Source: Herbaspirillum sp. 3R11
GTDB taxonomy: Bacteria; Pseudomonadota; Gammaproteobacteria; Burkholderiales; Burkholderiaceae_D
NCBI RefSeq assembly: GCF_004563925.1
Contig: NZ_SPNJ01000004.1
Coordinates: 434,001-498,000 of the forward strand
Length of the DNA: 64,000 nt
Direction of reading: 5' to 3'
Part shown: piece by piece, positions 1 to 64,000 of the stretch
How the letters are laid out: every line of letters starts with the position of its first letter
How positions within the stretch are numbered: position 1 is the first letter of the stretch
Notes under the pieces: model-generated
Databases searched by the model: none
Told to the model about the DNA's origin: nothing
The model's input: the letters and a program-made list of their open reading frames with translations, nothing else
Made by a program: the position numbers and the translations under genes

Positions 1-116
1 TGGAACTGCCAGTGCCGCGTCCAGCGCAACCAGGCGGGACGGGACGAACGTACTGCGGGCACGGACGACTGCGACTGCGGTAACGATGGAGCGTGCTGGA
101 TGATGGCGTCAGACAT
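1..116 (-). CDS. ABC transporter permease, DppC type (N-terminal fragment, cut by window edge)
   Basis: Only the first 38 codons lie in the window. The start ATG (114-116) overlaps the stop codon of the upstream DppB-type permease, giving an ATGTCTGA overlap of 8 bases, the usual sign of translational coupling. The visible peptide (starting MSDAIIQHAPS) is a polar, cytoplasmic-looking leader, as in DppC/OppC subunits, which carry a longer N-terminal tail than DppB. The identity as the second permease rests mainly on position: binding protein, DppB, then this gene. No membrane segment is visible yet, so the call is inferred from operon order. Confidence 0.65.
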   Translation of the reverse strand, partial: MSDAIIQHAPSLPQSQSSVPAVRSSRPAWLRWTRHWQF

Positions 117-1026
117 GGCTAATCCTCGGATCGATCAGGGCGTACAACAGGTCCACCGTGAAATTGATCACGATGAACAGCAAGGTGGAGACGATCACGG
201 CGGCTTGCACCACGGTGAAGTCGAGCTGGTTGATGGATTCCACCATCAGGCTGCCGAAGCCGGGCCAGGAGAACACCGCTTCGATCGACACCGCGCCGCC
301 GATCAGGATGCCGAACTGCGACGCCGCAAAAGTGATCACCGGCAGCGCCGCATTCTTGAGCGCGTGCTTGAGCACCACCACGTGTTCCGGCACGCCCTTG
401 ATGCGCGCCATCTTGACGTACTCCGATTGCAGCACGGCGGTGAGGTTGGCCTGCGTCAGCCGGCACAGGCCGGCGGCCGAATACCAGCCCAGCGCAATCA
501 CCGGCAGCACCAGATGCTGCCAGCTGCCGTAGCCGCCGGTGGGCAGCCAGCCGAGGCCGACCGAGAACAGGCGGATGAACAGCAGCGCAAAGAAAAACGG
601 CGGCGCGGCCTGGCCGAGCGCCGCAAATATTTTTGAGAACTGATCGGCGAAACCATCCTTCTTCACCGCCGCCGCAATGCCCAGCGGCACGCCGATGAAA
701 ATCGCAAACGCCAGCGCGCTCAAGGTCAGCAACAGGCTCGGACCGAGCCGGTCTTCGACGATGCTCAGCGCCGGCACGCCGAAGTGGAAGGAGTTGCCGA
801 AGTCGCCGCGCACGATGGTCGACAGAAAGCGCGCGTATTGCACGGGCACCGGATCATTAAGGCCGAGCTGTTCGCGGAACAGCGCGCGGTCGGCTTCCGT
901 TGCTTCCGGCGGCATCATCAGGTGAGCCGGGTCGCCGACCATTCTCACCATGACGAAGATCAGCACCGACATCAGCAGCAAGGTGACGAGGGCGGAGCCG
1001 ATGCGGCGCAACAGGAAAGCCGGCAT
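109..1026 (-). CDS. ABC transporter permease, DppB/OppB type
   Basis: Inner-membrane subunit of a family 5 (peptide/opine/nickel type) ABC importer, 305 aa, the normal length for DppB. It opens with the typical LLRRIGSALVTLLLMSVLIF first membrane segment (residues 5-24). It has a periplasmic loop with GLNDPVPVQY (55-64) and four or five further membrane helices. The cytoplasmic EAA-like coupling loop lies around 202-222 (EYVKMARIKG...), and the protein ends with the family-typical ALIDPR. It lies 1 bp downstream of the binding-protein gene and overlaps the next permease, so the three are one operon. The ATPase genes must lie beyond the window edge. The substrate cannot be read from the sequence. 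Confidence 0.93.
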   Translation of the reverse strand: MPAFLLRRIGSALVTLLLMSVLIFVMVRMVGDPAHLMMPPEATEADRALFREQLGLNDPVPVQYARFLSTIVRGDFGNSFHFGVPALSIVEDRLGPSLLLTLSALAFAIFIGVPLGIAAAVKKDGFADQFSKIFAALGQAAPPFFFALLFIRLFSVGLGWLPTGGYGSWQHLVLPVIALGWYSAAGLCRLTQANLTAVLQSEYVKMARIKGVPEHVVVLKHALKNAALPVITFAASQFGILIGGAVSIEAVFSWPGFGSLMVESINQLDFTVVQAAVIVSTLLFIVINFTVDLLYALIDPRISHV

Positions 1027-1027
1027 G

Positions 1028-2578
1028 TTATTTCCAGCCTGCCGTACGGAAGTTCAGGAAGCCGGAGCCCTTTTGCACGTCCCACTGCACGCTCTTCTTC
1101 TTGGCGTAAATATAGAAATACTCCGACAGGAAGAAACCGGCAGCGTCGTCATGCAGGATCTGGCCGACCTGCTCGAAGATCTCGCCACGCTGCTGCGCGC
1201 CCGACACGCTGTTGACCTTTTGCAGCAAGGCCTCGACGTCCGGATTGTTGTAGTTGGACCACGAGCCGTCCTTGGAGAACGCGCCGCCGACTGGATGGAT
1301 CGGGTCATACAGGGCGTTGGTGAATTGCGACAGGGCCAGCGGACCGGAGGCGTGGGTATTGTTCAGGCGCTGGAAGGCGGCGTAGGTCAGGCGGTTGAGT
1401 TTGACCTTGACGCCGATCTGGCCCCAGTAGGCGGCGACGGTTTCCGACAATTCTTTCGGCAGGTCGCCCTGGATGTTCAGCGTGGTTTCGAAACCGCTTG
1501 GATAGCCGGCCTTGGCCAGCAATTCCTTGGCCTTCTTCGGATCGTAGGGATAGGCCTTGATCGATTTCTTCGCGCCGTACGGATAGTAGTTGGAGATGAA
1601 GGTGCCGAGCGGTTCGCCGACGCCGTGCAGCACGCTCTTGATGATGGCGTTGGTGTCGATCGCATAGCTCAGCGCCTGGCGCACTTCACGCTTGGAGAAC
1701 GGCGAGGCCGGATCGTCGGTGTAGACGCGGATGTACAGCGGCGAGGCCACCGGCGATGAAATCACGTCGAGGCCGGCTTCCTTCTTCAGGCGGTCGTAGT
1801 CGGGGAACGGCAGCACCACGGCGACGTCGATCTCGCCGCGCAGGATGGCGTTGACGCGGCTGACCGGCTCGGTGATGGCCTTGAAGATCAGGGTCTTGAT
1901 CTTCGGTTTTTCACCCCAGAAATCGTCGAAGCGTTCCAGCACCAGCTCGCTGCCGCCGGGCGCATAGCGCTTGACTTTATAAGGGCCGAGCGAGATCGGC
2001 GCCTGGGCGAAGGCGTCAGGATTGGCCAGGCTGGCGAGGTAGTCGCCGGGCAGGATGTACAGGTAGCCGGCCACCTTGTTCTGGAAGGCGCCGTCCGGCA
2101 CTTTCAGCTTGAAGACGACGGTGTAGGGGTCAGGCGTCTCGATGCTGTCGACGATCGGTGCGAAGTAAGGGCGACGCGTGCTCTTGCTCTTGGGATCGAG
2201 GATGTGCTCGACCGAAGCCTTGACGTCCTTGGAGGTGAACTGCGTGCCGTTATGGAACTTCACGCCCTTGCGCAGCTTGTAGGTAAACACCTTGGAATCG
2301 GGAGAGATCGTCACGCTGGTGGCCAGGCGCGGCACGATCTTGCCCTCCAGATCGAAGCCGTACAGCGTGTCGTAAATCTGCCAGCCGTAGCGCAGCGAAT
2401 CGCCGCTGATGGTGACCAGTCCGTCAAGATTCTGGAACTCCTTTTCCACGCCGACCACCAGCGTGTCGCGATCGACCGCCGGCTTGTCGGTGGTGGCGTG
2501 AACGACGCCGGATGCCAATACTGAGGCGGCCAGTACGCCGCCGGCCAGCAAGGCCTTGATGACTTTGGAAAACACCAT
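1028..2578 (-). CDS. ABC transporter substrate-binding protein, family 5 (SBP_bac_5)
   Basis: Periplasmic solute receptor of the Dpp-type importer encoded downstream, 516 aa as usual for the family. A Sec signal peptide covers roughly residues 1-28 (hydrophobic ALLAGGVLAASVLASGVV, cleavage after VHA). The mature part has family hallmarks such as NLDGLVTISGD near the N-terminus, FTYKLRKGVKFHNG, and SYAIDTNAII in the middle. Family 5 proteins bind peptides, nickel chelates, opines, glutathione or bile-type compounds, so the ligand is open. The co-directional dioxygenase 104 bp upstream suggests a ligand that this oxygenase then attacks; that is inference. The start is supported by an AGGGAGTTTTTGC stretch just upstream of the ATG. 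Confidence 0.93.
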   Translation of the reverse strand: MVFSKVIKALLAGGVLAASVLASGVVHATTDKPAVDRDTLVVGVEKEFQNLDGLVTISGDSLRYGWQIYDTLYGFDLEGKIVPRLATSVTISPDSKVFTYKLRKGVKFHNGTQFTSKDVKASVEHILDPKSKSTRRPYFAPIVDSIETPDPYTVVFKLKVPDGAFQNKVAGYLYILPGDYLASLANPDAFAQAPISLGPYKVKRYAPGGSELVLERFDDFWGEKPKIKTLIFKAITEPVSRVNAILRGEIDVAVVLPFPDYDRLKKEAGLDVISSPVASPLYIRVYTDDPASPFSKREVRQALSYAIDTNAIIKSVLHGVGEPLGTFISNYYPYGAKKSIKAYPYDPKKAKELLAKAGYPSGFETTLNIQGDLPKELSETVAAYWGQIGVKVKLNRLTYAAFQRLNNTHASGPLALSQFTNALYDPIHPVGGAFSKDGSWSNYNNPDVEALLQKVNSVSGAQQRGEIFEQVGQILHDDAAGFFLSEYFYIYAKKKSVQWDVQKGSGFLNFRTAGWK

Positions 2579-2682
2579 GCAAAAACTCCCTCGTGACGCT
2601 GTCGCGCCCTGTTTGTTATAGACAAAAAATGAAAAGTGAAGGACGGCCCGCGCTCATGCAGGCCGTCGCCGATGATCCGGAA

Positions 2683-3630
2683 TTACTCGACGCTGTGCGC
2701 CACCACCGGTTCGCCTTCGATGCTGACCGAGGGCTTGCCGTCGGGGCCGACCGGCACGTCGCCGACCAGCGTGATGCGGTACAGCTGGCGCTCGAACTCG
2801 GTCTCGTAGATGTCGACCGGCGCCAGATGGGCGGTGGATCGGTTGTCCCAGAACGCCAGCGAACCTTCTTCCCATTTGAAGCGCACGGTATATTCCGGGC
2901 GCACCACGTGTTCGAACAGCAGCGCCAACAATTGCTCGCTCTCGCGCGGATGCAGGCCGACGATGTTCTTGAGGAAGGACGGGCTGACGTACAAGGCTTT
3001 TTCGCCGGTCTCGGGATGCACGCGCACCAGCGGGTGATGGCTGATCAGCGGCGTGGCCGCGACCTTGCTGACGAATTCCTGCTTGGCCTTGTTGCCTTCC
3101 GGCGGCGTGAACTTGTGTTCGCCCTGCAAGGTGTCGACGAAGGCGCGCAAAGCCGGCGACAAGCCGTGGTAGGCGGCCACCAGGTTGGTCCACTGGGTGT
3201 CGCCGCCGTAGGGTGGAATCACCACGCCGCGCAGGATGGAGGCGGCCGGCGGATTGATCGCGGCGGTGACATCGGTATGCCAGCCGGTCCACGGCCGCAC
3301 CAGGCGCGCGCCGTCGAAGCGGCTCTTGAAACGGTCGCGGCCGACCGAATAGACCTCCGGATAACCGGGCTCGTAACCGAACACCGGATGCCCCAGCGTG
3401 AGGTCGCCGAACTGCTTGCCGAAAGCGACGTGCTGGGCGTGGCTCAGGTGCTGGTCGCGGAAGAAAATCACTTTCCATTGCAGCAGCGCGGCGCGGATTT
3501 CGGCAATTTCTTCGGAGGCCAGCGGGTGCGCCAGGTCGACGCCGGAAATCTCTGCGCCGATGTGCACGGCCAACGGCTTGACGCTGATGCGTTGATAAGT
3601 CGGGATGGTGTTACGGGTGATCGCGTTCAT
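2683..3630 (-). CDS. TauD/TfdA-family 2-oxoglutarate-dependent dioxygenase
   Basis: Non-haem Fe(II)/2-oxoglutarate dioxygenase of the taurine / alkylsulfate / 2,4-D dioxygenase family, 315 aa. I chose ATG 3630 because GGAG sits 6 bases upstream; an in-frame ATG at 3633 is too close and 3693 lacks a ribosome site. Iron ligands are visible: H118 and D120 in WHTD, and the distal H268 in WDNRSTAH. Arg285 in RQLYRITL is the likely 2-oxoglutarate carboxylate anchor. The N-terminal stretch KPLAVHIGAEISGVDL is typical of TauD/AtsK. It is the first gene of an operon with a Dpp-type importer, unlike tauD itself, which sits with tauABC. The substrate is unknown; sulfonates, sulfate esters and aryloxyalkanoates are all possible. 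Confidence 0.9.
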   Translation of the reverse strand: MNAITRNTIPTYQRISVKPLAVHIGAEISGVDLAHPLASEEIAEIRAALLQWKVIFFRDQHLSHAQHVAFGKQFGDLTLGHPVFGYEPGYPEVYSVGRDRFKSRFDGARLVRPWTGWHTDVTAAINPPAASILRGVVIPPYGGDTQWTNLVAAYHGLSPALRAFVDTLQGEHKFTPPEGNKAKQEFVSKVAATPLISHHPLVRVHPETGEKALYVSPSFLKNIVGLHPRESEQLLALLFEHVVRPEYTVRFKWEEGSLAFWDNRSTAHLAPVDIYETEFERQLYRITLVGDVPVGPDGKPSVSIEGEPVVAHSVE

Positions 3631-3944
3631 CATTTCTCCATGCGTGGTTGCGCGCAGCAACGAAATATCGGAAGTCGTGGTCCATACTTTCAACGCAACG
3701 GATAACGCTCGCGATCTTCAGGTATGGAGAAGTGCATCCCTACAGTCCGGGTAGGATGCGATGGGGTGAAGGCGATTATAGGAAGTGAAAATCGCCCGCG
3801 TCCAAGAACGATTTCGTATAACTTTAGAAGGGATTGTTGCGTTTCCTCTAGTCAAGCAGAGGCGGCGCCAAAGCGAATATGGGTATGCGGTTTACGGCCT
3901 TCGCTTTGTTGCGGAATACGACGTTGCAGCAAGCGTTCTGCAAA
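3631..3944. other. Intergenic region, likely promoter of the dioxygenase/Dpp operon
   Basis: About 310 bases between the dioxygenase start and the terminator of the MFS gene. I see no credible gene. It must hold the minus-strand promoter of the dioxygenase operon, but no convincing -35/-10 pair or operator stands out. Confidence 0.4.
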
Positions 3945-3984
3945 TAAAAAAGCGCGCCGGCGGAGAACCGGAGCGCTTTTTATT
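3945..3984 (-). terminator. Strong intrinsic terminator of the CoA-transferase/lyase/MFS operon (bidirectional)
   Basis: A long hairpin: AGCGCgCCGG and CCGGaGCGCT arms separated by a 7-base loop, flanked by A-runs on the left and T-runs on the right. On the minus strand it follows the MFS stop codon (4039) by about 55 bases and ends in a T-tract. It can also work in the plus direction. It separates this operon from the dioxygenase operon downstream. Confidence 0.88.
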
Positions 3985-4038
3985 TTTACGTTCTTTACTG
4001 CACGCTTTACCGCAGTTTTTACTGCGATGGCAGAAACG

Positions 4039-5379
4039 TCATTCCTTCTCGCGCAAGCTGGCCGGCATCGCGAAGGTCAGCAGCAAGGCGCACAGCAGGG
4101 TCATGCCGCCGATCGCATACAGCGCCGGCGTGGTGCTGCCGGTCAGGTCCTTGATGCGGCCGACCATGACCGGGCTGACGATGCCGCCGAGCTGGCCCAG
4201 CGTATTGATCAGCGCGATGCCTGCCGCTGCGCCGGCGCCGGTCACCAGCTTGGGCGGCAGCGCCCAGAAGGCCGGGATGGCGGCCACCACGCCGGCGCCC
4301 ATGATGCCCAGCGCGACGATCAGCAACACGGTCTGCTTTTCAAACACGCCGGCGGCGAAGAAGCCGATGGTCGCCAGCACCATCAAGCCGATCACGAAGC
4401 GGCGACGCTCGCCGCGCGCATCGGACAAGCGGCCGACGATGATCATCGCCGCGGCGCCACAGATATAAGGCACCGCCGTGAGCAGACCGATGATGGTCGG
4501 ATTCTGCGTACCGGCCGTGCGGATCAGATGCGGCGCCCAGAAGTTGAGGCCGTAGGAACCGACCTGGATCAGGAAGTACACCAGCCCCAGCATCAGGAAG
4601 CCCGGCGTCTTGATGGCGCTGAGCAGAGAGTGGCCGCGCTCATGCGAAGTCGGACGCGCGACATTGGCGGCGAGGATCTGCTGCTCGCGCTGCGTGAGCC
4701 AGCCGGCGTCTTCGATCTTGTCCTTGAGCTGCCACAGCACCACCAGGCCGAGGCCGATGCACGGCAAGCCGCCCAGCATGAACAACCAATGCCAGCCGCG
4801 GATGCCGAAGGCGCCTTCCATGTGGCCGAGGATCATGCCCGACACCGGCGCGCCGATCAGGCCGGCGAACGCCGACGCCAGGAACAGCATCGAGGTGATG
4901 CGGCCCCGATACGAGGATGGGAACCACAGCGTCAGGTAATACAGCACGCCGGGCGCGAAGCCGGCCTCCATCGCACCGATCACGAAGCGCAGCGCATAGA
5001 ACTGCCACTCGCTGGAGACGAACACCATCGCCGCCGTCGCCAGTCCCCACGAGATCATGATACGGGCAATCCAGCGCCGCGCGCCGACCTTGTAGAGGAA
5101 CATGTTGCTCGGCACTTCGAACAGCACGTAGCCGACCACGAACAGACTCGCGCCGAGACCGTAGGCGGTGTCGCTCAGGCCGAGGTCGCCCTGCAGCTGG
5201 AATTTGGCGAAGCTGATGTTGATGCGGTCGAAGAACGCGAACAGATAGCAGATCATGATCAGCGGCATGATGCGCCAGGCGGCCTTGCGCACGATGGCGA
5301 CGAGGCTGTCGTCGTGGTCATGAGGCGTGACGAGTTCTTGCGGGGCCGATGCCGGCCCTGCGGCGGTGTTGGAATGCAT
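4039..5379 (-). CDS. MFS transporter, anion:cation symporter (ACS) family
   Basis: Twelve-helix major facilitator carrier of 446 aa. The first helix carries the ACS-family signature FAFFDRINISFAKFQLQ, followed by GLGASLFVVGYVLFEVPSN, as in tartrate, phthalate, 4-hydroxyphenylacetate and D-galactonate/glucarate carriers. A central cytoplasmic loop with LTQREQ follows helix 6. The start at 5379 has AGGAG five bases upstream. It lies 72 bp downstream of the lyase gene in the same operon and ends just before a strong terminator. This suggests import of the organic acid that the CoA-transferase and lyase process. The substrate itself cannot be named from sequence. Confidence 0.9.
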   Translation of the reverse strand: MHSNTAAGPASAPQELVTPHDHDDSLVAIVRKAAWRIMPLIMICYLFAFFDRINISFAKFQLQGDLGLSDTAYGLGASLFVVGYVLFEVPSNMFLYKVGARRWIARIMISWGLATAAMVFVSSEWQFYALRFVIGAMEAGFAPGVLYYLTLWFPSSYRGRITSMLFLASAFAGLIGAPVSGMILGHMEGAFGIRGWHWLFMLGGLPCIGLGLVVLWQLKDKIEDAGWLTQREQQILAANVARPTSHERGHSLLSAIKTPGFLMLGLVYFLIQVGSYGLNFWAPHLIRTAGTQNPTIIGLLTAVPYICGAAAMIIVGRLSDARGERRRFVIGLMVLATIGFFAAGVFEKQTVLLIVALGIMGAGVVAAIPAFWALPPKLVTGAGAAAGIALINTLGQLGGIVSPVMVGRIKDLTGSTTPALYAIGGMTLLCALLLTFAMPASLREKE

Positions 5380-5451
5380 GTTGTCTCCTGTTGGTGCGGC
5401 AGGAAAATGCCGCGCCGGTGGTTGATGGCGATGTGCTCTTGTGGTTGTTCT

Positions 5452-6423
5452 TCAGGCAGCCGCTTGCAGCGCGGCCGGTATCGGATGCAGGTCGCAGTTG
5501 CGTCCCGCCTTGGCGAGCTGGCCCGGTACGTCATGACCCAGCAGCGCCGGCAGCTTGCGCGACAAGGCCAGCAGTTGCGGCAGGTCGATACCGGTCGCGA
5601 TGCCGGTTTCGTCGCACAGGTTGACCAGGTCTTCGGTGCAGATGTTGCCCGAGGCGCCCGGCGCGAAGGGACAGCCGCCGAGCCCGCCGAGTGCGGCGTC
5701 GAAACGGCGCGCGCCGACTTCGTACGCAGCCACGACGTTGACCAGGCCGAGACCGCGCGTATTGTGGAAATGCAGCGTCAGCGCCGCCGCCGGCAACACC
5801 GCCAGCACGCGTCGGACGATGCGCGCGACCTGGCGCGGATTGGCCATGCCGGTGGTGTCGGCCAGCGTGATGCCGTCGACGCCGAGCCGGAGATAGGCGT
5901 CGACGATGGCCAGCACGCGGTCTTCGTCGATGCGGCCTTCGAACGGACAGCCGAAGGCGGTGGCGATGGTGGCGTTAAGGGTGACATCATGCGTGACATC
6001 CATTCCGGGGCGCCGCGCCAGTGCGACGATGTCGCCGAAGCCCGCCAGCGATGCCTCGCAGCTCATGCGCATGTTGGCGCGGTTATGCGTCTGGCTGGCC
6101 GACATGACCATGTTGAGTTCGTCGGCGCCAGCCAGCAACGCGCGCTCGGCACCCTTGAGGTTGGGGATCAGCGCGACGTAGACGACGCCGTCCTTGCGTG
6201 CGATGCGGCGAAACACGTCATCGCCGTCGCGCAGCGCCGGGATCGCCTTCGGCGACACGAAGGAACCCGCTTCGATGCGCGTGAAGCCGGCTTGCGACAG
6301 TCCGTCGATGAGCGCAATCTTGTCTTCGGTGGACACCCAGCTCGGCTCGATCTGCAAGCCGTCGCGCGGCGCCACTTCCTGCACGATCAGGCGATTGGCA
6401 TCATTGTTTTTGACGGCGCTCAT
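5452..6423 (-). CDS. Hydroxymethylglutaryl-CoA lyase-like protein (HMGL family)
   Basis: TIM-barrel acyl-CoA carbon-carbon lyase, 323 aa, normal for the family. Catalytic R20-D21 lie in VAPRDGLQ. Metal ligands H218 and H220 lie in LHFHNTRG. The flexible active-site loop GLGGCPFAPGASGN (247-260) contains the conserved cysteine C251. It would split a 3-hydroxy-3-methyl-type acyl-CoA into acetyl-CoA (or similar) and a keto acid. The ATG overlaps the CoA-transferase stop by four bases (ATGA), so the two are translationally coupled. Pairing with a class III CoA-transferase rather than leucine-degradation genes points away from leucine catabolism and towards a (citra/hydroxy)malyl- or HMG-type acid. 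The exact substrate is an inference that needs assay. Confidence 0.88.
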   Translation of the reverse strand: MSAVKNNDANRLIVQEVAPRDGLQIEPSWVSTEDKIALIDGLSQAGFTRIEAGSFVSPKAIPALRDGDDVFRRIARKDGVVYVALIPNLKGAERALLAGADELNMVMSASQTHNRANMRMSCEASLAGFGDIVALARRPGMDVTHDVTLNATIATAFGCPFEGRIDEDRVLAIVDAYLRLGVDGITLADTTGMANPRQVARIVRRVLAVLPAAALTLHFHNTRGLGLVNVVAAYEVGARRFDAALGGLGGCPFAPGASGNICTEDLVNLCDETGIATGIDLPQLLALSRKLPALLGHDVPGQLAKAGRNCDLHPIPAALQAAA

Positions 6424-7613
6424 TGCACCACTCCTTCCTGTTGCAGGCGACGGATTTCCGCTGCATCCAGTCCCAGGCCGGACAGCACCTCGACGGTGTG
6501 TGCGCCGAGCGCCGGACCTTGCCAGCGGATCTCGCCGGGCGTGTCGGACAGCTTTGGCACGATGCCCGGCATCTTGACCTTGACACCTCCCGGCAACTGC
6601 GCCGACAAGATCATGTCGCGCGCCTGATAGTGTGGATCGGCGACGATGTCGGCGATGGAATAGATGCGACCCGAAGGCACGCCGGCCTGTTCCAGCACTG
6701 CCAGCACGTGTTCCATGCTGTGCAGCGAGGTCCAGCCGGCGATGGCGGCATCGAGCAGCGCGACTTGCTGCACGCGGCCGTCGTTGTGTTCGAAGGCCGG
6801 ATCGTCGGCCAGGTCGGCGCGGCCGATGGCGTGCATCAGGCGCTTGAAGATCGGGTTGCTGTTGCCGGCGATGACGACGTAGCCGGCGTCGCGGGTCGGA
6901 TAGGTATTCGATGGCGCGATGCCGGGCAAGGCGCCACCGCTGCGTTCGCGCACGTGGCCGAGCAGGTCGTATTCCGGCACCAGGCTTTCCATCAGGTTGA
7001 AGACGCTCTCGACCAGCGAGACGTCGACCACCTGGCCGAGGCCTTGTCCGGTCTTCACGCGCAACAGCGACATCAGTGCGCCGATCACCGCATGCAGCGA
7101 GGCCAGCGAATCGCCCAGGCTGATGCCGGCGCGCGCCGGTACGCCGTCGGGTTCGCCGGTGGTGTAGCGGATGCCGCCCATGGCTTCGCCGATGGCGCCG
7201 AAACCGGGACGGTCTTTGTACGGACCGGTCTGGCCGTAGCCGGAGATGCGCACCAGGGTCAGCTTGGGATTGATTTCCTGCAGTACGTCCCAACCGAGGC
7301 CAAGGCTTTCCAGCGCGCCGGGTTTCATGTTTTCAATCAGCACGTCGGCGTCGGCCGCGAGCTGCTTGATCAGCGCGATGCCTTGCGCCGACTTCAGGTT
7401 GACCGACAGCGATTTCTTGTTGCGCGATTGCAGGTACCACCACAGCGAGGTGCCCTCGTGCAGCTTGCGCCATTTGCGGATGGGATCCCCGTTGACGGGG
7501 GCTTCGATTTTGATCACGTCGGCGCCGAACTCGGCCATCACGCGCGCGGCGAACGGCGCGGCGATCAGGGTGCCGATTTCGATGACGCGTATTCCTTTGA
7601 GCGGTCCACTCAT
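6420..7613 (-). CDS. CaiB/BaiF-family class III CoA-transferase
   Basis: Transfers CoA between acyl groups, probably activating the acid that the neighbouring lyase cleaves. Length is 397 aa from ATG 7613, chosen because GGAGA sits just upstream and family homologues begin at MSGPLKGIRVIE; an upstream ATG at 7682 has no ribosome site. The N-terminal Rossmann part has GTLIAAPFAARVMAEFGADVIKIE, split here: GTLIAAPFAARV (14-25) and GADVIKIEAP (30-39). The catalytic aspartate is D168 in ISLGDSLA, matching the Asp of formyl-CoA transferase. The C-terminal part has KMPGIVPKLSDTPG. Translationally coupled to the lyase, with a LysR gene 96 bp upstream. Confidence 0.93.
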   Translation of the reverse strand: MSGPLKGIRVIEIGTLIAAPFAARVMAEFGADVIKIEAPVNGDPIRKWRKLHEGTSLWWYLQSRNKKSLSVNLKSAQGIALIKQLAADADVLIENMKPGALESLGLGWDVLQEINPKLTLVRISGYGQTGPYKDRPGFGAIGEAMGGIRYTTGEPDGVPARAGISLGDSLASLHAVIGALMSLLRVKTGQGLGQVVDVSLVESVFNLMESLVPEYDLLGHVRERSGGALPGIAPSNTYPTRDAGYVVIAGNSNPIFKRLMHAIGRADLADDPAFEHNDGRVQQVALLDAAIAGWTSLHSMEHVLAVLEQAGVPSGRIYSIADIVADPHYQARDMILSAQLPGGVKVKMPGIVPKLSDTPGEIRWQGPALGAHTVEVLSGLGLDAAEIRRLQQEGVVQ

Positions 7614-7709
7614 GACAGTCTCCTTTTCCTTTTTTACAGGATAGGAAAAGAGTACTGTCGGCGTCCAACCGCAAATCGGCAAGCAGCGTTCGCCAAACGC
7701 GAACGCTCG

Positions 7710-8672
7710 CTATTTTTTCTTTTTCTTTTCTTGTGCAGGCTTGCTTGCTGCGCCGGCACGGTCTTCGGCCGTGGACAAATAGTCGTACAGCGCGCGCGAC
7801 ACCGGCGACAAGCCCTTGACGTCGCGCGCCACGATTTTCAGTTCGCGGCTGGCCCAGTCGTCGCTCAGGGCAATCGCGGTCAGGCCGAGCGAGCGACCGA
7901 TCGCTTCGTACACGCCGGAAGGAATCACGCCCAGTCCCATGCCGGCTTGCGCCATGCGGCACACGGCATCGAAGCCAGGCACGTGGATACGCATCTTGAG
8001 CGACTTGCCGCTGCTGCGCGCAGCGAGGTGGGTGCGTGCATTGATAGAACTGTCGGCATGCAGGCCGACGTGGTCGAAGTCGAGCGTGTCGGCGAAGGCC
8101 ACCGTCTTGCTGCCGGCCAGCGCATGGTTGTCGCGCATCACCAACACCAGCCGGTCGCGGCGATACAGCCCGGTGTGCAGATCATGGGTTTCGGTGTCGC
8201 CGGAACAGATGCCGAGATCGGCCCAGCCGTCCTGCACGCCCTTGACCACGCTGCCGCTGGGACGCTCTTCGAGGTCGAGCTTGACTTGTGCGTGCAGCTG
8301 CGAAAACGCCATCAGATCTTCCGGCAGGAACTCGACGATGGCCGACAGGTTGGCGACCATACGCACGTAGCCGCGTACGCCTTGCGCATGTTCAGACAAT
8401 TCGAGGCCGATGGTTTCGACGCTGAGCAGCACGCGGCGCGCATGCGTGAACAGCGTCTCGCCGGCCGGCGTCAGTTGCATGCCGCGCGCGTGGCGCACGA
8501 ACAGAGCGACGCCGATGGCTTGTTCCAGTTCGACCAGACGCTTGCTGGCGGCGGAGACGGCGATCGCCTCACGCGCGGCGGCGCGCGTGAGCGTGCCCTC
8601 TTCCTGCACCGAGACGAACAGGCGCAAGGTGGTGAGATCGAGGCGGCGTAGCAGGTTGCTGGTGAGCGTCAT
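7710..8672 (-). CDS. LysR-family transcriptional regulator (of the CoA-transferase/lyase operon)
   Basis: LysR regulator, about 320 aa from ATG 8672 (MTLTSNLL...). The start is chosen because the winged-helix domain begins directly after it; 8723 is possible but adds a non-family leader. The helix-turn-helix is AIAVSAASKRLVELE, about residues 37-51, followed by the usual LTPAGETLF. The rest is a type 2 periplasmic-binding fold effector domain. It ends in a charged lysine-rich tail (PAQEKKKKK). It reads in the same direction as, and just upstream of, the CoA-transferase operon rather than divergently. Control of that operon is the simplest inference. Confidence 0.9.
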   Translation of the reverse strand: MTLTSNLLRRLDLTTLRLFVSVQEEGTLTRAAAREAIAVSAASKRLVELEQAIGVALFVRHARGMQLTPAGETLFTHARRVLLSVETIGLELSEHAQGVRGYVRMVANLSAIVEFLPEDLMAFSQLHAQVKLDLEERPSGSVVKGVQDGWADLGICSGDTETHDLHTGLYRRDRLVLVMRDNHALAGSKTVAFADTLDFDHVGLHADSSINARTHLAARSSGKSLKMRIHVPGFDAVCRMAQAGMGLGVIPSGVYEAIGRSLGLTAIALSDDWASRELKIVARDVKGLSPVSRALYDYLSTAEDRAGAASKPAQEKKKKK

Positions 8673-8750
8673 GGAAGGTCGGAGTGGATCGCTTCGGTCA
8701 GTATTCAGCGTGCAGTGTGCCACTACTCCGGCGCCTCTGCTGGCGCGGTA

Positions 8751-10517
8751 TCAGCGCCGCGGTTCTTCCCCATCTTTGCGACCGGCCGCCTTGTCTTCGT
8801 ACATGCCCTGGTCGGCTAGCTTGATCAAGGTCTCGGCATCCTGGGCATCCTGCGGATAGAAGGACACGCCGACGGACGCGCCCACGGTCATGCCGTCGGC
8901 GCCTTCGACATCCTGCAGGCACAGCAGCGGCGGCGCCAGTACGTTCTCGATCTTCGTGCGCACCTTGTCGGCGAAGGCGGCATCGGCGACGCCCCAGAAC
9001 ACCAGCACGAACTCGTCGCCGCCGAAGCGCGCCACCACATCGTCGTCGCGGGTGATGGCGCGCAGCCGCTGGCCGACCTCGACCAGCGTGAGGTCGCCGT
9101 ATTCATGGCCGAGCTTGTCGTTGATGGCCTTGAAGCGGTTCAGGTCGATGAACATCACCGTGAATTTGTCGAACAGCTCGGCGGCGCGGCGACCGCGCTT
9201 GTGAACGGCGGCGTCGAGGTAGCGCAGCACCGCTGCGCGGCTGGTGACGCCGGTCAGCTTGTCGGTACTGAGCTCGCTCTGCATTTCCATGAAGTTCTGC
9301 GCCAGTTGGCCGATCTCATCGCGCCGCTCGATCTTCAGTGCGACGTTCATCTGGCCCTTGCCGATGCGCGCCGCCGCACGCGACAGCCGGCGCACGTCGC
9401 GCACCACCCACTGCACGATGCTGAGGCCGAGCGCCAACGCGATGACCACCGCCAGCACCGCAATCACCACGGTCCAACGGGCGTTCTGGTCGAGCGTGTC
9501 GAGGAAGTCGCTGCGCGGCACCGCAACGACCGTAACCCAAGAGAGGCCGGCGCCGCCGCGCACCCACGAATACGCTGCATACGTCAGCTCGCCGTCTTCA
9601 CCGGCAAAGGTGAAGGTGGTGTCAGCGCCGCCGATGTTCTCGATTTCGGCGAGGTGTTTCTGCAGCGTTGAATAGGCATTGCGGATGATCAGGCTGCGGC
9701 TGTTCTCGGCGCGCAGGCGGCCGACCTTGCCTTGCTGTTCGCTGTAGATGTTCTCGCCGTTGGAGGAGGCGATCAGCTCGCCGTTGGATTCCATGATGAA
9801 GGCTTCGCCATGGCGGCTGACATGCAAACCCCTGACGAAGTCATTGAGCGCCTTGAGCGATACGTCGGTCGCCACCACGCCTTCGAACTGGCCGTTCTTC
9901 GACAACACGCGGCGTGCGCGCGTGGCGACCAGGTCCTTGTCCCAGTAGTTGATGTAGATGTCGCTCCAGACATCGCGGTCGCTGTGTTGCGCGGCGACGT
10001 ACCATGGCCGCGCACGCGGGTCGAAGTCGGTGGCGTCGTTCTTCGGCATGCTGAGCTGCCCGCCGATGCTGCTGAAACGATAGGCGCTGCGGAAACCGTC
10101 GGCGGCGCGCTTGACCCGCAGTTCGGCGTCGTCGAGACCGTAGCGGAACAGGCCGACGAAGTCGCCGCTGCGGTTGCCGTAGAACACATAGTTGTTGAGG
10201 TCCGGATGCAGCGAAGTGGCGATCCAGAAGCGCGAACGCAGGTTGTCGAGATCGGCGTTCAGGTCGGTCGCGGCCGGCATGCCGCGCGGAAAGGCCGACT
10301 CCAGCACCGAGGCGGCGCCGTCAATGTGGCGCTCTACGGTCAAGGCCACGCGGTCTGCGGTCTGGTCGAGCAATTGCTCGGCCACCGACACCACCGCATG
10401 CCGGCCGGCAAGATAGGACAGGATGCCGACCAGCAAGGACACCAGCAGGATCAGCACGACGAACGGCAACACCAACACCTTCGCCAGCGACGATGATGAG
10501 CGGAGTAGGTGGATCAT
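8751..10517 (-). CDS. Membrane diguanylate cyclase: dCache sensor, HAMP, GGDEF
   Basis: Makes cyclic-di-GMP in response to a periplasmic signal, 588 aa. The order is membrane helix at about 13-37, double-Cache periplasmic domain at about 45-335 (with the RPWYVAA Cache motif near 170), second helix at 349-370, HAMP at 370-420, then the cyclase. The active site GGDEF is intact (499-503). The inhibitory I-site RDDD (490-493) sits the correct five residues upstream, so product inhibition is expected. The domain entry is DKLTGVTSR rather than the common D-LTGL-NR form. The start has AAGGA seven bases upstream. No EAL domain is present. It appears to be a single-gene unit. Confidence 0.94.
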   Translation of the reverse strand: MIHLLRSSSSLAKVLVLPFVVLILLVSLLVGILSYLAGRHAVVSVAEQLLDQTADRVALTVERHIDGAASVLESAFPRGMPAATDLNADLDNLRSRFWIATSLHPDLNNYVFYGNRSGDFVGLFRYGLDDAELRVKRAADGFRSAYRFSSIGGQLSMPKNDATDFDPRARPWYVAAQHSDRDVWSDIYINYWDKDLVATRARRVLSKNGQFEGVVATDVSLKALNDFVRGLHVSRHGEAFIMESNGELIASSNGENIYSEQQGKVGRLRAENSRSLIIRNAYSTLQKHLAEIENIGGADTTFTFAGEDGELTYAAYSWVRGGAGLSWVTVVAVPRSDFLDTLDQNARWTVVIAVLAVVIALALGLSIVQWVVRDVRRLSRAAARIGKGQMNVALKIERRDEIGQLAQNFMEMQSELSTDKLTGVTSRAAVLRYLDAAVHKRGRRAAELFDKFTVMFIDLNRFKAINDKLGHEYGDLTLVEVGQRLRAITRDDDVVARFGGDEFVLVFWGVADAAFADKVRTKIENVLAPPLLCLQDVEGADGMTVGASVGVSFYPQDAQDAETLIKLADQGMYEDKAAGRKDGEEPRR

Positions 10518-10892
10518 GTGCCGTTCCTTGCTTTTTGCTTGCTTGTTTTAATGTTTTCCGTCGTCGCGCAAGACACAATGCGACCCGCTGCGAACGGTAT
10601 TCCCCTTGTTGCTTATCGGCTGCCGGGCGCAAAAATTGAAGCGACTGAGCGTGCTTTTTCCCGCGGGCGGCGTCAAGGACGTCTCGGGACATCATTCATG
10701 ACTTGGCGTTATTGCGCAAGGTCCGTGCGCAGGATGAAGAGGGAGGACGACGGAAGTGAGATGAAAGTGAGACGGAAGCGCGACAGATTGGCTGGGCGCA
10801 AGGCTGCGGCGACAGTTCGTTCCGGGCCGAAGCATTCATGGCGCAGACGGTTCTACACTTGCAGCATCGCTTTTTCCCTGAAGGAGTATTCC
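10518..10892. other. Divergent intergenic region between cyclase and VOC gene
   Basis: About 375 bases between two divergent genes. It must hold both promoters. I see no credible gene and no clear operator apart from two TGCGCA words close together near 10713-10735. Confidence 0.35.
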
Positions 10893-11384
10893 GTGGCTAT
10901 AGTCGCTCCAACCGAAATCGGCATGTCCTGCGTCAACATCGACGAACTGATCACGTTCTATGTGTCTGCGTTTTCGTTTTCGCTGGTCAACAAGATCGTG
11001 GCGCCCGCCGTGTCTGACGGCGGCTCCCTCTTTAGCGATGCCGGCTATGCCGTTGCCAGACTGCAGGCGCCGTTTGGCGAGCGGCTGAAATTGCTTGCGC
11101 CGAACAATCCGCCGGTCCATGCGCCCCGATCCAGGTCCGCCGCGAATATTTTGCGGGAGCCGCATGCGGCATTCCTGACATTCATCGTCGATGACATCGG
11201 GCAAGCGTCGCAGCTCGCGCTGGAATGCGGCGCCGCATCCCTGGCTGCGCCCGTCAGGATCAGGCCCGACTTGTGCATTGCGCTGCTCCAGGATCCGGAA
11301 GGAAATTACATCGAGCTGGCGCAGTATGACGACATTTCACTGTACCGGCCGGATCTCGCGTCCGCGCCGGGACGTGTATCGTAG
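10893..11384 (+). CDS. VOC (glyoxalase/bleomycin resistance) superfamily protein
   Basis: Small vicinal-oxygen-chelate protein of 163 aa. The GTG start at 10893 is chosen because AAGGAG lies six bases upstream; the reading frame stays open much further upstream but without family similarity. The N-terminal half has the YVSAFSFSLVNK segment, the usual F-Y-xx-LGF position. The C-terminal half has LLQDPEGNYIELAQY, the classic VOC beta-strand with metal-type Glu. It is followed after 29 bp by an ArsR gene on the same strand, suggesting co-transcription. Such proteins can be isomerases, dioxygenases or drug-binding proteins; the function here is not determinable. Confidence 0.85.
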   Translation: MAIVAPTEIGMSCVNIDELITFYVSAFSFSLVNKIVAPAVSDGGSLFSDAGYAVARLQAPFGERLKLLAPNNPPVHAPRSRSAANILREPHAAFLTFIVDDIGQASQLALECGAASLAAPVRIRPDLCIALLQDPEGNYIELAQYDDISLYRPDLASAPGRVS

Positions 11385-11413
11385 TATCCGACGTCATCTT
11401 CCGGGAATCCGAC

Positions 11414-12118
11414 ATGAATCAACTCGCCCAACCCCGCTTTGCCCGAGTCGCCGCCGTCATCGGCGATCCGACGCGCGCGCTCATGCTGTCGCGCTTGCTG
11501 GACGGTCGCTTCTATACCGCGAAAGAACTGGCCGACCACGCCGGCGTGACGGCGCCCACGGCGTCGCAGCATCTGAAGCTGCTGGTCGACGAGCGGCTGG
11601 CGAGCGTCCGCGCGCAAGGCCGGCATCGCTATTTCATGCTGGCCGACGGCAATGTGGCACATGCGCTCGAGGCCCTGCTGCGCGTGGCAGACGGCAGCTT
11701 GCCGGAAACCACGCGCTGGCAGGCGCCGGCGATGCGCGGCCTGCGCCATGCGCGCAGTTGCTACGGCCATCTTGCCGGCGAGCTGGGTGTGCAGCTGTGC
11801 CGGAGCTTCGTCGAACGGGGCTGGGTCGCAAGCGCTGAAGGCGACGGGCATGACTATCCGTTGACGCAGGCGGGTGTCGCAGGTCTGAAAGAACTCGGCC
11901 TGCCGGCGGAGCTGGTCGATGGCTTGCAGAGTAAGCGAGCACTCTATGGCTGTGTCGACTGGTCGGAGCGACGCGACCACTTTGCCGGCCCGCTGGCGGT
12001 GGCCCTGCTGGATGCGTTCATTGAACGCGGCTGGCTTCGTCGCGATGAAGCCAGCCGGGCCCTGACCGTCACCGCCAGCGGCAAGGCGGTGTTAATTCCT
12101 TCCCTGGCGGTTCGTTAA
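11414..12118 (+). CDS. ArsR-family winged-helix regulator with C-terminal extension
   Basis: Transcriptional repressor of 234 aa, twice the length of plain ArsR proteins. The N-terminal winged helix spans about 10-80, with recognition region TAKELADHAGVTAPTASQHL (37-56). The beta wing is RAQGRHRYF. A C-terminal half of about 130 residues (GLRHARSCYGHLAGELGV onward) is of the kind found in stand-alone ArsR regulators of small-molecule responses. The metal-binding ELCVCDL motif of arsenic sensors is absent, so a metal ligand is unlikely. It follows the VOC gene by 29 bp and precedes a FAD monooxygenase by 254 bp, so it may control either. Confidence 0.9.
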   Translation: MNQLAQPRFARVAAVIGDPTRALMLSRLLDGRFYTAKELADHAGVTAPTASQHLKLLVDERLASVRAQGRHRYFMLADGNVAHALEALLRVADGSLPETTRWQAPAMRGLRHARSCYGHLAGELGVQLCRSFVERGWVASAEGDGHDYPLTQAGVAGLKELGLPAELVDGLQSKRALYGCVDWSERRDHFAGPLAVALLDAFIERGWLRRDEASRALTVTASGKAVLIPSLAVR

Positions 12119-12372
12119 GTATTGCAAGGAAAAAGTCGCGCTCTTGCGCATCCGCTGCCCGGCGGCTATATTACGCACGTCGAAAAAGGCAGACTTGGTG
12201 TGGTCCAGCCCAGGTCCTTCCTCAGGGTCTGTTAACAGGCTTTGGGAAGCTCTGTCCATGCCCGTGCATGAGTCCCACGACGAACATCGGCGCCATCCGG
12301 CGCTTTCTGTTCGTCTGTGCGGTTCTCAAGACAACGAACCGCTCCGGTCGAACGATCACCAGGGAGTCTTTC

Positions 12373-13917
12373 ATGCACGCGTCATCCGTTCCATCCGTTC
12401 TACCCATCCATGATGTAGTCATCGCCGGCGCCGGTCCGGTGGGCTTGTTCCTGGCCTGCGAATTGCGTCTCGCCGGCGTATCGGTGCTGGTGCTGGAGCA
12501 GGCCGGCAATCCGCAATCGCCGCTGAAGCAATTGCCCTTCGGCATGCGCGGCCTGTCCATTCCGACCGTCGAGTCCCTTCATCGGCGCGGCCTGCTGGAT
12601 GCCGTCAAGGCGCCCTCGCCCACTACGAACGCGTCAGCCTCGACTCCGCATTGGCTGCAACAGCAACGGCGCGCCGGCGGCCACTTCGCCGGCATGCAGT
12701 TTTATCTCGATCAGGTCGATCGCGCGAAGTGGCCGACTCACTTATCTGGTCCGGCCGATGCCGGGGTCGCCACCGACATGCAACACATCGAAGCGGTTCT
12801 CGCCGCACGCGCTCACGGGATGGGCGCGGAGATCATGCGCGGCGCCGGCGTGGATGGTGTCGAACAGTTGGATGAGCACGTGGACATTCATGCCGGCGCT
12901 CAGACGTTCCGCGCGCGCTGGCTGGTCGGATGCGACGGCGGACGCAGTACCGTGCGCAAGATCGGCGGCTTTGAATTTACCGGCACCGCACCGGAGTTCA
13001 CCGGCTACTCGGCTGAAGTCGAGTTGGCCGATCCGCAACTGCTGCAGCCGGGTCGCCACTACACGCCCGCGGGCATGTTCACCTTCCAGCCGCCGGGCAC
13101 CATCGCCATGGTCGACTTCGACGGCGGCGCGTTTCATCGCACGCAGCCGATCACGCGCGAACATGTGGAGTCGGTGTTGCGCCGCGTCTCCGGCGTTCAC
13201 GTCACTGTGACGGCGCTCAGGCTCGCCGCCACCTGGACCGACCGCGCCCTCCAGGCTGCGACTTATCGCAAGGGGCGCGTGCTGCTGGCCGGCGATGCCG
13301 CGCATGTCCACTCGCCGCTGGGCGGTCAGGGACTGAATCTAGGCCTCGGCGATGCGATGAACCTCGGCTGGAAACTAGCCGCGACCATTCGCGGCGATGC
13401 ACCGGAGGGCTTGCTCGACAGTTATGAGACAGAACGTCATCCGCTGGGTGCGCAAATACTAGATTGGTCGCGCGCGCAGGTCGGCCTCATGCGTCCGGGT
13501 GAAAGTTCGCGCGCGCTGGCCGCCATCATCCGCGATCTGATCGGCACACGCGACGGCGCGACTTATTTCGCCGAACGGGTCTGGGGCCTGTCGTTGCGCT
13601 ATGAACTCGGTGACAAGCATCCGCTGGTCGGCCGCAGCGCACCGGATTTCATGCTGGCCGACGGCAGCCGGCTCGGCGAGCATCTTCGCGACGGCAAAGG
13701 TTTGCTGCTGGATTTCGGCGCCGATGGTTCATTGCAAACGACGATGCGCCGCTGGCAGGATCGCATCACGTATCTCGCAAGCGATGCCGGCGACAAGCTC
13801 GGCCTGAGCGCCTTGCTGGTGCGACCGGACGGCATCGTGGTATGGGTGAGTAAGGGCGCAGCGGACCCGGAGGATATTGCCCGGGCCGCTACACGCTGGT
13901 TCAAATGTTTAACGTAG
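12373..13917 (+). CDS. FAD-dependent monooxygenase, class A flavoprotein hydroxylase
   Basis: NAD(P)H-dependent aromatic-type hydroxylase, 514 aa. ATG 12373 is chosen because AGGGAG is six bases upstream. The FAD Rossmann motif is [20 protein letters not shown], near 15-34. The second FAD motif is [19 protein letters not shown] at about residues 302-320. A C-terminal thioredoxin-like tail ([12 protein letters not shown]) follows, as in pentachlorophenol, rifampicin and polyketide hydroxylases. The substrate is not known. Its stop codon lies inside the last codons of the convergent autotransporter gene, with the 3' ends overlapping by 9 bases, so there is no space for a separate terminator. 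Confidence 0.92.
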
Positions 13918-16641
13918 CGGCACGTTAATCCCGAACAGGATCGACGAATAGCGCCCCTGCCCGACGTTCAGATTGCTGCTGTAGTCGACGATGAAAGACG
14001 TGCCGCCAGCCAGCAGCAGACGCATGCCGATCCCGGCAGTCCAGTTGCCTGTGAAGCTGTCGTCCGAGCGGATCACGTAGGCCGGCCCTGACGACGCCAG
14101 GTCGGCATACGAAATCCCCGCTTCGCCCGCGCCGGAAAACTGCCGGCGGTATTCGATGCGGCCGCGCGGCGTCCACATGCCGACGCGGCTCAGGTACTGG
14201 CCTTCGGTGCGCAGGCCGAGCGTGCCGCTGCTGGTGCGCACGCTTTGCTTGAAATAGGTCAGCGCGTTGTTGCCGGCGGCAGCTTCGGTGTATTGCCCCA
14301 GCGTGGTCGAGGCCAGGTCGAGCTTGCCGTAGGGTGACCACATCCAGCTATTGCCGCGGAATTCATAACCGCTAGACAGCGCGACGAACATTTGATTGCC
14401 GCCGCGCTGGCCGGTGGCGAAGCTGCCGTCGTCCGTCACATAGCGCGTCGAGTCGAAGTTGAGCGCGCCGTAGCCGAGCATGCCGTCGACGAAAATGTTC
14501 GGCGTCGGCCGGAAGCTGCCGTACACCGTCGCCACCACGCTCTGCCCGACGCTCTTGCTGCCGTTCTCGCCGATGTCGCTGCGGTCGCGGCTGTAGCCGG
14601 TGCCGACGCCGATGGTCAGCTGATCGCTCAGACGATAGTCGGCACCCATGCTGATGCCGTTGGTGGCGAAGCGGAAACCTTCCTGCTGGCCATTGGCGTT
14701 GCGCTGCCCGAAGTCGACCGTGCCGGCAATCCACAACGACAGTTCCTGTTTCGCGTTATTGGCGGTCTTGTTCGGCAATTCAGGCAAGGCGTCGAGATCC
14801 TTGCCGGCGCCTGCAAGCGGCTTCGCGTCGGACTTGCCGACCTGACTCAGCAGCGGCCAGCCCACTTTGCGCATGCCCGCCTGCAACGGTGCACCGACCA
14901 CGCGATCGACTTCGTCATCGTTCCATTGCGCCAGCAGCGGCTTGGCCGGTGCGACCGGCTGTGCAAACCCGAGACCGAAACTGGAACGCGCCCAACCGTC
15001 GCCGTGCAGGCTTTCCAGACGACGACTGAAGTTGCCCAGCTGTGCCGTGGCGAAACGGCTGGCGGTCTGTCCATGTGCTGCGACCAGTCCTTTGACCTGG
15101 ACATCGTTGGCGGCATTGGGGCGTGCGGCGACGGTGATGTTCACGATGACCGCTGCGGATGTACCGAAGGCATTTGTCAGCGTATAGCTGAACTGCACGC
15201 TGCCGCTGAATCCTGCCGCTGCCGTATAGATGATGTCGGTGCCGCTCACTACCGCGGTGCCGGATCCCGGTGCGCCGGTAATCGTGACGGCCGTGACCGG
15301 GCCGTTGGCGGCAGCCGCGCCGACATGCAGCGTGACGGCTTGCCCGGCTTGCACGGTAGCGGTTTGCGCCGCCGAAGTCGGCGCGCCCGGAGACGTCACG
15401 GTGACGGTCACCGTGGCCGGCGTAGAGGTGCCGCCCGGTCCGGTGATGGTGTAGGTGAAGCTGTCGGCGCCGACATAGTTGGCGGCAGGCGTGTAGAGCA
15501 CGTTCAGGCCGTTGACGACGGCTGTGCCGTGCGCAGGTGCGCCTGCCGAAACCGTGGTGATGGACCCGCTATCGTTGGCAGTCACCGGAATCGTCACCGC
15601 CTGATTCGCCGGCGTGTTGGCGCTGTCAGCCGCTGTAACCGGAACGCCGGCGCTGACGGTCAGCGTGAAAGTCTGCGCCTTGAGGATCGGTGCCGGCGTG
15701 CTGCTGTCGGTTGCCGACGCCGTCACGGAAAAACTTCCCGCCTGCGTCGGCGTACCCGAGATCGTCGCACTCGAAGATGTTGTGGAGAAGGTCAATCCCG
15801 CCGGCAAACTGGTCACCGTGATGGCGCCGTAGGGTGCAGCGCCACCGCTCCAGGTGAGCGTCTGGGTATAGCTTGCACCCTGCGTCGCAAACCATGTCGT
15901 TGATGGCGTAATCACGATCGTCGGCGCGCCGACAGTGATGATGACGGTCGCCACGCCCGAGGTGCCGATAGCATTGGTCGCCGTGTAGCTGAAGGTATCC
16001 CCGCCGCTGTAGCCGGCGGTCGGGGTATAGGTAAATGCGTTGACGCCGTTGGGTGTTGCCGTGCCGTGCGCCGCCCCCGTCGTGATGCTCAGGGAGGTCG
16101 GGGTGCCGCCGGTAATCGACACCGGGATATTGTTATTGCTGCTGCCGTAGCCGACCGCCGTACCGCTGTTGGCGGTCACCGGGGCACCCGCACCGACGGT
16201 GCCGATGAACGCTTGCGCACCGGTGAAATTGTTGCTGTCGGTGGCGGTAATCGTGAAAGAAAATCCACCGGCGACGGTAGGCGTCCCGGAAATGGCGCCG
16301 GTAGCTGCCGTGAGGTTCATGCCTGTCGGCAACGCGCCGCTGGTGACTGCGTACGTATACGGGGCAGTGCCGCCGCTGGCAGTCGCCTGCAAAGTGAGAG
16401 CAATGCCGCGCTGCCAGTTGGCCGCCCCCATCGACACCGCAATCGTCGGTCCGACCGCATAGGCCGGATTGAACCAGCTCGCCGGCATCAGCAACAGGAG
16501 TGCCGTCGTCAACGCGACGACACTTGGCCATGCTGCTTTTGCCGCGATGCGTACACGTCGCCAAAGTGAGTTCAATACCGAGGTCAATAGCGGCGACGAA
16601 AGAAAGCGACGTGCGACGCCGTTGGTACCGAGTTGAAACAT
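13909..16641 (-). CDS. Autotransporter with Ig-like (He_PIG/cadherin-like) repeat passenger
   Basis: Type Va secreted surface protein, 910 aa from ATG 16641, chosen because GGGGGGA lies three to four bases upstream; an ATG at 16677 has no ribosome site. An unusually long signal region (about 62 residues; basic [12 protein letters not shown], then the hydrophobic [13 protein letters not shown]) ends near PAYA. The passenger (63 to about 520) is a string of Ig-like repeats: [18 protein letters not shown] and [17 protein letters not shown]-like units, alternating with [13 protein letters not shown]-type units. A linker of about 110 residues leads into the outer-membrane beta-barrel (about 630-910) ending in FGINVPLR. 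It is likely an adhesin or structural surface protein. It lacks the usual terminal aromatic residue. Confidence 0.9.
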
Positions 16642-17104
16642 GCATCCCCCCGGATGATCATTTTGGTTGCGGTTCATAGTTTTGTCTTATGAGCAACGGC
16701 CGAATTACGCGCTGCATAGCCTCCACAGGCTATAGAGAAACCCCCATCCGGTATGTAGCCCAAACGCGCTACAACGCCGGTGCTTCTTGCCAGATGCCAC
16801 GATGGAGAAACGATGAAAGTCACGCCGCGAATGGGCGTTTGAAACCGACGCGATTTGCATTGCCCTGTTTTTTGCGGGCAATACTACAGAGGCGCCAGCC
16901 GGCGCTTGACCGCCTGTCTCACTTTTTGAAAATTTTTAATTGTCAAATGGACAAGCAATAGATTTGCTTTGTTTGCGACGGCGCTCCTGCCAACCGGCTT
17001 GCGCGAACGGAGCGCCGCAGTTACGTTATGGCCTGCTGCAGAAATCACTCAAAAAAATGCCGACAAACACGCTCTGCCATCAACCCAAGAATGTGCGCAC
17101 GACA
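16642..17104. promoter_or_regulatory. Divergent promoter region, autotransporter / lipoprotein hydrolase
   Basis: About 460 bases separating two divergent genes. The right half is AT-rich (TTTTTGAAAATTTTTAATTG near 16923-16942). A perfect inverted repeat TTGTC-aaatg-GACAA sits at 16940-16954 and could be an operator. I see no convincing gene here. Confidence 0.4.
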
Positions 17105-17941
17105 ATGCCGGCATCACTCACGCGCATGCTGTGCGTGGTCCTGTACGTGGGGCTATGCATGCTGATCACGGCGTGCGCAGAAGCGCCGCGCAGGCAGGCG
17201 GATGCGATCGCGCAGTCGGCTGGTTTGCAGCGTGAACAGGTACGTGCGGGATCGTTCCTGCTGACCGTGTATGTGCGCCTGACGCGTACCGACCTGCCGG
17301 TCACCGTGTATATCGAAGGCGACGGCCTGGCCTGGCGTACGCGCACCCAGCCGTCGGACGATCCGACGCCGCGCCGTGCGCTGGGCTTGCGGATGGCGGC
17401 GGCAGACCGCAGCGCCAATGTGGTGTATCTGGCGCGGCCGTGCCAGTTCACGCCGATGAACGACAACCCGCAATGCGATGCCGCTTACTGGACCGGAAAA
17501 CGTTTCGCTCCCGAGGTGGTGGCTGCGATGAATGACGCCGTCAGCCGCTACATGGCGCGCCTGCCCGGGCAGCGCGTCAACCTGGTCGGCTATTCGGGCG
17601 GCGGCGCGATTGCCGTGCTGCTTGCCGCCAGACGGCAGGATGTCGCGTCCTTGCGCACGGTGGCCGGCAACCTCGACCATGATGCGGTCAATCGCCTGCA
17701 CCGCGTCTCGCTGATGCCGGACTCACTCAATCCAATGGACGTTGCTGCCAAGGTCGCCGGTCTGCCGCAACTTCATTTCAGCGGCGCCGACGACAGCATT
17801 ATTCCGCCGTCCATCGTGCACAGCTTCGTCGCCAAAGCCGGCGCTTGCGCGCAAGAGCAAGTGGTCGGCGGCATGACGCACGAAGGTGACTGGGATGCGC
17901 GATGGCCGCAATTGCTGGCGATCCAACCGCGCTGCAAATGA
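17105..17941 (+). CDS. Alpha/beta-hydrolase-fold lipoprotein
   Basis: Putative membrane-anchored serine hydrolase, 278 aa from ATG 17105 (MPASLTRM...). ATG 17057 and 17126 are also in frame, and none has a strong ribosome site. The lipobox LITAC gives a lipid-modified cysteine about 20 residues in. The nucleophile elbow is GYSGGG in VNLVGYSGGGAIAV. An acid residue in GADDSIIPP and a histidine in GGMTHEGDW complete a normal Ser-Asp-His triad. Paired cysteines (PCQF and QCDAAYW) may form a disulfide, as expected in the periplasm. Substrate unknown. It is divergent from the Ig-repeat autotransporter. Confidence 0.85.
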   Translation: MPASLTRMLCVVLYVGLCMLITACAEAPRRQADAIAQSAGLQREQVRAGSFLLTVYVRLTRTDLPVTVYIEGDGLAWRTRTQPSDDPTPRRALGLRMAAADRSANVVYLARPCQFTPMNDNPQCDAAYWTGKRFAPEVVAAMNDAVSRYMARLPGQRVNLVGYSGGGAIAVLLAARRQDVASLRTVAGNLDHDAVNRLHRVSLMPDSLNPMDVAAKVAGLPQLHFSGADDSIIPPSIVHSFVAKAGACAQEQVVGGMTHEGDWDARWPQLLAIQPRCK

Positions 17942-17981
17942 GGAAAATGAGGCGGCGGAGCGACTGAACGCGCCCGGCAAC

Positions 17982-18761
17982 CTATTTGCCGCCGGTGACG
18001 TCCAGGAAGGTGCCTGTGATGAAGGACGCCTCGGCGCTTGCCAGCCACAGAATCGCGCGTGCGACTTCTTCGGGCTGGCCGCCTCTTCCCATCGGGATCG
18101 AATCCTTGACGCGATCCACCCGGCCCGGCTCGCCGCCGCTGGCATGCATCTCCGTATAGATGTGTCCGGGGCGGATGCAGTTGACGCGTATCCCCTCGCG
18201 CGCAACTTCTTTGGCGAAGCCGGTGGTGAAGGTCTCGAGGGCGCCCTTCGACGCGGCGTAGTCGACGTATTCGTTGGGACTGCCGAGCCGGGCCGAGGCC
18301 GATGAAATGTTGACCACGACGCCGCCGCGCCCGTTGTGGCGCGTCGACATGCGCTTCACCGCCTGCTGCGCACAGAGGATGGGGCCGATCGCGTTGACCG
18401 CGAAGATGCGCTGCATGCGCGCGAAGCCGAGATCCTCCAGCCGTGACTGCGGCGCCAGCATGGCGGCGTTGTTGACGAGGACGTCGATGCGGCCGAAGCT
18501 GCGGTCGATCGCCGTGAACAACTGCGCGACCTGTTCCGGATCCGCGCTGTCTGCGCGCACCGCCAATGCGCGACGTCCGAGCGCCTCCACATCGGCTACT
18601 ACCGCGAGCGCGGCGGACTCGTTGGAGACGAAGCTGATCGCGACGTCGTAACCTTGTTCCGCCGCCAGCCGAGCGGTTGCGGCGCCCACGCCGCGGCTTC
18701 CGCCGGTGATCAGGATCAGCGGCGCCTGTGAGTGTGACTGTGAGCGTGAGAGGGTATCCAT
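17982..18761 (-). CDS. SDR-family oxidoreductase
   Basis: Classical short-chain dehydrogenase/reductase, 259 aa. ATG 18761 is chosen because GGAGG lies eight bases upstream; the frame is open to 18842 without support. The cofactor loop is TGGSRGVG (19-26). NNAA at 97-100, Ser at about 153-154 and Y168-x3-K172 (YAASK) complete the catalytic set, so the enzyme should be active with NAD(P)H. The C-terminal EEVARAILWLASAEASFITG is typical of FabG-like members. It is co-directional with the EamA transporter (52 bp upstream) and a LysR gene before that, so probably one unit. Substrate unknown. Confidence 0.92.
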   Translation of the reverse strand: MDTLSRSQSHSQAPLILITGGSRGVGAATARLAAEQGYDVAISFVSNESAALAVVADVEALGRRALAVRADSADPEQVAQLFTAIDRSFGRIDVLVNNAAMLAPQSRLEDLGFARMQRIFAVNAIGPILCAQQAVKRMSTRHNGRGGVVVNISSASARLGSPNEYVDYAASKGALETFTTGFAKEVAREGIRVNCIRPGHIYTEMHASGGEPGRVDRVKDSIPMGRGGQPEEVARAILWLASAEASFITGTFLDVTGGK

Positions 18762-18813
18762 TTTGCAAACCTCCATGTGATGGTGAAGATCGGGCGCATG
18801 CATTCCTGCGCCG

Positions 18814-19641
18814 TCAACCGATGATGATGGTGCCGGCGGCAATCACTGCGCATGCCAGCATTTTTCGGACCGTGAGAGTCTCGCCGAGGAAGAAGTAACC
18901 GATCAGCGCCGCAAACAGCACGCTGGTTTCACGCAGTGCCGACACCGCGCCCATGGGTGCGCCGGACATGGCGTAGATGACGATGCCGTAGGCCAGCAGC
19001 GAGACCAGGCCGCCGATGGAAGCCGTGGCGAATCCGGGCCGCAGGGTGAATAAATTGCCGGCGCCGCGCAGGCCGATATAGACCGCCGGCATCAGCACGC
19101 CCCACAAGGCGCACATCCAGACCGTGTAGGCCATCGGCGCGCCGGACAGGCGCACGCCAATGCCGTCCACCACGCTGTAGGCGGCAATGAAACAACCGGT
19201 CCCCAGTGCATACGGCAGGCTCGGCACCGCCAGCTTGCGTCCGTTGAAGGCCAGTGAAATGATGCCGCCGGCCACCAGTGCAATGCCGAGCAAGGCGCTC
19301 ATTTCCACCCGCTCGCCGGCGAAAGCCGATGCCGCGATGGTGATCAGCAAGGGAGAGGAACCGCGCGAAATCGGATAGGTTTGCCCGAGGTCGCCGGCGC
19401 GATAGCTGCGCACCAGAAACAGGTTGTAGCCCACGTGCAGCACCGCCGAGAGCACCGCATACATCCAGCTGGCCTGGGCGGGCGGTGCGAGGAACACGGC
19501 GATCACGACACTGGCCAGCGCCACCGCCAGGCACATGACCGTCATCGACCACAGCCGGTCGGCGCCGCCGCGCAGGAGTGCGTTCCAGCTGGCGTGCAGC
19601 AAGGCCGCAAAAAGTATCAGAGCAATGATGTGAAAGGGCAT
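18814..19641 (-). CDS. EamA/DMT-family transporter
   Basis: Drug/metabolite-transporter superfamily protein of 275 aa, made of two five-helix EamA repeats. The N-terminal repeat has the typical ALLHASWNALLRGG. The first repeat ends near GERVEMSALLGIALVAGGII, and the second ends with FFLGETLTVRKMLACAVIAAGTIIIG. Such proteins usually export metabolites or amino acids. No strong ribosome site lies before the start at 19641. It is preceded by a LysR gene (81 bp) and followed by an SDR gene on the same strand. Confidence 0.9.
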   Translation of the reverse strand: MPFHIIALILFAALLHASWNALLRGGADRLWSMTVMCLAVALASVVIAVFLAPPAQASWMYAVLSAVLHVGYNLFLVRSYRAGDLGQTYPISRGSSPLLITIAASAFAGERVEMSALLGIALVAGGIISLAFNGRKLAVPSLPYALGTGCFIAAYSVVDGIGVRLSGAPMAYTVWMCALWGVLMPAVYIGLRGAGNLFTLRPGFATASIGGLVSLLAYGIVIYAMSGAPMGAVSALRETSVLFAALIGYFFLGETLTVRKMLACAVIAAGTIIIG

Positions 19642-19722
19642 GCGCCATACTAAGCAAAGCGGCGCTGCGGTTAAAGCGAAGTCTCCTCATTGAGGCATGA
19701 GCAATACCTCATGCCTCATATG

Positions 19723-20628
19723 TCAGCGATAATTTTGCTCAGCCTCGCTCGATTCCGCCAGCAGCCAGTCGCGGAAACTGACGACATGGGGCTGCGATTC
19801 GATGCCTTTCGGACAGACAAAATAATAGGCGACCGGCGACGGGAACGGCGCCTTGAACAGCCTGACCAGGCTGCCGTCGCTGATCTCGGCCTCCACGTGG
19901 CCGCTGCGCGCCAGGGCGATCCCCTGCCCCAGCAATGCCGCCTCGATGGTCATGTTGGTGTCGGCGAAGCGGACGCTTTCCTTGAGCGCGGACATGCTCA
20001 CGCCCACCTGTTGAAACCACAGCGCCCACTTCGGCACCAGATCGGCGCCGGCGCGCGTCAGCAGCGGATAGCGCAACAATTCAGAGGGCTTGCGCGGCGT
20101 GCCCAGGCGCGCCAGCAGGTCCGGACTGGCGACCGGGAAGATCTGTTCCCTGAACATGAATTCCGAATGCAGGCCCGGATAATTGCCGTTGCCGAAACGG
20201 ATCGCCACATCCGGTTCGGTGCTGGAAAAATGGATAGCCTTGTCGGTGGTTTCCAGCGTGACCAGGATTTCCGGATGCAGCCGTGACAGGCTGGGCAATC
20301 TCGGCAGCAGCCATTTCAGTGCGAAGGAATAGGTGGTGCTGACCTTGAGCCGGACCCGGCCCTTTTGCTCACGCAGATCGGTGAGCGTCGCCTCCAGGTT
20401 CATGAAGAACTCGCGCACGATCGGCGCCAGCGCCGCGCCTGCGGGCGTCAGGGTCAGTGATTTTCCGCGCTGGAACAGCTGCAATCCCCAGAGCTCTTCG
20501 AGATGCCTGAGCTGATGACTGACCGCGCTTTGGGTGACGTGCAACTCCTCGGAAGCGGAGGTGAAGGTGGCATGGCGTGTCGCCACTTCGAAGGCGCGCA
20601 AGGTGGCGGTGGGAGGAAGGTCTCTCAT
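19723..20628 (-). CDS. LysR-family regulator, GcvA-like
   Basis: LysR regulator of 301 aa beginning MRDLPPTATLRAFE, a start shared by the GcvA/AmpR-like subgroup. The helix-turn-helix is LHVTQSAVSHQLRHLE (29-44). The effector domain has FSSTEPDVAIRFGNGNYPG, typical of GcvA-type proteins. It lies upstream of, and in the same direction as, the EamA and SDR genes, so it probably controls or is co-transcribed with them. Confidence 0.92.
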   Translation of the reverse strand: MRDLPPTATLRAFEVATRHATFTSASEELHVTQSAVSHQLRHLEELWGLQLFQRGKSLTLTPAGAALAPIVREFFMNLEATLTDLREQKGRVRLKVSTTYSFALKWLLPRLPSLSRLHPEILVTLETTDKAIHFSSTEPDVAIRFGNGNYPGLHSEFMFREQIFPVASPDLLARLGTPRKPSELLRYPLLTRAGADLVPKWALWFQQVGVSMSALKESVRFADTNMTIEAALLGQGIALARSGHVEAEISDGSLVRLFKAPFPSPVAYYFVCPKGIESQPHVVSFRDWLLAESSEAEQNYR

Positions 20629-20725
20629 TGTCTTTGCGGCGAACAGCTGGGAGATCGCCTGTCATGAATGAGAGCTCATGATAGAACATTTCGGATAATT
20701 TTCCGGGATGCTGATTTCTACAGTT

Positions 20726-21700
20726 CTACGATAGCGACCCCGAGTACGTCTCCTGGCAAACGGCGCGCAAGGCTTCGGCGAACAATTGGTCCGCCTTGCG
20801 CTCGACGCCGTCCGAGCGCCTGAACAAGGCGATCGGCGACAGCGTCCAGTCAAACGAATACGGCACGATCGCCACGCCGGCGACACGCACCAGCTCTTCC
20901 GCGATGTCGGAGGGCACGATCGATATCGCCCGCTCATTGGAGACGATCATTTCGCCGATCAGTTTCGCCGAGTAGCTTTCCACCACCGGCGCAGGAGGAA
21001 CGATCCCCGCGCCGAGGAAGATATCGGCCACCTGCTCGCGCATCGGCGTATTGGGCGCGCCCAGTATCCAATCCAGCTCGACCATCTTGCGCCAATCCAG
21101 GCGTACGCGCCCCAGTTGCGCCGCCAGGCGGCGGCTGGCGATCAGTCGCGGCTGCTGGCGGTACAGCACCTCGAAGCGGATGTTCTCCAGGTTGACGCCG
21201 GACGACGCGCGCCCGATCACGAGATCGAGAGCGTGCTCGCTCAGTTGCGCCAGCAACTGGTCGCTGGTGCCCTCATGAATGGTGACGGTCAGCCGCTGGT
21301 CGCCGTCAGGCCGGGTGCGCTGGATCGCGCTGGTCAGCAACTGCCCCGAGATGAAGGGCGTGATGCCGATATGCAGATGGCCGGCATGGCCGGAAGCCAG
21401 CGTCTCGATGTCGCGAACCAGGTGGCGCAGATCGTGGACCATCGCCCCGGCCCGCTCCAGCACCACCTTGCCCAGTTCGGTCGGCGCCATGCCGCGCGCC
21501 GAACGATCGAACAGCGCGCCGCCGAACATGCCTTCCAACTCCGACAGCGCGTTGGTGATGGCCGGTTGCGTGCTGGCCATGTGCTCGGCCACGCGCGTGA
21601 GCGATTTGTGTTGCCGTATTTGCAACAACAAGAGCAGATGGCGCATCTTCAGACGCGTGCTCAAGCGCCTGAGCAGGGCATTTGCGTCAAATACCTCCAT
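20726..21700 (-). CDS. LysR-family regulator, divergent from maeB
   Basis: LysR regulator of 324 aa. The helix-turn-helix is MASTQPAITNALSELE, about 42-57. The rest resembles the GbpR/CbbR-like subgroup that begins with a short extra leader (MEVFDANALLRRLSTRLKMR). The effector domain includes GHLHIGITPFISG and SIVPSDIAEELVR. It is transcribed divergently from maeB with a 229-bp gap that contains a T-N11-A dyad, so maeB is the likely target. The GbpR-type proteins of this shape often sense sugars or carboxylates. Confidence 0.9.
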   Translation of the reverse strand: MEVFDANALLRRLSTRLKMRHLLLLLQIRQHKSLTRVAEHMASTQPAITNALSELEGMFGGALFDRSARGMAPTELGKVVLERAGAMVHDLRHLVRDIETLASGHAGHLHIGITPFISGQLLTSAIQRTRPDGDQRLTVTIHEGTSDQLLAQLSEHALDLVIGRASSGVNLENIRFEVLYRQQPRLIASRRLAAQLGRVRLDWRKMVELDWILGAPNTPMREQVADIFLGAGIVPPAPVVESYSAKLIGEMIVSNERAISIVPSDIAEELVRVAGVAIVPYSFDWTLSPIALFRRSDGVERKADQLFAEALRAVCQETYSGSLS

Positions 21701-21830
21701 CAGATCCGACTTTCATCATGAAAAAGTGATGGGCACATAATAAAACAAAATGATCTGGATATACCTCTTCCCTAAAATCGCTTCAAGTCATCGCATCGCG
21801 TGATCGCCGTGACGAGCGCAAAAGAAAAGC

Positions 21831-21848
21831 GGTTTGGGCGCCAAAACC
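21831..21848. promoter_or_regulatory. Candidate LysR operator between LysR gene and maeB
   Basis: GGTTTGGGCGCCAAAACC is an 18-base dyad with one mismatched pair and contains two T-N11-A registers (21833/21845 and 21834/21846). It lies about 80 bases upstream of the maeB start in the divergent region. The match to the LysR consensus is seen; binding is inferred. Confidence 0.45.
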
Positions 21849-21929
21849 AACAATAACGTCCAACCAATAACAAATTGACAACAACCTGCCGCCGGCAATC
21901 GCCCGGCACATTGGAAAGAGGACGAGCAC

Positions 21930-24218
21930 ATGAACACGACAGACCGACAAGCCGCGCTGGATTACCACGAGTTTCCAACCCCCGGAAAGATCACCGTCAA
22001 CGCCAGCAAACCCCTGGTCACCCAGCGCGACCTGACGCTGGCCTATACCCCCGGCGTGGCGGCAGCCTGCGAAGAGATCGTGGCCGATCCGCTCAATGCA
22101 TTCCGCTACACGGCGCGCGGCAATCTGGTCGGCGTCATCACCAACGGCACTGCCGTGCTCGGGCTGGGCAACATCGGTGCGCTGGCATCCAAGCCGGTGA
22201 TGGAAGGCAAGGCGGTCCTGTTCAAGAAATTCGCCGGCATCGACGTCTTTGATATCGAGATCAACGAGACCGATCCGGACAAGCTGGTGACGATCATCGC
22301 CGGCCTGGAAGCAACCTTCGGCGGCATCAACCTGGAAGACATCAAGGCGCCGGAATGTTTCACCGTCGAACGCCAGCTGCGCGATCGCATGAAAATTCCG
22401 GTGTTCCATGACGACCAGCACGGCACCGCGATCACGGTATCGGCCGCCTTCATCAACGGCCTGAAGGTGGTCAAGAAAGACATCAAGGAAGTCAAAGTGG
22501 TGGTCTCGGGCGCCGGCGCCGCCGCTTTGGGCTGCCTGGAACTGATGATGGACCTCGGGCTGCCGCTGGAAAACATCTGGGTGACCGACATCGAAGGCGT
22601 GGTCTACGAAGGCCGCCCGACGTTGATGGATCCGGACAAGGAACGCTATGCGCGCAAGACCGACTTGCGCACGCTGGCGCAGGTGATCGAAGGCGCCGAC
22701 GTCTTCCTCGGCGTGTCCGCCGGCAACGTGCTGAAAAAGGAAATGGTCGCCACCATGGCTGCGCGTCCGCTGATCCTGGCGCTGGCCAATCCGACCCCGG
22801 AAATCCTGCCCGAAGTTGCGTTGGCAGTGCGCGACGACATCGTGATGGCGACCGGTCGCTCGGACTATCCGAACCAGGTCAACAACGTGCTGTGCTTCCC
22901 GTACATCTTCCGCGGCGCGCTCGACGTCGGCGCCACCACCATCACACGTGAAATGGAAATCGCTGCGGTCTACGCCATTGCCGGCCTGGCGGAAGAAGAG
23001 CAGAACGACGTCGTCGCAGCAGCCTATGGCAGCTACGACTTGTCGTTCGGTCCCGACTATTTCATCCCGAAACCGTTCGATCCGCGCCTGATCGTGCGCA
23101 TCGCGCCGGCCGTCGCCAAGGCCGCCATGGAAGGCGGCGTCGCCACGCGCCCGATCGCCGATCTGGACGCCTACGTGGAACAGCTGCAGCAATTCGTCTA
23201 CCACTCGGGCGCGTTCATGAAGCCCTTGTACGCCGCCGCCAAGCAACGCGTACGCGACGGCGACAAGGCCCGTATCGTCTTTACCGAAGGTGAAGACGAA
23301 CGCGTGCTGCGCGCCGTGCAAGTGATCGTCGACGAAAAACTGGCGCGGCCGATCCTGGTCGGCCGCCCCGAAGTCTTGCTGGCGCGCATCCAGAAATTCG
23401 GCTTGCGCCTGCGTCTGGGACAAGACGTCGAAGTCACCAGCCCGGATTACGACGAGCGCTTCCATCAATACTGGACCACGTACTGGGACCTGATGTGCCG
23501 CGAAGGCATCACCAAGGAAATGGCGCGCGTCGAAATGCGCCGTCGCCTGACGCTGATCGGCGCCATGATGGTGCGCCTGGGCGACGCCGACGGCATGATC
23601 TGCGGCACCGTCGGCGCGTACCACGACCATCTGCGCTATGTCGACCAGGTTATCGGCAAGAAGCCCGGTGCGAACACCTATGCCGCCATGAACATCCTGC
23701 TGCTCGATCAGCGCACGGTGGCCCTGGTCGATACGCACGTCAACGATGACCCCAGCGCCGAACAGATCGCCGAATTCACCATCGCCGCCGCGGAGCAAAT
23801 GAACTGGATGAATCTGGTCCCCAAGGCGGCGCTGCTGTCGCGCTCCAATTTCGGCTCGGCCAGCTCCGCATCCGGCAGCAAGATGCGTCGCGCTTTGAAC
23901 ATCATTACCGAGCGTGCGCCGACGCTGGAAGTCGACGGCGAAATGCATGGCGACTGCGCATTGGATGAAGCCCTGCGTCTGCAGATTCTGCCGAGCTCCC
24001 GACTGAAAGGCTCCGCCAATCTGCTGGTGTGTCCGAATGTCGACGCCGGCAATATCGCCTACAACCTGCTCAAGACGGCAGCGGGCAGCAACGTGGCGGT
24101 CGGTCCGTTCCTGCTAGGCGTGAATGCGCCGGTGCATATCCTGACGTCCAGCTCGACCGTGCGACGCATCATCAACATGGCGGCGCTGACCGTCCTGGAT
24201 GCGAATCGTCCGGCGTGA
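21930..24218 (+). CDS. maeB: NADP-dependent malic enzyme with C-terminal PTA-like domain
   Basis: Oxidative decarboxylation of malate to pyruvate with NADP, supplying NADPH and pyruvate. Length is 762 aa, the size of bacterial MaeB. The N-terminal malic enzyme domain (about 1-430) has [24 protein letters not shown] (metal-site DD) and [16 protein letters not shown] (NADP Rossmann). The C-terminal domain (about 430-762) is phosphotransacetylase-like ([30 protein letters not shown]) and in MaeB is regulatory, sensing acetyl-CoA, rather than a working PTA. An AGAGGA ribosome site lies before the ATG. A divergent LysR gene and a following terminator make it a single-gene unit. Confidence 0.96.
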
Positions 24219-24312
24219 TGATGCTCTTTGTCTGAGCTGATGGCGAGATGCGGCCGTGGCAGCCATGCTGTCACGGCCACATCAAGGTCTGAAGATGTCG
24301 AAAGACGATCGC

Positions 24313-24338
24313 AAGCCCCTGACACAGGGGCTTTTTTT
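24313..24338 (+). terminator. Intrinsic terminator of maeB
   Basis: AAGCCCCTGACACAGGGGCT followed by a run of seven T. The stem GCCCCTG/CAGGGGC is perfect. It follows the maeB stop by about 95 bases. Its T-tract contains the stop codon of the convergent phnY gene (24337-24339), so the terminator ends exactly at the neighbour's 3' end. Confidence 0.92.
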
Positions 24339-25800
24339 ACAGCCAAGGCACCGAATAAGTCTTGGTATTGCTGAAACTCTTCATCGCCTCCAGCACGCCT
24401 TCCTTGTAACCCAATCCTGAATCCTTGATGCCGCCGAACGGTGTCAGCTCCAGACGATAGCCGGGTACCTCCCGCACGTTGACACTGCCCACTTCCAGCT
24501 CGCGCACGAAGCGGGTGATGTAGTCCATGCGGTTGGTGCACACCGAGGATGACAAGCCATAGGGCGTCGAATTGGAAATCCGGATTGCATCGGCGATATC
24601 GGTGCAACGGATGACCGGCGACACCGGTCCGAACGTCTCTTGCGCGACCAGTTTGCAATCGGCAGGAACATGATCCAGCACCGTCGGCGAATACAGCGCG
24701 CCGTCTCGTACGTTGCCATACAACAGCTTGGCGCCGCAACGCTCGGCATCCTTCACTTTGGCTTCGAATTCCATCGCCGCACGTTCGTCGATTACGGTGC
24801 CCATGTCATTGCCTGCATCCATGGGATTGCCGAATTTTATCGCCCGCGTTTTAGCGACAAGCTTGTCCACGAATTCATCTGCGACCGCCTGATGCACGAT
24901 CATGCGCTTGATGGCTGTGCAACGTTGACCGGAATTCTTGTAGGAGCCGGATACCGCCAGCGTGGCAGCTTCTTCTATATCCGCATCCTCCATGACGATG
25001 ATGGGATCGTTGCCGCCCAGTTCCAGCACCTGTCGTTTGTAGACAGCCTTGCCGGCAATGTATTTGCCGATCGGCACGCCGCCGGTAAAGGTGACGAGAT
25101 CGACATCAGCGTTGGTCAGCATTTCATCGGCGATTTCCTTGGGATCTCCCGTCACGACGGAAAACATCTCCGGCGGCAATCCGGCCTCGTACAGGATATC
25201 GGCCAGCAGCAATGCAGAAAACGGGGTCTTCTCGGTCGGCTTCAGCACCATGCGGTTGTTCGTTGCGATGGACGGCGCCACCTTGTGTGCCACCTGGTTC
25301 AATGGATGGTTGAACGGCGTGATGGCAGAAATGGCGCCCAGCAACGGCTCTTTCATTGTGTAGACTTTGCGCTGCTTGCCATGCGGGGTCAGGTCACACG
25401 AAAACACCTGGCCATCGTCCACCAGCGTCTGATTGGCCGCAAATACGAAGACATCGCAGGCGCGCCCCACTTCATAGAGCGAATCCTTTTTGCACAACCC
25501 GGACTCGGCGGTAATCAGGTCGGAAATGGCGTCGGTGTTGGCTCGCAACAGCTCGGACGCACGCAGCATGATTTTTGAGCGCTCGAAACGCGTCAGGCTC
25601 GATTTGAACTGGCGCCCGATACGGAAAGCGTCGCGAATATCACCGACAGTCGCTTTCGGAATCGTACCGACCAATGTCCCGTTGTAGGGATTGCGCACTT
25701 CGATCACGCGATCATTGCCGACCAGTTTCCCGCCTATGCGCATCTTTTGATGCAAAGGCAGTCCGTCTTTCAGTTTGCTCAATTCCGTTAACATCGACAT
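24337..25800 (-). CDS. phnY: Phosphonoacetaldehyde dehydrogenase
   Basis: NAD-dependent aldehyde dehydrogenase that oxidises phosphonoacetaldehyde to phosphonoacetate, 487 aa. The catalytic cysteine is C294 in KNSGQRCTAIKRM, the general base is E260 in LELGGNDP, the oxyanion Asn is N164 in TPFNHP, and the cofactor lysine is K187 in LKPTEKTP. The family is assigned from overall similarity to PhnY-type proteins and confirmed by the phnA gene 49 bp upstream on the same strand. The start has AGGAG five bases upstream. The product feeds PhnA. There is no nearby terminator on the minus strand after it. Confidence 0.93.
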   Translation of the reverse strand: MSMLTELSKLKDGLPLHQKMRIGGKLVGNDRVIEVRNPYNGTLVGTIPKATVGDIRDAFRIGRQFKSSLTRFERSKIMLRASELLRANTDAISDLITAESGLCKKDSLYEVGRACDVFVFAANQTLVDDGQVFSCDLTPHGKQRKVYTMKEPLLGAISAITPFNHPLNQVAHKVAPSIATNNRMVLKPTEKTPFSALLLADILYEAGLPPEMFSVVTGDPKEIADEMLTNADVDLVTFTGGVPIGKYIAGKAVYKRQVLELGGNDPIIVMEDADIEEAATLAVSGSYKNSGQRCTAIKRMIVHQAVADEFVDKLVAKTRAIKFGNPMDAGNDMGTVIDERAAMEFEAKVKDAERCGAKLLYGNVRDGALYSPTVLDHVPADCKLVAQETFGPVSPVIRCTDIADAIRISNSTPYGLSSSVCTNRMDYITRFVRELEVGSVNVREVPGYRLELTPFGGIKDSGLGYKEGVLEAMKSFSNTKTYSVPWL

Positions 25801-25849
25801 GTCATCTCCTGATTGATTGTTTATTCTTCAGCTGCACTCTTTTCCGGCA

Positions 25850-27082
<1,233 letters not shown>

Positions 27083-27210
27083 TCATCCTTTCGGTTTTGG
27101 AAGTAATCAGACGAGGATCAGCGGTGGCGGCATATACATGCTGCGGTCGCTAGCGCACAGTGACGTCATCGCGCCCGCAATGAGCCGATCCTCTTGGGTG
27201 TTGAACTAAG

Positions 27211-27241
27211 TTTTAAAAAAGCCGGCGGCGGGCGCCGGCTT
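27211..27241 (-). terminator. Intrinsic terminator of the phosphonate-locus MFS gene
   Basis: On the minus strand AGCCGGCG-cccg-CGCCGGCT is followed by TTTTTTAAAA, about 7 bases after the stop of the carrier gene (27248). It means phnA and phnY (starting at 27079) need their own promoter in 27080-27210. Confidence 0.9.
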
Positions 27242-27247
27242 GTATCG

Positions 27248-28546
27248 TCAGCGTTTGATGAAAAAGGCAACCACCGCGCTGATTGCACAGCTCACCGCGA
27301 CAATCGGGAAGACAAGCGACGTGTCTCCGGACGTATCCAGCATCCGCCCGATGAGCGGTTCGCCGAGGCCGGCAAACAGATACGATGAGAAATTCATGAT
27401 GCCGGTCGCCGTACCCGCACGACGCGAGCCGACCAGATCAGGACACAGCGCCCAGAATGATGATGCCGGACCATACACAAAGAAACCGCAGAGAAACAGG
27501 GCGACGACGCCCATGATCGAGTTGCCTGGAATCGTGAACATCCACATGGTCGTAATCGCACCCAGCACCATGTAGAGCATGATCGCCTTGTACCGCTTTG
27601 ATCCGAACAATTTATCCGAGATCCAGCCGTTGCTCAGCGCACCAATCGCCATCCCGACGGGAAGCGCGATGCTGATCCACTTGGGATTGATGAATGCGTC
27701 CGGCGACTTGGCCCAGTTCGATCCAAAGAAATGCACCGGTACCCAGACGATCAGGCCGTATCGCGCTGCATTCTGAAAGCCGAGAGAAAGAGCCGCGATG
27801 TCCAGGCGCCAGTTTTTCAACACCGCCTTGTAGCGGCTCCAGGATGATTCGGTCTGATCGTCCTGGACGGCATGCGCCTTGTCAACTTCATCGGCGACAC
27901 CGGTATCCAGCGGCTTGAAGCCCATGTCTTCCGGCCGTTCGCGCGCCACCAGGTAAAAGAATATGCCGCCGGCCAGCATCAGCAAGACCGGGATGCGGAA
28001 GATCCAACGCCAGTCGAGATGGAAGACATCAAGTACGGCAATCGATGTGACGTAGGACAGTACCGAGGCGCAGCCTGCGGCAAAGACGTAGAAGCCATAG
28101 ACCTTTCCGCGTTCACCGATACCCCACCAATTCGACAACAGGCGGCTGCCGGGCGCCCAGCCCAGGGCCTGGAAGTAGCCGTTCACGGCCCATGGAAAGA
28201 CGAGAGTCACAAAGCCGCTGGAAAAGCTGACAACCCAATTGGCGAAGCAGGAAAGAACTGCGCCCAGACTCATGATCCGCCGGCCGCCGTATTTGTCCGC
28301 CAGATTGCCGTTGATGGCCTGACCGATGGCATAAGACCACAGCATGGCGCTGGAGACCCAGCCCAGCATTTCCTTCGAGAGCCCAAACTCTTTCTGGATA
28401 CCTGGAATCGCAAAACCAAAGGTCTGTCTGCCGGTATAAAAGAACAGATAGCAGAGCATCGCAGCAAACAGCATGCGCCATTGGGCGCGACGAAAGCTCG
28501 TAGTACCTGCCACGAACGCAGTTGACGACGTATGTACATAACTCAT
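27248..28546 (-). CDS. MFS transporter, organophosphate:phosphate antiporter (OPA)-like
   Basis: Twelve-helix major facilitator of 432 aa resembling GlpT/UhpT/PgtP. Visible family features are YLFFYTGRQTFGFAIPGIQK in the first helix, GWVSSAMLWSYAIGQAINGNLADKYGGRR, and a central loop ending ARERPEDMGF. OPA carriers exchange phosphorylated compounds for phosphate. Here, between phnA and the alcohol dehydrogenase, the likely cargo is a phosphonate exchanged for the phosphate that PhnA releases; this is inference. GGAG lies seven bases before the start. A strong terminator follows. Confidence 0.88.
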   Translation of the reverse strand: MSYVHTSSTAFVAGTTSFRRAQWRMLFAAMLCYLFFYTGRQTFGFAIPGIQKEFGLSKEMLGWVSSAMLWSYAIGQAINGNLADKYGGRRIMSLGAVLSCFANWVVSFSSGFVTLVFPWAVNGYFQALGWAPGSRLLSNWWGIGERGKVYGFYVFAAGCASVLSYVTSIAVLDVFHLDWRWIFRIPVLLMLAGGIFFYLVARERPEDMGFKPLDTGVADEVDKAHAVQDDQTESSWSRYKAVLKNWRLDIAALSLGFQNAARYGLIVWVPVHFFGSNWAKSPDAFINPKWISIALPVGMAIGALSNGWISDKLFGSKRYKAIMLYMVLGAITTMWMFTIPGNSIMGVVALFLCGFFVYGPASSFWALCPDLVGSRRAGTATGIMNFSSYLFAGLGEPLIGRMLDTSGDTSLVFPIVAVSCAISAVVAFFIKR

Positions 28547-28846
28547 TGCATGTCTCCTTTTTAGAGGATAGCCGAGTTAAGCCCGGCAACCTCCCTCCTG
28601 CTTAGTTGGAAAAGGGTATTTTTTATTTGTATAAATTATTCAGACACTAAGATCCTGCCGGTTCCAGGCCTCCAACCCGGAAGAGTGAACATGACTTGAT
28701 TTGAAAAATTGCTGATTCCTTTTTGCGCCAGAATTTCCTCTTGCTCTTGCACATCAGGCAATGGTGTTGATTCGGTCACCGGGATGGACCGGAGGCCCCA
28801 CGATGCAAAGATCCTCAGTGCAGAGACGATTGGCGCGCGCTGGTGC
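28547..28846. other. Intergenic region between dehydrogenase and carrier genes
   Basis: 300 bases with no credible gene. Position and AT-rich content (TTTTTTATTTGTATAAATTA near 28619-28638) fit a minus-strand promoter for the carrier. Inverted CTTAGT / ACTAAG words (about 28600 and 28646) bracket this stretch. Confidence 0.4.
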
Positions 28847-29950
28847 TCAAGGCAAGGCGGCGATGCTTTTTGCGCCGATGAAGTTTTTCCCGCGTGCGCC
28901 CTGCATTGCGCCTTGCACCATTTCCAGCGCTTCCGGCGATGAGACGCCGTAGTCGGAAAACTCGGTCTTCACATCCAGCTGATGCAGGAAATTTCGCAAG
29001 CGCGCGACAGCTGTCTGGCAGTCACTGTTGAAGACTTTTTGCAATACCGCATCCCGCTCGGGCGTTTCGCCCCAGGCCATCTTCAGCACCAACGGCAACG
29101 TGAACGAGCAGGCGATGCCGTGCGGCAGACCGTGACGCAAGGTCATCTCGTAAGAGATCGAATGCGCCAGCGCGGTTTTTGTATTGGAAAATGCCAGGCC
29201 GGCCTTCATCGCCGCCAACGCCATGGAAGAGCGCAGGGCTTTGTTGTTCAGATCTTTCGCCAGCAAGGGAAGGCAAGTCATGATGTCGTTGATTGCCGAG
29301 ATGGCGAAAGCATCGGAGACTGGATTGGCGTTGACGTTCCAGATCGACTCCAACGCATGCGACAGGGCATCCAGCCCAGTCGAAATGGTGACATGGCGCG
29401 GCAGGCTCAGCATCAGGTCAGGATCGACAATCGCGGCCTTGGGCCAGGTGCAATCCAGGTGCAGTGAATATTTTTTTTGTTTCTCCGCATCCCAGATGGT
29501 GGCCCAGGGAGTCACCTCGCTGCCGGTACCGGCCGTGGTCGGAATGGCGATGAGCGTCTTCACCCGATGCGGCGTAAATGGCTTGCCGTCCGCCAGCAAA
29601 GCCAGCAATTCTTCGAAGCGTCCACTTTGGGTGCCGACGATCAGGGCCTTGGCGGTATCGATTGCACTGCCGCCGCCCAGCGCCACGACGGTATCGCATG
29701 CATCATCGTTTTGCCAGAAGCGGTCATACATGCCGGCCAGGAGCGCGACATCGGGATTCGGACTCACGTCCTCGATGACGTATGCCAGTTGATCCCCCAG
29801 CAACTGCTCGATTTTCTGAATCAGTCCCAAGCCGCGTGCTTCGGGAAAAGCCACCACTACCACCCTGGCGCCACCAACGATGCCGGGTAATTCCGCAAGG
29901 CTGCCCGGGCCGAAATGCGTCGCGACAGGATTAAAGAATCGCTGCGTCAT
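28847..29950 (-). CDS. Iron-containing alcohol dehydrogenase, phosphonate-associated
   Basis: Group III metal-dependent alcohol dehydrogenase, 367 aa from ATG 29950, chosen because GGAG lies seven bases upstream; the frame is open to 30127 without support. The nucleotide loop is GGGSAIDTAKA (92-102). Metal ligands D194 and H198 (GLDALSHALES), H263 (ALAHSIS) and H277 (GLPHGIA) are all present, so it should be active. It belongs by similarity and context to the phosphonate-metabolism iron ADH group, which interconverts phosphonoacetaldehyde and 2-hydroxyethylphosphonate. With PhnY and PhnA in the same locus, the oxidative direction would feed hydroxyethylphosphonate into the pathway. The direction is inferred. 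Confidence 0.88.
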   Translation of the reverse strand: MTQRFFNPVATHFGPGSLAELPGIVGGARVVVVAFPEARGLGLIQKIEQLLGDQLAYVIEDVSPNPDVALLAGMYDRFWQNDDACDTVVALGGGSAIDTAKALIVGTQSGRFEELLALLADGKPFTPHRVKTLIAIPTTAGTGSEVTPWATIWDAEKQKKYSLHLDCTWPKAAIVDPDLMLSLPRHVTISTGLDALSHALESIWNVNANPVSDAFAISAINDIMTCLPLLAKDLNNKALRSSMALAAMKAGLAFSNTKTALAHSISYEMTLRHGLPHGIACSFTLPLVLKMAWGETPERDAVLQKVFNSDCQTAVARLRNFLHQLDVKTEFSDYGVSSPEALEMVQGAMQGARGKNFIGAKSIAALP

Positions 29951-30040
29951 GCGTGTCTCCTTTTTGTGGTCATCCGTTTTGTTTGGAGCGATTGTCAGCG
30001 TGGCGGCGATAGCGGGCAAATCGAATATTTCGCGTCTTCT

Positions 30041-30055
30041 ATCGGTTGAGCCGAT
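30041..30055. promoter_or_regulatory. Candidate LysR operator in the divergent phosphonate-locus promoter
   Basis: ATCGGTTGAGCCGAT is a perfect 5-bp-arm inverted repeat with exactly the T-N11-A spacing of LysR boxes (T30042, A30054). It lies 91 bases upstream of the alcohol dehydrogenase start and about 190 before the LysR start. A second dyad, GCAAC-gcct-GTTGC, lies at 30112-30125. The role is inferred. Confidence 0.5.
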
Positions 30056-30242
30056 AATGCAAGAAGCGTCATTTATTGTTATTGCCTGCATCGCAGCGCT
30101 GAAGTAAGGTAGCAACGCCTGTTGCAATCAGGCTGCCATCACAGTGCTCTGGCCAGCAAAAAGAAGAACCGGGAATCGTTCACCGATCGGGCCAGCGGCA
30201 AGCTGATGGATATAAAGGAGAAGGCGTTCTTGGGGAGACTTT

Positions 30243-31127
30243 ATGTACCAGTACCACAAATGGATACGGTCGTTTCACGCGGTCGCAAAGACGCGCAGCT
30301 TTACTGCCGCTGCGACGTATTTGCAAATCGGCCAGCCGACCATCAGTGAACAGGTCAAGGCATTGGAAGACCGATTCGCCGTGGAGTTGCTATACCGCAG
30401 CGGTCGCCACGTCGAACTGACTGATGCCGGCCGGCGTTTGTATGAAATTACGGAAGGAATTTTTGGCCAGGAGGATGAGGCCGTTCAGCTGCTACAGAGT
30501 CTGCACTCTCAAAAAACCGGGTTGTTGCGCATCGGCGCGGTTTCTCCGCCGGTGGTCATGAATCTGACTTACGATCTGATGCACAGACACCCTGGCATCG
30601 AGTTCGCGATTTCGATCAATTCGGAAAAGGAGACGCTTTCCCGGCTTTATGATTTTACGATCGACATTGCGATATTGGCGTACGTAGATCCGGATAAACG
30701 CTTGCATGTGACTCCTTATCGCACCTACCCGATCGTTGCCGTAGTGCGAGACGACCACGCCTGGGCAAACAAGGCGTCCGTACCGCTGAAACAGATTCAG
30801 CATGAAGCGATCATCATGCGGGAATCCGGCTCCAAAACGCGCGAGTTGCTGGAACAGGCATGCAGCAAGCAAGACATCCGGATCAACTGCGTCATGGAAC
30901 TCAACAGCCGTGAAGCCATCATGCATGCCATTGCCGAAGGCCTTGGCATAGGATTCGTGGCGGAGATCGAATACACCGCCATACCGGGGACGAAAGCGAT
31001 TCGACTGCGGGACGCGGAGGTCAATATCAATTACTACATGTGCGCGCTTGCAGTTCGCAAGAATCGTCCTCTGATAAAAGACGTACTTGACAGGGGATAC
31101 GAACAAAAGAGCGGTCGCAAAAAATGA
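30243..31127 (+). CDS. LysR-family regulator of the phosphonate locus
   Basis: LysR regulator of 294 aa, MYQYHKWIRSFHAVAKTRSF at the N-terminus and helix-turn-helix YLQIGQPTISEQVKALE (27-43). It resembles the aminoethylphosphonate-catabolism-associated LysR group. GGGGAG lies five bases before the ATG. It is divergent from the alcohol dehydrogenase and the whole phn locus, which makes it the obvious regulator. The ligand is probably a phosphonate, by inference. Confidence 0.9.
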   Translation: MYQYHKWIRSFHAVAKTRSFTAAATYLQIGQPTISEQVKALEDRFAVELLYRSGRHVELTDAGRRLYEITEGIFGQEDEAVQLLQSLHSQKTGLLRIGAVSPPVVMNLTYDLMHRHPGIEFAISINSEKETLSRLYDFTIDIAILAYVDPDKRLHVTPYRTYPIVAVVRDDHAWANKASVPLKQIQHEAIIMRESGSKTRELLEQACSKQDIRINCVMELNSREAIMHAIAEGLGIGFVAEIEYTAIPGTKAIRLRDAEVNINYYMCALAVRKNRPLIKDVLDRGYEQKSGRKK

Positions 31128-31203
31128 TATCCGAATAGATGTTTTGACAAATCGATCTTTCGGATAGAGGTAGTCGCATGCGTTTCTACGGAACCAGGCA
31201 TTG

Positions 31204-31980
31204 TCAATTCGTTCGCTTGGGGAGGAGTGCTATATGCTTGTCTAGTATCAACTTCAGTTTGCCTTCGCGACGCATGCTATCCAATTGAAGATTCAGGGCC
31301 TTCAGGTGTTTGATACATGGACTTGACTTAATGATTGCGATGAAATTGTCAGACTCCGAGACATACGGCTTCAGGGCAACGAAACTGTCATTCTGACCAG
31401 ACGCGGCTAAGTAGACTAATCCGCTGTAATACCCTGTAATCAAGTAATCGATACGGCGTAGTTCGAGTTTTTTAAAATTCATATAGGCCTTTTGCTCGGC
31501 CTCCACCTGTAAATGCCCTCTCAGAAATTCATCGAAGCCATTCCCGAACTGATTGCCAAGCGTAACTCCTCCTTTTTTTCCGATCAGGTCGCTCCATCCC
31601 GAGTAACTGAAGCTTCGCTCCCTTGCAACGAATACGGCAATGGGATTGGGAAATAGCGCGACGTTTGTGTAGGTCAGATACTCGCGTCTTTCGGGCGTGT
31701 CTTTGAGGGATGAGATCATATCGATCTCACCTTCCTCTGCGCTTTTCAGCACGCGATGGAAAGGACCGACGTAGCGAACCTCGTAAGGGATGCCGAGGGC
31801 GCTCAAGGCGCTCGTCGCGATTTCGATACTGGCGCCGGTAAGATTTTTTCCGTCGTACCATTGCAGGGGAGCATAGTCGGAGTCAGCCGAAATAACCACT
31901 TTTCGACATTCCTTTTCCTGCGACCATGCGACCAAGGGGGCGAGCGCAATGAGCAAGGCGCATCGGATGAGAATAGGCAT
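31204..31980 (-). CDS. Periplasmic substrate-binding protein, family 3 (amino-acid type), orphan
   Basis: Solute-binding protein of 258 aa with a signal peptide (ILIRCALLIALAPLVAWSQ, cleavage near residue 20). The family pattern follows: SADSDYAPLQWYDG, ASIEIATSALSALGIPYEVRYVGP and EGEIDMISSLKDTPERREYL. A cysteine pair (C25 region and C222 region, SSPCIKH) could form a disulfide. No permease or ATPase lies nearby, so it may serve as an orphan receptor or work with a distant importer. Lower GC than the core genes. Function is open. Confidence 0.85.
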   Translation of the reverse strand: MPILIRCALLIALAPLVAWSQEKECRKVVISADSDYAPLQWYDGKNLTGASIEIATSALSALGIPYEVRYVGPFHRVLKSAEEGEIDMISSLKDTPERREYLTYTNVALFPNPIAVFVARERSFSYSGWSDLIGKKGGVTLGNQFGNGFDEFLRGHLQVEAEQKAYMNFKKLELRRIDYLITGYYSGLVYLAASGQNDSFVALKPYVSESDNFIAIIKSSPCIKHLKALNLQLDSMRREGKLKLILDKHIALLPKRTN

Positions 31981-32100
31981 GAGCGGTCTCCCAGCGAATT
32001 TTATGTAATATTCTGCCGTATGGTTTCTGCACTATAAACCGAATAAAACCTATTGTGGAAGCTGAATCCCCTCCCCAATTGTTGGGGGCTGATTTTTCCC

Positions 32101-32382
32101 TTGCCGATTGCTCTCTTGCAAGAGATCGCCAGACGTTTAGGCATCTCACGCGACACCGTCAGGCGGTACATTTGCGCTGAATCCATCGAGCCAGCCTATG
32201 CAGATAGGCGTCCCTGGAGCTCTCTAGATAGATACACACTAAAACTCTCAGCGTGGTTAAAGACCGAGGAGGTCAAATCACGCAAGCAGCGCCGTACCTT
32301 AAAGCAGCTGCACTTAGAGCTGCGATCCTTGGGTTATGAGGGGTCGTACGATCGCGTCGCAGCCTTCGCAAGACGCTGGAAG
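32101..32382 (+). pseudogene. IS21-family transposase (IstA) remnant
   Basis: A fragment of about 94 codons with the IstA N-terminal helix-turn-helix: QEIARRLGISRDTVRRYI, then RRPWSSLDRYTLKLSAWL and RRTLKQLHLELRSLGYEG. Intact IstA proteins are about 400-500 aa and continue into a DDE domain; here similarity stops at ARRWKVDQ and the catalytic domain and istB are absent. The upstream start of the gene is also missing. It is a dead piece of an insertion sequence in an AT-richer accessory stretch. Confidence 0.8.
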
Positions 32383-32485
32383 GTGGATCAATTGGAGGGG
32401 GTCAATTCCACGAGCAAATCAACAAACAAAGCTTGCAAAGTCGTTTTCATAAGCAATAGTGGGGCTGCAATTGTATTATTCGAAA

Positions 32486-32509
32486 GTCCGCAACCGGCCA
32501 GAAGCGGAC
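32486..32509. repeat. Dispersed 24-bp palindromic repeat, copy 1
   Basis: GTCCGC, then AACCGGCCAGAA, then GCGGAC: a 6-bp-arm dyad with central CGGCCA. It lies between the IS21 remnant and the next small gene. Same unit as the copies at 34089, 49652, 55875 and 56985. Confidence 0.85.
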
Positions 32510-32544
32510 CTTGGATATCCTGTTGAATATACGAAAGTCTCGGC

Positions 32545-32925
32545 ATGGAAAAATTGACCGTTATCTCAGTTGAACCATTTACACCAGGTGATGAAAGTGC
32601 CTCCGTCACGGTAAGTAGCGGCAGTCATGAAATCGTAGCGTTTTGTTGGCCCTGCAGCCTTAGTGTCGGTGACATCATTGAAAATCGACTATCTATTCTA
32701 GACGGAAATGCCGTAGCTACTTACCTTGCAGATTGGCCGGAAGATGAAAAAACGGCTTTATCGTCGGAATGGATTGAGCGTACCGAAAATTATTCTTACC
32801 GGGGACGTGGACGTGTGATTGACGAGTCAGACGGCCTCGTCGAAGTGAGGGGATTTGTGATTGATTTTGGGGATATTTTAGGTCAAGGGCATGTCGATTT
32901 CGAGATTAACCGCCTTGATATCTGA
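32545..32925 (+). CDS. Hypothetical protein, 126 aa
   Basis: Acidic small protein (MEKLTVISVEPFTPGDES...) without signal peptide or membrane segment. It looks like a compact beta-rich domain: repeated short strands and glycines, ending GHVDFEINRLDI. I do not recognise a family. It lies in the AT-richer island with an IS21 remnant and a DUF6881-like gene, a setting where orphan immunity proteins are common; that is only context. The ribosome site is weak. A degenerate repeat copy follows its stop by 48 bases. Confidence 0.6.
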   Translation: MEKLTVISVEPFTPGDESASVTVSSGSHEIVAFCWPCSLSVGDIIENRLSILDGNAVATYLADWPEDEKTALSSEWIERTENYSYRGRGRVIDESDGLVEVRGFVIDFGDILGQGHVDFEINRLDI

Positions 32926-32972
32926 CGTTAGTCTGCCCTTGCACAGGAAACTGTCCTTGCCCTTCTCGGACG

Positions 32973-32994
32973 GCCGCTACCGGCCAGAAGCAGA
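32973..32994. repeat. Dispersed palindromic repeat, degenerate copy 2
   Basis: GCCGCTACCGGCCAGAAG followed by CAGAC matches the repeat core CGGCCAGAAG but has lost the outer GTCCGC arm and carries CAGAC for GGAC. Confidence 0.5.
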
Positions 32995-33083
32995 CTTTGG
33001 TCGTGGTCGTGTATTGTTCTGGCACTTGTTCTAAGAATTCCTCTTTTTAATCATTCTGTTTTGACACTCATTTTTATTTAACG

Positions 33084-33638
33084 ATGAAACTTATTTTCTC
33101 CATCGCGCTTACCGCTGCGGTAATCACATCGATTGTTGCGACCGCTTCGGCGGCCCAGCCTTCTTCGCAAGTTTTGTCCTCAAACGAAATTGCAGCTAAG
33201 GCGGCGGTCACGCCTCCATTTTCAGAAGAACGAAATGCGGCAGTCGGTTTTGTCGCAACCCAGAATTTTTATATAGGACGTATGGCGTTGACATGTAAGC
33301 CACTACTGGGACAGCCAGATTCGTTTCCTTCGGATATGGTCGCCAAATGGCGGACAGCAAACGGGCAATACGTCCGTGCTATGACAGTTTATTTATCCGA
33401 TTTAGTCAAATCCATTCCCGACCCCACAGGCGCCAAGGACTTCGTGAATTACATCAACAATACTGTCCAACGCAACGGTCAGGGTGCGGTCAATGACGCT
33501 ATTAAGGGGACAGATGAAGAACGGAAAACGGCTTGCATGCAGTTCGTCATAAATTTTGCAGATGGCCGTTTAAACATTACAGAAAAATCCCCATTTTTTG
33601 CAACTTTGCAAAACTTGGCTAGCGAATACGGCCGATGA
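33084..33638 (+). CDS. Secreted hypothetical protein, 184 aa
   Basis: Signal peptide in residues 1-23 (MKLIFSIALTAAVITSIVATASA), so periplasmic or secreted. The mature part is mostly helical by pattern, with two cysteines (C71 and C151) that could pair. I do not recognise the family. Codon use is less GC-biased than in the core genes. AT-rich upstream sequence, weak ribosome site. No partner gene is evident. A real gene is likely because of the good signal peptide and length. Confidence 0.65.
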   Translation: MKLIFSIALTAAVITSIVATASAAQPSSQVLSSNEIAAKAAVTPPFSEERNAAVGFVATQNFYIGRMALTCKPLLGQPDSFPSDMVAKWRTANGQYVRAMTVYLSDLVKSIPDPTGAKDFVNYINNTVQRNGQGAVNDAIKGTDEERKTACMQFVINFADGRLNITEKSPFFATLQNLASEYGR

Positions 33639-33726
33639 GAGCGTCCCTATGGGTGTTAAAGGGCCTCTGTTTCGACTTCGTGAGAGCACTCGCGATTCTT
33701 TGCATGCGTCAGTTTTCGCAAATAAT

Positions 33727-33756
33727 CCGTTGCCCCCAATCGGCCAAGCGCGGACG
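33727..33756. repeat. Dispersed palindromic repeat, degenerate copy 3
   Basis: CCAATCGGCCAAGCGCGGAC keeps the core CAATCGGCCA and the right arm GCGGAC, but the left arm reads CCGTTGCC instead of GTCCGC. It lies just upstream of the DUF6881-like gene. Confidence 0.5.
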
Positions 33757-33796
33757 CTCACGATAAACCGGGTATGCCAATATTCAGGGGGCTTTG

Positions 33797-34075
33797 TTGG
33801 AAAAGTACATAAGGGTGCAGTGGCTACACGATTTCGAATCGGAGCCTGTGATGATATACGTCGAACTCGACGAAAATCGTAATGAACTCCGCAAGGTTGA
33901 AGTCTACCGCGACGGCCATCATGATTTTTCCGATGGTTCTAGGTCAACAGGGAATACTAAGCTCAGTGAAGAGCCAATCCCTCCTATCCTGGATATCAAT
34001 CAGGATGCGCAGTTTGAAGCCTCTCCGATACAACAGGAAGAGTTCGAAGCTGTATGGAAAAACGCTTTGGTTTAA
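33797..34075 (+). CDS. DUF6881-like small protein (possible orphan immunity protein)
   Basis: 92 aa, reading LEKYIRVQWLHDFESEPV at the start and then YVELDENRNELRKVEVYRDG, a pattern I recognise as DUF6881: RVQW-HD near the N-terminus, E-D-x-R-E-x-RKVEV-RDG, and a Pro-Pro-I motif later. TTG 33797 is chosen because AGGGGG lies five bases upstream; TTG 33794 is also in frame. DUF6881 genes often occur singly or in arrays beside polymorphic toxins, but no toxin gene is present here, so an immunity role is an inference. Confidence 0.7.
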   Translation: MEKYIRVQWLHDFESEPVMIYVELDENRNELRKVEVYRDGHHDFSDGSRSTGNTKLSEEPIPPILDINQDAQFEASPIQQEEFEAVWKNALV

Positions 34076-34088
34076 TGAAGTCGAAATG

Positions 34089-34112
34089 GTCCGCTATCGG
34101 CCAATAGCGGAC
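34089..34112. repeat. Dispersed 24-bp palindromic repeat, copy 4 (perfect dyad)
   Basis: Best copy: GTCCGCTAT and ATAGCGGAC form a perfect 9-bp stem around the loop CGGCCA. It starts 14 bases after the stop of the DUF6881-like gene, where it could act as a transcript-end hairpin; no T-run follows. Confidence 0.9.
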
Positions 34113-34174
34113 GTCTAGGCCTCGTAAAAATCCGTCTTCATGAAAAAAACGAGTTCGAGCGTGCGGGGGAGATC

Positions 34175-34282
34175 ATGTTTTTCATGGGAAATTATTTTGT
34201 TTGCCTCCATGAGATAGCGCTAAGAATGCAGCTACAGCGGGTTGCGGAGATCAGAAGACACCCAAACATCCGACACACATAA
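34175..34282 (+). CDS. Possible small ORF, 35 aa
   Basis: MFFMGNYFVCLHEIALRM onward, preceded by GGGGGAG three bases before the ATG, an unusually strong ribosome site in an otherwise gene-free 350-base stretch (34116-34469). No family recognised. The spacing is short and the peptide unremarkable, so it may be chance. The remainder of the stretch is AT-rich and must carry the promoter of the HD-GYP gene. Confidence 0.25.
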   Translation: MFFMGNYFVCLHEIALRMQLQRVAEIRRHPNIRHT

Positions 34283-34469
34283 ATAAAATTTTCAGATATG
34301 TCGCTGAACAAGCTATGAAGCAACTGTTGTTCTGCTACATTACTTGTAACCAAGCTTGCAATAATCAACCTCAGCGGTTAACAGCCAGTAACGTAGGTGA
34401 TGAAGGATGCTGGCGAAACACGCAACATCAACATAACAAATAACAGCCGCCCCTGTACCGGAGCAAGCC

Positions 34470-35633
34470 ATGGAACCTGCACTCGAGTTTTCCCGCAAGC
34501 CGATCATTCTAATTGTCGACGACAGCCCGGACAATCTGTTGCTGATGGCCAATCTGCTCAAAGAGGGCGACCGGTACGTCGTCAAGATCGCCAACAATGG
34601 CGAGAAGGCCTTGCGCATCGTACAGTCCAATCCATTGCCTGACCTGATCCTGCTCGACATCATGATGCCCGGCCTGTCGGGGCACGAAGTGGCGCAGGTC
34701 CTGAAGAGCGACCCGCACACACGGGACATCCCCATCATCTTCCTGACCGCGATGGCATCGACTGCCGACGAGACGCGTGGACTTACGATGGGTGCTGCGG
34801 ACTACATCACTAAACCCATCAGTCCACCGGTCGTGCTGGCGCGCGTGGAGACGCAACTCAAGGTCAAGGCGGCGGCAGATTTCCTGAAAGACAAGAGCGA
34901 CTATCTGGAGCAGGAAGTCGCCCGGCGCACACTCGAAGTCCTGGCCATTCAGGATGTGACCATCCACGCGATGGCCTCGCTGGCCGAAACACGCGACAAC
35001 GAAACGGGCAACCACATCCGCCGCACTCAGTACTACATGAAGATATTGGCCGAGCATCTGCGCGACCATCCGCGCTTCCGTCATTTTCTCGATGATGAAA
35101 CGATCAAGCTGCTGTTCAAGTCGGCGCCTTTGCACGACATCGGCAAGATCGGCATTCCCGACCGGATTCTGCTCAAACCGGGCAAGTTCACGCCGGAAGA
35201 ATTCGAAATCATGAAGACGCACACCACCCTTGGGCGCGATGCGATCGCGCATGCCGAGCAACAACTGGGCATGAATGTCGAATTTCTGCATCTCGCAAAG
35301 GAAATCGCCTACGGCCATCAGGAAAAATGGGACGGCTCCGGCTATCCCGAAGGCAAAGCGGGAGACGACATCCCCATTTCCGCGCGGCTCATGGCGGTGG
35401 CGGATGTCTACGATGCCCTGATCAGCCGGCGCGTTTATAAAAATGGCATGTCGCACGACGAAGCCGCACGCATCATGCGCGAAGGACACGGCAAGCATTT
35501 CGATCCCGACGTCTGCGATGCTTTCTTCGCCTGCGTGGATCAATTTCGGGCGGTCGCGGCACAATTCGCCGATTCCGATCACGACATGGCGCAAAAAGCC
35601 GCCGCCCTGCAATTCATTTCCGGTGCCGAATGA
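34470..35633 (+). CDS. Response regulator with HD-GYP c-di-GMP phosphodiesterase domain (RpfG-like)
   Basis: 387 aa. The receiver domain (about 11-130) has the acidic pair DD in LIVDDSPDN, phospho-acceptor Asp in LILLDIMMPG and lysine in DYITKPISPP. A coiled linker (about 140-175) leads to an HD-GYP domain with the metal motif HDIGKIGIPD and the HQEKWDGSGYPEG signature, both intact, so c-di-GMP hydrolysis is expected. CGGAG lies six bases before the ATG. The hybrid kinase gene starts 33 bp downstream and is the natural phosphodonor. Confidence 0.95.
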   Translation: MEPALEFSRKPIILIVDDSPDNLLLMANLLKEGDRYVVKIANNGEKALRIVQSNPLPDLILLDIMMPGLSGHEVAQVLKSDPHTRDIPIIFLTAMASTADETRGLTMGAADYITKPISPPVVLARVETQLKVKAAADFLKDKSDYLEQEVARRTLEVLAIQDVTIHAMASLAETRDNETGNHIRRTQYYMKILAEHLRDHPRFRHFLDDETIKLLFKSAPLHDIGKIGIPDRILLKPGKFTPEEFEIMKTHTTLGRDAIAHAEQQLGMNVEFLHLAKEIAYGHQEKWDGSGYPEGKAGDDIPISARLMAVADVYDALISRRVYKNGMSHDEAARIMREGHGKHFDPDVCDAFFACVDQFRAVAAQFADSDHDMAQKAAALQFISGAE

Positions 35634-35666
35634 ATTTTCCGCTGACTGCATGACATGGGAGCTCGC

Positions 35667-38600
35667 ATGAGTTCGGCTTTTCAGATCCTGGAGCGCTTGC
35701 CGCTTCGTCATAAGCTGGTAGTTGGTTTTGTGTCGCTGTTGCTGTTTTCCCTTGCCCTCGGCATTCAAAGTCTGCAAACGCAGGCCGACCTGAGCAGGGA
35801 CCTGAAGCGGCTGCAGGAAGAAGGCATCATCGGCATCGCCAGGGTGCAGGAGGGCAGAATCCATTTTGCACACATGGTGCTTGCGGCCCATCGCATCGTC
35901 AGTGCGGAATCGGTGGGAGAACGCGACGAGGCCGTGCAGGAAATGGACGATGCATACCAGTACGTCCAGCAAGCTATTCAGTCGACCCGCCCGACGCTAT
36001 TCAAGTCGGACAATGTCGAACGTCTGGACCAGTTCGAGATACTCCTCTCCCGCATGCGGCGGACCATGTCGGAGGCGCTGGATCTCTCCAAGCAAGGCAT
36101 GCGACGCGAAGCCGCATCGCTGGTCGAGAGCATCAGCTTCAAGGAAGTCAACCGCAGCGCCGATAGGCTGCTGGCGGAAATTGCCACCGTCAAAGAGTTT
36201 GGCGTGCGCGACACGGCGGTGAATGTCCAGACTTTCGCCTTTACCCGCAACGTATTGACGTACGCCCTGCTGCTCGGAGGACTGGTCCTGGCGCTGGCCT
36301 TTTCCTGGTTGATCAGCAGATCCATCAGGCGCCCCATCAACCGGGTCAGAATCGCGGTGGAAGAGCTGGCCGCCGGCAAGCTGCACCTGGATATCCCGCA
36401 TACGGATTATCAGAACGAGACCGGCGATCTGGCCCGTGCCATCGCTTCCTTGCAGACCGAATCAATCCAGCTCGAGGCCCAGCGCTGGATCAAGTCGCAG
36501 GAAGCCATGATTCAGTCAGCACTGCAGCAGGCGGACTCACCGGAAGAACTGGCGGCACTGTTCTTCCAGCATCTGGCCCCGCTGCTGCATATCGGCCAGG
36601 GCCTGCTCTACCGCTGGGACAGCGCACGCGAAGTACTGACCCTGGCGGGCGGCTACGCCGTCAGCGGCGATCACGCACCAGCCGGAAAAATCGAACCGGG
36701 CGTCGGCCTGCTCGGCCAATGCGCCAGAGACCGGTTGCCCAGAACAATGCAGCAGGGTGGCGACGGCGCTTGGCACATCCACTCGGCGCTTGGCGAGATT
36801 GCCCACAGCGAGATCATGGTGCGACCAATTCTTAATGGCGACAAGCTGGCAGGCGTGCTGGAGCTCGCCTGCTTCGAGACGGCAGACGACAGCGCCAGGT
36901 CCTTGCTGGAAGAAGTGTTGCCGCGTCTCGCCATCAGCATGGAGATACTCGATCGCTCCCTGACCGTACAACATCTGCTGACGCAGTCACAGGAGCAGGC
37001 ATCGCGTCTGGAAGAGCAGGCGACCGAACTGGAAGCTCAGCAAGCCGCTCTCAAAGAGACGGAAGCCTGGTTTCGCGGTGTGGTGGAGTCGGCCCCGGAC
37101 GGCATGCTGGTGGTCGATGAACACGGCAAGATCATTCTCGCCAATACTCAGCTTGACGGTTTGTTTGGCTATGAGACCGGCGAACTGCTCGGCCTGTCCG
37201 TGGAACAATTGGTGCCGGCCTCGGTTCGTCCCCGTCATGCCGGGCTGCGTAAAGGTTTCACTAGAGAAGAGGGCACCCGACAGATGGGCGGAGGCCTGAT
37301 GGATCTGCAGGGTGTTCGCAAGGACGGCAGCCTGTTCTCTGTCGAAATCGGTTTGGCTTCGTTGCCAGCAGTGGGCGAATACGGTCAGTGCGTTTGTGCG
37401 TCGGTGCGTGACACGAGTGAGCGCCGCGCCATGGAGGCCAAGGTTCAGGAAAGTGAAAAACGCATGCGCCGGGTGCTCGACAGCAGCCCCGTGGCCATGT
37501 CCATCGAACGGCAAGACGACCGTTCGCTGATCTATTGCAACCGGCAGCTGGAAATCCTCACGGGCATGAGCGCGGATGAATTGTTTTCCCGGGACAAGGC
37601 ATCCGGCTTGTGGGCCGATGACGGATGCAGGCAGCGCTACGCGCAGGCGATTTCCGCCGGCGATGTTCTCAATTTTGAAGCCGGCTTCCTCCGCCCTGAC
37701 GGTTCGGTCGTGGAGGTTCTGCTGAGCGCCATCCAGGTGCCGCTGGCGTCCGGCGACATTACGGTCGAATGGTATTACGACATCACCGATCGCAAGCGCG
37801 CCGAGGAAGAGGTCCGCCGCGCCAAGGAGATTGCCGAGGGCGCCACCCGCGCCAAGAGTGAATTCCTCGCGAACATGAGCCACGAAATCCGTACGCCGAT
37901 GAACGCCATCATCGGCATGAGCCATCTGGCGCTGTCCACGCAGCTGGACAAGAAACAGCGCAACTATATCGAGAAGGTCCATCGTTCTGCAGAAAATCTG
38001 CTGGGAATCATCAACGACATTCTTGACTTTTCAAAGATCGAAGCCGGCAAGATGACTGTGGAGCGCATCGATTTCCGGCTCGAAGACGTGATGGACAACT
38101 TTGCCAGCATGGTCGGTCTCAAGGCCGACGACAAAGGGCTTGAATTGCTGTTTGACAGCCCGTCGGATATACCGACTGCCCTGATCGGCGACCCCTTGCG
38201 ACTGGGTCAGGTGCTGATCAACCTCGGCAACAATGCCACCAAGTTCACCGAAAACGGAGAGATCGTCGTCGGCATCAAGCAAGTTTCCGTGACGCCGGAT
38301 GAGGTGGAGTTGCATTTCTGGGTACGAGATACCGGGATCGGCATGACGCCGGAACAATGCAGTCGCATGTTCGAGTCATTCAGCCAGGCCGATAGCTCGA
38401 CGACCCGCAAATACGGTGGGACGGGACTGGGTCTGGCCATCTCCAAGCGTCTGGTCGAGATGATGGACGGCCGCGTCTGGGTGGAGAGCGAACATGGAAA
38501 GGGCTCGACTTTCCACTTTCATGCGCGCTTCGGCCTTCAGCGCAATGCTGCGCCGCGTCGCATGTTCAAGGCGGAAGAGCTGCTCGGTCTGCGTGTTCTC

Positions 38601-40055
38601 GTGGTGGATGACAACGCCAGCGCGCGCGAGATCCTCTCGACCATGGCGCGCAGCTTTGGGCTGGAAGTGGACATGGCCAGCAGCGGCAGCAAGGCACTAC
38701 ATCTTCTGAAGGATGCCGAGCGCAGGGAGCTGCCTTACGATCTTGTCTTGATGGACTGGAAAATGCCGGGAATGGATGGCGTGGAAACGGTACTCCAGAT
38801 GAACGCGGGCGAGATTCGTTCGGTACCTTCGGTCATCATGGTTACGGCTTTCGGCCGCGATGAGGCACAGGAAGAAGCTGCGCGCATGCAGGTTCGGCTG
38901 TCGTCGGTGCTGACCAAACCGGTCACGCCGTCCACCTTGCTCGAGGCAATCGGCGAGGCGCTGGGCAAAGGGGTCGTGACCGAGACCCGCTCCACCGAAC
39001 GGCATGATCAAAGCGCCGGCAATGTCGCGCTCCTGGCCGGCGCTCGCGTACTGCTGGTGGAAGACAATGAAATGAATCAGGAGCTGGCCGGCGAGTTGCT
39101 GACGGCCGCCGGCATCTCCTTCATGCTTGCAGAAAACGGCCAGCAAGCGCTCGATATTCTTGCCGGCGACGAAACCTTCGATGGCGTGCTGATGGATTGC
39201 CAGATGCCTGTCATGGATGGATATACGGCGACGCGCGAGATCCGTCAACAGCCCCGGTTCTCCCGATTGCCCGTCATTGCAATGACCGCCAACGCGATGG
39301 CCGGCGACCGAGAACAGGCAATTGACTGCGGCATGAACGACCATATCTCCAAGCCGCTGCATGTCGCGACGATGTTTACAACGATGGCGAAGTGGATACG
39401 TCCATCCTCTCCTCGATCGACGACGCCGCAAACGGAACGGCCGGAAAATAAGACCGCAGAGTTTCCATCGCTTGCCGGAATTGATCAGGCGGCCGGCTTG
39501 GCTACCTGCATGGGAAAACCGGATCTGTATCGTCGCATGCTGCTTAAGTTTCAGGAATCGCAGCAAGGCTTCCCGCAGTCCTTCGCCGATGCGTTGGCGG
39601 CCGGCGATCTGACAGTCGCCACCAGGCTCGCCCATACCTTGCGGGGTACCGCCGGAAATATCGGCGCGATGACGCTTGCCCAGTCTGCCGCAGACCTGGA
39701 GGCCGCCCTCCAGCAGACGGGGGGCGATGTCACATGGGCGCCTTTGTCGGCGACCGTCAACGATAAGCTGCGTACCGTTTTAGCGGGGATCACGCAACTC
39801 GGATCTGCTCCGGATTCTGGCGCGGCGCTGGTCGCAACTACGATCTCCGGACCGCGATTCCAGCAATGCCTTGATGAGCTCAAACGTCTGCTGGCCGACA
39901 GCGACGCAGCTTCGCTGGATTCGCTGAGCGAACTGGAAGGCATTGTTGCCGGAAGCAGCGAGGCAATTCAGTTGCGCGAGGTCGCGGCGAAGATTGAAAC
40001 CTTCGACTTCGATGAAGCTTTGGCCTTGCTTAACACCGTGTCTTTCGTGCGATGA
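35667..40055 (+). CDS. Hybrid sensor histidine kinase: HAMP, GAF-like, 2 PAS, HisKA/HATPase, 2 REC, Hpt
   Basis: Very large (1462 aa) BarA-like phosphorelay kinase. ATG 35667 is preferred over 35655 because GGGAG sits five bases before it. Membrane helices at about 15-33 and 190-212 bracket a periplasmic four-helix-type sensor. HAMP lies at about 218-268, a GAF-like domain at 280-430 and two PAS domains at about 460-590 and 600-715. The phospho-histidine is in [10 protein letters not shown] near 738, with ATPase motifs NNATKF (about 853) and [10 protein letters not shown] (about 916). Two receivers have Asp in [10 protein letters not shown] (about 1025) and GVLMDCQMP (about 1172). Hpt histidine lies in [11 protein letters not shown] near 1320. 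All relay residues are present. It probably drives the HD-GYP regulator just upstream. Confidence 0.94.
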
Positions 40056-40118
40056 ACATGCTTTGTCATCGACCAGAAATGATCCGATAAATATATTTTT
40101 AATCAACAGGGGATGGTC

Positions 40119-41849
40119 ATGACAATTTCAAAAAAGCTTCACCTTCTGATTTTTTCCGTGCTTCTGGGATTGGTTATTCTGACGGGGATCAGCGTATACC
40201 AGATCGACAGAGTCAATCGGGCCGCCAGTTATGCAACGGTCAAAACGGTTCCCAGCATCCTCACCATACAGGATGCCTCTGACGCCGCATATTCCATTCG
40301 GGTAGCGCTGTGGAAGTACATTGCCGATGCCGATCCTGCGGTAAGAAGCTCGACGGAAAAGGCGATGAGTGCGGCACACGTCAAAGTCATCGAGGCATTG
40401 AACAAGTACGAAAAAGAAAATATCGCAGACAAGAACGATGCCGAACTGCTGCGCGCTGCCCGTGAGACGTTTGCCGTTTATGAAAAGCAGCGAGAAATCG
40501 TCATGGCTGTGGCTGCAGCCGGGAAGATAGAAGAAGCGATGAATTCGATGCTGGCGTCACAAGGCGCCGTCGACAAGATGATGAACGCCTTCGCAGAACA
40601 AAAAAAGTACAACGAAAAACTCGGAAAGCAAGGCGCTGAGACGGCGACAGCAACCATGCAGAACGCCAATATTCTCGCGGTTCTCGTCAGCGTGATAGTC
40701 GCTTTGGTGGTGGCAATAACCGGCTTGATGCTGTCCCGGAAAATAGTGAGATCGCTTCTTGAAGCCGTCAACGTCGCAAAGGCAGTTGCCGACGGCAATT
40801 TGACGATGAATATCCGGGTGACCTCCAAAGACGAGATAGGTCAGCTGATGCAAGCCATTGATCAGATGAATAGCAGTCTTGTCGCCATCGTCAGCGATGT
40901 CCGTCTTAGCGTGAACACGATCACTGCAGCCTCCAGTGGGATTGCGTCCGGCAATATGAATCTTTCCGTTAGAACAGAACAGCAAGCAGGGTCACTGGAA
41001 GAAACAGCGTCCGCGATGGAAGAACTGACTTCCACTGTTAAGCAAAATGCCGACAATGCCCGTCAAGCCAATGAGTTGGCGGTTTCCGCTTCCGAGGTGG
41101 CCACCGAAGGGGGTAATGTCGTCAGCCAGGTAATCACCACCATGGACACGATCAATACTTCTTCACGCAAGATCGTGGACATCATCAGCGTCATCGACGG
41201 CATCGCCTTCCAGACCAACATCCTCGCACTCAATGCGGCGGTAGAAGCTGCCCGTGCCGGCGAGCAGGGCCGCGGCTTTGCAGTGGTCGCATCCGAAGTG
41301 CGCAACCTTGCGCAACGCAGCGCGACTGCAGCCAAGGAAATCAAGACGCTGATTGATGACTCGGTCTCGACCGTCGAGAACGGTAGCAATCTGGTTGCGC
41401 AGGCCGGCGCCACCATGGAGCAAGTAGTCACCAGCGTGCGCCGAGTTACCGATATTGTCGGTGAAATCAGTTCCGCCAGTGCCGAACAAAGCAGTGGTAT
41501 CGAGCAGGTGAACCAGGCTATTACCTCGATGGATCAAGCGACCCAACAAAATGGGGCGTTGGTCGAACAAGCTGCCGCCGCCGCGCAGTCGTTGCGGGAT
41601 CAGGCGCAACATCTCGAAAAGACGGTCAGCGTGTTCAAACTTGACCCTGAACGTGGATCCGCCAATGGCTTCGCTCACGCCGCCGCGCCCACGACCCCGA
41701 CTGCCGCGATCCGCAAGACAACCGTGGATATCACGCCCAAGCCTGCACCGATCCAGAAAAACACTGCACCCAAGCCTGCGCTTCCGAAATCTTCCGCTCA
41801 GAAGGACATCGCCGAAAAAGACGGCAGCGGATCCTGGGAGGAATTCTAA
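40119..41849 (+). CDS. Methyl-accepting chemotaxis protein
   Basis: Transmembrane chemoreceptor, 576 aa from ATG 40119 (AGGGGA five bases upstream). Helix 1 is at about 8-26, a four-helix-bundle ligand domain at 30-185, helix 2 near 190-208, then HAMP. The signalling hairpin tip reads IVDIISVIDGIAFQTNILALN, here given in parts (IVDIISVIDG and IAFQTNILALN). Methylation-type repeats such as TASAMEELTSTV flank it. The tail ends GSWEEF, fitting the aromatic x-W-x-x-F pentapeptide that tethers CheR/CheB, after a long Pro/Lys-rich linker. It follows the hybrid kinase by 63 bp; a shared role in surface sensing is possible. Confidence 0.95.
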   Translation: MTISKKLHLLIFSVLLGLVILTGISVYQIDRVNRAASYATVKTVPSILTIQDASDAAYSIRVALWKYIADADPAVRSSTEKAMSAAHVKVIEALNKYEKENIADKNDAELLRAARETFAVYEKQREIVMAVAAAGKIEEAMNSMLASQGAVDKMMNAFAEQKKYNEKLGKQGAETATATMQNANILAVLVSVIVALVVAITGLMLSRKIVRSLLEAVNVAKAVADGNLTMNIRVTSKDEIGQLMQAIDQMNSSLVAIVSDVRLSVNTITAASSGIASGNMNLSVRTEQQAGSLEETASAMEELTSTVKQNADNARQANELAVSASEVATEGGNVVSQVITTMDTINTSSRKIVDIISVIDGIAFQTNILALNAAVEAARAGEQGRGFAVVASEVRNLAQRSATAAKEIKTLIDDSVSTVENGSNLVAQAGATMEQVVTSVRRVTDIVGEISSASAEQSSGIEQVNQAITSMDQATQQNGALVEQAAAAAQSLRDQAQHLEKTVSVFKLDPERGSANGFAHAAAPTTPTAAIRKTTVDITPKPAPIQKNTAPKPALPKSSAQKDIAEKDGSGSWEEF

Positions 41850-41925
41850 GGCGCGCGATGTTGGCAAAGTGGAATGAACAACTTACGCGTGCACTCTGAT
41901 TGATCTTTTACGAGATATCCTGCCC

Positions 41926-42498
41926 ATGGATACCACCGCTCAAAAGTCCTGCTGTTACTGGCTCACAGGTTTGTCCGGGGCTGGAAAATCAACGATCGCA
42001 AACCTGATCGATGAAACTTTGCGCGCTCAGGGCTATCGATCCTTTGTGCTGGACGGCGATCAATTGCGGCTTGGGCTGAACAATAATTTGTCGTTCACCA
42101 AAGCTGACCGATCAGAAAACGTGCGTCGCATCAGCGAAGTCGCCAAGCTGATGGTAGAGGCCGGCCTGGTTGTTGTTGTAAGTGCAATTTCCCCATATGA
42201 AGATGATCGCCAGGCGGCCAGGCGGCGTTTTCGCAATGACGAATTCTTCGAGGTGTTCATCGATACGGATATCGAGGTCTGCATGGAGCGAGATCCGAAA
42301 GGATTGTATCGGCGGGCCAAGGCAAAGGAGATTACACACTTTACAGGCGTAGATGATCCCTACGAACGACCGACTCATCCTGAATTTCTGATCGGTACCG
42401 ACCTGCTTTCAGCCAGGGCGGCAACTGATCAAATCGTTAAGCATTACCTCGCGCTGAACACATCAACGGGAGTACAGCCGGGTCGCAACGTTCGTTAA
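41926..42498 (+). CDS. cysC: Adenylyl-sulfate kinase (APS kinase)
   Basis: Phosphorylates adenosine 5'-phosphosulfate to PAPS, the sulfate donor for sulfotransferases. 190 aa, a complete stand-alone CysC. The P-loop is GLSGAGKST (15-23), the APS-binding region DGDQLRLGLN (43-52), and the lid region is KADRSENVRRI. The phosphoserine-free active-site segment AISPYEDDR follows. No cysD/cysN or sulfate reduction gene is nearby. Many betaproteobacteria reduce APS directly, so a lone CysC makes sense mainly as a PAPS supplier. A PAPS-using sulfotransferase lies 3.8 kb downstream on the same strand with only an autotransporter gene between them. Confidence 0.95.
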   Translation: MDTTAQKSCCYWLTGLSGAGKSTIANLIDETLRAQGYRSFVLDGDQLRLGLNNNLSFTKADRSENVRRISEVAKLMVEAGLVVVVSAISPYEDDRQAARRRFRNDEFFEVFIDTDIEVCMERDPKGLYRRAKAKEITHFTGVDDPYERPTHPEFLIGTDLLSARAATDQIVKHYLALNTSTGVQPGRNVR

Positions 42499-42687
42499 CG
42501 GCAGGGCGTGAATCAGCGGGATGACATCGTTTTTGCAGCAAATCAATAAATGATGGTAATACTCCACGCAATTCATTGGTTTAGGGTATGTGTCTTCTGC
42601 GTAACATGCCTATATCGCGGATGACTGTTGGGATACAACGAATTCGCTGCGGAGACGTAATTAACTCCCTCGTAGAAGGGTATCGAT

Positions 42688-45600
42688 ATGAAATATCCCG
42701 GATCCATGAACCATGTATACCGCCTGGTCTGGAGTGAAGTTCAGGATGAATGGGTTGCGGTCGCCGAGGTTTCGCGCGGAGGCGGCAAAGGACGCAAGCG
42801 TGTTCTCACCATCCTGATTGCGGCGACGCTGGCAAATACAGCCGTGGCTGCTCCTCCGGCCGGAGTGACCGTCAACGGGGGCACCGAAGGTGTGGAATAC
42901 ACATTCGACGCGAGCTCGCCGCAGAACATGACGGTGTCAGCGCCTATCAACACGAGCGGCGTCACCGCCATTGTCACCGACGGCACAGCCACACTTGGCA
43001 CGCTGACCAATGATGGCGTCATCAACAGCACCGGCAATGTCTACGGCGTCAGCCAAGGTGGCGCGCTGGGGACACTGACCAACAACGGCACCCTCAGCGG
43101 CGGCAACACTTCGGGAGGGGGGGCGCTCAACAACACCGCCGGCATCGGCACGCTGACCAATAGCGGCGCCATCAGCGGCACTTACTATGGCATCAACAAC
43201 TCCGGCACGATCACGACACTGACCAACGACAGCGGCAAGACCATCAGTGCCACCGACGGTTCAAACGGGGTGGCAGTCAACAACAGCGGCACCATCAGCA
43301 CGCTGAACAACAGCGGCACCATCAGCGCAACTCAATCCGGTATTGTCAATGCTGGCACCATTACTACGCTGCTCAATAACGCCAGCGGTGCTATCAACGC
43401 GAGCAACAATGCCATTGTAAATACCTTCGGCGGCAGGATAGATGCCCTGACCAACGACGGCACCGTCGATGGCGGTAGTAACGCCATCTTCAACCACGGC
43501 TCCACCGGCGGACCGAGCAACGCCGTGATCGGTACGCTGACCAACAATGGCACCATCAATTCGGCCGGGACCGCCATCACCAACGACGGTATGATCACTA
43601 CCCTGGTCAACAACAGGACTATTTCGGGTGGATTTGTCGGCATTTCCAACGACCTGTCAGGGACGATAGGCTCGCTGATCAACAATGACACCATCAGCGG
43701 TTCGCCCAGCGGGCTGAGAGGCGCGGGCATCGTTACTGGCGGCAGCATTGGCAGCCTGCTCAATAACGGCGCCATCAGCGCCGATGCAATCGGCATTCTC
43801 GTCAATTCCGGCGGCGCGATAACCGGACTCACCAACAACGGCACCATCAGCGCCAGCGAAACAAACCTCAGCAATGCCAGCACCACATTTGTATTAACTC
43901 GTTTCGGTATCAGTAACGGCGGCACGATCAGCACGCTGACAAATTTGAATACCCGGGTCATCAGCGGCAGCGACACAGGGCTCAGCAACACCAGTACGAT
44001 CACCGCGTTAGGCCATATCGGCCTGAACAATACCAGTGCGATCGGTACCGTGACCAATAGCGGCATCATCAGCGGCAGCAATACCGGCTTCGTCAACAGT
44101 GGAACGGTCACCACGCTGAACAATACCGGCCTCGACAACTCGGGGACGATCACTGTGCTGACCAATGACGGCACCATCAGCGGCAGCGACTCCGGTCTCA
44201 ACAACACCGGAGCAATCGGTACGCTGACAACTGCTGGCATCAACAACACCGGGACGATCACCGCGCTGAACAATAACGGCACAATCAGCGGCAGCAATAC
44301 GGGTCTCACCAACACGGGAACAATTACCACGCTAACCCCTACTGCCGGTATCAACAACGCCGGCGCCATCAATGCGCTGACCAATGCCGGTACCATCAGC
44401 GGCGGCGATATCGGCATCAATAACACCGGCACGATAGGGCCGCTGACCAACAGCGGCACCATTACCGGTGCCGTCAATGCTATCTACAATGACACTGCCG
44501 GCGCGATCGGTCCGATTACGAACTCCGGTGTGGTTGCCGGCAATATCCAGAACCTCAGTACGCAGAATCTGACCTTCAATGGCGGCACCGGTACGACCTT
44601 CGGCACCCTGACGGGTTTTGGCGGCGGCAGCACGATCGGCACGATCACCAACGTCAACTCGAATATCATATTCGGCTCAGGCAACCTGCTGCTGAACGAC
44701 AACATCAACGTCGGCGTCAACGCGGTGAACAATACCGGCACCGCTGTGCTGCAGGTCAATCAGCCGGTGATCATCACCGGCAACTACAACCAGGGGGCCG
44801 GTGCAAGCCTGCAGATCGGCGTCGCCGCTGGCGCCACAACGTTGGGCGCGATCACCGACACGGGCTACGGCAGATTGATCGTGACCGGCGACACCACAAT
44901 TGCCGCAGGCTCATCAATACGACTGCAGTCAAACGGCTATGCCTTCGCCGCCGGACAGCGTTACGTGGTGGTGGATACCGCCGGCACCGCCAACTACAAT
45001 GCGGACACGCTGCGTTACTCGATCAATGGCAATTCAGGCACCGTGACCGGCTCGGTCGTCGCCAACGGCGCCAATAGCGATCTGGTGCTCAACGTACAGG
45101 GCGTCGCGCCAACGCCAGAATTTGCGACTGCACCGAATGCCATTGCGTCTCTCCGCGGTTTGTTGCGCTACACCGGTATCAGCAATGCCGGGCTGCTGAA
45201 TCTATACAACGCCACACTGGGTTCGCTAAGCCAAGGTTCGGTGGCGAGCGCCAATCGCATCGGCAAACAATTGGCGCCTGCCCAGGCCAACTGGGCGCCA
45301 GACGCGCCTTTCTTTCATGCTCTGGACATGGTGGGCGAACACGTTGACGGACTTCGGCGCGCGGAGGACGGCGGCGACGACGGTGTCGCAACCGGCGAAA
45401 GTGCAGTTCAGCGGACCATATGGGGCCAGGCCTATGGCGGCCATGCGCGCCAGAGTGAGCGCGATCAGGTGGATGGCTATGGTGCCAATTACAGCGGTCT
45501 GCTATTTGGGGTGGATCAGGCGATCAACGACGGTTGGCGCGCCGGCGGCGCGTTCAGCTACAGCAATACCGCGATCAACAATACGGGGGACACCTCCGGC

Positions 45601-46251
45601 AGCGACACGCGCGTCGACGGCTACGGTTTGATTGCTTACGCGAGTTATGACGGTAATCCTTGGTACGTGAAATACTCCGGCGCAGCGGTGCAGCAGCGCT
45701 ACAAGACTCGCCGGGCGATCAGCCTCCCGGGATTTTCAGACTCGGCTTCGGGTAGTTTCAACGGCCGGCTGTATGTGGCGCGTGCCGAGGCCGGCTATCC
45801 GCTGGCACTGGGCAATGCAACACTCACGCCGCTTGCCGGCCTCATGTATAGCTACCGGACGCAGGCCGGCTACACGGAGAACAGCAGCAACGGCGCGGCC
45901 CTGGCGGTGAGCTCCGCGCATGCCGGCTCTCTGAAAAGCGCACTGGGCGCAAAACTGGAGCAGGACTTCACTACCAGCTACGGCAAACTTGTATTGAGTG
46001 GCCGTGCGCAGTGGATCCATGAATATCGCGACACCCGGCAGACGGTGGGCGCCAGCTTTGTCGGCGACGCCACCGGACAGACAGCGTTCACGACGGTGAG
46101 TGCATCGTCGGTGTCGAACCTCGCAGATATTTCACTTGGCGCCACGCTGCAGCGTTCCGACAATCTGAGCCTGGCGCTGCGCTACGATCTGCAGGCCGGC
46201 CGCGGCTTTTTGTCGCAGACAGCGTGGCTGCGCCTGCGCAAGCTGTTCTGA
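42688..46251 (+). CDS. ESPR-type autotransporter with Asn/Thr-rich beta-helix passenger
   Basis: Type Va surface protein, 1187 aa. The extended signal peptide region begins MNHVYRLVWSEVQDEWVAV (from residue 7; an ATG at 42706 is an alternative start), then GKGRKR and a hydrophobic core ending near AVAAPP. The passenger (about 60-640) consists of degenerate repeats of about 20 residues of the form IGTLTNNGTISGS-TGLNNTG, rich in Asn, Thr, Ser and Gly and poor in Tyr. A PATR-like segment follows to about 900. The C-terminal barrel (about 908-1187, from QRTIWGQAYGG) ends in LRKLF with the terminal Phe. It is flanked by cysC and a sulfotransferase gene, suggesting post-translational modification. 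Confidence 0.94.
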   Translation: MKYPGSMNHVYRLVWSEVQDEWVAVAEVSRGGGKGRKRVLTILIAATLANTAVAAPPAGVTVNGGTEGVEYTFDASSPQNMTVSAPINTSGVTAIVTDGTATLGTLTNDGVINSTGNVYGVSQGGALGTLTNNGTLSGGNTSGGGALNNTAGIGTLTNSGAISGTYYGINNSGTITTLTNDSGKTISATDGSNGVAVNNSGTISTLNNSGTISATQSGIVNAGTITTLLNNASGAINASNNAIVNTFGGRIDALTNDGTVDGGSNAIFNHGSTGGPSNAVIGTLTNNGTINSAGTAITNDGMITTLVNNRTISGGFVGISNDLSGTIGSLINNDTISGSPSGLRGAGIVTGGSIGSLLNNGAISADAIGILVNSGGAITGLTNNGTISASETNLSNASTTFVLTRFGISNGGTISTLTNLNTRVISGSDTGLSNTSTITALGHIGLNNTSAIGTVTNSGIISGSNTGFVNSGTVTTLNNTGLDNSGTITVLTNDGTISGSDSGLNNTGAIGTLTTAGINNTGTITALNNNGTISGSNTGLTNTGTITTLTPTAGINNAGAINALTNAGTISGGDIGINNTGTIGPLTNSGTITGAVNAIYNDTAGAIGPITNSGVVAGNIQNLSTQNLTFNGGTGTTFGTLTGFGGGSTIGTITNVNSNIIFGSGNLLLNDNINVGVNAVNNTGTAVLQVNQPVIITGNYNQGAGASLQIGVAAGATTLGAITDTGYGRLIVTGDTTIAAGSSIRLQSNGYAFAAGQRYVVVDTAGTANYNADTLRYSINGNSGTVTGSVVANGANSDLVLNVQGVAPTPEFATAPNAIASLRGLLRYTGISNAGLLNLYNATLGSLSQGSVASANRIGKQLAPAQANWAPDAPFFHALDMVGEHVDGLRRAEDGGDDGVATGESAVQRTIWGQAYGGHARQSERDQVDGYGANYSGLLFGVDQAINDGWRAGGAFSYSNTAINNTGDTSGSDTRVDGYGLIAYASYDGNPWYVKYSGAAVQQRYKTRRAISLPGFSDSASGSFNGRLYVARAEAGYPLALGNATLTPLAGLMYSYRTQAGYTENSSNGAALAVSSAHAGSLKSALGAKLEQDFTTSYGKLVLSGRAQWIHEYRDTRQTVGASFVGDATGQTAFTTVSASSVSNLADISLGATLQRSDNLSLALRYDLQAGRGFLSQTAWLRLRKLF

Positions 46252-46268
46252 GCTGTTCTAAGCTGTTT

Positions 46269-48365
46269 ATGCCTCTTATGTCCACCTTACCCGATCAGAC
46301 AATCCTGACTATTGCAGAAGCAGTCAGCCATGCCCATGCCCACTGGAACGCCGGTCGTGCGGATCAGGCTGGCCAGCTCTGCCGCCAGGTGCTGGTCGTC
46401 TGGCCGGGTCATGCCGATGCGCTGCATCTGCTGGGCTTGATGGCGCTCGCGCAGGGGCAGCTCGATACGGCAATTACGCATCTGCAGCAGGCGTGCATGG
46501 ATTCCAGGGCACCTGCGATCTATTTCAGCAATCTCGCAGAAATGTACCGCCGCAAAGGACTGCTGGCCGATGGCGAGGCAGCGGCCCGTCAGGCCGTGAC
46601 GATGGACCCGGAGCAGACGTCCGGTTGGAACAACCTGGGTATCCTTCTGCAGGAGGCGGGCAAGTTTGAAGAGAGTCTCGACTGCCTTGAGCGAGCGATC
46701 GCGCTCCGGCCCGACTGGGCGCAGGCGCATAACAATCTGGCCAACACTTACCGCCGTCTGGGCCGGATGGATCGCGCTGCGCAGCACTATCGGCAGGCGC
46801 TTGCGCTGCTTCCTTCCTATGCAGAGGCGCATAGCAACCTGGCCTTCCTGTTGTCCGCGCAGGGCGTTCACGATGAAGCCGTTGCGCATGCTCAGCAAGC
46901 CATTGCCATCGAACCCCATTTCATCGATGCCTATCTGAACCTGGCTGACGCGGAAATTTCTCGCTGTCGTCATGACGCGGCATTGCGCGCACTCGACCTG
47001 CTTTCCGCCTTTGCGCCTCAACATCCTGCCTCGCTGATTGCACGCGCTAAGGCGCTCAACCGGAGCGAGCGCCTTGACGAGGCGCTCGGTTTTGCGCGCC
47101 AGGCGGTGGCCTTGGCGCCTGGTAACGCCGAAGCGCACCACACGCTCGCCATGGTGCTTCAATCTTTGGGACAGACTGAAGAGGCGCTCACGCAATTCGA
47201 CCAGGCGGCGCAACTGCCGGGTACGGTCGCCGAGGCGGCGCTGGTCGGACGCGCCGTTCTGCTCACTGAAGCCGGCCGCAACGACGAAGCAGGCGCAGCC
47301 TTTGAACAGGCGCTCAAAGCCTTCCCGAGGTCGGTAAAGGTGCTGGCCGGAAGGGCCGACGCCAGGACATTCAGAGCCGGCGACCCTGATATCGGTACCC
47401 TGGAAGATTGTGTCGCCGAAGGCGAGCGCAGCTCTTTGTCCGATCGGATCTCGGCCCATTTCGCACTCGGAAAGGCCTATCTTGACACCGGGGATGCGGC
47501 ACGGGCGTTCCATCATCTCGACCAGGGCAACCGACTCAAGCGCGCGACGTTTTCCTATGATGCCGATGCGATCAGTCGCTGGGTGTCGGACATTGAAAAA
47601 ATCTTCACGCCCGAACTGTTCGAGAGAGCAAGCGACAGTCATGCAGGGTCGGCATTGCCAGTTTTCATCGTCGGCATGCCACGCTCAGGGACCACGCTCA
47701 TCGAGCAGATCCTGTCGTCGCACTCGCAGGTGACTGGCGCCGGCGAGTTGTCGGCGCTACGCTTGGTCACAGAGAGCGCCGGGGCGTTCCCGGCCAGCGT
47801 TGTCAACATGACAGAAGCGGACTTTGCCGGGCTGGGACAGGCATACCTGCAACGTACCGAAGTGCTGGCGCAAGGGCGTGCGCGTCTGGTGGACAAGATG
47901 CCGGGGAATTTCATGTATGCAGGATTGATTCCGCTGATACTGCCGGGCGCACGTATCATTCACGCCCGGCGCAATCCGGTCGACACCTGCCTGTCGTGCT
48001 ACACCAAGCTGTTCGCCGGCGAGCAGCCATTCGCCTATGACCAGTCCGAGCTGGGGCGATTCCATAGCGACTATGAGCGCCTGATGACGCACTGGCGCGC
48101 GGTGCTGCCTCCCGAGCGTTTCATCGAAGTCGACTATGAGGCCGTAGTTGACGACCTGGACGGCGAGGCGCGCCGTCTGATCGCCTTCCTTGGTTTGCCC
48201 TGGGAAGATGCCTGCCTGAGTTTCCATGACAATCGCCGGGTCGTGCGCACGGCCAGCGTCAATCAGGTGCGCCAACGGATCTACAAAACTTCGAAGGGGC
48301 GCTGGCATGCTTACGCAGCCCATCTTGAACCGCTGCTCAAGGCGTTGGAGATCGATACGCCATGA
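46269..48365 (+). CDS. TPR-repeat sulfotransferase
   Basis: Soluble 698 aa protein. The N-terminal half (about 20-430) is built of tetratricopeptide repeats, e.g. GWNNLGILLQEAGKFEESLD and AHNNLANTYRRLGRMDRA. The C-terminal part (about 460-698) is a PAPS-dependent sulfotransferase of the Sulfotransfer_3 type. The 5'-phosphosulfate loop is VGMPRSGTTLIEQIL near 466, and the 3'-phosphate site is HARRNPVDTCLSCYTKLF near 563. The TPR arm is likely to hold a protein or peptide substrate, as in TPR-containing glycosyltransferases. No signal peptide, so it acts in the cytoplasm. It starts 18 bp after the autotransporter stop. ATG 46269 or 46278 may be used; neither has a clear ribosome site. Confidence 0.92.
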   Translation: MPLMSTLPDQTILTIAEAVSHAHAHWNAGRADQAGQLCRQVLVVWPGHADALHLLGLMALAQGQLDTAITHLQQACMDSRAPAIYFSNLAEMYRRKGLLADGEAAARQAVTMDPEQTSGWNNLGILLQEAGKFEESLDCLERAIALRPDWAQAHNNLANTYRRLGRMDRAAQHYRQALALLPSYAEAHSNLAFLLSAQGVHDEAVAHAQQAIAIEPHFIDAYLNLADAEISRCRHDAALRALDLLSAFAPQHPASLIARAKALNRSERLDEALGFARQAVALAPGNAEAHHTLAMVLQSLGQTEEALTQFDQAAQLPGTVAEAALVGRAVLLTEAGRNDEAGAAFEQALKAFPRSVKVLAGRADARTFRAGDPDIGTLEDCVAEGERSSLSDRISAHFALGKAYLDTGDAARAFHHLDQGNRLKRATFSYDADAISRWVSDIEKIFTPELFERASDSHAGSALPVFIVGMPRSGTTLIEQILSSHSQVTGAGELSALRLVTESAGAFPASVVNMTEADFAGLGQAYLQRTEVLAQGRARLVDKMPGNFMYAGLIPLILPGARIIHARRNPVDTCLSCYTKLFAGEQPFAYDQSELGRFHSDYERLMTHWRAVLPPERFIEVDYEAVVDDLDGEARRLIAFLGLPWEDACLSFHDNRRVVRTASVNQVRQRIYKTSKGRWHAYAAHLEPLLKALEIDTP

Positions 48366-48394
48366 ATAAGTTGAGCAATCATTTGGGGGAATAC

Positions 48395-49546
48395 ATGCGC
48401 AAAGAAAAAGCCAGATCCATTTTATTTCACGCGACGATCATTTTTCTCTCGATCACCCTCGGCATGACAACGATCGCATCGGCAACAGAGCCTGAGCAAA
48501 CTGCGCTGGTTGGCGTGATTGGTCCTGTCAGCCAGCCACGCTGGAAATCCACGCTCGATGGCGTGCAGTTTGCCGTCGAGCGGATCAATCAGCAGGGGCT
48601 GCGCATCGACGGCAAGAACACCATCCTCAAACTGCTCATCATTGACGACAAGAACGACAAGAACCTCGCCGTTCTTGGCGCCCATGCCGCCGTGAAAGCA
48701 GGCGTCGTTGGCGTGATCGGACACCTGACCACCGATACAAGCATCGCGGCTTATCCGGTCTACAATGCCGCCGGAATTCCTCAGTTGTCACCGACGGCGG
48801 CAGGACGGGAATTCACCCAGAAAGCTTACGGCAACGTGTTTCAGATGCTCGGACACAGCGGCCACACCGGTCAGTATCTGGCTCTGGAAGCGACCAAGAC
48901 CCTGCATGCGCAGCGCATCATGCTGGTCGATAACAATACTGTTCTCGGACGAGAGCTTACGGCCAGCTTCGGAGCTGCCGTGACCAGCGGAGGTGGAGTG
49001 ATCGTCGACAGTGATCGGATCAGCGCCAAGACCTCTGATTTCAACGCAACCATCGCCAAGATCCAGCAGGCCAAGCCCGACCTGATTTTTTTTGCGGGAG
49101 TCAACCCGCAAAGTACCGCCTTTGCCGTCCGTTTGCAGCAAGTCGGTGTGCGTGCAAATCTGTTGTTGGCAGGCGGCGCGACCAATCCGGAATTTCCCGA
49201 CAATACCGGCGACTACCCTGAAGGAACGTTGATGTTGGCAGGAGGGAGGCCCGTCGATAAAGCTCCTGATTTCAAGCGTCTGGAGAAAAGCTACAAAGAG
49301 AAATTCAGCTCCCCGTTGATTCCTTTCACTTGGTTCTCCTACGATTCGGTGAGCGCCTTGATCGAAGCCATGAAGCTTGCAAACTCAATTGAGCCAAGCC
49401 AGCTTTCAGTCGCCTTGCACAAGATTCAATTCAAGGGCATGTCAGGGACCGTTGCCTTCACTTCTGACGGCAGCGCGCAGTATCAGGCATACACGCTATA
49501 TCTTGCCCAGCAACGCCGTTGGAAAGTTATCAATACTTTGCCATGA
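48395..49546 (+). CDS. Branched-chain-amino-acid-type periplasmic binding protein (LivJ-like), orphan
   Basis: Type I periplasmic binding fold, 383 aa. ATG 48395 is chosen because GGGGGA sits four bases upstream and the resulting N-terminus, MRKEKARSILFHATIIFLS, is a proper signal peptide. ATG 48362 would overlap the sulfotransferase stop by four bases. The mature part has ALVGVIGPVSQPRWKSTLDG, GVIGHLTTDTSIAAYPVY and GIPQLSPTAA, all LivJ-like. No Liv permease or ATPase genes are adjacent. It closes the cysC/autotransporter/sulfotransferase run, so it may be a sensor or scavenger linked to it. The ligand is unknown. Confidence 0.9.
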   Translation: MRKEKARSILFHATIIFLSITLGMTTIASATEPEQTALVGVIGPVSQPRWKSTLDGVQFAVERINQQGLRIDGKNTILKLLIIDDKNDKNLAVLGAHAAVKAGVVGVIGHLTTDTSIAAYPVYNAAGIPQLSPTAAGREFTQKAYGNVFQMLGHSGHTGQYLALEATKTLHAQRIMLVDNNTVLGRELTASFGAAVTSGGGVIVDSDRISAKTSDFNATIAKIQQAKPDLIFFAGVNPQSTAFAVRLQQVGVRANLLLAGGATNPEFPDNTGDYPEGTLMLAGGRPVDKAPDFKRLEKSYKEKFSSPLIPFTWFSYDSVSALIEAMKLANSIEPSQLSVALHKIQFKGMSGTVAFTSDGSAQYQAYTLYLAQQRRWKVINTLP

Positions 49547-49651
49547 ATTAATTTGATCGTCCTCTGTGCGGTCGCTGATTGTCACGTCAACGCATACGTC
49601 ATGGATTCGATAGAAATCCAGATGAATTTTACGGACGTCGTGGATGGGGAT

Positions 49652-49675
49652 GTCCGCAATCGGCCAAAAGCGGAC
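49652..49675. repeat. Dispersed 24-bp palindromic repeat, copy 5
   Basis: GTCCGC, AATCGGCCAAAA, GCGGAC: both 6-bp arms intact around the CGGCCA core. It lies about 105 bases after the stop of the binding-protein gene. Confidence 0.88.
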
Positions 49676-49690
49676 GTTCCCGCCCAAAGA

Positions 49691-49716
49691 AAAAGCCTGC
49701 TAAAGCGGTTTTTTTC
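49691..49716 (+). terminator. Candidate weak intrinsic terminator
   Basis: AAAAAGCCTGCTAAAGC followed by GGTTTTTTT forms a short stem with a one-base bulge and a T-run. The position, after the sulfotransferase/binding-protein run, fits a plus-strand terminator. Confidence 0.4.
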
Positions 49717-49941
49717 ATGTGCAGACCTCCTGATAACAAGTCAGAACTAGATTTCATTAAAAGCAAATATCTGGATCTTTTTTTGCTCTGCAATCAATGA
49801 AAAGACACACCTCTCACGAAATAAAAAAGATTGCGTTTTGGTTCGCGGGTGTCACCTCGCTGTGACATGAACCCTCAAGAACGAGCAACTCCAAGAGCAG
49901 CCTAGTTCTGCGTCAAGGTCCGATCGTTACGCTCGCCTCAC

Positions 49942-52900
49942 TTACCACCACCAACGCACGCCCACGGAAGCACTATAGCTGGCATACGCTTTGCCGGTGA
50001 CCACCGATAGTTGTCCGAAGGCGCTGGTGGTGTCGTTGATCGCATAGTTCAAGCCGCCGCTGACGACAGCTTCATCGCGTGCCTGGGCGACACCGCGTAC
50101 AGTGAAGTCGAACGCGCTGGCATTGGCGAAAGCAAGCTGCATCGTTTCGGCGTTGTTGCCCAGACGATGGCGCCATGCCAGATCGGTTTGCCATCCCAGC
50201 GGTGATCCGGCGACAGGCATGCGGCGCAAGCGAACGCCGAGGCTCGCAGAGGTTTGGGTGCTGTTGCTTGCACGATAAGCCAGCGCCAAGGCGTCGTTGC
50301 CGCTTTCAGTGGTCTCCGTATAGGCAGGACGATGCAAGCGCGCCACCGAAATGGCTGCGTAGGGTTCTACGGTCAGCGTCGCCATTGGTAGCGCCATACC
50401 CGTTTCGGCATACATGGCAAGACTTTGCACGTTGAATTGTCCGCGCGTCTGGCTGCTGAGAGCACCAGCCGATACCTGGCGATACTGCACGTTTTTCCAC
50501 CAGCCGTAGCTGACAACGCCTTTGAAGAAGACATTCGACGCGTCCGGCCGATAGCGCACATACATCGCAGCCTGGCCACCGTCGCTACGTCCGCCGCCGC
50601 CGGCATCGGTATAAGACAGCGAGTCCGCATTGGCAGTGAAGGCAAGACCCAGCAACCAGTTCGACGACAATGCATGATCGTGGCCGAATGCAAAAGCAGT
50701 TGAATGGTTGCGATAGCCACTGGCGCCCGAGCTGCTGCTCGACTGGTTTTGCTGACTGATTGAGGTACTGATCCAGGGATCTGCATCAACCGTGGTTGCC
50801 GACCCGGCCACGGTTGCGTCAACCGCTGCCAGGCGTTGCCCGATGGCCGCGTTCCCCTGATTTATATTGGCAACGGCATTCACGGAAGCGGCGCCGGCTG
50901 TATCGCCGCTCAGACTCGCCAGGTTGCGTTGGGCCTGCGCATCGGAAGCACCCAGCAGATTGGCAGTGACACGATTGCCACCGGCAGCATAGATGCGGTC
51001 CAGGGCGTTGGCCACCGCCTGCTGATTGGAGGAGCCTGCATACGAACCAAAGCCCTGCGACTGGAATCCGGCATTGCCGACCAGTTGCACGTTAACGGTA
51101 TTGCTGCCGTAACTGACGACGGGGACCAGATAGGCAAAATTGTTGGTGATCGTACTGAAGGTCCCGCTGCGCGTGCCGCTGTAGCTGGCGACGGTGTAGC
51201 TGCTGCCATCGCTGTAATTGCCGCTGCCGGCGACCAGTCTGAGCGCGCTGCCGCTGGCGAGGTTGAGATTGCCGTTGACCGTCAATTGACCTGAATTCCC
51301 CGGTGCGACTCCCAGCGCCACAGCGTAGGTGGCCCCGGCGCCGATACCGAGGTTGCCATTGACGTGCAGACCGCTGCCGAGGGTAGTGGACGCGAGCGTG
51401 GCGCCGCTGCCCAAGGTCACTGCACCTACTGTGCCGCTGCCGAGCAAGGTGGCGCCGTTCAGTACAGATATTGTTCCCGCAACCGTGCCATCAACCTGCA
51501 GCGCTCCGCCATTGATTGTTGTCGTGCCGGTGTAGGTATTGGTGCCGCTCAGGATCTGGGTGCCACTGCCGGTTTTAGTGAAGCCGCCGGCGCCGCTGAT
51601 AGTTCCGCCGAAAATCGTGTTGCTGTTGTCACCGCCCGCAGTCAGCGTGCCCGTGCCCAGCGTGACCGTACCGGTCCCAGCCAGCGAAGCGACGCTCTGG
51701 TCGTATCCGTTCAGATCAAGCGTTCCGAACGATAAGACCGTCATCGCGCTGTTGGCTGAAAAGGTATTTGCACCGCCAGCCCTTAAGACTATTGATTGCA
51801 CTTCAGTGGCCCCACTGTAAGTGTTCGCGCCGGTCAAAGAAACCACGTTCGAGCCGTCGAAGCTGACTGATCCGCTGCCGGAAATATTTCCGGCAAGGGC
51901 GAATGGAGTTGATGCAACGAAGGATAATTGCGCGCCGCTTCCAACGATGAAGTTATTGCTCAAGCTGACGATGCCGCTGTTGACAAGGATGTTCGCCGCA
52001 GTTCCTCCCGTTAATTCGATATTGCCCGTGATGATGGTGCCGCTGGACAGTATTAGCTGGGCGCTGGATCCGGTAAAAAGAATGGCGTTGGCGCGCGTCG
52101 TTCCGTCCCCTGACATACCCCCGGTGATTGCACCGGAATTCTGGATCAATACACCCGTGTCCGCTATGATGCCGGCGCCACCGAGGGCGTTCCCGCCGCC
52201 ACTTCCACCGGTGATTTGTGCCCCAGCCCCGTTGTTGATGATGACGAAGGGACCGGCCCTGACGCCGGCGCCGCCGCTACCGCCAGAGCCACCCGAGCCC
52301 GAGCCCGCATCGCCACCGGTTCCGCCAGTGATCGTTCCGAAGTTGAGGAGGAGACCCGACGTCGACAATACGGCGCCATCGCCACCGCCACCGCCACCGC
52401 CGGCGACAGTGCCGCTGCCGCCATTGCCGCCAGCCCCGCCGCGGACAATCCCTCCGGTGCGAACACTGACAGTACCCCATCCGGTGTTCGATAACAGACC
52501 GGCACCGCCGCCGCCGCCGCCGCCTGCCGTGGGGTTGTCCCCGCCGTTACCACCAGCACCACCGCTCACGCTCATCAGGTTCGAAGCCGTCCCCCCCGCC
52601 CCCCCAATCAGGTACAGCCCGGCGCCGCCGCCGCCTCCACCGCTCCCCCCTGGTCCACCATTTTGCCCCGCGCCACCGCTAATCGGCGTAGCCGAGTTCA
52701 TGCCAAGCCACACCGTTGCTCCGAGAGCGCCGCCACCACCGCCGCTTCCTCCCCCTCCGGAACCGCCCGTGCCGTCGGAGGCCGAATCCGCCCCTCCATT
52801 GCCGCCACTGCCATTGCCAGCGCCGCCGTTTGGCAAACCACCGTCTGCCCCCGCCGCCCAGACGCCTTGCGAGCCCAGTAAGTTGATTGTCAAGGTGCTC

Positions 52901-53007
52901 AATACAGCGAGCAGGAGAGGCGCCATGCGCCATTCATCAGGACCTCGTTTCGACTGACTTTTTGTATTGTTGCGTGAAGGTGTGACGCGCGCGTTCATAG
53001 TTGTCAT
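49942..53007 (-). CDS. Autotransporter with glycine-rich passenger and PATR repeats
   Basis: Type Va secreted protein, about 1021 aa from ATG 53007 (MTTMNARVTPSRN; ATG 52998 is equally possible, and upstream frames look non-coding). A long basic N-region precedes the hydrophobic LLLAVLSTLTINLLG and cleavage near VWAAG. The first passenger part (about 45-260) is extremely Gly-rich (repeats such as GGAGGNGG). Then come PATR units, e.g. GAGGFTKTGSGTQILSGTN and TINGGALQVDG, that form a beta-helix. The barrel (about 740-1021) ends in VRWWW with a terminal aromatic. It is divergent from a NarL-type two-component system that may control it. Confidence 0.92.
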   Translation of the reverse strand: MTTMNARVTPSRNNTKSQSKRGPDEWRMAPLLLAVLSTLTINLLGSQGVWAAGADGGLPNGGAGNGSGGNGGADSASDGTGGSGGGGSGGGGGALGATVWLGMNSATPISGGAGQNGGPGGSGGGGGGAGLYLIGGAGGTASNLMSVSGGAGGNGGDNPTAGGGGGGGAGLLSNTGWGTVSVRTGGIVRGGAGGNGGSGTVAGGGGGGGDGAVLSTSGLLLNFGTITGGTGGDAGSGSGGSGGSGGAGVRAGPFVIINNGAGAQITGGSGGGNALGGAGIIADTGVLIQNSGAITGGMSGDGTTRANAILFTGSSAQLILSSGTIITGNIELTGGTAANILVNSGIVSLSNNFIVGSGAQLSFVASTPFALAGNISGSGSVSFDGSNVVSLTGANTYSGATEVQSIVLRAGGANTFSANSAMTVLSFGTLDLNGYDQSVASLAGTGTVTLGTGTLTAGGDNSNTIFGGTISGAGGFTKTGSGTQILSGTNTYTGTTTINGGALQVDGTVAGTISVLNGATLLGSGTVGAVTLGSGATLASTTLGSGLHVNGNLGIGAGATYAVALGVAPGNSGQLTVNGNLNLASGSALRLVAGSGNYSDGSSYTVASYSGTRSGTFSTITNNFAYLVPVVSYGSNTVNVQLVGNAGFQSQGFGSYAGSSNQQAVANALDRIYAAGGNRVTANLLGASDAQAQRNLASLSGDTAGAASVNAVANINQGNAAIGQRLAAVDATVAGSATTVDADPWISTSISQQNQSSSSSGASGYRNHSTAFAFGHDHALSSNWLLGLAFTANADSLSYTDAGGGGRSDGGQAAMYVRYRPDASNVFFKGVVSYGWWKNVQYRQVSAGALSSQTRGQFNVQSLAMYAETGMALPMATLTVEPYAAISVARLHRPAYTETTESGNDALALAYRASNSTQTSASLGVRLRRMPVAGSPLGWQTDLAWRHRLGNNAETMQLAFANASAFDFTVRGVAQARDEAVVSGGLNYAINDTTSAFGQLSVVTGKAYASYSASVGVRWWW
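52150..52900. repeat. GC-rich low-complexity tract coding for the Gly-rich passenger
   Basis: On the plus strand this stretch is dominated by GCC/CCG/CCA triplets, the complement of GGC/GGT glycine codons. Short imperfect 3-, 6- and 9-base repeats run throughout. Such tracts expand and contract in frame, and they create long false open frames on the other strands. Confidence 0.8.
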
Positions 53008-53195
53008 TCCGTTTATTATCCTGACAAGGGTATGCCGGCGACAAACTGGGATAACGGCGCGTGTCGCAGCGATCCAGCCAAGCAGACGTAAAAACGTGAT
53101 GCTGACATCCTGTCTGCGCGCCCACAATCCTTGAAAATAGGTAGATTGCGACAGTGTCCTGGACACCAGAAGCCCCCAGAAGCTCCTGCGGTGGC

Positions 53196-54029
53196 ATGAA
53201 AGACAACATCCTTAGAATTGGGTATTGCGGCGCCGGCCGCGATTGGCTAACTTGTAGCGGTTCGGGCAAGGCGTCGATAAAGCTTGCCCTCTTCAGTCCC
53301 CATTTACGGTATCCATTCTTGACTCAGCCATTGCCTTCCGCCGGCATCGAGCCGGCATCGATTCTCCCCAGTCCTCTGCTGATCGTGGAGGACGAAAACG
53401 CCATGCAGTTGCGACTGCGCGGCATCCTCAGCATCCTTGGCTACGACGACGGAGCAATGTCGTTTGCCGCCAGCATTGCCGACGCCAATGCGCTGTTGGC
53501 GTTGCAACCCTTCGCGATGGTGCTGGTCGATGTCGGTCTTCCCGACGGCAATGGCATTGACCTGATCCGCGCCCTGCATGCGGTCGACGCTGCTTTGCCC
53601 ATTCTGGTAATCTCCACGTGGAGCACTGAACAGACCATCGTCAGTGCGCTGCAGGCTGGCGCCACCGGTTATATGCTCAAGGATCGCGACGACTTCGAGA
53701 TCGGTTTATCCATACGCAGCGTTTTGCGCGGTGGTGCGCCGATTGATCCGTTTGTCGCGAAGCACATCCTTCAACTGATCGATCCGGGCGCGGGGAAAGC
53801 GCAACAACATGCGCCGTCGCCGATGCCTTTGCGGTCTCCTTTGAGCAAACGCGAAATCGAAATTCTCGAACTGGTCAGCAAGGGGCTGGCCAATCTGGAG
53901 ATATCCGGCTTGCTGTCACTTTCACGATCGACTGTCGAATGCCACATCAAAAACATTTACAAGAAGCTGGCCGTGAACTCCCGCACCCAGGCCATCTTCG
54001 AAGCGCGCGCCCATGGTTTGCTGCCCTGA
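53196..54029 (+). CDS. NarL/FixJ-type response regulator (REC plus LuxR HTH)
   Basis: About 277 aa with the ATG at 53196 (MKDNILRIG...); the true start is unsettled. The receiver only begins at PLLIVEDENAM, about 60 residues later. ATG 53154, TTG 53319 and TTG 53331 are alternatives, and none has a good ribosome site. The receiver has the acidic pair in VEDEN, phospho-Asp in VLVDVGLPDG and Lys in GYMLKDRDD. The LuxR-type helix-turn-helix follows: LSKREIEILELVSKGL and LSRSTVECHIKNIYKKL. The kinase gene overlaps its 3' end. Divergent from the Gly-rich autotransporter, a likely target. Confidence 0.88.
   Translation: MKDNILRIGYCGAGRDWLTCSGSGKASIKLALFSPHLRYPFLTQPLPSAGIEPASILPSPLLIVEDENAMQLRLRGILSILGYDDGAMSFAASIADANALLALQPFAMVLVDVGLPDGNGIDLIRALHAVDAALPILVISTWSTEQTIVSALQAGATGYMLKDRDDFEIGLSIRSVLRGGAPIDPFVAKHILQLIDPGAGKAQQHAPSPMPLRSPLSKREIEILELVSKGLANLEISGLLSLSRSTVECHIKNIYKKLAVNSRTQAIFEARAHGLLP
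53264..53289. promoter_or_regulatory. Inverted repeat GGGCAAG-N12-CTTGCCC near the regulator start
   Basis: Perfect 7-bp arms in the stretch between the first ATG of the response regulator and the start of its receiver domain. It may be an operator or leader hairpin if translation really begins further downstream. Role inferred. Confidence 0.35.
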
Positions 54030-55858
54030 TCTCCGTCCTGTCCGGCGTCGTTCTGTTCCTGTTTTCTGGAATGACGATTGCCGCCGCTGCGTCGGCACCG
54101 TCATTTCAGCGCATTGAAGCCGTGCGCGCGAACTGGGATGCGCAGATGCCTCCCGATGCCGGTTGGACCGACGTTGCGTTGCCCGACGACTGGAGCTTGC
54201 GCTGGCCTGGCTTTGACGGCGTGGTGTGGTATCGCCTGACCTGGGAACAGACCGATGCGACAGCGCCGGTCGGACTCATGATGGATTATCTGAACATGGC
54301 CGGCGTGGTCTCGCTCAACGGTGTCCAGCTCAGCCGCGACCAGAATCTGACCGAACCGTTGACGCGTGCCTGGAATACCCCGCGCTATTGGCAGGCTTCG
54401 CCGCCCTTGCTCAGGAGCGGACAAAACATTCTGCTCATCCGCGTATCCGGTCTTGCCGCCTATCAGCCGGGCCTTGGCCCGGTGACGCTCGGCGCGCCAG
54501 CCGACATCGGCATCCGCTACACGCACGAATATTGGCTGCGGCATGATCTGCAGTTATTCAGCTTGGCGGTGAGCGCGACCCTCGGCTGCTTTTTTCTGGC
54601 GCTATGGATATTGCGGCGGCGTGAAACGGAGTTCGGCTGGTTCGGCCTGATGTCGCTGACATGGTGGCTGTATGCAAGCAACCAGGTCAAATTGACCCCG
54701 TGGCCCTTCTCCAGCACAGATGCCTGGCAAGCCACCGTATCGATTCTGTTCCTGGTGTACAGCGCCAGCTTCACCATGTTCGTATTACGCAACGGACCTC
54801 GCCGCTACCGACGCACCGAGCTTGTCGTCGGGGCGATGGTTGCCGCCGGCAGCGTCGCCATGTGCCTCACCCCGCATGCAAGGATGCAAGAGGCAAGGGC
54901 ATGGCTGGCATTGATTCCCGCGATGACCTATATCGGCAGTTGTTTCTTGTTCTTCTATTTCGCCTGGCGCCAACGGCGTGTCGAGCAACTGATCCTGGCA
55001 GCGTGTCTCGCGGTATGTATCGGCGTCGGCATTCATGACCTGCTGGTCTTCCTCAAAATATTGGACAGCAATATCTATTACACTGCGCTCGCATCGCAAC
55101 TCCAGATGGTTGCCATGGCGCTGGTGCTGGGATGGCGTTTTGTGAGCAATCTGTCTCGTATCGAACGCTTCAACGAAGAGTTGCATGTCAAGGTCGAAGC
55201 CGCCAAGGAAGCGTTGGCCCAGACATTGAAGCGCGAGCATGAACTGCAAATCGTCAACGTCCGTCTGGGTGAGCGCCTCAATCTCGCCCACGATTTGCAT
55301 GATGGTCTGGGCGGCACGCTAGTGAGCAGCATCGCTACGCTGGAGCATGCGCCGGGGAGCATCCCCTCGTCGCGCTTCCTGACAATTCTCAAAGAACTGC
55401 GCGACGATTTGCGCATCATCATCGACACGGCTTCCAGCTATCAATTGGCAGAAACTTCGCTGGCCGAAATGCTGGTGCCATTGAGACATCGGCTGGGCGT
55501 TCTCTTTGAAAGTCAGAACATCGTCTGCCGTTGGCAGTTGTCAGGTATTGAAGACTGTCATCTGCCGACGGCGCAAAGTCTGGACATCATCCGTATCCTG
55601 CAGGAGGGCCTGACCAATGTGCTCAAACACAGCCATGCAAACAGCGTTCACGTCGAATTGCGCGATGATGCTGACAGGCTGACGCTGCAGATCAGGGATA
55701 ACGGTGTCGGTTTCGATCCAGTGGTGCAGAAGGAGCCGACCGGCACGGGTATGAAAAGCATGCAGATGCGTGCGAACCGCCTCGGTGGCACTTTGGAAAC
55801 ACGACGCGTCGAAGGTGAGACCGTGTTAAAGATTGCGATTCCCCATCGACGCGCTTGA
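53939..55858 (+). CDS. Sensor histidine kinase, 7TM-type with HisKA_3
   Basis: Partner kinase of the NarL-type regulator, 639 aa from ATG 53939. A signal-anchor or signal peptide (ALISVLSGVVLFLFSGM) begins at about residue 29. A periplasmic galactose-binding-like domain (about 55-190; DWSLRWPGFDGVVWYRLTW) follows, then about seven membrane helices (200-400), a 7TM-DISM-like layout. The phospho-histidine is in LAHDLHDGLGG, near 450. The ATPase box has QEGLTNVLKHSHA and IRDNGVGFDP. The ATG at 53939 overlaps the regulator gene by 91 bases and lacks a ribosome site; the only other in-frame candidate, CTG 54025, overlaps the regulator's TGA. Which start is used is unsettled. Confidence 0.87.
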   Translation: MPHQKHLQEAGRELPHPGHLRSARPWFAALISVLSGVVLFLFSGMTIAAAASAPSFQRIEAVRANWDAQMPPDAGWTDVALPDDWSLRWPGFDGVVWYRLTWEQTDATAPVGLMMDYLNMAGVVSLNGVQLSRDQNLTEPLTRAWNTPRYWQASPPLLRSGQNILLIRVSGLAAYQPGLGPVTLGAPADIGIRYTHEYWLRHDLQLFSLAVSATLGCFFLALWILRRRETEFGWFGLMSLTWWLYASNQVKLTPWPFSSTDAWQATVSILFLVYSASFTMFVLRNGPRRYRRTELVVGAMVAAGSVAMCLTPHARMQEARAWLALIPAMTYIGSCFLFFYFAWRQRRVEQLILAACLAVCIGVGIHDLLVFLKILDSNIYYTALASQLQMVAMALVLGWRFVSNLSRIERFNEELHVKVEAAKEALAQTLKREHELQIVNVRLGERLNLAHDLHDGLGGTLVSSIATLEHAPGSIPSSRFLTILKELRDDLRIIIDTASSYQLAETSLAEMLVPLRHRLGVLFESQNIVCRWQLSGIEDCHLPTAQSLDIIRILQEGLTNVLKHSHANSVHVELRDDADRLTLQIRDNGVGFDPVVQKEPTGTGMKSMQMRANRLGGTLETRRVEGETVLKIAIPHRRA

Positions 55859-55874
55859 ATCAAACGTATTGCAT

Positions 55875-55898
55875 GTCCGCAATCGGCCAGAAGCTGAC
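55875..55898. repeat. Dispersed palindromic repeat, copy 6 (one arm altered)
   Basis: GTCCGC, AATCGGCCAGAA, GCTGAC: same unit with one changed base in the right arm. It starts 17 bases after the kinase stop. Confidence 0.75.
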
Positions 55899-55951
55899 CT
55901 CTGCTACGACATTGCCACCTTAGCCCAAGTTATGATGAGATTTCGGTCACT

Positions 55952-55962
55952 CCCCCCCCCCC
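55952..55962. repeat. C11 homopolymer upstream of the double-GNAT gene
   Basis: Eleven consecutive C residues, 25 bases before the ATG at 55987. Such a long mononucleotide run is prone to slippage and could alter promoter or leader spacing. Only one length is visible in this sequence. Confidence 0.7.
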
Positions 55963-55986
55963 ACTTTCGATAGCCATAAGAACTCA

Positions 55987-56982
55987 ATGTTTGCTGTCTT
56001 CATTCAATCCCAAGAATCGGATCTTGAACGTTTTGTCGATATGCGCATCGCTGCCATGCGGGAGAGTTTGGAGAGGGTCGGGCGATTTGACGCGCAGCGG
56101 GCGCGTGAACGTTTTACATCGACGTTCACGCCAGAAACCAGCTATCTCATCATGATCGATGGCCATGCTGCCGGCTTTTTCTCATTGGATCGTCATCATG
56201 ACGCCCACACCCTCCGACATTTTTATATCCTTCCGCAATACCAGCACCAGGGAATCGGCGCGCAGGTTCTTAAACGCATTCTCGCCGATGCTGGCCGCAA
56301 GGGATGCTCCGTCAAGCTCACTGCCTTGCGCGAAAGCGATGCCAATCGTTTTTATCGAAACAATGGTTTTGTGCAGGTGAGCGAGGAGGAATGGGACATT
56401 TTCTATACCCACAGTCCCAAGGGGATAGCTCTATCATCGGCTAACAACGAGATTGGATCCATCAGATGGCTGGGCCGGGCAGACCTTCCGCCTCTTGAGG
56501 TTGTGTTACGCGAGCACGTGCGCGATCTGCACACTGGTCAAATTGTAGAGTCGGAGATTGCTTCGATCAAAGCCCACATGGCAGGTGGTGCAGACGATGA
56601 GGGGCGTCGCCGCAGCTATCTGGTCGCTTGCGATCCGTCAGGATCGCCGGTCGCGTGCATGGGTCTTTCACGGCCGGACGCGCGAATGAGCGCCCATGTT
56701 TCCATGAATGCGCCGGATGCCTTGGAATTGCTCAATGTGTTCGTTCGTCGTGACTTCATGCGGTCCAAGGGAGTCGGACGATCGTTGTTATCGGCAGTAT
56801 ATGAAGAGGCCAAGGCGGCTGGCGCCTCTCGGCTACTGGTCAACAGCGGCCCGCGCTACCTGGCGAGTTGGGGATTCTATGATCGCATGTTCGATGAGGC
56901 TCACGGCATGCTTGTGGATTATTACGGAACGGGGCGTCACGCGAAGGTTTGGAGCAAGGTTCTCCAAAAAAATGGAATATGA
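55987..56982 (+). CDS. Protein with two GNAT acetyltransferase domains
   Basis: 331 aa, two acetyl-CoA-dependent GNAT folds in tandem. The first (about 1-145) has the pyrophosphate loop YQHQGIGAQVLKRIL and an end NGFVQVSEEEWD. The second (about 165-331) has SKGVGRSLLSAVYEEAKAAG and ends WGFYDRMFDEA. Substrates unknown. The first domain resembles the small GNAT proteins that act on amino acids or antibiotics. A C11 tract sits just upstream and a palindromic repeat just downstream (3 bases after the stop), so it is probably a single-gene unit. Confidence 0.85.
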   Translation: MFAVFIQSQESDLERFVDMRIAAMRESLERVGRFDAQRARERFTSTFTPETSYLIMIDGHAAGFFSLDRHHDAHTLRHFYILPQYQHQGIGAQVLKRILADAGRKGCSVKLTALRESDANRFYRNNGFVQVSEEEWDIFYTHSPKGIALSSANNEIGSIRWLGRADLPPLEVVLREHVRDLHTGQIVESEIASIKAHMAGGADDEGRRRSYLVACDPSGSPVACMGLSRPDARMSAHVSMNAPDALELLNVFVRRDFMRSKGVGRSLLSAVYEEAKAAGASRLLVNSGPRYLASWGFYDRMFDEAHGMLVDYYGTGRHAKVWSKVLQKNGI

Positions 56983-56984
56983 AG

Positions 56985-57008
56985 GTTCGCAACCGGCCAG
57001 AAGCGGAT
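56985..57008. repeat. Dispersed palindromic repeat, copy 7
   Basis: GTTCGC, AACCGGCCAGAA, GCGGAT: one base altered in each arm, still able to pair with a G-T. It begins 3 bases after the double-GNAT stop. Confidence 0.72.
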
Positions 57009-57124
57009 GTCCGAATTCAGTATCCGGATGGCAGCGTCGCCAGAATCAATTTCAGCGTCGATAAGCAGGGATTGAACGACTGTCCCGTGACCTGTCCCGA
57101 CGCATCAACCACAAAAGAAATCCC

Positions 57125-58198
57125 ATGATCCAACACAAACCAGACGAAACGGAAGCCCTCGGCGACAAGAACCAACGCGCCGCATCGATCACTCTATATG
57201 GATTTCTGGTGCTGCTGGCGCTGTGGGTCATGCGCGATTTCATCCCCGCAGTGGTGTGGGCCGGCGTCATCGCCATCGCCCTCTGGCCGCTGCTGTTGCG
57301 CCTGGAAACGCCGCGCGCTTCGCACCTGCGGACGATAGGCGTGGCGTTGCTGCTGACAACGGCGGTCGCCTTGTTCGTGGTGCTGCCCTTCTTGCTGGTG
57401 ATCACCCAGGCTGTTCACGAGTCGCACGAATTTATCGCCTGGTTCAAGCAGGCCGAGGCGAACGGCTTGCCACTGCCCGCTCTGATCAGTCACTTGCCCT
57501 TCGGTGCGCAGCAAGTCACGGCCTGGTGGCAAGAAAACCTGGCCAGGCCTCTGCACGATTCGCCCTTCCTGAAAGGCTTGCATGTCGAAGCGGCTGTCAT
57601 CACTGCCCGGCATGTCGGCGCTCTGGCGGTACATGGATTGATCTTGTTCGGCTTTATGCTGATGAGCTTGTTTGTCATCTTCCTGGCCGGTTCCAGGATG
57701 AGCGGCAATCTCGTCAAAATTACTTACCGCGGCTTCGGCGTCTCTGGCGCCCTGCTGGCGCACCAGATGACCGCGGCCGTACGCGGCACGGTCGCCGGGT
57801 TGGTGGTGGTCGGGATTGGTGAAGGTGTACTGCTGGGCATTGCCTATGCCATCGCCGGGGTACCGCATGCCACCCTGCTTGGCCTGCTGACCGCGATCGC
57901 CGCGATGCTGCCGTTTTGCGCACCGATCATTTTTTGCGGTACTGCACTCTGGCTGTTGGCGCAAGGAGCGACTGTCAGCGCCATCAGCGTCGCTGTCTTT
58001 GGCTTCGCCGTGGTCCTGATCGCCGAACATCTGGTGCGGCCGCTGCTGATCGGCAACTCAACTCGCCTGCCTTTCCTGCTGGTCTTGTTCGGCATCCTCG
58101 GCGGCGCCCAGACTTTTGGCCTGCTGGGTCTGTTCATCGGACCAGCGCTCATGACCGTACTGACAGTATTGTGGCGCGACTGGGTTGTACAAGACTGA
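57125..58198 (+). CDS. AI-2E family (PerM/YdiK-like) membrane protein
   Basis: Polytopic membrane protein of 357 aa with about eight helices. The N-terminal helices are FLVLLALWVMRDFIPAVVW-like, followed by a large cytoplasmic or periplasmic loop (about 100-170). The C-terminal helices contain LVRPLLIGNSTRLPFLLVLF and GILGGAQTFGLLGLFIGPAL, the most conserved block of the family. Members have been linked to AI-2 export, Na+/H+ antiport or PerM-like functions, so the role is open. The ribosome site is weak. Confidence 0.9.
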   Translation: MIQHKPDETEALGDKNQRAASITLYGFLVLLALWVMRDFIPAVVWAGVIAIALWPLLLRLETPRASHLRTIGVALLLTTAVALFVVLPFLLVITQAVHESHEFIAWFKQAEANGLPLPALISHLPFGAQQVTAWWQENLARPLHDSPFLKGLHVEAAVITARHVGALAVHGLILFGFMLMSLFVIFLAGSRMSGNLVKITYRGFGVSGALLAHQMTAAVRGTVAGLVVVGIGEGVLLGIAYAIAGVPHATLLGLLTAIAAMLPFCAPIIFCGTALWLLAQGATVSAISVAVFGFAVVLIAEHLVRPLLIGNSTRLPFLLVLFGILGGAQTFGLLGLFIGPALMTVLTVLWRDWVVQD

Positions 58199-58333
58199 CC
58201 TTTGATCCTGTTGAATTCTAATTTGTGGGACACGGCCAATATCGACAATTTTCCAATTCGTCCGCTTCCGCCCAATAGCCGCATCGGAAAATTACCGCCG
58301 CATCACTGAATACCGGCCGACTATTATTTGCCA

Positions 58334-58573
58334 TCATGGGAAGGTCAAGTCCAGACCGAGCGTCCTGGCAAGGGCGAAGGTGACAAGCCCCAAGCCCAGG
58401 AGCGATAGCACCACGACTGCGGCCACCTTGCCGCCCGCGCGTAGCACCGCGCGCTTCTCCGCCACCGTCCCCTTCTTCCCTTGATCGTAATGCCACTTGA
58501 TGGCGAAGAACATGCCCGTGCCGAGCACGAGAACCTTGAATACAACGAAGACTACAGGGACCCAGTCCATCAT
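58334..58573 (-). CDS. Small two-helix membrane protein, 79 aa
   Basis: MMDWVPVVFVVFKVLVLGTG onward: one helix at about 5-25, a basic cytoplasmic loop (KWHYDQGKKGTVAEKRAVLR), and a second helix at about 47-70. Family not recognised with certainty, but the amphipathic layout and codon use look real. It is divergent from the MocR-type regulator by 112 bp, and MocR proteins usually control the neighbouring divergent gene. The exact start could be either of the two adjacent ATG codons. Confidence 0.62.
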   Translation of the reverse strand: MMDWVPVVFVVFKVLVLGTGMFFAIKWHYDQGKKGTVAEKRAVLRAGGKVAAVVVLSLLGLGLVTFALARTLGLDLTFP

Positions 58574-58685
58574 TTTCAGTACTTCCAGAGAGAGGAGACA
58601 ACGTCAGCGACTGCCATGCGAGGATGGTGTTGCTGCACGTCCTGACGCATACTACTTGAAAGCAATTTCCATACATTGAGACAAA

Positions 58686-60092
58686 ATGTCCCAGCCGAAA
58701 ACCATACAAGATGAAAATTTGCCGATCTGGTTGCCGCGATTGGCCGTGCATGGCGGGCCACGTTTTTTGCAGATTGCGGATGCGTTGCAGGCGGCGGTGG
58801 CGGACGGATCGCTGAAACCGGGCGACCGCCTGCTTCCGCAGCGCCGGTTGGCGGCGCAGCTGGACGTCGACCTGACGACGATCACGCGCGCATATGACGA
58901 AGCCAGACGCCGCAACTTGTTGGAGGGCCGCGGCGCCCGAGGGACGTATGTCGCGGCGCCGAAAGTCGAATTGACCTCGATCCTCGACCTGAGCATGAAT
59001 ACCCCGCCACCGCCGGATGGCGTGGACTTCGACGACATGCTGAAACAAGGCCTGTCTCAAGTATTGATGAGCGCAGATAGTGAATTGCTGATGACTTACC
59101 ACCTGGCCGGAGGAAGCGACTCCAACCGGAAGGCTGGAGCCAAATGGCTGGCACCGATGTTTGGACATCTGGATTCCCGGCAGCTTGTCGTCTGTCCGGG
59201 CGCGCAAGCGGCGATCGCCGCATTGATCCTTGCGCTGACGGAGCCGGGCGATGTCATCCTGACGGAGCCAATGAGTTATCCAGGCTTGCGTACCGCAGCG
59301 ACCCAATTCGGTCGGCGCATCATTGCGGTGGAAGCGGACAAGCACGGGATGGTGCCGGAGAGGCTTGAGGAAGCGTGCCGCCGGCACAAGCCCCGGCTGG
59401 TCTACCTCAATCCGACATTGCAGAATCCGACCGCCATCACCATGCCGCAACGCCGGCGCAAGGAGATCGCCGGCGTCGCGAAGCGCTGCGATGTACGCAT
59501 CGTCGAGGACGATCCCTACTGGCTTCTCGCCGATGCCCCGCCGCCGCCTGTCGCCACGTTTGCCCCGGAACAGGTGGTCTACATCTCAACCCTGTCGAAA
59601 TGCCTGACGCCGGGCTTGCGCGTCGCGTTCGTGCTGATACGCGACCCGGACGAACGCACGCGTTTCCTGGTCGCGCTAAGATCATTTGCGCTGATGGTCG
59701 CTCCCCTGACGGCCGCACTCGCCACTCAGTGGATCCTCGACGGTTCGGCTGACAGATTGATGGAAGGCGTACGCAACGAGGCGCGCCTGCGCCACCGCAT
59801 GGCGCGGGATATTCTGGCGGGGCGATACAGCGGCGCCGCAGCCGAAGATGGCCTGCATGCATGGCTCGAGTTGCCGACGTATTGGAGCCCCTCACAGCTT
59901 GCACGTGCAGCCGAGAGCGAGGGCATCGCCGTCACGCCGGCGGAGGCATTCGCAACCGGCAGCGGATCCGTGAACGCGATCCGGATCTCTTTGGGTAGCA
60001 TCAAGGACCGTGGACGCCTGCAGGCGGGTCTTCAACGGCTGTCTTATCTGCTTGCACGGCGGCCCGAGTCGTTTGGCGGTGCTGTGGTTTGA
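58686..60092 (+). CDS. MocR-type regulator (GntR HTH plus aminotransferase-like domain)
   Basis: 468 aa. The N-terminal GntR winged helix (about 20-90) has FLQIADALQAAVADGSLKPG and LAAQLDVDLTTITRAYDEA. The C-terminal domain (about 110-460) is fold-type I PLP aminotransferase-like: PTLQNPTAITM (PLP/Asn region), VEDDPYWLL (Asp-Tyr) and the Schiff-base lysine in STLSKCLTPGLRVAF, near 305. MocR proteins use PLP to sense amino compounds and regulate PLP or GABA-like metabolism. Divergent from the small membrane protein gene; no PLP synthesis gene is nearby. Confidence 0.92.
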   Translation: MSQPKTIQDENLPIWLPRLAVHGGPRFLQIADALQAAVADGSLKPGDRLLPQRRLAAQLDVDLTTITRAYDEARRRNLLEGRGARGTYVAAPKVELTSILDLSMNTPPPPDGVDFDDMLKQGLSQVLMSADSELLMTYHLAGGSDSNRKAGAKWLAPMFGHLDSRQLVVCPGAQAAIAALILALTEPGDVILTEPMSYPGLRTAATQFGRRIIAVEADKHGMVPERLEEACRRHKPRLVYLNPTLQNPTAITMPQRRRKEIAGVAKRCDVRIVEDDPYWLLADAPPPPVATFAPEQVVYISTLSKCLTPGLRVAFVLIRDPDERTRFLVALRSFALMVAPLTAALATQWILDGSADRLMEGVRNEARLRHRMARDILAGRYSGAAAEDGLHAWLELPTYWSPSQLARAAESEGIAVTPAEAFATGSGSVNAIRISLGSIKDRGRLQAGLQRLSYLLARRPESFGGAVV

Positions 60093-60130
60093 CTGCCCGG
60101 GAACCACTGTGCTTCATCCGGAGAGTTCTC

Positions 60131-60877
60131 TCAATCTGTTGTTCGCAGCTGAACGCGATACGCCCCTTCCGCGGGATCGAACATCGCAAGGCCCCCGAGG
60201 GCTGCCGTAACCGGCACGTCGTTCTGCAATACGTCCCAATGCTCGGCCAGCTTTCCTCCTTCTATTCTGAAGAGATCGACCACGACTTGCGGTACTTCCG
60301 CCCAACCGCGGATGCGGCCATGGATTGCAACAAAGTCGCCTTCGGCAACGACAAGACCGGGCTCGTAGAAAACGTCTTCTGATAGGTCGGCGACGAGCGC
60401 TTGCAGGGCATCGCGACCTTGCGGAATGCCGGGATTGTGCTGGACGTAGCCGGGAGCGTAGAGCCGCTCAACTGCCGAGGCATCACGGTGCTGGAACAGT
60501 GATGTCATTGCCTCGACAACGAGCGCTTTGTTGCGCTCCGGACGATCGTCGGAGACTTGGTCGGCGGGACGGGTAATCGCAAATGTGCCGGTCATTCGAA
60601 GAAACCGGCCATCAGACAGCGTGGCGTGCGAATGAATCAGACAGCGATCGTAATCCTGGACATTCGTGACCGTCGCGCCATCCTGTTCCTGCCAGCTGAC
60701 GGCGAACATGCTGTTCCCGAGCGGCACAACATGAATGTCGACGATCTCGGCATGCGCAAGCGGCCCTTCCTTGATCTCGAATTTCATTTGCTTGACCGAG
60801 AGTAGTGACAGGCTGACGTTGAAAGCCGGATAGGCAACGTCCATTTCTTGTCCGACTGGGAAGCGATCCAGTGACAT
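60131..60877 (-). CDS. MoaF-like plus SnoaL/NTF2-like two-domain protein
   Basis: 248 aa from ATG 60877, chosen because AAGGAAG lies six bases upstream. The N-terminal domain (about 1-95; FPVGQEMDVAYPAFNVSL, then MFAVSWQEQDG) is MoaF-like, a lipocalin-type beta-barrel. The C-terminal domain (about 110-235) is a SnoaL-like cone: NKALVVEAMTSLFQHRDASA, YVQHNPGIPQGRDAL and FRIEGGKLAEHWDVLQ, the last being the SnoaL signature. It may act as a small-molecule cyclase or hydrolase or a binding protein; there is no firm function. It lies convergent to MocR (38 bp) and downstream of the isochorismatase-like gene on the same strand (161 bp). Confidence 0.82.
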   Translation of the reverse strand: MSLDRFPVGQEMDVAYPAFNVSLSLLSVKQMKFEIKEGPLAHAEIVDIHVVPLGNSMFAVSWQEQDGATVTNVQDYDRCLIHSHATLSDGRFLRMTGTFAITRPADQVSDDRPERNKALVVEAMTSLFQHRDASAVERLYAPGYVQHNPGIPQGRDALQALVADLSEDVFYEPGLVVAEGDFVAIHGRIRGWAEVPQVVVDLFRIEGGKLAEHWDVLQNDVPVTAALGGLAMFDPAEGAYRVQLRTTD

Positions 60878-61038
60878 TTTTATCTTCCTTTCCATGAAAC
60901 GACGGTGAGGCTGGATAAGCGACTTCAATGGCGGGCGGTATAAAGAAAGACCAGTGATCATGCCGGCTGCCCTCCGTTCACGCGGACAGCCGTTCCATCG
61001 CGGGGGATGGCGCAAGACACTCGCCCCCCCCGCAAAGA

Positions 61039-61692
61039 TCAACCGGCGATCTTCGGGGCCGGCGTGTTGAGCAACTGCTGCTCCCACAGATACGCGATGC
61101 CGCTACCGCCCGCATGCTGGATGATCACTTCCGTCAGCGCGACGGCACTCTCGGCCCGGGCCCAGTCGCGTTGCCATTCAGCCGCCACCGCCAGCCACGT
61201 CATCATGTTCGCGCCGGCTCTGATCATTCGCTGGATGGCGATCTGGTGCGCCTCGTTTGAAACGGCTCCCGAGGCGTCGGTGACTACCGTCACATCCCAG
61301 CCTTCGCCGAGAGCCTGGATAGCCGGCATCGCAACGCAGACTTCGGTCCAGAGGCCGGCAATGATCAACTGCTTGCGTCCCGTCTTTTTGACTGCGTCGA
61401 CCACCTTCTGGTCCTGCCAGGTGTTGATGAAGGTGCGATCAATCACTTCCTGGTCCGGGAACACGTCGGTGATCTGAGGAAAGAGCAGACCGCCTCGCTC
61501 AGCGATCACGGACGTCAGAATGGTCGGAACGCCGAAGGCTTTGGCGGCCTTCGCCAGGCCCGCCGTATTGTTGATCACCATCTGCGGTTCGTGGCTGTTC
61601 ACGTTCGCGAGTTGGTAGGGTTGGTGGTCGATCAGAACGAGTACCGAGTCTTCTGGGCGAAGAAGCGAATCAAGGCCGTTACGGAAATTCAT
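61039..61692 (-). CDS. Isochorismatase-family cysteine hydrolase (YcaC-like)
   Basis: 217 aa from ATG 61692, where AAGGA lies seven bases upstream. The catalytic aspartate is in VLVLIDHQPYQLANV, the family QPYQ-like motif of YcaC. The nucleophile cysteine is in IAGLWTEVCVAMPAIQAL. The cis-peptide region and C-terminal ANMMTWLAVAAEWQRDW match the YcaC group, which forms octamers and has no settled substrate. It is divergent from a LysR gene and co-directional with the MoaF/SnoaL gene, so these three look like one regulated locus. Confidence 0.9.
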   Translation of the reverse strand: MNFRNGLDSLLRPEDSVLVLIDHQPYQLANVNSHEPQMVINNTAGLAKAAKAFGVPTILTSVIAERGGLLFPQITDVFPDQEVIDRTFINTWQDQKVVDAVKKTGRKQLIIAGLWTEVCVAMPAIQALGEGWDVTVVTDASGAVSNEAHQIAIQRMIRAGANMMTWLAVAAEWQRDWARAESAVALTEVIIQHAGGSGIAYLWEQQLLNTPAPKIAG

Positions 61693-61914
61693 TGGTCTAT
61701 CCTTTGTTGCCGTTGTGAGCGGCATGGGTTTTGGGAACGTGCGCCGATGGCGACGTCGCTGGAAGCCGCATTATGTTGTTCACAGGATGGACGAGGTAGC
61801 GCCATTACGCGGGAAACTGTGTCGCGCAAAGAGGAACGCCGAATTGGACAGGAAGTGGTCGTACGGTAGTACCATTCCGTGGCGGGCCTTGTCGCAAATT
61901 GGGGGAGATCTGAA

Positions 61915-62811
61915 TTGGATATTGAAGAGCTGCGGACCTTTGTGGAAGTTGCCGATGCCGGTGGAATTTCGCCTGCTGCGCTACGGCTCGGTGTGTCCAA
62001 GTCCATCGTCAGTCGCCGGCTCTTCCGCCTTGAAGAAGAACTTGGCGTCCAGCTGCTGGCCCGATCCACCCGCGGCGCGGCGCTCACGGAAGCCGGCGTC
62101 ACGTTCCGGGACTACGCGGCAAGAGTCTGCGCCGAAATCGAAGCGGCCAAGGAAACGCTCCTGCCCGCCGGCGATCTTCGCGGCCGCTTGCGAGTTGCCG
62201 CGCCGCTTTCTTTCGGTCCGACTCACCTGGCTCCCGTACTCGCGGAAATGGCCCGACGCCACCCCGAGCTCCATATCCACACTTCTTACAGCGACCAGGT
62301 CGTCGATCTGATTGCTGAAGGGTACGATTGCGCGATTCGGCTGGGCCATCTGGCGGACTCCAATCTGCTCGCAAGATGCATCGGGCCGATCCATGGGATC
62401 GTGGTTGCAAGCCCGGACTACATCAAGGCCCATGGATCACCGGAAACGCCGGACGAGCTGCTCTCCCACGAGGCCCTCATGCAAGGAACGGATCCCTGGC
62501 AACTCATGGATGGCGACAAGATCCTCACGGTTCGTCCCCAGGGTCGCTTCAAGGCAGACAACGGCACCGCTCTGGTCGCTGCCGCCCTGGCCGGGCTTGG
62601 CATTGCCTATCTCCCGACTGGTCTGATTCATGAGCACCTGGTCACCGGGGCGCTTATCCCGGTAATGACACGTCATCCGGTACCTGTGGCAGGCGCCTAT
62701 GTCGTGCGCCCACCGGGGCAGCAGGCGACACGCAAAGTGCGGGTCCTCACCGAAATGCTGATCGAATGTTTCAAACAAGCGCCATATCTGGCGACACCTT
62801 CCGTTGCCTGA
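61915..62811 (+). CDS. LysR-family regulator
   Basis: 298 aa from TTG 61915. This start is chosen because GGGGGAG lies seven bases upstream and family members start with an equivalent of LDIEELRTFVEV; GTG 61879 has no ribosome site. The helix-turn-helix is LGVSKSIVSRRLFRLEEELG, and LTEAGVTFRDYA follows. The effector domain has IAEGYDCAIRLGHLADS. Divergent from the isochorismatase-like gene with about 220 bp between them, which includes a GTAC-ggta-GTAC inverted repeat at 61861-61872 as a possible operator. Confidence 0.92.
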   Translation: MDIEELRTFVEVADAGGISPAALRLGVSKSIVSRRLFRLEEELGVQLLARSTRGAALTEAGVTFRDYAARVCAEIEAAKETLLPAGDLRGRLRVAAPLSFGPTHLAPVLAEMARRHPELHIHTSYSDQVVDLIAEGYDCAIRLGHLADSNLLARCIGPIHGIVVASPDYIKAHGSPETPDELLSHEALMQGTDPWQLMDGDKILTVRPQGRFKADNGTALVAAALAGLGIAYLPTGLIHEHLVTGALIPVMTRHPVPVAGAYVVRPPGQQATRKVRVLTEMLIECFKQAPYLATPSVA

Positions 62812-63363
62812 ATGGCGTACCGAATGAAAAATTTACTCCAGATTTTCCTTCGCCAGCACGGCCCTGCCGCCAACCACCTCGTGAAACTCAACCGCCTCCT
62901 GCTCACCGCACTATGCTCCCTCTCGCTGGCAGGATGCAGCACGCTGACGGAAGTAAAGCTCTATGACGGACCACCGCAAGATCCCAGTCGCATCGCCAGG
63001 TTGTATCTGGACCCGCACGTCGCGGTCACCGATGTCGATGACATCCGTACACATCCCACGGACAAATCTCGCGTGCTCGCGCATTCCGCAGGAAAGCGGC
63101 GCGAATACATTTCCCTTGCGCCGGGCTTGCACTCCTTGCATGCCCATTTCTTTGTTCTTTGCTTACGCTCTGAAGGAGCGTTTCCTCTGCAGTTCAATGC
63201 AGAGCCAGGAAAAAAATATCGCCTGAAGTCCAGCGTGGATGCTCGCCTTCAGAAATGGCGACCGGAGATTGTCGAATTCGACGGGACCGAAGTGGAAAGC
63301 GATTTCCCTTGGATGAAGGCGATGTGCCCGCCCGACGTGACAGTTTTCATATTGAGGCGTTAG
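62812..63363 (+). CDS. Hypothetical lipoprotein
   Basis: Up to 183 aa. The start at 62812 directly follows the LysR stop (TGAATG). GTG 62881 would give a standard lipoprotein signal of 19 residues (KLNRLLLTALCSLSLAGC lipobox), whereas 62812 gives an unusually long leader. ATG 62824 is a third choice. Mature part: DPSRIARLYLDPHVAVTDVD, then an EYISLAPGLHSLHAHF-like stretch reminiscent of small outer-membrane lipoproteins that use a beta-sandwich. I do not recognise the family. Two further cysteines (LCLRSEGA, AMCPPDV) could pair. Confidence 0.72.
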   Translation: MAYRMKNLLQIFLRQHGPAANHLVKLNRLLLTALCSLSLAGCSTLTEVKLYDGPPQDPSRIARLYLDPHVAVTDVDDIRTHPTDKSRVLAHSAGKRREYISLAPGLHSLHAHFFVLCLRSEGAFPLQFNAEPGKKYRLKSSVDARLQKWRPEIVEFDGTEVESDFPWMKAMCPPDVTVFILRR

Positions 63364-63547
63364 CGTCCTTGTACGGCTCGTGGCTCGGTTCATTTTTTAG
63401 GAAATGGCACGAAGCGCCGTAGCATTGATGTCACATTGACGTCGACTTTGTCCGCAGTGTCCGGAACTGCGGCCTCTTTATCCTGAACGCATGCGTCCCT
63501 ACCATGAGGTCAACAGCATGTGGCTGTATCCCTTCAGGAGAATTTCC
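63364..63547. other. Intergenic region before the flavin oxidoreductase gene
   Basis: 184 bases with no gene visible. It holds the promoter for the downstream gene; AGGAGA lies just before the GTG at 63548. Confidence 0.4.
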
Positions 63548-64000
63548 GTGTCCAAGCTTTTTTCGCCGTTCCAACTCGGCCCTTATCCCCTGGCGCATCG
63601 CGTGGTGCATGCGCCGACCACGCGCCTGCGCGCCAATGCCGACGACAGCCCCGGCGAACTGATGCTGGAGTACTACCGCCAGCGCGCCTCGACCGGCGGC
63701 CTGATCATCACCGAATCGACTCACGTGTCCTTCGACAGCCGCGGCTATCTGGGCGCGCCGGGAATTTACGAAGACGCGCACATTCCCGGCTGGAAGAACA
63801 TCGCCGACGCCGTGCACGCCAAAGGCGGCCTGCTGTTCATGCAACTGGGGCACGACGGCCGGCAGTCGCACGTCGACCTGACCGGCGGACCGCTGCCGAT
63901 TGCGCCGTCGGTGGTGCCGTTTGAAACCGACGTGCTGACGCAAGACGGCTGGGTGCCGGCGTCGCCGCATCGCGCCATCGACATCGATGAAATCCAGCTG
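63548..64000 (+). CDS. NADH:flavin oxidoreductase, Old Yellow Enzyme family (N-terminal part, cut by window edge)
   Basis: First 151 codons only. The GTG start at 63548 has AGGAGA six bases upstream. The translated start SKLFSPFQLGPYPLAHRVVH shows the OYE opening. VVHAPTTRLRA holds the FMN-phosphate side. FMQLGHDGRQSH is the conserved QLGH(D)GR motif (Q and H bind FMN and substrate). IYEDAHIPGWKNIADAVHAKG is the typical helix before it. NemA/OYE-type ene-reductases reduce activated alkenes or nitro groups with NAD(P)H. The remaining two-thirds of the gene lies outside the window. Confidence 0.9.
   Translation, partial: MSKLFSPFQLGPYPLAHRVVHAPTTRLRANADDSPGELMLEYYRQRASTGGLIITESTHVSFDSRGYLGAPGIYEDAHIPGWKNIADAVHAKGGLLFMQLGHDGRQSHVDLTGGPLPIAPSVVPFETDVLTQDGWVPASPHRAIDIDEIQL

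What the first reader, a model, noticed from the sequence alone, without database searches (positions are those of the whole stretch)
41926..49546. Candidate adhesin-sulfation module: stand-alone cysC, ESPR autotransporter, TPR-sulfotransferase
Three plus-strand genes in a row: an APS kinase that makes PAPS, a large autotransporter, and a PAPS-dependent sulfotransferase carrying a long TPR arm. The sulfotransferase starts 18 bp after the autotransporter stop. ESPR signal peptides are known on large autotransporters (AIDA-I and relatives) that in some cases are modified in the cytoplasm before export. TPR arms on glycosyltransferases hold protein substrates. The simplest reading is that the autotransporter passenger, or glycans on it, is sulfated before secretion. 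In Xanthomonas, RaxST with RaxP/RaxQ provides PAPS-dependent peptide sulfation, a precedent for a dedicated set, but autotransporter sulfation is not known to me. The passenger repeats are rich in Asn/Thr/Ser and poor in Tyr, so tyrosine sulfation would be limited to a few sites.
Basis: partly seen in the sequence, partly recalled or inferred. Interest (0 to 1): 0.75.

Follow-up and report, generated by a model that had tools for sequence, protein, structure and literature searches.

The report
Sulfate-adding enzyme paired with surface adhesin
A bacterium carries, side by side, the gene for a large surface protein, an enzyme built to attach sulfate to something, and the enzyme that makes the sulfate donor; the same pairing recurs in distant bacteria and on plasmids, which suggests that bacteria sulfate some surface proteins before exporting them, though the sulfate itself has not been measured here.

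Summary
The pairing is not a local accident. Of 30 sampled loci whose sulfotransferase scores at least 400 bits, 17 have an autotransporter within 1 kb and 4 more another type V-secreted protein next door; below 400 bits it is 4 of 88. Two Desulfobacterota MAGs and 5 of the 6 best plasmid records share it. In 27 genomes of the genus a true APS kinase occurs in exactly the 8 with an intact enzyme; three genomes with a broken or degenerate enzyme lack it. Some relatives carry a similar TPR arm with a glycosyltransferase-like head beside an autotransporter, or fuse both heads. The model is an OGT-like TPR arm on a tyrosylprotein-sulfotransferase-like head. Best reading: it sulfates the passenger, or sugar on it, in the cytoplasm before export. 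The acceptor is unknown; passenger composition gives no signature, and tyrosine looks unlikely as main acceptor. Sulfation is untested. Ten literature searches found no report of it; a 2010 paper described one plasmid copy as TPR proteins beside an adhesin.

The parts
41926..42498 (+). cysC, stand-alone APS kinase (PAPS supply); the only convincing APS kinase of the genome
   Evidence: PF01583 E 4e-62; the second hit in the genome has 20.9 bits
42688..46251 (+). ESPR autotransporter, 1187 aa, proposed substrate
   Evidence: PF03797 and PF13018
42706..42843 (+). ESPR region (residues 7-52)
   Evidence: PF13018 E 3.5e-9
43189..44484 (+). Passenger repeat region without a Tyr (residues 168-599), candidate acceptor region
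   Evidence: Tyr 167 and Tyr 600 are neighbours in the list
45418..46188 (+). Autotransporter beta-barrel domain (residues 911-1167)
   Evidence: PF03797 E 8e-60
46269..48365 (+). TPR-sulfotransferase, 698 aa, proposed cytoplasmic modifier
   Evidence: PF13469 and TPR models; only Sulfotransfer_3 match in the genome
46311..47363 (+). TPR superhelix arm (residues 15-365), OGT-like
47643..48362 (+). Sulfotransferase head (residues 459-698), TPST-like
47679..47696 (+). PRSGTT motif (residues 471-476), PAPS loop by analogy with TPST
   Evidence: R472, S473, G474 invariant in 22 homologues; function of the motif recalled
48362..49546 (+). Substrate-binding protein of the branched-chain amino acid type, overlapping the sulfotransferase stop; same transcript likely, role unclear
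   Evidence: PF13458 E 9e-39; beside the enzyme only in the window and L006 among the loci (a third hit, L035, lies apart)

Best explanation
This is a dedicated module that sulfates a type V-secreted surface protein. CysC turns APS from the housekeeping CysDN into PAPS. The TPR arm of the sulfotransferase holds the unfolded passenger of the neighbouring autotransporter in the cytoplasm, and the TPST-like head moves sulfate from PAPS to hydroxyls on it: Ser/Thr of the repeats, or sugars placed there by a glycosyltransferase. The decorated, more acidic passenger is then exported by Sec and its own beta-barrel. Shown: gene order, domains, fold of the model, intact catalytic positions, recurrent linkage, co-occurrence of cysC with the intact enzyme. 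Inferred: that the enzyme is active, that the passenger is the substrate, the acceptor group, and the timing before export.
For: Linkage: autotransporter within 1 kb in 17 of 30 loci at 400 bits or more and 4 of 88 below; in the 23 of 28 genomes (E <= 1e-100) that have autotransporter counts, 16 show it against about 0.06 expected by a rough gene-count estimate. Two Desulfobacterota MAGs hold one autotransporter each as far as assembled, and it is the one beside the enzyme. Four more loci have another type V neighbour. Gene orders differ between loci. PAPS: an APS kinase with E < 1e-50 in 8 of 8 genus genomes with an intact close enzyme and in 0 of 19 others, and it lies in the locus in all 8; G207, with two such loci, has two cysC, one in each. 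Loss: G258 keeps only the TPR part and lacks cysC; G264 and G174 have lost PRSGTT, the DKMP lysine and RTAS, G174 also the GEL acid, and both lack cysC. The housekeeping CysH has the CC...CxxC signature of an APS reductase (meaning recalled), so cysC should not be needed for assimilation. Protein-substrate logic: a TPR arm 50-51% identical to the window arm over about 250 residues carries a glycosyltransferase-like head, and its frame ends 71 bp before that of an autotransporter in L160; in L091, L092, L094 and L151 both kinds of head lie in one polypeptide, three of these beside an autotransporter.
Against: No sulfate has been measured. Linked passengers (21, 25) do not differ from unlinked ones (12 and 19) in S, T, N, G or Y; Asp is slightly lower (p 0.049); a motif NxG[TSI][IL] is commoner (0.96 against 0.42 per 100, p 0.012), but it was chosen after seeing the sequences and several features were tried. 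9 of the 30 loci have no type V protein next door, two of them at contig starts; one of the 9 is L007, whose enzyme is the nearest (72%) outside the immediate species. Loci with E <= 1e-100 there show it in only 2 of 16 besides L006. G020 has an intact enzyme but no APS kinase found (94% complete), and G1021 only a weak one. The window locus has no glycosyltransferase neighbour; the nearest relative in its genome is 38% identical and elsewhere. The co-occurrence in the genus is not corrected for shared ancestry.
Confidence: 0.6

Rival explanations
1. Same module, but the acceptor is tyrosine, as in eukaryotic TPSTs and in RaxST of Xanthomonas: a few Tyr in the C-terminal part of the passenger are sulfated.
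For: The head is closest in fold and sequence to TPST1/2. RaxX of Xanthomonas is a sulfated-tyrosine peptide made with RaxST (abstract starts in the listing).
Against: TPST acceptors lie in acidic surroundings (recalled); only 1 of 13 passenger Tyr in the window has two or more acidic residues within five positions, and the median of 25 linked passengers is 0. 432 passenger residues in a row lack Tyr. L171 has 3 Tyr in a passenger of 554. L172 is an exception, with 22 such Tyr of 46.
Confidence: 0.2
2. The enzyme sulfates another surface molecule (LPS, exopolysaccharide or a lipid-linked sugar), and the autotransporter is a neighbour that works in the same setting, such as root attachment.
For: 84 of 88 loci with more distant TPR-sulfotransferases have no autotransporter within 1 kb. 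One plasmid copy sits beside urea-transport genes, and AMP-binding enzymes lie near four loci.
Against: No polysaccharide gene among the seven window proteins around the locus that were scanned; others in the window were not scanned. Linkage holds through changed gene order and in two phyla. A similar arm bears a glycosyltransferase-like head next to an autotransporter.
Confidence: 0.13
3. cysC is an ordinary assimilation gene and the neighbours are there by chance.
For: cysC is common: 11 of 14 control genomes have it.
Against: 19 of 27 genus genomes show no convincing APS kinase; the genome has an APS-reductase-type CysH; cysC is inside the locus in all 8 genus genomes that have it.
Confidence: 0.03
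4. The protein is a catalytically idle TPR chaperone or assembly factor for the autotransporter, as proposed for the Enterobacter sp. 638 copy.
For: [quoted passage not shown] L096 and L097 have kept arm and place but lost catalytic motifs.
Against: The window enzyme and its 21 aligned homologues keep the catalytic positions, and in the genus a PAPS supply goes with the intact enzyme.
Confidence: 0.04

Closest known systems
Bacterial autotransporter heptosyltransferases (BAHT, such as TibC) with TibA and AIDA-I
   Same: An enzyme decorates an autotransporter (abstract starts of PMC4358343 and PMC3835316); that it is cytoplasmic and encoded beside its substrate is recalled. Some relatives of this locus carry a GT9-like head.
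   Different: Here the head is a sulfotransferase fold with its own APS kinase; the enzyme is not a BAHT.
HMW1C with HMW1 (two-partner secretion adhesin)
   Same: Modification of a type V adhesin by a dedicated enzyme (abstract start of PMC3012730); relatives of the window enzyme also lie beside TPS-type proteins.
   Different: Sugar, not sulfate.
Xanthomonas RaxX-RaxST-RaxAB (with RaxP/RaxQ)
   Same: Bacterial sulfotransferase encoded with an exported polypeptide (abstract start of PMC6637879); RaxP/RaxQ as PAPS supply recalled.
   Different: RaxX is a 60-residue precursor; putative type I exporter (PMC4216712 title); no TPR arm (recalled).
Eukaryotic tyrosylprotein sulfotransferases TPST1/2
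   Different: Golgi enzymes without TPR (recalled); 18% identity.
O-GlcNAc transferase (OGT) TPR arm
   Different: Different head chemistry; TPR matches are shared by many unrelated proteins.
Ent638_4265-4267 of plasmid pENT638-1 (Enterobacter sp. 638)
   Same: The same kind of locus: sulfotransferase 56% identical, TPR-GT-like gene, autotransporter; the paper links it to root adhesion.
   Different: No cysC in the 20 kb read; described as TPR proteins; no word beginning 'sulfo' in the main text held.

Membership tests
PF13469 Sulfotransfer_3 / PAPS-dependent sulfotransferase | Profile match over the whole domain above the curated cut-off | tested here: met
   161.5 bits against 27, positions 1-216 of 216
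PF13469 Sulfotransfer_3 / PAPS-dependent sulfotransferase | Intact PAPS-binding and catalytic motifs | tested here: met
   R472-G474, E493, D542-P545, R568, S576 and T661-S663 invariant in 22 homologues; roles recalled from TPST
PF13469 Sulfotransfer_3 / PAPS-dependent sulfotransferase | Transfers sulfate from PAPS | not testable with these tools
   needs an enzyme assay
Tyrosylprotein sulfotransferase (TPST) | TPST fold | tested here: met
Tyrosylprotein sulfotransferase (TPST) | Acceptor tyrosines in acidic context in the proposed substrate | tested here: not met
   1 of 13 passenger Tyr in the window; median 0 in 25 linked passengers
Bacterial autotransporter heptosyltransferase (BAHT) | Heptosyltransferase domain | tested here: not met
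   TPR models and PF13469 fill the protein; no glycosyltransferase among the 25 of 28 Pfam and 25 of 29 NCBIfam hits shown
Bacterial autotransporter heptosyltransferase (BAHT) | Gene beside an autotransporter gene | tested here: met
   18 bp apart; 17 of 30 loci at 400 bits or more
Type Va (classical) autotransporter | C-terminal PF03797 barrel and N-terminal export signal | tested here: met
   PF03797 residues 911-1167 and ESPR 7-52
Rax-like peptide sulfation set | Short RaxX-like precursor beside the sulfotransferase | not tested
   no RaxX profile or sequence was searched; ORFs under 120 aa were not listed near the gene
Stand-alone APS kinase (CysC) | TIGR00455 match above cut-off, no CysN fusion | tested here: met
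   224.5 bits against 138.7, 190 aa

The most novel reading that the evidence does not exclude
Bacteria have a mobile, mix-and-match system for decorating type V-secreted surface proteins: OGT-like TPR arms that grip the passenger carry interchangeable heads, TPST-like sulfotransferase or GT9-like glycosyltransferase, sometimes fused in one chain, with a dedicated PAPS supply where the host lacks one and a lipoprotein hydrolase as a frequent partner. Sulfated adhesins would then be a widespread, unrecognised class of bacterial surface protein.
Probability: 0.42. Interest if true: 0.9.

Novelty: new variant of a known kind. Interest (0 to 1): 0.78.

Why it matters
Sulfation of a large bacterial adhesin would be a new chemistry for type V secretion, where only sugars are known to me. 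It would give a testable reason for 'TPR repeat-containing sulfotransferase' genes, many of which are annotated in proteobacteria, and for stand-alone cysC in organisms that do not need PAPS for cysteine. Sulfate on an adhesin of plant-associated bacteria could set what it binds or how plants sense it, as the RaxX case shows for a peptide. The natural losses of catalytic motifs together with cysC make the prediction sharp and cheap to test.

Tried and rejected
Rejected: cysC as an assimilation gene. Rejected: chance neighbours. Rejected as a general part: ESPR (2 of 16 autotransporter-linked genomes by a local profile; L091 has an ESPR in an adjoining frame) and the solute-binding protein (beside the enzyme only in the window and L006; a third hit, L035, lies apart).

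Led nowhere or against: amino acid make-up of linked and unlinked passengers does not differ in S, T, N, G, Y (rough domain border; with the best barrel border; unlinked ones were picked by me from the list; dropped: L009 and one L095 piece as too short, the Pacificitalea protein for want of a barrel hit). Promoter and terminator scans gave no more than the shuffles, 2 against 3.3 and 8 against 8.1. I thought that the window cysC was recruited separately from that of the other Herbaspirillum loci: it falls outside their clade in the tree, but the AU test does not reject one clade (p 0.374). G292 keeps a glycosyltransferase 80% like that of the module, with none of my window queries found in the 19.5 kb around it. 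E. coli genomes: no match to the plasmid enzyme DNA. A solved-structure search with the glycosyltransferase head found no relative, so its class rests on weak GT9 hits, of which only that of L007 passes Pfam's cut-off. The GT count is inflated by TPR cross-hits and is not used; one search uses the head alone.

Corrected on checking: the tally (18 of 31 close loci, 3 of 87 others) mixed E-values of two kinds, since I had counted three loci as close but not others of similar E. One search replaces it with one blastp bit score for all 118 loci; the cut at 400 bits was set after seeing the bins (700 up: 8 of 10; 450-700: 3 of 7; 400-450: 6 of 13; 350-400: 1 of 9; 300-350: 1 of 27; under 300: 2 of 52). 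One search also printed 11 for cysC within 5 kb by dropping two loci at distance 0; it is 13. Dropped before the counts: L006 (same assembly as G207, second locus) and L085 (third sulfotransferase of G207), both beside an autotransporter; L049, L050, L095, L160 and L162 have no sulfotransferase domain hit. L089 (G116) counts as unlinked because only a weak barrel fragment lies beside it. The genomes searched were samples: 294, 399 and 398. All genomes with E <= 1e-100 there were read; of weaker matches only part: 80 stretches were fetched, one of which (3.4 kb) was not used, plus the 45 loci.
Full report
What is there. The window is from a Herbaspirillum-like genome of 5.2 Mb: its sulfotransferase is 98% identical to one of Herbaspirillum sp. 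alder98. cysC is a stand-alone APS kinase of 190 aa. After 189 bp comes an autotransporter of 1187 aa with an ESPR and a classical barrel. A 698-aa TPR-sulfotransferase starts 18 bp after its stop, and a branched-chain-amino-acid-type substrate-binding protein overlaps the sulfotransferase stop by 4 bp. cysC and the sulfotransferase are the only convincing members of their families in the genome.

Linkage. I took relatives of the sulfotransferase from a sample of the same family (294 genomes), order (399), phylum (398) and a scan of species genomes, and read up to 22 kb around them. On one blastp scale for all 118 loci, an autotransporter barrel gene lies within 1 kb in 17 of 30 loci at 400 bits or more and in 4 of 88 below (L172, L099, L096, L097). 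Among the 28 genomes with E <= 1e-100 it is 16; 23 of these 28 have autotransporter counts, and by a rough gene-count estimate 0.06 of the 23 would show the pairing by chance, against 16 that do. Four further loci of the 30 have another type V protein next to the enzyme: a TPS-domain protein with ESPR (L150), an ESPR protein followed by a ShlB-type transporter (L153), an ESPR protein with masked parts (L168) and a TPS-domain protein without ESPR (L152). Nine have none; two of these start at a contig edge (L169, L170) and one, L149, has an autotransporter 2.7 kb away. In two Desulfobacterota MAGs (by record title; phylum recalled) the autotransporter beside the enzyme is the only one found in the genome. 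Order and direction of the genes vary. On the tree of 153 sulfotransferase domains autotransporter linkage needs 11 changes, against 22 or more in 200 shuffles: it is clustered in related enzymes but not confined to one lineage.

Plasmids. Of 29 plasmid records with a match I read the best six. Enterobacter sp. 638 and Lelliottia amnigena carry sulfotransferase, a TPR gene annotated as glycosyltransferase and an autotransporter in a row; Kluyvera ascorbata the same with a small reverse ORF between the last two; Thalassospira marina carries autotransporter, sulfotransferase, an alpha/beta hydrolase and a TPR gene of the same kind; Pacificitalea manganoxidans has autotransporter and sulfotransferase divergently. 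The glycosyltransferase call rests on sub-threshold GT9 hits. The sixth, Methylovirgula, has no autotransporter there. The enterobacterial copies have no cysC in the stretch read; these hosts make PAPS for assimilation (recalled). The Enterobacter 638 paper (PMC2869309, passages) describes the copy as two TPR proteins next to a hemagglutinin-related autotransporter, thought to help adhesion and assembly. Its main text as held has no word beginning 'sulfo'.

PAPS supply. In 27 genomes of the genus, an APS kinase with E < 1e-50 is present in 8: G000, G059, G116, G207, G216, G275, G281, G287. These are exactly the 8 with an intact close sulfotransferase; 1/C(27,8) is 4.5e-7, not corrected for shared ancestry. 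In all 8 the kinase lies within 4 kb of the enzyme. G207 has two loci with a cysC each. The window genome has a CysH with the CC...CxxC signature, which marks an APS reductase (recalled), so its cysteine synthesis should not need PAPS. Outside the genus 17 genomes were in the same search: 15 have a strong kinase hit, G1021 only a weak one (4e-14) and G020 none. L007, with a 72% identical enzyme, has no cysC in the 22 kb read and its genome has one in a 664-aa frame.

Natural losses. Three genus genomes keep remnants of the locus but no convincing cysC. In G258 the match ends at residue 284 of the TPR arm and contains a stop, and the autotransporter is in two pieces. In G264 and G174 the TPR part and the autotransporter neighbour remain, but PRSGTT, the DKMP lysine and RTAS are gone; the GEL acid is gone in G174 and kept in G264. 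These are described only. Enzyme and donor supply are lost together, as expected if the enzyme needs PAPS and cysC serves only it.

Swapped heads. In seven Herbaspirillum-type loci and in L007 a 387-392-aa gene follows the sulfotransferase directly. It has TPR and a weak GT9 (heptosyltransferase family) match. Its head also occurs inside the double sulfotransferases L091, L092, L094 and L151; L093 matches too, with an unclear border. In L160 and L162 an arm 50-51% identical to the window arm over about 250 residues carries this head in place of a sulfotransferase; in L160 an autotransporter frame begins 71 bp downstream, in L162 none was found. An arm can thus stay with an autotransporter while the head differs, which points to the passenger as what the arm holds. 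G264 and G174 keep the glycosyltransferase-like gene after their sulfotransferase has degenerated, and the window has the sulfotransferase without it, so the two chemistries can be used apart.

Another partner. A lipoprotein of the alpha/beta-hydrolase fold lies within 6 kb of the enzyme in 13 of the 30 loci at 400 bits or more and in 2 of the other 88, L096 and L097, which are autotransporter-linked too. It is absent from the window locus. Its role is open; removal or transfer of a group on the surface protein is a guess.

Acceptor. The passenger repeats are rich in Thr, Ser and Asn; residues 168-599 hold no Tyr. Tyr in acidic context, the TPST rule (recalled), is nearly missing: 1 of 13 in the window and median 0 in 25 linked passengers, with L172 (22 of 46) as an exception. 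I therefore favour Ser/Thr or sugar hydroxyls over Tyr, while noting that the head looks most like a tyrosine enzyme. Linked and unlinked passengers do not differ in S, T, N, G or Y; Asp is slightly lower in linked ones (p 0.049), and an NxGTI-like motif is somewhat commoner (p 0.012, exploratory).

Literature. Ten full-text searches of the held library, judged by titles and abstract starts as listed, showed no paper on sulfation of an autotransporter or other type V protein; only part of the hits was listed, and most subscription journals are not held. For the BAHT, TibA, HMW1C, RaxST and RaxX papers I saw only the abstract starts in listings. For PMC10932419 (aryl-sulfate sulfotransferases of Sutterella; not this family of enzyme, recalled) and PMC2869309 I saw passages.

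Verdict. The module reading is the best explanation at about 0.6; the bare claim that this is a PAPS-dependent sulfotransferase served by its own cysC I would hold at about 0.85. It is a new variant of the modification of type V proteins, with sulfate as the new chemistry. The chemistry itself awaits one mass-spectrometry experiment.

Noticed in passing
window 48362-49546: Branched-chain-amino-acid-type substrate-binding protein overlapping the sulfotransferase stop; no permease or ATPase gene seen beside it; at this place only in the window and L006 among the loci read.
   Followed up: partly
window 49942-53166 (-): A second autotransporter of 1074 aa, Gly-rich passenger, convergent with the module; no barrel hit at the matching place in L006, so it seems a variable neighbour.
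   Followed up: partly
L083 12252-13079; L149 7963-8790; L151 11066-11920; L171 14833-15705; L096 5306-6235; L237 11078-11947: Lipoprotein or hydrolase of the alpha/beta fold that keeps company with type V-linked sulfotransferase loci in two phyla (13 of 30 loci at 400 bits or more, 2 of 88 others).
   Followed up: partly
L019 4509-14954 (Kiritimatiellae): TPR-sulfotransferase between a 1764-aa protein without Pfam match and an ABC exporter plus HlyD gene: possible type I secretion counterpart.
   Followed up: no
L014 3877-10830: TPR-sulfotransferase divergent from a DUF4402 protein and a 941-aa protein that looked usher-like to me by eye but matched only SdrD_B and CarboxypepD_reg.
   Followed up: no
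L099 7932-9338; L150 10980-13103; L152 5371-6807; L153 6233-8269: AMP-binding enzyme near the sulfotransferase in four loci.
   Followed up: no
L162 8964-12830: TPR arm with glycosyltransferase-like head and no autotransporter found, convergent with a sulfatase gene.
   Followed up: no
G207:C11:968500-998900 (L084, L085): One genome with three close TPR-sulfotransferases: two around a pair of autotransporters on one contig and one of the window type on another.
   Followed up: partly
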